Origin: Clostridiales bacterium
GTDB lineage: Bacteria; Bacillota; Clostridia; Christensenellales; Aristaeellaceae
Reading direction: 5' to 3'
Length of the DNA: 16,247 nt
Assembly: GCA_012514225.1 (NCBI GenBank)
Contig: JAAZAQ010000343.1
Coordinates: 1-16,247, forward strand
The notes under the pieces: generated by a model
Database searches by the model: none
What the model was told of the DNA's origin: nothing
What the model saw: the letters and a program-made list of their open reading frames with translations, nothing else
Shown here: positions 1 to 16,247 of the stretch, one piece after another
How positions within the stretch are numbered: position 1 is the stretch's first letter
How the letters are laid out: each line of letters starts with the position of its first letter
Translations under genes and position numbers: made by a program

Positions 1-587
1 ATACCCGCGCCAGCATCCTGCTGAAGCCCACCCAGATGCCGGAGGGGATGGAGGAGTTCCAGATCCTGTACGCCAACGAGGACAGCCTCGAGAAGCTGGG
101 CATCTCTGAAATCGGGGAGGTCATGCTGCGTTTCGCCCTGGACAACCGGGAGCGCGCGGGGCAGGCCGGCCGGTACAGCATGGAAAAACTGCTGCCACAG
201 ATTCACATCCCCCTGACCGGGATAGGGGCGTTCGAGCAAACCCTGGACACCGCGGGGCGTATGCTTTACGAGGGGGAAGGCGTCGAGGCCGTGCTGCTGG
301 ACAGCGACCCCGCGCGGCGCACCCTGTACCTGCACAACGCGACGCCAAACACGCTGCGGCTGGACAGTTTCGGCCGGGTCACGGTCGACGGCCACGCCTA
401 CGCGGAGAACATGCCCTTAAGCGCCGTCCTGTCCCCCGGCGCGTCCGCATACGTCCGGCTGTTCTCCTACCTGCCCGGCGTGGAGCCGCAAGGCCGGGAA
501 TTGTCCTTCGCCATCAACGCGATGGACGCGGATTACAACAGGTTGCTGTGGCAGTCTGAAGAAATAACCCTGGCACTCACCCCATAA
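1..587 (+). CDS. Hypothetical protein, 5'-truncated by window edge
   Basis: The reading frame is open from base 3 to the TAA at 585-587, giving 194 visible residues, so the true start lies to the left of the window. The first in-frame ATG (36) has no convincing ribosome binding site and is probably internal. I do not recognise the family. The visible part has no obvious membrane segment. Its second half alternates short hydrophobic and polar stretches, as in a beta-sandwich (for example around RTLYLHNATPNTLRLDSFG and SFAINAMDADYNRLLWQSEE). The next gene, encoding a secreted protein, follows after 20 bases with its own Shine-Dalgarno site, so the two are probably one operon. An extracellular or envelope role is an inference from that neighbour only. 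Confidence 0.75.
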   Translation, partial: TRASILLKPTQMPEGMEEFQILYANEDSLEKLGISEIGEVMLRFALDNRERAGQAGRYSMEKLLPQIHIPLTGIGAFEQTLDTAGRMLYEGEGVEAVLLDSDPARRTLYLHNATPNTLRLDSFGRVTVDGHAYAENMPLSAVLSPGASAYVRLFSYLPGVEPQGRELSFAINAMDADYNRLLWQSEEITLALTP

Positions 588-607
588 AACATGAAGGAGT
601 AAGCCCA

Positions 608-1315
608 ATGAAAAAGACCCTTGCCCTGCTCTTCGCCCTGGTGGTGCTGGCCGTCCCGGCCCTGTACGCCCTTTCCGAAATCCCGGAAGAAACGGAGGCC
701 GTCCTGGATTTTCCGCCGCCCATCGGGGTGAAGGAACACCTGCTGGACGGCCCCAGCCGCAGCGACTTGCCCGCGACGGAACACAAGGTCACCGTGGCGG
801 AGGATGGTACCTTTACCATCACCGTCAGCAGCGCGACCTTTTCCGTGCAGCTGCCTTTCGGCTACAGGGGCTTCACCCAGGACCTGCTGGCCCAGCTGGA
901 TGACTACCTGAACACCTTCAAAGACCCGCGCAATATCGTCGAGCAGCTGATTCTCATGGAAATCGCCCTGCTGGTCGCGGACCTGAACACCGGTGACGAA
1001 CTGCAAGTCCTGGTTGTTTCGGACGGGCTGAGCGAGCTGCTGGTGGACACCGGGCCGGAGGAGGTGTTCAAAGCCTTCGCGGACCGGTACCTCGTTTCCG
1101 TGCCGGAAGGCTCGCAGCGGGAAGCCGTCGTCATCAACGGCCGCGGTTACCTCAAGAGCACCGAAACCCTCAGCGAGGACAGTTCGGCCTTGGCCTACCT
1201 GACCGTTTACGGGGGGCACAAGTTCCTCTTCCGCACCTACGGGGACGGGGAGGGGGTCGGCGAGGCCGAAGCGGACGCGCTGCTGGAATTGATCGAGGCG
1301 ATGAAATACCTCTGA
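608..1315 (+). CDS. Secreted protein of unknown function
   Basis: A 235-residue protein starting at ATG 608, preceded by AAGGAG at about 593-598. The N-terminus (MKKTLALLFALVVLAVPALYA) is a standard signal peptide: two lysines, a hydrophobic core, and an AxA-like cleavage site near residue 20. No lipobox cysteine is present and no second membrane segment is evident, so the mature protein is probably exported and soluble or loosely wall-associated. The mature part has beta-rich stretches (HKVTVAEDGTFTITVSS, then an amphipathic helix AQLDDYLNTF) and ends in an acidic helix. The layout recalls small secreted alpha/beta domains, but I cannot name a family. It follows the truncated gene closely, and a hairpin at 1357-1382 ends the unit. 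Confidence 0.8.
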   Translation: MKKTLALLFALVVLAVPALYALSEIPEETEAVLDFPPPIGVKEHLLDGPSRSDLPATEHKVTVAEDGTFTITVSSATFSVQLPFGYRGFTQDLLAQLDDYLNTFKDPRNIVEQLILMEIALLVADLNTGDELQVLVVSDGLSELLVDTGPEEVFKAFADRYLVSVPEGSQREAVVINGRGYLKSTETLSEDSSALAYLTVYGGHKFLFRTYGDGEGVGEAEADALLELIEAMKYL

Positions 1316-1356
1316 TGCGAAACGATTGAGTTTCGTATCATACCCCGGAAAACCAG

Positions 1357-1382
1357 GCCGCCGCCCGAACCGGGGCGGCGGC
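1357..1382. terminator. Hairpin between convergent genes, likely bidirectional terminator
   Basis: A perfect 10-bp GC stem (GCCGCCGCCC, 1357-1366, with GGGCGGCGGC, 1373-1382) and a 6-base loop. It lies between the end of the secreted-protein gene and the end of the minus-strand FNT gene. The plus-strand tail is TTCTCATATTC; the minus-strand tail contains GGTTTTCC. Neither T tract is perfect, but the position between converging genes fits a shared terminator. Confidence 0.65.
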
Positions 1383-1443
1383 TTCTCATATTCATCCTGC
1401 ATACTGCCCGGCTGCGCCGGCACGGGCTTGCCTCGGGCAACGT

Positions 1444-2079
1444 TCAGGCGCCGCCGCGCTCGCTTGTTTCCGGCGGCGCGGCCGGGGCTTTGGGGACCGC
1501 GAGGTATAGAAGGACGGCGCCGATGGTGTTGCCCAGGATGGCGGCCAGCAGGAAGGGCAGGGTCTGCCAGCGGAAACCGCCGCCCTGGCCCAGGGCGGCG
1601 CTGAAATAGAAGGCGTCCGCGATGCTGTTCTCAAACCCCGCCACGATGAAGGCGGTCACGCCCAGCAGCACGCCCACGGGCTTGCCGGACTGCAGCGCCT
1701 TCCAGCTGAACGCGCCGGTGAACAGAATCATCCCGCAGAGGGTTCCCCGCGCGAGGGTGGACAGGAAGGGCTGGGCCAGCTTGGCTTCCTGCAGCGCGAC
1801 GACCTTGCTGGGAATCGCCAGGCCGAAGACCAGGCCGCAAGCCACCGCGCCCAGCAAATTGCCCAAAAGGAGCGCGGGCAGGGGTTTCGCCTCCCGCGGC
1901 CCGCCGAACAGGGCGGGGGCGCAGCGGCCCGCGTACAGCGGCAGCCCCAGCGCCAAACAGGCGAACATGCCGATGGAGAACAGCAGGCTGCCCACCGCCT
2001 TGTCCGCCGCGCCCAGAAAGGCGGCGCCCCCGATGCCGGTCATGACCCCCGCCATCACGGCGCTGTAAAAAAGACCCAT
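1444..2079 (-). CDS. Formate/nitrite transporter (FNT) family protein
   Basis: A 211-residue polytopic membrane protein with about six hydrophobic segments. FNT hallmarks are a glycine-rich first helix (AGVMTGIGGAAFLG, 10-23), the LFTGAFSWKAL segment (119-129, compare LFTG in FocA/NirC), and the third-helix signature AGFENSIADAFYF (147-159). The family conducts formate, nitrite, hydrosulfide or short-chain acids as pentamers in the cytoplasmic membrane. In most members the signature reads GFEH, and that His sits at the centre of the pore; here it is Asn151. At 211 residues the protein is shorter than typical FocA/NirC (about 270-285), with minimal termini. GGAGGAAGG lies just before the start codon, and a promoter at 2119-2146 faces it. 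It is divergent from the CHR pair. The substrate cannot be assigned; formate or another small fermentation acid is plausible. Confidence 0.85.
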   Translation of the reverse strand: MGLFYSAVMAGVMTGIGGAAFLGAADKAVGSLLFSIGMFACLALGLPLYAGRCAPALFGGPREAKPLPALLLGNLLGAVACGLVFGLAIPSKVVALQEAKLAQPFLSTLARGTLCGMILFTGAFSWKALQSGKPVGVLLGVTAFIVAGFENSIADAFYFSAALGQGGGFRWQTLPFLLAAILGNTIGAVLLYLAVPKAPAAPPETSERGGA

Positions 2080-2118
2080 GCCTTCCTCCGCCTGCGTTTT
2101 TCCTGTTTTTCCATAGCG

Positions 2119-2146
2119 AGTATATCACAACCGACGCGCGGGTCAA
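2119..2146 (-). promoter_or_regulatory. Promoter of the FNT gene
   Basis: On the minus strand, TTGACC (2146-2141) is followed by 16 bases and TATACT (2124-2119), with a TG one base before the -10 (extended -10). It lies about 40 bases before the FNT start codon. The -35 region forms an inverted repeat with the opposing promoter: GTCAAG (2142-2147) and CTTGAC (2152-2157), 4 bases apart. Confidence 0.7.
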
Positions 2147-2152
2147 GCGTTC

Positions 2153-2181
2153 TTGACAGGCCGGCAAGGCGCGCATAGCAT
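2153..2181 (+). promoter_or_regulatory. Promoter of the CHR transporter operon
   Basis: A perfect -35 TTGACA (2153-2158), a 17-base spacer, and TAGCAT (2176-2181), about 30 bases before the ATG at 2211. It runs back to back with the FNT promoter; the two -35 boxes are 6 bases apart. Confidence 0.65.
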
Positions 2182-2210
2182 GGACGCAGAAAAACGGGGG
2201 TGTGACGCTC

Positions 2211-2789
2211 ATGAGGGAAACGAGGCCCGGCCTGTTGACCCTGTTCCTGTCGGTGTTCAAGATCAGCGCCTTCACTTTCGGCGGCGGCTACGTCATCGTC
2301 CCGCTGATGCGCAGGCGGTTTTCGGAGGAGCTGAAGTGGGTGGCGCCGGAGGAGATGATGGACATGATCGCCATCGGTCAGTCCGCGCCGGGCCCCATCG
2401 CGGTGAACACCTCCATCCTTCTGGGCTATCGCCTGATGGGGCTGAAGGGCGCGCTGGTGTCCGTCCTGGGGACCGCCCTGCCGCCGCTGATTGTGCTGAC
2501 GGTGGTTTCGATGTTTTACGACGCCTTCAGGGAGAGCGCCTGGGTGGCGGCGCTGCTCAACGCCATGCGCGCCGGGGTGGCCGCCGTCATCGCGGACGTG
2601 GTATGGACCCTGGCCGGGGGCGTGTTCAGGAAACGGCGCGCGCTGCCCGTCGCCCTGATGGTCGCGGCCTTTCTGGCCGTCTGGGCGTTCAAGGTCAGCG
2701 TCGTCCTTGTGCTGCTGGCCTGCGGGCTGGCCGGTTTCCTGGACGCCTGGCTGCGCGCCCGGCGCGGCGGGAAGGAGGGGGCGGCATGA
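2211..2789 (+). CDS. CHR-family (chromate-type) transporter, subunit 1
   Basis: A 192-residue membrane protein of the short-chain CHR family (half-size ChrA). It has the N-terminal signature FKISAFTFGGGYVIVPLM (16-33) and the conserved IGQSAPGPIAVNTSILLGYR segment (55-74), followed by about four more hydrophobic helices. I chose ATG 2211 rather than the in-frame GTG at 2202 because the purine-rich GGGGG at 2196-2200 is correctly spaced only for the ATG. Half-size CHR proteins normally work as pairs of two different subunits in opposite membrane orientation, and the second subunit overlaps this stop codon by four bases. Long ChrA proteins export chromate; the natural substrate of paired short forms in anaerobes is not established. 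The C-terminus is short and basic (ARRGGKEG). Confidence 0.9.
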   Translation: MRETRPGLLTLFLSVFKISAFTFGGGYVIVPLMRRRFSEELKWVAPEEMMDMIAIGQSAPGPIAVNTSILLGYRLMGLKGALVSVLGTALPPLIVLTVVSMFYDAFRESAWVAALLNAMRAGVAAVIADVVWTLAGGVFRKRRALPVALMVAAFLAVWAFKVSVVLVLLACGLAGFLDAWLRARRGGKEGAA

Positions 2790-3352
2790 GCCTGCTGGCC
2801 ACGCTGTTCGTCTCCTTCTTCCAGGTCGGGCTGTTCGCCTTCGGCGGCGGGCTGGCCGCGCTGCCCCTCATCCGCGAGCAGGTGGTGGTTATCCACCCCT
2901 GGCTGACGATGGGCGCTTTCAGCGACCTGGTGACCATCGCGGAGATGACCCCGGGGCCCATCGCGCTCAACGCCGCCACCTTCGTGGGCAACCGGGTGGC
3001 CGGCGTCCCCGGCGCCCTGGTCGCGACCCTGGGCTGCATTACGCCCAGCCTCATCATCGTGCTGCTGCTGGCGCGGCTGTACGCCGCCTGGCGCGACAAG
3101 GCTGCCTTCCAGGGCGTGCTGGCGGGGCTGCGGCCGGCGACCGTCGCGCTGATCGCCGCGGCCGGCCTGTCCATCTTTATCCTGGCGATGTTCGGGGAAG
3201 GCGGCGTTTCCCTGGCCGGGCTGGACTGGGTGTCCCTCGCCTGCTTCGCGCTGGGGTTGATGGCGCTGCGAATCTGGAAGGCCAGCCCCATCCTGGTCAT
3301 CTTCGCCTGCGGCGCGGTCGGCGCCGCGGTGAAGCTGGCGTTCGGGATATAG
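2786..3352 (+). CDS. CHR-family (chromate-type) transporter, subunit 2
   Basis: A 188-residue partner of the preceding subunit. The start ATG (2786) overlaps the previous TGA as ATGA, with AAGGAGGGGG just upstream, indicating translational coupling. The same signatures occur at equivalent places: FFQVGLFAFGGGLAALPLI (11-29) and AEMTPGPIALNAATFVGNR (52-70), then hydrophobic helices to the end. The frame is also open upstream of 2786 inside subunit 1, but that stretch is arginine- and glycine-rich with no transporter character and is not part of the gene. The two subunits are clearly related to each other, consistent with an old duplication. The protein acts in the cytoplasmic membrane, probably as a heteromer. 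Confidence 0.9.
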   Translation: MSLLATLFVSFFQVGLFAFGGGLAALPLIREQVVVIHPWLTMGAFSDLVTIAEMTPGPIALNAATFVGNRVAGVPGALVATLGCITPSLIIVLLLARLYAAWRDKAAFQGVLAGLRPATVALIAAAGLSIFILAMFGEGGVSLAGLDWVSLACFALGLMALRIWKASPILVIFACGAVGAAVKLAFGI

Positions 3353-3363
3353 GGGGACTATTG

Positions 3364-3624
3364 ATGAATCCGGAAACGCGGTGGCTGGCCGGGGAGATTG
3401 ACGCGGCCGCGGAAACGCCCGCCCTGCGCCGGCTGGCCGCCTATGAGCGCCTGCACAGGGACGTGCTGGGGGAACTGGAGGAGGCGGAGGCGCGGCTTTC
3501 GGCCTTGCGGAAGGAAGGCCGGGAAAAATCCGCGACCTTCCGGCAGACCCTGGGGCAGAAGCTGCTGCTGGCGCAGTTCGCCCAGCGCCTTTCACAGTGC
3601 CTGAAGGACGGCCATGGAAAATAA
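3364..3624 (+). CDS. Small helical protein, unknown function
   Basis: An 86-residue acidic/basic helical protein starting at ATG 3364 (a TTG directly before it is also in frame), with GGGGGA at 3352-3357 as ribosome binding site. It has no membrane segment or signal peptide. Residues about 28-60 form a charged helix with heptad-like spacing (ELEEAEARLSALRKEGREK), likely a coiled coil, followed by a more hydrophobic helix (LGQKLLLAQFAQRLSQCL). The size and layout weakly recall YlbF/YmcA-type proteins, but I would not assign it. It starts 11 bases after the CHR pair and overlaps thpR by 11 bases, so the four genes are probably co-transcribed. Its codon use is like its neighbours', which supports a real gene. 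Confidence 0.7.
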   Translation: MNPETRWLAGEIDAAAETPALRRLAAYERLHRDVLGELEEAEARLSALRKEGREKSATFRQTLGQKLLLAQFAQRLSQCLKDGHGK

Positions 3625-4183
3625 GAGCCAAAGAAGCATGCGCCTCTTCATCGCGGCCGGCCTGCCCGGAGCGCTCCGGGAGGAACTGGCGGCGGCGCAG
3701 GGCGCCCTGGCCGCGCAGGCCGTTCGCCTCCGGCCCACCCGCGCGGAGCAGCTCCACCTGACGCTGCGCTTCATCGGCGAGGCGGGGCCGGAGCAGGCGG
3801 AAGACGCCCTGGCGTGGTTCAAAGGCGTCCGGCTGCCTGAAAAAGGCGCGCTGGCGGCGCGCCTGGCCGCATACGGCAGCTTTCCGGGCGAGGGCGGGCT
3901 GACGCTGTGGGCGGGGCTGGAATGCGCGGACGCGGTACATGGGCTGGCGGACGCCCTGGAGCAGGGCCTGCGGCGCCTGGGCTTCGCGCCCGAGACGCGC
4001 GCCTTTCTCCCGCACGTGACCCTGGCGCGCAAGGCCGCGCTGAAACGCCCGCTTCAGGAACTGTCGAGCCTTCTGCCGACGGGCGCGGTCATGCTGGCCC
4101 TGCCGGACGTGACGCTGTTCGAGAGCGTGTTCACGCCGCAGGGCGTGCGGCATCTGCCCTGGGAGCGCAAGGCGGCTGTTTAG
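3614..4183 (+). CDS. thpR: RNA 2',3'-cyclic phosphodiesterase (2H/LigT family)
   Basis: A 189-residue protein of the 2H phosphoesterase superfamily. Both catalytic HxTx motifs are present: H48-L-T50-L (in QLHLTLRFIGE) and H134-V-T136-L (in FLPHVTLARK), with normal spacing for ThpR/LigT. These enzymes hydrolyse 2',3'-cyclic phosphates at RNA ends in the cytoplasm; the family was first noted for 2'-5' RNA ligase activity in vitro. AAGGA at 3604-3608 favours ATG 3614; a second start at 3638 (MRLFIAAGLP) would match the usual N-terminus more closely and cannot be excluded. The gene overlaps the small upstream frame. No strong plus-strand terminator follows directly; the first plus-strand hairpin with a T-containing tail is at 4459-4478. 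Confidence 0.92.
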   Translation: MENKSQRSMRLFIAAGLPGALREELAAAQGALAAQAVRLRPTRAEQLHLTLRFIGEAGPEQAEDALAWFKGVRLPEKGALAARLAAYGSFPGEGGLTLWAGLECADAVHGLADALEQGLRRLGFAPETRAFLPHVTLARKAALKRPLQELSSLLPTGAVMLALPDVTLFESVFTPQGVRHLPWERKAAV

Positions 4184-4204
4184 GCGGTCGGATCCGCATG
4201 ATAG

Positions 4205-4235
4205 AAAAAACAGGCCGGGCAAACATGACCGGCCT
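4205..4235 (-). terminator. Minus-strand intrinsic terminator at the left end of the repeat element
   Basis: On the minus strand, AGGCCGG and CCGGCCT (plus-strand 4229-4235 and 4212-4218) form a 7-bp stem with a 10-base loop. One base later come six Ts (plus-strand A run 4205-4210). It can end leftward transcripts, such as deoC read-through, before they run antisense into thpR. Confidence 0.65.
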
Positions 4236-4480
4236 CAGACTGTCAAAAAACCCTTTCATGGGAGGTATCGGAGGGCGAAGCCCTCTGATGGTAATCCGCG
4301 GCAGCGACATGTGCGGTGCCGCGGGTTTTGGCTATTGACAAAACATTTCCGCGAATTTCTGCTGGCCGTGAGGCAAGCATAGCGATGCCGAACAGGCAGA
4401 AATTCCCGTTCCTGCTTTATCAAAGAAATGTCCGCAGACACTTCTTTGACACACTGAGGCCGGGCAAACATGCCCGGCTT
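4211..4480. repeat. Structured non-coding element with inverted ends (MITE-like)
   Basis: This stretch fills the gap between convergent thpR and deoC and holds no credible gene. Its ends are imperfect inverted copies: the 16 bases at 4235-4250 match the complement of 4442-4457 at 13 of 16 positions. Outside each lies a hairpin sharing GCCGGGCAAACATG (4212-4235 and 4459-4478). Between the ends is a series of stems: GAGGGC/GCCCTC (4271-4276, 4280-4285), CCGCGGCA/TGCCGCGG (4296-4303, 4317-4324), ACATTTC/GAAATGT (4343-4349, 4425-4431) enclosing GAATTTCTGC/GCAGAAATTC (4353-4362, 4396-4405), and a small GCAT/ATGC stem inside that. It is less GC-rich than its surroundings. It could be a non-autonomous mobile element or a structured RNA; I did not recognise a known family. 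Confidence 0.6.
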
Positions 4481-4509
4481 GTCCGTTCCCGCCAGAGAAA
4501 GAGGCGGGT

Positions 4510-5160
4510 TCAGACCCCCTCGTAGGCCTTCAGCGCGGAGCTGGCGCCCACGCGGGCGCAGCCCTGGGCGATGTAGCCCTCGATGGCCTCCCGGGTGCGG
4601 ATGCCGCCGGCCGCCTTGATGAGGACGCCGGGCGCGAGGTACCGCTTGAACAGCTCCACATCCCCGGGCGTTGCGCCGGCGGGGCCGAAGCCCGTGGACG
4701 TCTTGATGAAGTCCGCCCCCGCCTCGCCGACACAGGCGCACAGGGCGATTTTTTCCTCCTCCGTCAGGTAGCAGGTCTCGACGATGACCTTGAGGATCTT
4801 GCCCTCGCAGGCCGACTTGACCGCGCGGATTTCCTCCGTCACCCGGCCGAAGTCCCCGGCCTTGGCGTCGCCCGGGTGGATGACCATGTCAATCTCGTCC
4901 GCGCCGTCGGCCACGGCCTGCTGGGTCTCGAACACCTTGACCCGGGTGGTGGAATACCCCAGGGGGAAGCCCACGACGGTGCAGACGGTCAGGCGGTTCC
5001 CGTACTTGTCCTTGGCCATCTTCACGAACCGCGGCGGGATGCAGGCGGACGTCATGCCGTTGTCCACCGCCTCCCGGCACACCCGGTCGACATCCCGGGC
5101 GGTCGCGTCGGGTTTCAGCAGCGTATGGTCCACATGTGAAAACACGGTTTTCTTGTCCAT
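4510..5160 (-). CDS. deoC: Deoxyribose-phosphate aldolase
   Basis: A 216-residue class I aldolase (DeoC, TIM barrel). It cleaves 2-deoxy-D-ribose 5-phosphate to glyceraldehyde 3-phosphate and acetaldehyde in deoxynucleoside breakdown. Seen directly: the N-terminal DHTLLKPDAT (11-20), the catalytic Asp in DEIDMVI (D91), the Schiff-base lysine in FIKTSTGFGP (K153), and the second active-site lysine in LIKAAGGIRT (K182). Length is normal. The frame is open further upstream, but ATG 5160 is the start: AAGGAG stands 7 bases before it, and a promoter at 5195-5223 would exclude the longer version. It stands alone, without deoA, deoB or deoD. Downstream it meets a CCCGCC/GGCGGG hairpin (4488-4508, no T tract) and then the minus-strand terminator at 4205-4235. 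Confidence 0.97.
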   Translation of the reverse strand: MDKKTVFSHVDHTLLKPDATARDVDRVCREAVDNGMTSACIPPRFVKMAKDKYGNRLTVCTVVGFPLGYSTTRVKVFETQQAVADGADEIDMVIHPGDAKAGDFGRVTEEIRAVKSACEGKILKVIVETCYLTEEEKIALCACVGEAGADFIKTSTGFGPAGATPGDVELFKRYLAPGVLIKAAGGIRTREAIEGYIAQGCARVGASSALKAYEGV

Positions 5161-5194
5161 CAGGTGTCTCCTTCCGGGCCGCAAAGCCCGCAAC

Positions 5195-5223
5195 AGCATA
5201 GCAAAGCACCCCCTCCTTTTCAA
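5195..5223 (-). promoter_or_regulatory. Promoter of deoC
   Basis: On the minus strand, TTGAAA (5223-5218), a 17-base spacer and TATGCT (5200-5195) lie 35 bases before the deoC start codon. No clear operator dyad is seen. Confidence 0.65.
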
Positions 5224-5246
5224 GTCTGAACGGGCTTTACACAGGG

Positions 5247-5254
5247 TATACAAT
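5247..5254 (+). promoter_or_regulatory. Possible -10 element for the GNAT-like gene
   Basis: TATACAAT at 5247-5254 sits at a suitable distance from the start at 5286 and in the short divergent gap with deoC. The -35 at correct spacing (TCTGAA, 5225-5230) is poor, so this is tentative. Confidence 0.35.
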
Positions 5255-5285
5255 GAGAAGAGAACACAGAAAAGAGGCGACGAAC

Positions 5286-5576
5286 ATGGAACTTGTCTTC
5301 GACAAAAACCGCTTCTACGGGGGGCCGGACCCCAGCAATCCGCTGGCGGAAATCACCTTCCGGCACCACCACAACAAACGGCTGGTTGTCGACCACACCT
5401 TTACGGACCCCTCCCTGCGCGGCCAGGGCGTCGCGCGAAAGCTGGTGGAAAGCGTTGCGGAGTACGCGCGCAACGAGGGCTACAAACTGCTGGCCACCTG
5501 CTCCTACGCCAAGAAGGTGCTTTCGGAGCCCGCGTTCGACGACGTGTACGTCGGCGCGAAGGAGGACCCCGCGTAA
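5286..5576 (+). CDS. Small GNAT-like N-acetyltransferase (Gcn5-related, YjdJ type)
   Basis: A 96-residue single-domain protein resembling the minimal Gcn5-related acetyltransferases of the Acetyltransf_CG type. The pattern is a beta-hairpin with ITFRHHHNKRLVVDHTFTD (23-41), the acetyl-CoA loop SLRGQGVARKLVESV (43-57), a helix, then GYKLLATCSYAKKVL (66-80), the stretch that in this family carries a conserved Cys/Tyr near the active site. These proteins are about 90-100 residues and bind acyl-CoA; their acceptor substrates are mostly unknown. ATG 5286 has a modest AGAGG site upstream. An in-frame ATG at 5253 overlaps the likely -10 box and is less probable. A hairpin at 5581-5595 follows the stop codon, and hpf begins 51 bases downstream. 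Confidence 0.85.
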   Translation: MELVFDKNRFYGGPDPSNPLAEITFRHHHNKRLVVDHTFTDPSLRGQGVARKLVESVAEYARNEGYKLLATCSYAKKVLSEPAFDDVYVGAKEDPA

Positions 5577-5580
5577 AGCC

Positions 5581-5610
5581 CCGGGCAGCGCCCGGTTTCC
5601 CATTTCTTTT
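5581..5610 (+). terminator. Weak hairpin between the GNAT-like gene and hpf
   Basis: CCGGGC (5581-5586) pairs with GCCCGG (5590-5595) over a 3-base loop, followed by TTTCCCATTTCTTTT. The stem is short, so partial termination is more likely than a full stop. I could not find a convincing promoter between it and hpf. Confidence 0.45.
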
Positions 5611-5627
5611 AAGGGAGGACAACCTGC

Positions 5628-6167
5628 ATGAAGACCATCATCACCGCCAAGGGCATGAACATCACCCCGGCCATCGAGAACCGCGTGCTGAAGAAGACCC
5701 AGACCATGGGCAAGTACCTGCGCCAGGACACGGAGATGTTCGTGCGCATGCGGCGGGAGAAGACCCTGCGCATCGTGGAAATCACCGTGCCCATCAACGG
5801 CGTGCTGCTGCGCGCGGAGGCGAGCAGCGAGGACAACCTGTTCATGTCCATCGACCGCGCCCTGGCCAAGCTGGAAAAGCAAATCCTGAGGCACCGCACC
5901 CGCCTGGACAAGCGCCTGCGCGACGAGCTGCCCGCGGACACCCAGCCGGAATTCATCGAGGACCTCAGCGCCACGGAGCAGGAGGAGCGCAAGGTGGTCC
6001 GCACCAAGTCCTACACCGTGCGCCCCATGAGCCGGGAGGACGCGGTGATGCAGATGGAGCTGCTGGGCCACACCTTCTTCGTCTTCATCGACGTGGACAG
6101 CGACCAGACACAGGTGCTCTACCTGCGCAAGGACGGCAACCTGGGCCTGCTGGTGCCGGAAGGCTGA
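5628..6167 (+). CDS. hpf: Ribosome hibernation promoting factor, long form
   Basis: A 179-residue long-form HPF (YvyD/RaiA family). It binds the 30S decoding region and dimerises 70S ribosomes into inactive 100S particles in stationary phase or stress. Residues about 1-105 form the RaiA-like beta-alpha-beta-beta-beta-alpha domain (MKTIITAKGMNITPAIENRV at the start, SIDRALAKLEKQILRHRTR as last helix). A linker follows. Residues about 123-177 are the C-terminal dimerisation domain, recognised by VRPMSREDAVMQMELLGHTF and LYLRKDGNLGLLVP. Length matches the family. GGGAGG precedes the ATG by 9 bases. A strong terminator ends the gene at 6194-6222. It may share transcripts with the upstream GNAT-like gene. 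Confidence 0.97.
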   Translation: MKTIITAKGMNITPAIENRVLKKTQTMGKYLRQDTEMFVRMRREKTLRIVEITVPINGVLLRAEASSEDNLFMSIDRALAKLEKQILRHRTRLDKRLRDELPADTQPEFIEDLSATEQEERKVVRTKSYTVRPMSREDAVMQMELLGHTFFVFIDVDSDQTQVLYLRKDGNLGLLVPEG

Positions 6168-6193
6168 GGCGGGCGAACTTCGCTTTATCCAAC

Positions 6194-6222
6194 GGGCGGC
6201 CGTAAGGCCGCCCATTTTTTTT
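6194..6222 (+). terminator. Rho-independent terminator of hpf
   Basis: Perfect 8-bp stem GGGCGGCC (6194-6201) with GGCCGCCC (6206-6213), GTAA loop, then A and eight Ts (6215-6222). It is one of the strongest terminators in the window. Confidence 0.93.
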
Positions 6223-6276
6223 ACATGCAGCACACCGGGAATTCGCCTTGCCTTTACACGCCGGCCGTCCCGCGGC

Positions 6277-6305
6277 TTGCGCCCATGAAAGCCGGAAGAT
6301 AAGAT
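6277..6305 (+). promoter_or_regulatory. Possible promoter of the flavodoxin-like gene
   Basis: TTGCGC (6277-6282), 17-base spacer, TAAGAT (6300-6305), 33 bases before the start codon. The match to consensus is moderate, but a promoter is expected here because a strong terminator lies just upstream. Confidence 0.4.
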
Positions 6306-6338
6306 GGGACAAGACCGGAAAGCAAGGAGGACGGCGGG

Positions 6339-6764
6339 ATGTCCATCATCGTAGCCTACCATACCAGGACCGGCCATTCCAGGAAGCTGGCGAAGGCGGT
6401 CGCGGCGGACATCGGCGCGGACGCGCTGGACATCCGCCAATGGAGCCCCGGCCTGAAGGCGGATACGCTGCTGCTGTTCGGCGGCATCTACGGCGGCAAG
6501 AGCGACGCCCCGATGCTGGCGTTCGCGCGCGCCCTGAGCCCCCGGGACGTCCGCCGCGCGGTGCTGATGACCAGCTGCGCCTCCGGCAAAGACCGGCAGG
6601 TCGGCGTGCGGGACGCCCTGACCGGTGCCGGCGTCGCGGTGGAAGCGGAGGAATTCGTCTGCCCCGGCGGTTTCCTGGTGTTCCGGATGGGGCGCCCCAA
6701 CGCCCGGGACATCCGGGAGGCCGTCGACTTCGCCCGGCGGCACGCCGTTCCCCGCAAGGCCTGA
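6339..6764 (+). CDS. Flavodoxin-like protein
   Basis: A 141-residue protein with a flavodoxin fold. The N-terminal beta strand and phosphate-binding loop read IIVAYHTRTGHSRKLAKAVA (3-22), matching the T-x-T-G-type loop that holds FMN phosphate. A second strand and loop (DTLLLFGGIYGGKSDAPM) sits where the isoalloxazine-contacting loop is expected. A third strand (RRAVLMTSCASGKD) and a C-terminal helix complete the pattern. Flavodoxins carry single electrons between redox enzymes, but short proteins like this in clostridia are often just annotated as flavodoxin family, and partner and substrate are unknown. AAGGAGG at 6324-6330 is 8 bases before the ATG. It forms a single-gene unit between terminators at 6194-6222 and 6781-6806. 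Confidence 0.85.
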   Translation: MSIIVAYHTRTGHSRKLAKAVAADIGADALDIRQWSPGLKADTLLLFGGIYGGKSDAPMLAFARALSPRDVRRAVLMTSCASGKDRQVGVRDALTGAGVAVEAEEFVCPGGFLVFRMGRPNARDIREAVDFARRHAVPRKA

Positions 6765-6780
6765 GAATAAAACACAGACA

Positions 6781-6806
6781 CCGCCAGCCCCGTGAAGGGC
6801 TGGCGG
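6781..6806. terminator. Bidirectional terminator between flavodoxin-like gene and cca
   Basis: Perfect 10-bp stem CCGCCAGCCC (6781-6790) with GGGCTGGCGG (6797-6806) and a 6-base loop. The plus-strand tail is CATTCATTTC; the minus-strand tail is TGTCTGTGTTTTATT. It lies between two converging genes and can serve both. Confidence 0.8.
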
Positions 6807-6836
6807 CATTCATTTCAGGCTGCACCAGCGCCGGCG

Positions 6837-8126
6837 CTACCGGGTTTCCGGTTCTCCGCCCCCCAGCAACGACCTGGCCTTTTCCATCAACGCTTCCCGG
6901 TCGTTTTCCGTCTCCCCCCTGAGCACCCTGAGCATCAGGCTGTCCAGTGCCTTCGCCATCCGCCCGTCCCTGGGGAAGCCCAGCGCGAGCAGGTCCTCCC
7001 CCTTGACGGCCAAATCCTTGAGGCCAAGGCAGGCGCCTTCGTCCACCAGGCGCAACGCAGCATCCAGCATGGCCTGCGCGCGGCGCGCTTCTTCCGACCC
7101 GCCGGCGTGGCGCGCGCGGGCAAGGGCCAGCCGGAAGCGCAGCAGGGCAAGGCCCCTTTTGACGCCCAGCCGGTACAGCGTGAGGCCGGGGTCGCCGGGC
7201 TGCTCCTTTTCCAGCGCGTGGCGGACGAGCAGGACGGCCTCCTCCGACGGCGCGCGGGGCTGGCGCAGGCGGTCCTGCGCGCCCGCCAGCAGCGTGGCGC
7301 ATTGCCCCGGCTCCGGAGCGCTGAACAAGAACAGCGCCGCCCAGCGGGGGGCGGGCTCCCGGGGGAGCGCGCCCAGCAGGCGCAGCGCAGTTTGCCAGGG
7401 GCCGGCTTCACCCTGCCCGGCCGTGCCCACCAGGGCCCGAAGCTCCGGCAGCGCGTACAACAGCACTTGGGGGTAGGCGGAAAAGCCCCCCGCGGCCGAC
7501 TCTCCGGTCAGCGCCAGGTTGATTTCCCGGCCGACACGCTCGAAGGAAACCAGGCGCAGCCGCTCTTTCGCTTCCTCCATCGCGCGAAGGGTCTCCGGCT
7601 CGATGTCAAACCCAAGCTGGCAGGCGAAGCGCAGGGCGCGCAGGATGCGCAGCGCGTCCTCCCGGAAGCGCTCCCCCGGCTCGCCCACGGCGCGCAGCCG
7701 CCTTCTGTCGCAGTCCGCCCGGCCGGAGAAAGGGTCCACGATGCCCGTCTCCGGGTGCCAGGCCATGGCGTTGGCGGTAAAGTCGCGGCGCTTCAGGTCT
7801 TCCTCCAGGCTGGCGGTGAAGCGCACCGCGTCCGGGTGCCGCCCGTCGGAATAGCGGCCGTCGCTGCGGAAGGTGGTTACCTCGACGGCGCGGCCGTCTG
7901 TCAGCAGCGTCAGGGTGCCGTGCTGCAGCCCGGTGTCCAGCGTCCGCAGGGGAAAAAACGCCTCCCGCATCTGCGCGGGGAGGGCCTGGGTGGCCAGGTC
8001 GTAGTCCTCCGGGACCCGCCCCAGGTAGGCGTCCCGCACGCAGCCGCCGACCAGGTAGGCCTCAAAGCCCCGCCCGTTGAGCCGCGCGATGGCGGACAGC
8101 ACCTCGGGGGGCGGATGAAAACGCAT
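6837..8126 (-). CDS. cca: CCA tRNA nucleotidyltransferase
   Basis: A 429-residue class II nucleotidyltransferase that adds or repairs the 3' CCA of tRNA. Seen in order: the glycine-rich LVGGCVRDAYLG (25-36), the metal-binding aspartates in EDYDLAT (D41, D43), RRDFTANAMAW (113-123), and the nucleotide-selecting ERFREDALRILRALRF block (152-167), which contains the ED..R pattern expected for CTP/ATP recognition. The helical body and tail follow. I see no HD phosphohydrolase motif, and the length is normal for a Gram-positive enzyme. The start is ATG 8126, with AAGGAG 7 bases upstream and a near-consensus promoter at 8154-8182; the longer open frame upstream is not real. Whether it adds all of CCA or shares work with a second enzyme cannot be told here. 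Confidence 0.96.
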   Translation of the reverse strand: MRFHPPPEVLSAIARLNGRGFEAYLVGGCVRDAYLGRVPEDYDLATQALPAQMREAFFPLRTLDTGLQHGTLTLLTDGRAVEVTTFRSDGRYSDGRHPDAVRFTASLEEDLKRRDFTANAMAWHPETGIVDPFSGRADCDRRRLRAVGEPGERFREDALRILRALRFACQLGFDIEPETLRAMEEAKERLRLVSFERVGREINLALTGESAAGGFSAYPQVLLYALPELRALVGTAGQGEAGPWQTALRLLGALPREPAPRWAALFLFSAPEPGQCATLLAGAQDRLRQPRAPSEEAVLLVRHALEKEQPGDPGLTLYRLGVKRGLALLRFRLALARARHAGGSEEARRAQAMLDAALRLVDEGACLGLKDLAVKGEDLLALGFPRDGRMAKALDSLMLRVLRGETENDREALMEKARSLLGGGEPETR

Positions 8127-8153
8127 CGCTCGCTCCTTTGTCTTGTGTCCGTC

Positions 8154-8182
8154 ATTGTAGGAACGCCCGCCTCGCTTGTCAA
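8154..8182 (-). promoter_or_regulatory. Promoter of cca
   Basis: On the minus strand, TTGACA (8182-8177), a 17-base spacer and TACAAT (8159-8154), 27 bases before the cca start codon: the best consensus match in the window. Its -35 overlaps that of the opposing methyltransferase promoter. Confidence 0.85.
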
Positions 8183-8204
8183 TCAAAGCGCCGCGTGCTA
8201 CACT
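8176..8204 (+). promoter_or_regulatory. Promoter of the DNA methyltransferase
   Basis: TTGTCA (8176-8181), 17-base spacer, TACACT (8199-8204). The -35 shares five bases with the cca -35 on the other strand, so the two promoters cannot easily be occupied at once. The start of transcription would be near 8211, leaving a very short leader if ATG 8223 is used. Confidence 0.6.
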
Positions 8205-8222
8205 TTTGCCAATGGAAAACGC

Positions 8223-9524
8223 ATGGAAGGCCGCGTTTTGCGCGGCGGGGCAGGAGCCGTGATCTGGCACCGGGCAGCCTGCGCCAGGGAAATCAACGAC
8301 CAGCCGCAGGAAGGCGGCGCCCTGCTGTGCGCGGACGCGTTCGAGGCGGATTTATCCGCCTTTTTCGGCCAGGCCCAGTGCGTGTACCTGGACCCGCCGG
8401 CGATGAGCGGGACCCGGCCGGAGTGCAAGGTGCGGGTAGGCGAGGAAGGCTGGCTGACCAGCCGGCAGGCGGTGAAGGTGCCCGCCTACCAGGACTTCGC
8501 CCCGACGGACCGGGACGCCTACCTCGGGGAGCTCCGCAAGCTTCTGCACCTGTCCCGGCTGCTGCTCAACGACACCGGCTCCCTCTTCCTGCACGTGGAA
8601 GGCAACGCCGCGGCCCACGCGCGGCTGATGGCGGACGAGGTGATGGGCGAGGACAACTTCCGCAACGAAATCATCTGGAGCTACCAGACCGGCGGCCGCA
8701 GCCTGAAGTATTTCAGCCGCAAGCACGACACCGTGCTGTTTTATGCCAAGACGCCCGCGCATTTTTTCGATATCACCCAGGTGCCCGTGAAGCGCAAGGA
8801 CAGCCGGAACAACCACATGAAGCGCCATGTGGACGAAAAGGGCCGCTCCTACCGCACCATCAGGACGGGCGGCAGGGAATATATCTATTACGACGACGAG
8901 CCGGCCTACCCGGACGACGTCTGGGGCGACGTGAGCCGCCTGGCGCAGAAGGACCCGCAGCGCACCGGCTACCCCTCCCAGCGCCCCCAGGCGCTGCTGG
9001 ACCGCATGGTGCTGTCCACCACCCGGCCGGGCGACCTGGTGGTGGATTTGATGTGCGGCTCGGGCAGCGCGCTCGCCTCCGCCGCCGCCAACGGCCGGCG
9101 CTTCCTGGGCGTGGACAGCAGCCCCGTGGCCTTCGCGGTGTGCCGCAAGCGCCTGAGCCCCTACCGGCTGGTCTGCCAGGCACCGCTGACGGAAGCCGGC
9201 GCGCTGCTGGACGCGGCGGCGATGCCGGGCATCGGGTACTACACCGTGACGCTCAACGCCTTTACCCTGCCGGAGGAGGAGCTGGCCGGCCTGGACTGCG
9301 AGCCGGCAGGCCTGAAGCTGCGCGGCATGGACGCGGTGGACCAGTGGTACGCGGGGCTGCTCAACAACGGCGTGTTTACCGCCTACGCCTCCGCGCTGCG
9401 CACCCGCCAGGCGCCCGCGCTTGCCACTTCGCTGGAGGTGCCGCTGCTGCGGGGCACGGTGGCCGTGATGCTCATCGACGTGCTGGGCCGGCGCAGCCTG
9501 TGGACCGGCACCTCCGCGGTTTAG
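8223..9524 (+). CDS. Solitary beta-class DNA methyltransferase (N4/N6 type)
   Basis: A 433-residue protein of the N6-adenine/N4-cytosine methyltransferase family, with motif order IV then I (beta class, as in type III Mod subunits). Motif IV is VYLDPPAMSG (55-63, DPPA at 57-60). A middle region reads IIWSYQTGGRSLKYFSRKHD (150-169), then VLFYAKT, very like Mod proteins. YPSQRPQALLDRMV (250-263) precedes the AdoMet-binding VVDLMCGSGSAL (273-284) and FLGVDSS (294-300). The last 120 residues are a C-terminal extension I do not recognise. Motif IV normally ends in Phe, Tyr or Trp; here it is Ala. No restriction subunit is adjacent. The start is uncertain: ATG 8223 has only GGA upstream, while GTG 8259 (VIWHRAAC) has a purine-rich GGGGCAGGAG before it. 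Probable role: orphan DNA methylation. Confidence 0.85.
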   Translation: MEGRVLRGGAGAVIWHRAACAREINDQPQEGGALLCADAFEADLSAFFGQAQCVYLDPPAMSGTRPECKVRVGEEGWLTSRQAVKVPAYQDFAPTDRDAYLGELRKLLHLSRLLLNDTGSLFLHVEGNAAAHARLMADEVMGEDNFRNEIIWSYQTGGRSLKYFSRKHDTVLFYAKTPAHFFDITQVPVKRKDSRNNHMKRHVDEKGRSYRTIRTGGREYIYYDDEPAYPDDVWGDVSRLAQKDPQRTGYPSQRPQALLDRMVLSTTRPGDLVVDLMCGSGSALASAAANGRRFLGVDSSPVAFAVCRKRLSPYRLVCQAPLTEAGALLDAAAMPGIGYYTVTLNAFTLPEEELAGLDCEPAGLKLRGMDAVDQWYAGLLNNGVFTAYASALRTRQAPALATSLEVPLLRGTVAVMLIDVLGRRSLWTGTSAV

Positions 9525-9547
9525 GCAAAAGTGGGGGCGTCGGGGCG

Positions 9548-9602
9548 TTATTGAGAAGTTTTTAACAATAATGTGGTATTTGTTACCATTATATGTTATA
9601 GT
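9548..9602 (+). promoter_or_regulatory. AT-rich promoter/operator region of mreB
   Basis: An unusually AT-rich patch in the 152-base gap before the MreB gene. TATAGT at 9597-9602 is preceded by TGT (extended -10). The -35 at 17 bases (TGGTAT) is poor. Two dyads overlap it: TTATTG (9548-9553) with CAATAA (9566-9571), and ATAATG..GTA (9568-9578) with TACCATTAT (9584-9592). The second dyad covers the -35 area, so it could be an operator. Confidence 0.5.
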
Positions 9603-9676
9603 ATGTGAAATTGAAGGCGGAGTTGTTACGGGACGCCCCGCGTCAATGGCGATTTCACCGGTAAGGGAGTGGACCG

Positions 9677-10699
9677 ATGGCTTCCGTTGAGGATATCGGA
9701 ATCGACCTGGGTTCGTCCAACGTGCTCATCTCGGAGCGCGGCAAGGGCATCGTGCTCAACGAGCCGGCCGTGCTGGCCGTCAACCACGATACGCGCAACA
9801 TCATCTCCATCGGCCTGGAGGCCTACCGCATGATCGGGCGGGAGCCCAGCGGCATCGCCGTGGTGCGGCCGCTGCAGAAGGGCACCATCCAGGACTTCGA
9901 CATGCTCAGCATCATGCTCAACTACTTCGTCATGCGCGTGGTGGGCAAGCACCTGTTCAACCGCCCGCGCGCGCTGATGAGCGTGTCGGCGACCGCGAAT
10001 GAAATCGAGAAGCGCCAGCTCATCCTGGGCATGCTGGAAGCGGGCGCGCGGCGCACCCAGATGATCGAGCGACCCCTGGCTGCCGCCATCGGCGCGGGCG
10101 TGCCCATCCACGAGGTGACCGGGCGCATGGTGGCGGACATCGGCGGGGCCACCACCGACATCGCCGTCATCTCCTCCGGGGAAATCATGGCGCGCAGCAT
10201 CCTGGACACGGGGGGCGACGCCTTCACCGAGGCGCTCATCCGCTACATCCGCCTGAAGCACAACCTGCTCATCGGCTGGCGCACGGCGGAGGACCTGAAA
10301 AGCGCCGTGGGAACCGTGGACCTGAAGGAGCAAAACGCGCTGAGCCTGCCCGTCGCCGGGCGTAACCTCGTCTCCGGCCTGCCCCGGCAGGTGGACATCA
10401 CCAGCGAGGAATGCGCCGAGGCCGCGGAGGACCCGCTGCACGCGCTGATCGAGGGCCTGCACAGCGTCATCGAGCACATCCCGGCGGAACTGGCCAACGA
10501 CGTGTTCGAGGACGGCCTGCTGCTCACCGGCGGGGGCGCCCAGCTGCGCAGCCTGCGCGCGGTCATCGAGGAGGAGATGCAAATCCCCGTGTACGTGGCG
10601 GAGCATCCCCAGGAGTGCATTGCCCTGGGCTGCAGCCTGGTGCTGGAAAAGCCGGGCGAGTACGCCCGGATGCTGGGGGATACCAGAAGGCAGCGATAG
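9677..10699 (+). CDS. mreB: MreB/Mbl-family bacterial actin
   Basis: A 340-residue actin-like protein of the MreB family, which forms membrane-bound filaments guiding cell-wall elongation. Visible nucleotide-binding elements: phosphate loop 1 IGIDLGSSNV (7-16), phosphate loop 2 VADIGGATTDIAVIS (152-166), the IERPLAAAIGAGVPI stretch (130-144) with the likely catalytic Glu131, and the adenosine motif LLTGGGAQLR (282-291). Length is normal. Phosphate loop 2 is usually DIGGGTT; here the third Gly is Ala157. AAGGGAG at 9663-9669 supports ATG 9677. There is no mreC, mreD or rodA nearby, so it may be one of several paralogues (Mbl- or MreBH-like) rather than the operonic MreB. A terminator at 10726-10747 closes the unit. 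Confidence 0.93.
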   Translation: MASVEDIGIDLGSSNVLISERGKGIVLNEPAVLAVNHDTRNIISIGLEAYRMIGREPSGIAVVRPLQKGTIQDFDMLSIMLNYFVMRVVGKHLFNRPRALMSVSATANEIEKRQLILGMLEAGARRTQMIERPLAAAIGAGVPIHEVTGRMVADIGGATTDIAVISSGEIMARSILDTGGDAFTEALIRYIRLKHNLLIGWRTAEDLKSAVGTVDLKEQNALSLPVAGRNLVSGLPRQVDITSEECAEAAEDPLHALIEGLHSVIEHIPAELANDVFEDGLLLTGGGAQLRSLRAVIEEEMQIPVYVAEHPQECIALGCSLVLEKPGEYARMLGDTRRQR

Positions 10700-10725
10700 T
10701 TGCGGCACGCCCGCCTCGCCCCTTC

Positions 10726-10747
10726 CCCGCGCCATGGCGCGGGTTTT
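10726..10747 (+). terminator. Rho-independent terminator of mreB
   Basis: An 18-base perfect palindrome, CCCGCGCC at 10726-10733 and GGCGCGGG at 10736-10743 (the real loop will open the central CATG), followed by TTTTCCTT. It lies 27 bases after the mreB stop codon. Confidence 0.8.
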
Positions 10748-10785
10748 CCTTCGGGCGCAGGCGCCGCCTTCGGGGACGCACTCCC

Positions 10786-10814
10786 TTGCGGCGGCGGGCG
10801 CCCTCTGCTATACT
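10786..10814 (+). promoter_or_regulatory. Promoter of the T-box/proS unit
   Basis: TTGCGG (10786-10791), 17-base spacer, TATACT (10809-10814) with TG one base before the -10. Transcription would start near 10821, just before the T-box leader. Confidence 0.7.
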
Positions 10815-10820
10815 TGCGCA

Positions 10821-11025
10821 CAATTGAACAGGCTTACGCGGGGAATGAGGCCTCAACCAGCGAGCGCGGCAGGTGAAAGCGCGCGGGGGCCGGAACCCGC
10901 CCCGCGGCCGCGGCCAATCCCCGCCGTTTCCCGCGTTAAGGGCTCAAGCGGGCGCGCAAGCGCCAAGCAAGGTGGTACCGCGGACGCAATCAGCTCCGTC
11001 CCTGCGTGGGGCGGGGCCGTTTTTT
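10821..11025 (+). promoter_or_regulatory. T-box riboswitch (proline) controlling proS
   Basis: The leader contains the canonical T-box sequence AAGGTGGTACCGCGG at 10969-10983, whose UGG-N part pairs with the free CCA end of uncharged tRNA. The stem I region shows GCGAGC and GGTGAAAGC (10860-10880), typical of its distal loops. GGAA-CCC-G at 10892-10899 fits a specifier loop, with CCC (10896-10898) a proline codon, matching proS downstream. The terminator is a 10-bp stem, 10993-11002 with 11008-11017 (including two G-U pairs), followed by six Ts at 11020-11025. Its 5' side (TCCGTCCCT) can instead pair within the antiterminator. Uncharged tRNA-Pro should therefore turn on proS by preventing termination. 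The leader is notably GC-rich and compact. Confidence 0.93.
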
Positions 11026-11037
11026 GAAGGAGGCAGC

Positions 11038-12480
11038 ATGGCCAAGCAGGCAAAACAGGAATTCGTCCAGCACATCACACCCCGGGAGGAGAACTTTTCC
11101 CAGTGGTATACCGACGTCGTCCGCATGGCGGAACTGATGGACTACACGCCGGTGCGCGGGTGCATGGCGCTCAAGCCCTACGGCAACCGCATCTGGGAGC
11201 TCATCCGCGAGGAGCTGGACCGCAGGTTCCGGGACACGGGGCACGAGAACGTGTCCATGCCCATGCTGATTCCCGAATCCCTGCTGCTCAAGGAAGCCGA
11301 GCACGTGGAGGGCTTCGCGCCGGAGGTGGCCTGGGTGACCCAGGGCGGCGGCGAGACGCTGCCGGAGCGCCTGGCCATCCGCCCGACGTCCGAAACGATG
11401 TTCTGCACGATGTTCGCCCAGTGGGTGCAGTCCTGGCGCGATTTGCCGATGAAATACAACCAGTGGTGCTCGGTGATGCGGTGGGAAAAGACCACGAGGC
11501 CCTTCCTGCGCACGGCGGAGTTCTGGTGGCAGGAGGGGCACACCGTGCACGCGACGGCGGAGGAGGCGCAGGAGGAGACCCTGCTGATGCTGGAGGTGTA
11601 CCGCTCCTTCTGCGAGGACGTGCTGTCCATCCCCGTGTTTTCCGGGCAGAAGAGCGAAAAGGAGAAGTTCGCCGGTGCCCGCGCCACCTATTCGGTGGAG
11701 GCCATGATGCAGGACGGAAAGGCCCTGCAGGCGGGCACCAGCCACAACTTCGGCACCAACTTTTCCGTGCCCTTCGAAATCCGCTACCAGAACAGGGAAG
11801 GGCAGCTGGAGTACTGCCACGAGACCAGCTGGGGCATGTCCACGCGCCTGATTGGCGCCATCATCATGGCGCACGGCGACGAGCGCGGGCTGAAGCTGCC
11901 CCCGGGCGTCGCGCCCATCCAGGCGGTCATCCTGCCCATCGCCGCGCACAAGGGCGGCGTGATGGAGAAGTGCGCGGAGGCCCGCGACCGGCTGAAGGCG
12001 GCCGGCGTCCGCGTCCGGCTGGACGACCGGGACAACGTGTCCCCGGGCTGGAAATTCAACGAGTGGGAGCTCAAGGGCGTACCCCTGCGGCTGGAAATCG
12101 GGCCCCGGGACATCGAAAACGGCGTCGCCAGCTACATGCGCCGGGACACCTTCGAAAAGGGAACCCTGCCGCTGGAAGGCCTGGCGGAGGGCGTGACGGC
12201 CCTGCTGGAGGACATCCGCCGGGGGATGTTCCGCATCGCGGACGCGTTCCGCCTGTCGAGGACCCAGGACGTCCGCACCTGGGAGGAGCTGGGCGAGCAG
12301 GTCAGCCGGGGCTACGCCCGCGCGATGTGGTGCGGCAAGCGGGAATGCGAGGACAAGATCAAGGACGCCTTCTCCGCCACCAGCCGCAACATGCCCTTCG
12401 ACCAGACGCCCTTCGCGGACAGCTGCGTCTGCTGCGGCGAGCCCGCGGACAAGGTGATGTACTTCGCGAAGGCGTACTGA
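11038..12480 (+). CDS. proS: Prolyl-tRNA synthetase (archaeal/eukaryotic type)
   Basis: A 480-residue class II aminoacyl-tRNA synthetase that charges tRNA-Pro. Motif 2 is RWEKTTRPFLRTAEFWWQEG (148-167), followed by HTVHAT; motif 3 is GMSTRLIGAIIMAHGDERGL (266-285). The proline/ATP site includes IRPTSETMF (114-122). The anticodon-binding domain spans about 293-390. The C-terminal domain has a CX4C...CX2C set (C432, C437, C463, C466) that probably holds zinc. There is no editing (INS) insertion between motifs 2 and 3, so this is the archaeal/eukaryotic-type ProRS found in part of the Bacillota, not the longer bacterial type. ATG 11038 follows AAGGAGG directly after the T-box terminator; the open frame into the leader is not coding. 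Terminator at 12511-12535. Confidence 0.97.
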   Translation: MAKQAKQEFVQHITPREENFSQWYTDVVRMAELMDYTPVRGCMALKPYGNRIWELIREELDRRFRDTGHENVSMPMLIPESLLLKEAEHVEGFAPEVAWVTQGGGETLPERLAIRPTSETMFCTMFAQWVQSWRDLPMKYNQWCSVMRWEKTTRPFLRTAEFWWQEGHTVHATAEEAQEETLLMLEVYRSFCEDVLSIPVFSGQKSEKEKFAGARATYSVEAMMQDGKALQAGTSHNFGTNFSVPFEIRYQNREGQLEYCHETSWGMSTRLIGAIIMAHGDERGLKLPPGVAPIQAVILPIAAHKGGVMEKCAEARDRLKAAGVRVRLDDRDNVSPGWKFNEWELKGVPLRLEIGPRDIENGVASYMRRDTFEKGTLPLEGLAEGVTALLEDIRRGMFRIADAFRLSRTQDVRTWEELGEQVSRGYARAMWCGKRECEDKIKDAFSATSRNMPFDQTPFADSCVCCGEPADKVMYFAKAY

Positions 12481-12510
12481 GCCTTCAAAAATCCCCCTGT
12501 TGCCCTTGCA

Positions 12511-12535
12511 GCCGGCGGCCCGCCCGCCGGCTTTT
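12511..12535 (+). terminator. Rho-independent terminator of proS
   Basis: Perfect 8-bp stem GCCGGCGG (12511-12518) with CCGCCGGC (12524-12531), 5-base loop, then TTTT. It lies 30 bases after the stop codon. Confidence 0.85.
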
Positions 12536-12630
12536 CGCATCCCGCCAAAACGGTCATTGCGGGAAATCAGGGTAAGATGATGGGTGCCGGGGGTCTCAAA
12601 CCGGCCGAATACCGGAGGGGAGGAACGCCA

Positions 12631-14301
12631 TTGTACAATCTGCTCATCGGCGGCGCAGCCGGCCAGGGCATCGACACGGCCGGCTCCACGCTGGAACTCT
12701 ACATCAAGGACTCCGGGTGCGGCGTGTTCACGACGCGCGACCTGATGTCCCGCATCCGGGGCGGGCACAACTTCCTGCGCGTGCGCTTCGGCGAAGAAGA
12801 GGTGCGCGCCCATTCGGAAGCGCTGGACGGGCTGGTCGCCTTCAACGCGGAATCGGCCGCGCTGCACGCGGCGGAGCTGAAACCGGAGGGGTTTATCCTG
12901 TGTGACGCCAGCGCGGCGGCGGACGACCCCCGCGCGCTGCCCCTGGACATGGCGGGCATCGCCAAAACGCTCGGCAACGCCCGCGTCGCCGGCAGCGTCG
13001 CCGTGGGCGCCGTGCTGCGCCTGTTCGGGTTCCCCTTCGACCGGGAGCGGGCGGCGGGCGTGTTTGGCAAACTGTTCAAGCCGGAATTGGTGGACGTCAA
13101 CGTCAGGGCGCTCGAGGCCGGGCACAGGGCCGTGCCCGAAAGGTTCCCGCAGCCGCGGGGTCGGCTGCCGGAACGCATGCTGGTCTCCGGAAACAAGGCG
13201 CTGGCCCTGGGCGCGCTGGCCGCGGGGCTGCAGTTCTATTCCGCCTACCCGATGTCCCCCTCCACCTCCATCCTGGAGTACCTGGCGCAGACGGCGAAGG
13301 AAACAGGCATCCTGGTGGAGCAGGCGGAGGACGAAATCGCGGCCATCAACATGGCCATCGGCGCGTCCTTTGCGGGCGGAAGGGCGATGACCGGCACTTC
13401 AGGCGGCGGATTCAGCCTGATGGTGGAGGCGCTCGGGCTTTCCGGCATGGTTGAAGTGCCGCTGGTGGCGGTGGACGTTCAGCGCCCGGGGCCTGCGACC
13501 GGGCTTCCAACCCGGACGGAGCAAAGCGACCTGCTGTTCGTCATTTCCGCCGCCCAGGGGGAATTCCCGCGCATGGTCATCGCGCCACGTCACCATCTGG
13601 ACGCCTTCCACCAGGCGGCTCGCGCCATTGCGATGGCGGAGAAGTACCAGCTCCCCGTCATCCTGCTCAGCGACCAGTACCTGGCGGACGCCACCGCCGC
13701 CGTCGTTCCGCCGAACCCGTCGGCCGTCCGGCCATCCGCGCCGGAGGCGCCAAAGGAGGGGGAGCCCTACGCCCGGTACCGCTATACAGACAGCGGCGTC
13801 TCCCCGCGCATCTTCCCCGGGGACCGGCGCGGCTTCGCGGCGGCGGACTCGGACGAGCACGACGAATGGGGCCGCATCATCGAAGACGGCGAGACCCGCA
13901 ACTGGATGATGGAGAAGCGGATGCGAAAGCTGGAAGCGCTGAAGGGGGAGCTGGAGGAGCCGGCGCTTTTGGGGGACGCGGAGCCGGAGGTGCTGCTGGT
14001 CGGCTGGGGCTCCATGTTCGGGCCCCTGGAGGAAGCGGTGAGGCTGCTCAACCAGGCGGGCGGGACGCGCTACGGCGCGCTGGTGTTCTCGGACGTCTGG
14101 CCGCTGCCGCAGAAGGAGCTGGCGCGGCTTTCGAAAAGCGCCGTTGCGATGTATAACGTGGAGCAGAACTATACCGGCCAGCTGGCCTCCCTCATCCGGC
14201 AGGAAACAGGCCTGCGGATGAAGGGGAGCGTCCTGCGCTACGACGGCCGGCAGATGAGCGGCGGGGAAATCGCGCGCCGCGTGCGGGAGGCGGAACAATG
14301 A
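12631..14301 (+). CDS. korA: 2-oxoacid:ferredoxin oxidoreductase, fused gamma-alpha subunit
   Basis: A 556-residue subunit of a 2-oxoacid:ferredoxin oxidoreductase, most like 2-oxoglutarate (KorA) enzymes. Residues 1-175 are the gamma domain (LLIGGAAGQGIDTAGSTLEL at 4-23, then SRIRGGHNFLRVRF). Residues about 187-375 are the alpha (pyrimidine-binding) domain, with YPMSPSTSILEYL (206-218), EQAEDEIAAINMAIGASFAG (230-249) and TGTSGGGFSLM (254-264). A C-terminal domain follows. The start is a TTG at 12631: GGGGAGG (12617-12623) stands 7 bases before it and the homologous part begins exactly there. The in-frame ATG at 12577 lacks a ribosome site. The stop overlaps korB by four bases (ATGA). The enzyme makes reduced ferredoxin from acyl-CoA-forming decarboxylation, or runs in reverse. 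Substrate is inferred from the two-subunit layout. Confidence 0.92.
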   Translation: MYNLLIGGAAGQGIDTAGSTLELYIKDSGCGVFTTRDLMSRIRGGHNFLRVRFGEEEVRAHSEALDGLVAFNAESAALHAAELKPEGFILCDASAAADDPRALPLDMAGIAKTLGNARVAGSVAVGAVLRLFGFPFDRERAAGVFGKLFKPELVDVNVRALEAGHRAVPERFPQPRGRLPERMLVSGNKALALGALAAGLQFYSAYPMSPSTSILEYLAQTAKETGILVEQAEDEIAAINMAIGASFAGGRAMTGTSGGGFSLMVEALGLSGMVEVPLVAVDVQRPGPATGLPTRTEQSDLLFVISAAQGEFPRMVIAPRHHLDAFHQAARAIAMAEKYQLPVILLSDQYLADATAAVVPPNPSAVRPSAPEAPKEGEPYARYRYTDSGVSPRIFPGDRRGFAAADSDEHDEWGRIIEDGETRNWMMEKRMRKLEALKGELEEPALLGDAEPEVLLVGWGSMFGPLEEAVRLLNQAGGTRYGALVFSDVWPLPQKELARLSKSAVAMYNVEQNYTGQLASLIRQETGLRMKGSVLRYDGRQMSGGEIARRVREAEQ

Positions 14302-15152
14302 CGGAAAAACGCGTATACAAGCCCCTGGAGACCGCCTGGTGCCCCGGCTGCGGCAATTTCGGCATCCTGGGCGCGATTGGCAACGTGCTGGAGCGCCTGG
14401 GCAAGGACCCCCACGACGTGCTGCTGGTGGGCGGCATCGGGCAGGCGGCCAAGCTGCCGCAGTACTTCGAGGCCAACCATTTCTCCGGCCTTCACGGGCG
14501 GGCCGTGCCGCCGGCCGTCGCCGCCAAGATGGTCAACCCAAAGCTGACCGTCATCATCAACTCCGGCGACGGGGACAGCTACGGCGAGGGCGGGAACCAC
14601 TTCATCCACAACATCCGCCGCAACGTCGACATCACACACTTCGTCCACGACAACCAGCTCTACGCCCTGACCAAGGGGCAGGCCTCGCCCACCACGATGG
14701 TGGGGATGGAGACGGACGTGCAGGTGGACGGCAGCAGCGCCATCCCCTTCAACCCCGTGCTCATGGCGCTGGCCGCCGGAGCGGGCTTCGTTGCGCGCGG
14801 CTTCTCCGGCCGGCCGGAGCACCTGGAAGGCCTGATGGAGCGCGCCATCGCTTACAAAGGCTACGCGCTGGTGGACATCTTTCAGAACTGCGTAACCTTC
14901 AACAAACTCAACACCTACGCCTGGTACAACAGCCACGTGTACGAGCTGGACGGCAGCCACGACACCGGCGACCTCGCCCAGGCGATGAAGCTGGCGGAGG
15001 AATTCGGCGAGCGCATCCCCATCGGCGTGCTGTATGAGAAACCCCAGCCGACCTACCACGAAAAGCACCCCGCCCTCCGGGACGGGCAGGTGCTGGCCGG
15101 GCGGAACAACGACCCGGAAGCCGTCCGGCGGCTGATGCGGGCGCTGGTATAA
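14298..15152 (+). CDS. korB: 2-oxoacid:ferredoxin oxidoreductase, beta subunit
   Basis: A 284-residue thiamine-diphosphate-binding beta subunit. The N-terminal WCPGCGNFGILGAI (14-27) provides C15 and C18, and QNCVTFN supplies C198; these are likely [4Fe-4S] cluster ligands. The TPP/Mg site is NSGDGDSYGEGGNHFIHNIR (88-107) and DNQLYALTKGQASPTT (118-133), a signature shared by KorB and related two-subunit enzymes. IGQAAKLPQYFEANHFSGLH (47-66) is the usual thiazolium-side region. Translation is coupled to korA by the ATGA overlap. No delta ferredoxin subunit is present on either side, so electrons probably pass from the beta-subunit cluster to a separate ferredoxin. A hairpin terminator follows at 15210-15232. 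Confidence 0.95.
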   Translation: MTEKRVYKPLETAWCPGCGNFGILGAIGNVLERLGKDPHDVLLVGGIGQAAKLPQYFEANHFSGLHGRAVPPAVAAKMVNPKLTVIINSGDGDSYGEGGNHFIHNIRRNVDITHFVHDNQLYALTKGQASPTTMVGMETDVQVDGSSAIPFNPVLMALAAGAGFVARGFSGRPEHLEGLMERAIAYKGYALVDIFQNCVTFNKLNTYAWYNSHVYELDGSHDTGDLAQAMKLAEEFGERIPIGVLYEKPQPTYHEKHPALRDGQVLAGRNNDPEAVRRLMRALV

Positions 15153-15209
15153 GCCCGCAAAGGCATCGCCCCGGGATACGCCGCCGGGCCAGGGCTTTAC
15201 AAGGCATAA

Positions 15210-15240
15210 GCCGCCCGCGAACCGCGGGCGGCCGTTCCGT
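15210..15240 (+). terminator. Terminator of korAB
   Basis: Perfect 10-bp stem GCCGCCCGCG (15210-15219) with CGCGGGCGGC (15223-15232) and a 3-base loop. The tail CGTTCCGTTT is only moderately T-rich, but the stem is very stable. Confidence 0.7.
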
Positions 15241-15273
15241 TTGGAGGCGGTATCGGTTTGGCGCCCGGTGTGG

Positions 15274-15279
15274 TAGCAT
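15274..15279 (+). promoter_or_regulatory. Possible -10 element of the radical SAM gene
   Basis: TAGCAT at 15274-15279 preceded by TGG (extended -10 pattern), 28 bases before the TTG start. The -35 area (TATCGG at 15251-15256, 17 bases upstream) is weak. TAGCAT is also the -10 of the CHR promoter in this window. Confidence 0.35.
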
Positions 15280-15307
15280 GGCGCCATCACCGGATGAGGA
15301 GAGCGCA

Positions 15308-16247
15308 TTGCAAGCAGCGGAGCGCGCGCCGGCCCAGCCCTTGAGCGTCACGCTGGCCGCCGTCAATTCCCAGTACGTGCACGCCGCACTGGCGCCCTGG
15401 TGCCTGAAGGCCGGGGTGGAGAAATACGCCCGGCTGCCGCACGGGGTCCGCGTCGCGGAAGGCACGGTCAACGAGCCGCAGGAACAGCTGCTCGCCCGGC
15501 TGACGGAAGGCGCGCCCGACCTGCTGGGTCTCTCCTGCTATATCTGGAACATCCGCGCCGTCGGGGAGCTGCTGCCGCGGCTGCGCGACAAGCTGCCGGG
15601 CTGCGCCATCGTGCTGGGGGGACCGGAGGTTTCCTTCCGCGCGGCGGACGCGCTGGCCGCCTTCCCTGAGGCGGATTACCTGATTGCCGGGGAGGGGGAG
15701 CGCCCGCTGGCCCTGCTGGCGGACGCGCTGGGCGGCCTGGGCGGGCTGTTGGATATCCCCGGCCTGTGCTACAGGCAGGGCAATCAAACCATCGTCAGCG
15801 AGCCGCACGCTGAAGACGCGGTGCCGCCCGCCCCCCTCAGCCCGGACGCCCTCCGCCCGCTCCGGGGCCGCATCGCCTACCTGGAGACCAGCCGCGGCTG
15901 CCCCTACGCCTGCGCATTCTGTCTGTCCGGGCGGGCGGGCAGGACCCGCTTCCTGCCGCTGCCGCAGGCCTTCGAAGCCATCCAGGCCCTGGCCAACGCC
16001 GGCGCCGGAACCGTCAAGTTCGTCGACCGCACCTTCAACGCCGACCGCGCCCGGGCGGCCGCCATCCTGGGCTTTATCCGGGAAGAATACGGCCGGGGTG
16101 TCCCGGAGGGCGTCGCCTTCCACTTCGAAATCGCGGGCGACCTGATCGACCGGGCGCTGCTGGATATCGTGGAAGACAGCCCGGCGGGGCTGTTCCAGTT
16201 TGAAATCGGGCTCCAGTCCATGAACCCGGAAACCCTGCTGCGCATCC
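15308..16247 (+). CDS. B12-binding-domain radical SAM protein (DUF4080-like), 3'-truncated
   Basis: A frame open from the TTG at 15308 to the right edge (313 codons seen). GAGGAG (15296-15301) is 6 bases upstream of the TTG; the first in-frame ATG is not until 16220, inside the radical SAM domain, so TTG is almost certainly the start. Residues about 13-150 form a B12-binding-like Rossmann domain: TLAAVNSQYVHAALAPWCLK, then PDLLGLSCYIWNIRAV and IVLGGPEVSF. The usual cobalamin-ligating DxHxxG is not seen. ETSRGCPYACAFCLSG carries the CxxxCxxC cluster motif (C198, C202, C205). VKFVDRTFNAD and FQFEIGLQSMN continue the radical SAM barrel. The arrangement resembles DUF4080-containing proteins, whose C-terminal domain would lie outside the window. 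Substrate unknown. Confidence 0.9.
   Translation, partial: MQAAERAPAQPLSVTLAAVNSQYVHAALAPWCLKAGVEKYARLPHGVRVAEGTVNEPQEQLLARLTEGAPDLLGLSCYIWNIRAVGELLPRLRDKLPGCAIVLGGPEVSFRAADALAAFPEADYLIAGEGERPLALLADALGGLGGLLDIPGLCYRQGNQTIVSEPHAEDAVPPAPLSPDALRPLRGRIAYLETSRGCPYACAFCLSGRAGRTRFLPLPQAFEAIQALANAGAGTVKFVDRTFNADRARAAAILGFIREEYGRGVPEGVAFHFEIAGDLIDRALLDIVEDSPAGLFQFEIGLQSMNPETLLRI

Follow-up and report, generated by a model that had tools for sequence, protein, structure and literature searches.

What occupies the stretch between thpR and deoC, and how did it come to lie there? In the window (the whole 16,247-nucleotide stretch of DNA that was analysed), thpR on the plus strand stops at 4183 and deoC on the minus strand stops at 4510, and the intervening stretch holds no gene, as the initial annotation of this DNA had stated. 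That annotation treated 4211–4480 as a single hairpin-rich element with inverted ends, capped by hairpins, and offered three identities for it: a MITE-like mobile repeat, a RAYT-type palindromic element or a structured RNA. The mobile element is narrower than this, spanning 4236–4456 (221 bp). We consider it very probable that it is a non-autonomous, MITE-like element moved in trans by an IS1182-family DDE transposase.

The region is strongly structured. The plus-strand fold has an energy of −130.1 kcal/mol, compared to a mean of −87.9 for shuffled sequences (z −7.96), and the minus-strand fold reaches −137 kcal/mol against a shuffled mean of −88.15 (z −9.45), with 0 of 200 shuffles as stable on either strand. 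These values agree with the earlier judgment that such order is unlikely by chance. The interior stems are present and their perfect 10-bp pair, GAATTTCTGC/GCAGAAATTC (4353–4362 and 4396–4405), is exact. The inverted ends were also recovered, with 13 of 16 bases matching between 4235–4250 and 4442–4457; they extend to 41-nucleotide arms of 78% complementarity because the flanking hairpins are themselves nearly palindromic.

Other copies define where the element ends. The window's own genome, G000, is a draft assembly that is 89% complete. Nine places in it match at E < 1e-50, namely the window itself and eight more with 94–97% identity, and six of the nine reach a contig end. All matches at the eight other places fall inside positions 26–258 of the 281-base query. 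Inspection by eye indicated that the similarity of the copies breaks off at the window's GCCGGGCAAACATG hairpins, that the flanking hairpins vary from copy to copy, and that different hairpins stand at the visible ends of the other copies; the left hairpin of the window is not common to them. The two GCCGGGCAAACATG hairpins therefore belong to the target and not to the element, and boundaries that take them in were ruled out by the copies with other flanks. Thus, the capping hairpins described earlier are real, but they are not part of the element. The two hairpins are alike at 22 of 24 bases, as a direct repeat, and are copies of one older hairpin that was doubled by insertion of the 221-bp element. 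The older hairpin was probably the deoC terminator. Coordinates are given in Table 1.

Table 1. Features of the thpR–deoC interval, with the evidence for each.
Feature	Position	Strand	Evidence
thpR, left gene, LigT-like phosphoesterase	3614–4183	+	Pfam LigT_PEase, 63.7 bits
Six-A run on the plus strand (six U in minus-strand transcripts from deoC)	4205–4210	−	Sequence
Left target-hairpin copy (target-site duplication)	4212–4235		22/24 bases as in 4457–4480; DNA hairpin z −5.16
Mobile element, 221 bp, no gene recognised	4236–4456		Dispersed repeat; ends set by direct repeat
Left terminal inverted repeat CAGACTGTCAAAAAAC	4236–4251	+	Element bases 1–12 as L258 1–12 (IS1182-type); 5–15 as L255 and L256 5–15 (co-terminal register)
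Interior stem 2 (ATCGGAGGGC/GCCCTCTGAT)	4264–4290		98.9% of cells paired, 17 copies
Interior stem 3, around conserved AGCGACATGYGCGGTG stretch	4296–4324		Two-sided changes in 6/11 pairs
Interior stem 4	4325–4344		Two-sided changes in 1/6 pairs
Interior stem 5, holds the GAATTTCTGC/GCAGAAATTC pair	4353–4405		98.7% of cells paired; two-sided changes 0
Right-end hairpin, overlaps right terminal repeat	4420–4449		Two-sided changes in 7/12 pairs; DNA z −5.82
Right terminal inverted repeat, CAGTGTGTCAAAGAAG on the minus strand	4441–4456	−	Element bases 206–216 as L255 1478–1488 and L256 1488–1498
Right target-hairpin copy (target-site duplication)	4457–4480		DNA fold z −4.91
deoC, right gene, convergent with thpR, start codon uncertain	4510–5253	−	Pfam DeoC, 78.8 bits

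The history of the site was compared by eye at 20 deoC loci of diverged relatives, the window's own counted in, and thpR adjoins deoC at four of them (the window's own among the four). The G001 thpR–deoC junction, read by eye in what is a diverged relative and not a literal empty site, has a single hairpin and no element. The element is likewise absent, by eye, from the junctions of the diverged genomes G010 and G004. At the window, the target would have been the hairpin downstream of deoC. For deoC transcripts, the left copy is followed by six U and the right copy has no U run, and such transcripts would run through the right hairpin and then the element, meeting the left hairpin last. As judged from the sequence, this left hairpin (4235–4212, then six U from 4210 to 4205) is a candidate minus-strand terminator. 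A simple terminator scan of 3900–4800 reported none, probably because the stem holds a mismatch, and the earlier proposal that the left end works as a minus-strand terminator is plausible. The outward-reading TTTGACA at each end, also noted earlier, is the motif of an IS1182-type terminal inverted repeat; no promoter-like sites, including outward-reading ones, were found in 3900–4800. Gene context was also taken from the longest open frames around the insertions: 25 of 35 rows had at least one gene 3′ end pointing towards the element, and the neighbours are apparently divergent in 4 of 35, values on which we do not rely because the method misread thpR at the window itself.

Relatives of the element are found well beyond its own genome. 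Some match at E ≤ 1 occurs in 49 of 60 genomes (G000 counted), although most of these are short words of little meaning. Near full-length copies are present in G003 and G009, and left-half relatives in G006, G016, G023 and G031; the left half recurs in other genera. In genomes of named species, the motif CAGCGACATGYGCGGTG marks at least 119 stretches; among the 80 matches listed, 56 carry Clostridia- or Bacillota-type labels, several of them Christensenella or Limiplasma, and 24 come from other or unlabelled bacteria. The window probably belongs to the order Christensenellales. The own and related genomes thus hold multiple copies, so the region is not single-copy. No flanking coding sequence common to copies of different genomes was found (300-base flanks, loci below 560 bases dropped), and the structure is therefore apparently maintained in an element that moves, as opposed to copies at fixed loci. 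Within genomes, one flank match was seen in G009 and several in G006; those of G006 probably consist of element sequence. Of 10 G009 copies examined by eye, 2 keep the flanking repeat, and the core is kept where terminal repeats are worn.

Some copies have features of their own. L084, L085 and L091 of G009, in which the terminal repeats are worn or missing, keep the core and, by eye, have a hairpin and T run shortly before it, at the left-end position. Length variants, each common to several copies (L079–L082, L088, L094, L095, L101 and L102), differ in loop size: the stem 5 loop has approximately 80–90 extra bases in the G003 form, and the stem 3 loop holds a longer insert in G009 and G006. 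At L074 (G003), the flanking hairpins look mutually inverted, with the loop CAACAG on the left and CTGTTG on the right.

Of 33 window-family copies from G000, G003 and G009, 17 entered a structure alignment; truncated copies and copies with long extra loops were left out. Across its 56 predicted pairs, 98.0% of cells pair and two-sided changes occur in 15 pairs, a result that none of 500 shuffles equalled on both measures, cells paired and two-sided changes, with the caveat that the structure was derived from the same alignment it was scored on, which favours structure. Slid structures, used as a control, paired in 38–47% of cells. Further pair types were not above shuffles (117/500).

These compensatory changes bear on the earlier suggestion of a structured RNA, under which the copies would have spread and been kept for an RNA function, with the transposon ends incidental. 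The pairing statistics are what such an RNA gene or element would produce, as is the kept core in the 8 of 10 examined G009 copies that have no flanking repeat. However, compensatory changes can also come from DNA hairpin repair, the further pair types give no added signal, and the ends and duplications are of the transposon type. The copies share no flanking coding sequence between genomes and are not seen at fixed loci. In Rfam, no match was found at the gathering score and no family reaches its cut-off; two weak matches scored 17 and 14.5 bits (cut-offs 111 and 49.5) at E values of 0.34 and 0.62. We therefore consider a structured RNA unlikely, even though the compensatory changes in the interior stems that it called for are present. 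For a mobile element, the changes in the interior stems may reflect selection on RNA or DNA, or hairpin-perfecting repair, and either selection on the folded element or such repair may explain why the stems persist. A more specific proposal, which we put forward tentatively and think somewhat improbable, is that the covarying interior has a function of its own, as a folded DNA strand or RNA on which the element depends, in a family that moves by cutting at the feet of extruded cruciforms, with the host hairpin setting the duplication length. If true, the interior could, for example, capture the IS1182 transposase or make the element tolerated downstream of genes.

Elements with the same ends belong to several families, and hairpin repeats flank many of them. 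The end motif CAGRCTGTYRAAR has 20 matches in G000 and 41 in G023, and its reversed pattern has 0 in each. In the other 12 genomes searched, 2 to 14 matches were found against 0 to 5 for the reversed pattern, so many of those are chance. Direct repeats made of a local hairpin stand beside such ends, and extend over 32 bases at L021 (perfect), 32 in L166 and 27 in L190. A downstream direct repeat scoring at least 14 was detected for 42 of 163 left ends, a set that takes in chance motif matches inside genes and counts some elements from both strands, compared to 7 of 3248 swapped-flank controls. Many of the 121 left ends with no such repeat are probably chance motif matches inside genes.

The 42 left ends represent 32 distinct insertion sites; an earlier count of 35 rows took both strands of L024, L155 and L315, and the recount gave the same picture. 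Elements at these sites measure about 140 to 365 bases and fall into several families. Their repeats are 14 to 37 bases long (at least 20 in 28 of the sites) and nearly all are local hairpins. When the 32 empty sites were modelled, no more than 2 of 200 shuffles equalled the stem in 20 sites, and no more than 10 did so in 26; in the other six it was equalled by more than 10, and one of these, L378 (175/200), has no hairpin. The hairpin feet sit at the repeat ends, with median offsets of 0 and +1, and hairpin span correlates with repeat length (r 0.59). These observations weigh on another account of the doubled hairpin, in which tandem terminators came first and the element settled between them, or in which recombination made the flanks alike, with no duplication at all. 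Unlike hairpins on the two sides of three IS1182 elements (see below) would suit it, yet repeats are perfect or near-perfect at many sites, their non-palindromic loops are in direct orientation, and swapped flanks so rarely give a comparable repeat that we regard this account as highly unlikely.

Doubling of the hairpin by insertion, which we prefer, is also seen at two IS1182 transposons of the same bacterial family, one of them clearly intact. A profile search for IS1182 covered 40 relatives and found matches in 15 of them, all below the cut-off, and the weak IS1182-like genes of close relatives were rejected as a parent, all being below the family cut-off. Across 396 genomes of the order, matches at E ≤ 1e-60 came from 13 (17 loci), and ends of the CAG type were readable in three of these loci (L238, L239 and L249), with hairpins on one or both sides. 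A protein search of 308 genomes of the same bacterial family gave matches at E ≤ 1e-15 in 29, from which 30 loci were fetched. L255 is intact, 1493 bp long, with an open 479-residue transposase (NCBIfam IS1182, 415 bits, cut-off 270). Its ends, CAGCCTGTCAAAAAAGG and CTTCTTTGACAAGCTG, are as in the window element, and a perfect 25-bp repeat that is itself a hairpin, AAACCACCCGTCAAACGGGTGGTTT, flanks it. L256 is organised likewise, with a repeat of 20–21 bases and a frame open for 449 codons (410 bits, over the NCBIfam cut-off). L258 shares these ends but is bordered by two unlike hairpins, and its transposase frame is in two pieces. Both ends could be read with enough flank in 6 of 47 IS1182-type loci: the hairpin is duplicated in L255 and L256, unlike hairpins stand on the two sides of L239, L249 and L258, and L238 has a hairpin on one side only.

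The window element agrees with these transposons at its ends in co-terminal register (Table 1). Against the IS interior, only scattered words of 9–13 bases match, some scoring as high as the ends, and the end agreement therefore rests on position. No IS1182 transposase match was found in the G000 draft, where a single DDE_Tnp_1_6 match lies below cut-off (E 0.085), and none was detectable in the element-rich genomes G000, G006, G009 and G023. The L255 protein found no match in the drafts G006, G009, G016, G023 and G031 and only weak matches in G003 (1e-7 and 0.0015), below the NCBIfam cut-off. Multi-copy elements may drop out of draft assemblies. Among the weak IS1182-like genes of close relatives, an end-motif scan of the 30 loci L207–L236, allowing one mismatch, gave three matches. 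Of these, L221 alone resembled the end of an element, being a fragment at a contig end and preceded by a hairpin; L222 and L236 are one site seen twice.

Together, the dispersed core, the same-end elements with hairpin repeats, and the ends and duplication common to L255 and L256 point to a non-autonomous IS1182-type miniature that targets terminator hairpins. The MITE-like identity suggested at the outset is thus borne out by multiple copies, common ends, a target-site duplication and ends like those of IS1182 elements. As is typical of MITEs, the element is short, present in several copies per genome and without a transposase gene; no transposase frame was found inside its 221 bp. Its terminal inverted repeats are common with L255, L256 and L258, in co-terminal identities of 11–12 bases, and L255, L256 and L258 differ from it in being approximately 1.5 kb with a transposase gene. 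Its duplication is of the kind made by the autonomous L255 and L256, which double the whole hairpin, while the four other IS1182 elements with both ends read differ. No autonomous partner was found in G000, and only the ends match the IS beyond chance words, as opposed to an interior derived from it by deletion; neither is required of every MITE.

The palindromic character of the element, its intergenic position here and its strong subterminal right-end hairpin are also features of REP/RAYT-type elements, moved by a Y1 transposase related to IS200/IS605. IS200/IS605-type insertion leaves no duplication, so this identity is contradicted by the target-site duplication; terminal inverted repeats are present as well, and a search for a Y1 transposase found none in four of five carrier genomes tested (G000, G006, G009 and G023) and some in G003. 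The RAYT-type identity named in the initial annotation is accordingly extremely improbable. We know of no whole-hairpin target duplication by REPIN/RAYT, BOX, RUP or SPRITE elements. These elements, the last from pneumococcus, resemble the window element in being short, palindromic and dispersed, but they have different transposases and ends (PMC10969869, accessible portion).

For the window element we propose that the transposase would recognise the hairpin of an intrinsic terminator, probably extruded as a cruciform, and attach both 3′ ends of the element to the target, one on each strand, at the hairpin's 5′ foot. The two cuts would then lie a whole hairpin apart, and gap filling would leave a full hairpin on each side. 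Under this scheme the target hairpin, not the transposase, would dictate how long the duplication is, which is unusual for DDE transposons. The doubling of the terminator is a possible reason why such insertions are tolerated, as each side retains an intact hairpin. In annotation, two terminators separated by a hairpin-rich filler may be insertions of this kind.

IS1182 elements that target hairpins are already known (PMC3098183, PMC4923244 and PMC5678879, in the text available from each). According to the accessible part of PMC3098183, all insertion sites but one of ISCbo5, an IS1182-family element of Clostridium botulinum group III and C. novyi-NT, are gene-end hairpins thought to be transcription stop signals. 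ISCbo5 thus resembles the window element in family and in site, but it is an IS with the transposase family name and not a miniature, and that part of the paper mentions the surrounding hairpin and describes neither a hairpin target duplication nor miniatures. IS1272 and TnSha1, also of the IS1182 family, target stem-loops with no sequence consensus, several of them terminators (PMC5678879 and PMC4923244, excerpts). The window element also inserts into a stem-loop; however, its hairpin is present twice, whereas IS1272 takes the place of the stem-loop or deletes part of it, without any duplication (PMC5678879, excerpt). Within the IS itself, the IS1272 transposase gene lacks a stop codon (PMC4923244, excerpt), and L255 is similar, with a transposase that lacks its own stop codon within the element. 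At L255 2566–2568, the stop codon is formed by the last two IS bases and the first base of the target repeat.

A hypothetical pathway in which 3′ ends join at the 5′ feet of a cruciform, doubling the whole stem-loop, is set out in the available text of PMC5678879. The outcome at the window fits the doubling branch of this model, for which we infer a cruciform as the substrate. As far as that text goes, the model left open whether a hairpin-targeting transposase doubles the hairpin instead of removing it. The 32 small-element sites, nearly all hairpins, and the two IS1182 elements with the same outcome make the doubling branch directly testable. In the literature searched on terminators, hairpins, IS1182 and MITEs, no title or abstract opening concerned small IS1182 elements that double a whole hairpin, and the available part of PMC3281130 has nothing on hairpins. 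The small, structured, hairpin-doubling form is new as far as this literature shows. IS1182 entries in ISfinder reportedly have direct repeats ranging from 0 to 60 bp, and long duplications may already be recorded there.

Several further insertions were noted among the same-end elements. In G023, 17 of the 41 end-motif matches lie 122–161 bases away from where a contig starts, which may point to a family that expanded recently and interrupts the assembly. A second miniature family in G000, approximately 180 bp long (L021, L170, L171, L174, L155, L169, L024 and L030), has ends like CAGACTGTCGAAAAAGGTC and AAGGTTTTTTGACAGCCTG and whole-hairpin repeats. Two 180-bp elements, L010 and L017 (G000 contigs C264 and C119), lie inside the hairpin AGAAGTGTCCGCRGACACTTCT, which has the sequence of the right-end hairpin of the window family. 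As AGAAGTGTCCGCRGACACTTCT also occurs singly in that family, this is close to an empty-site comparison and to a nested insertion. Finally, at L009 (G000 contig C159, about 1–350), a window-family copy runs directly into a further CAGGCTGTCGAAG end, with the hairpin appearing again 211 bases later; two successive insertions in one terminator may account for this.
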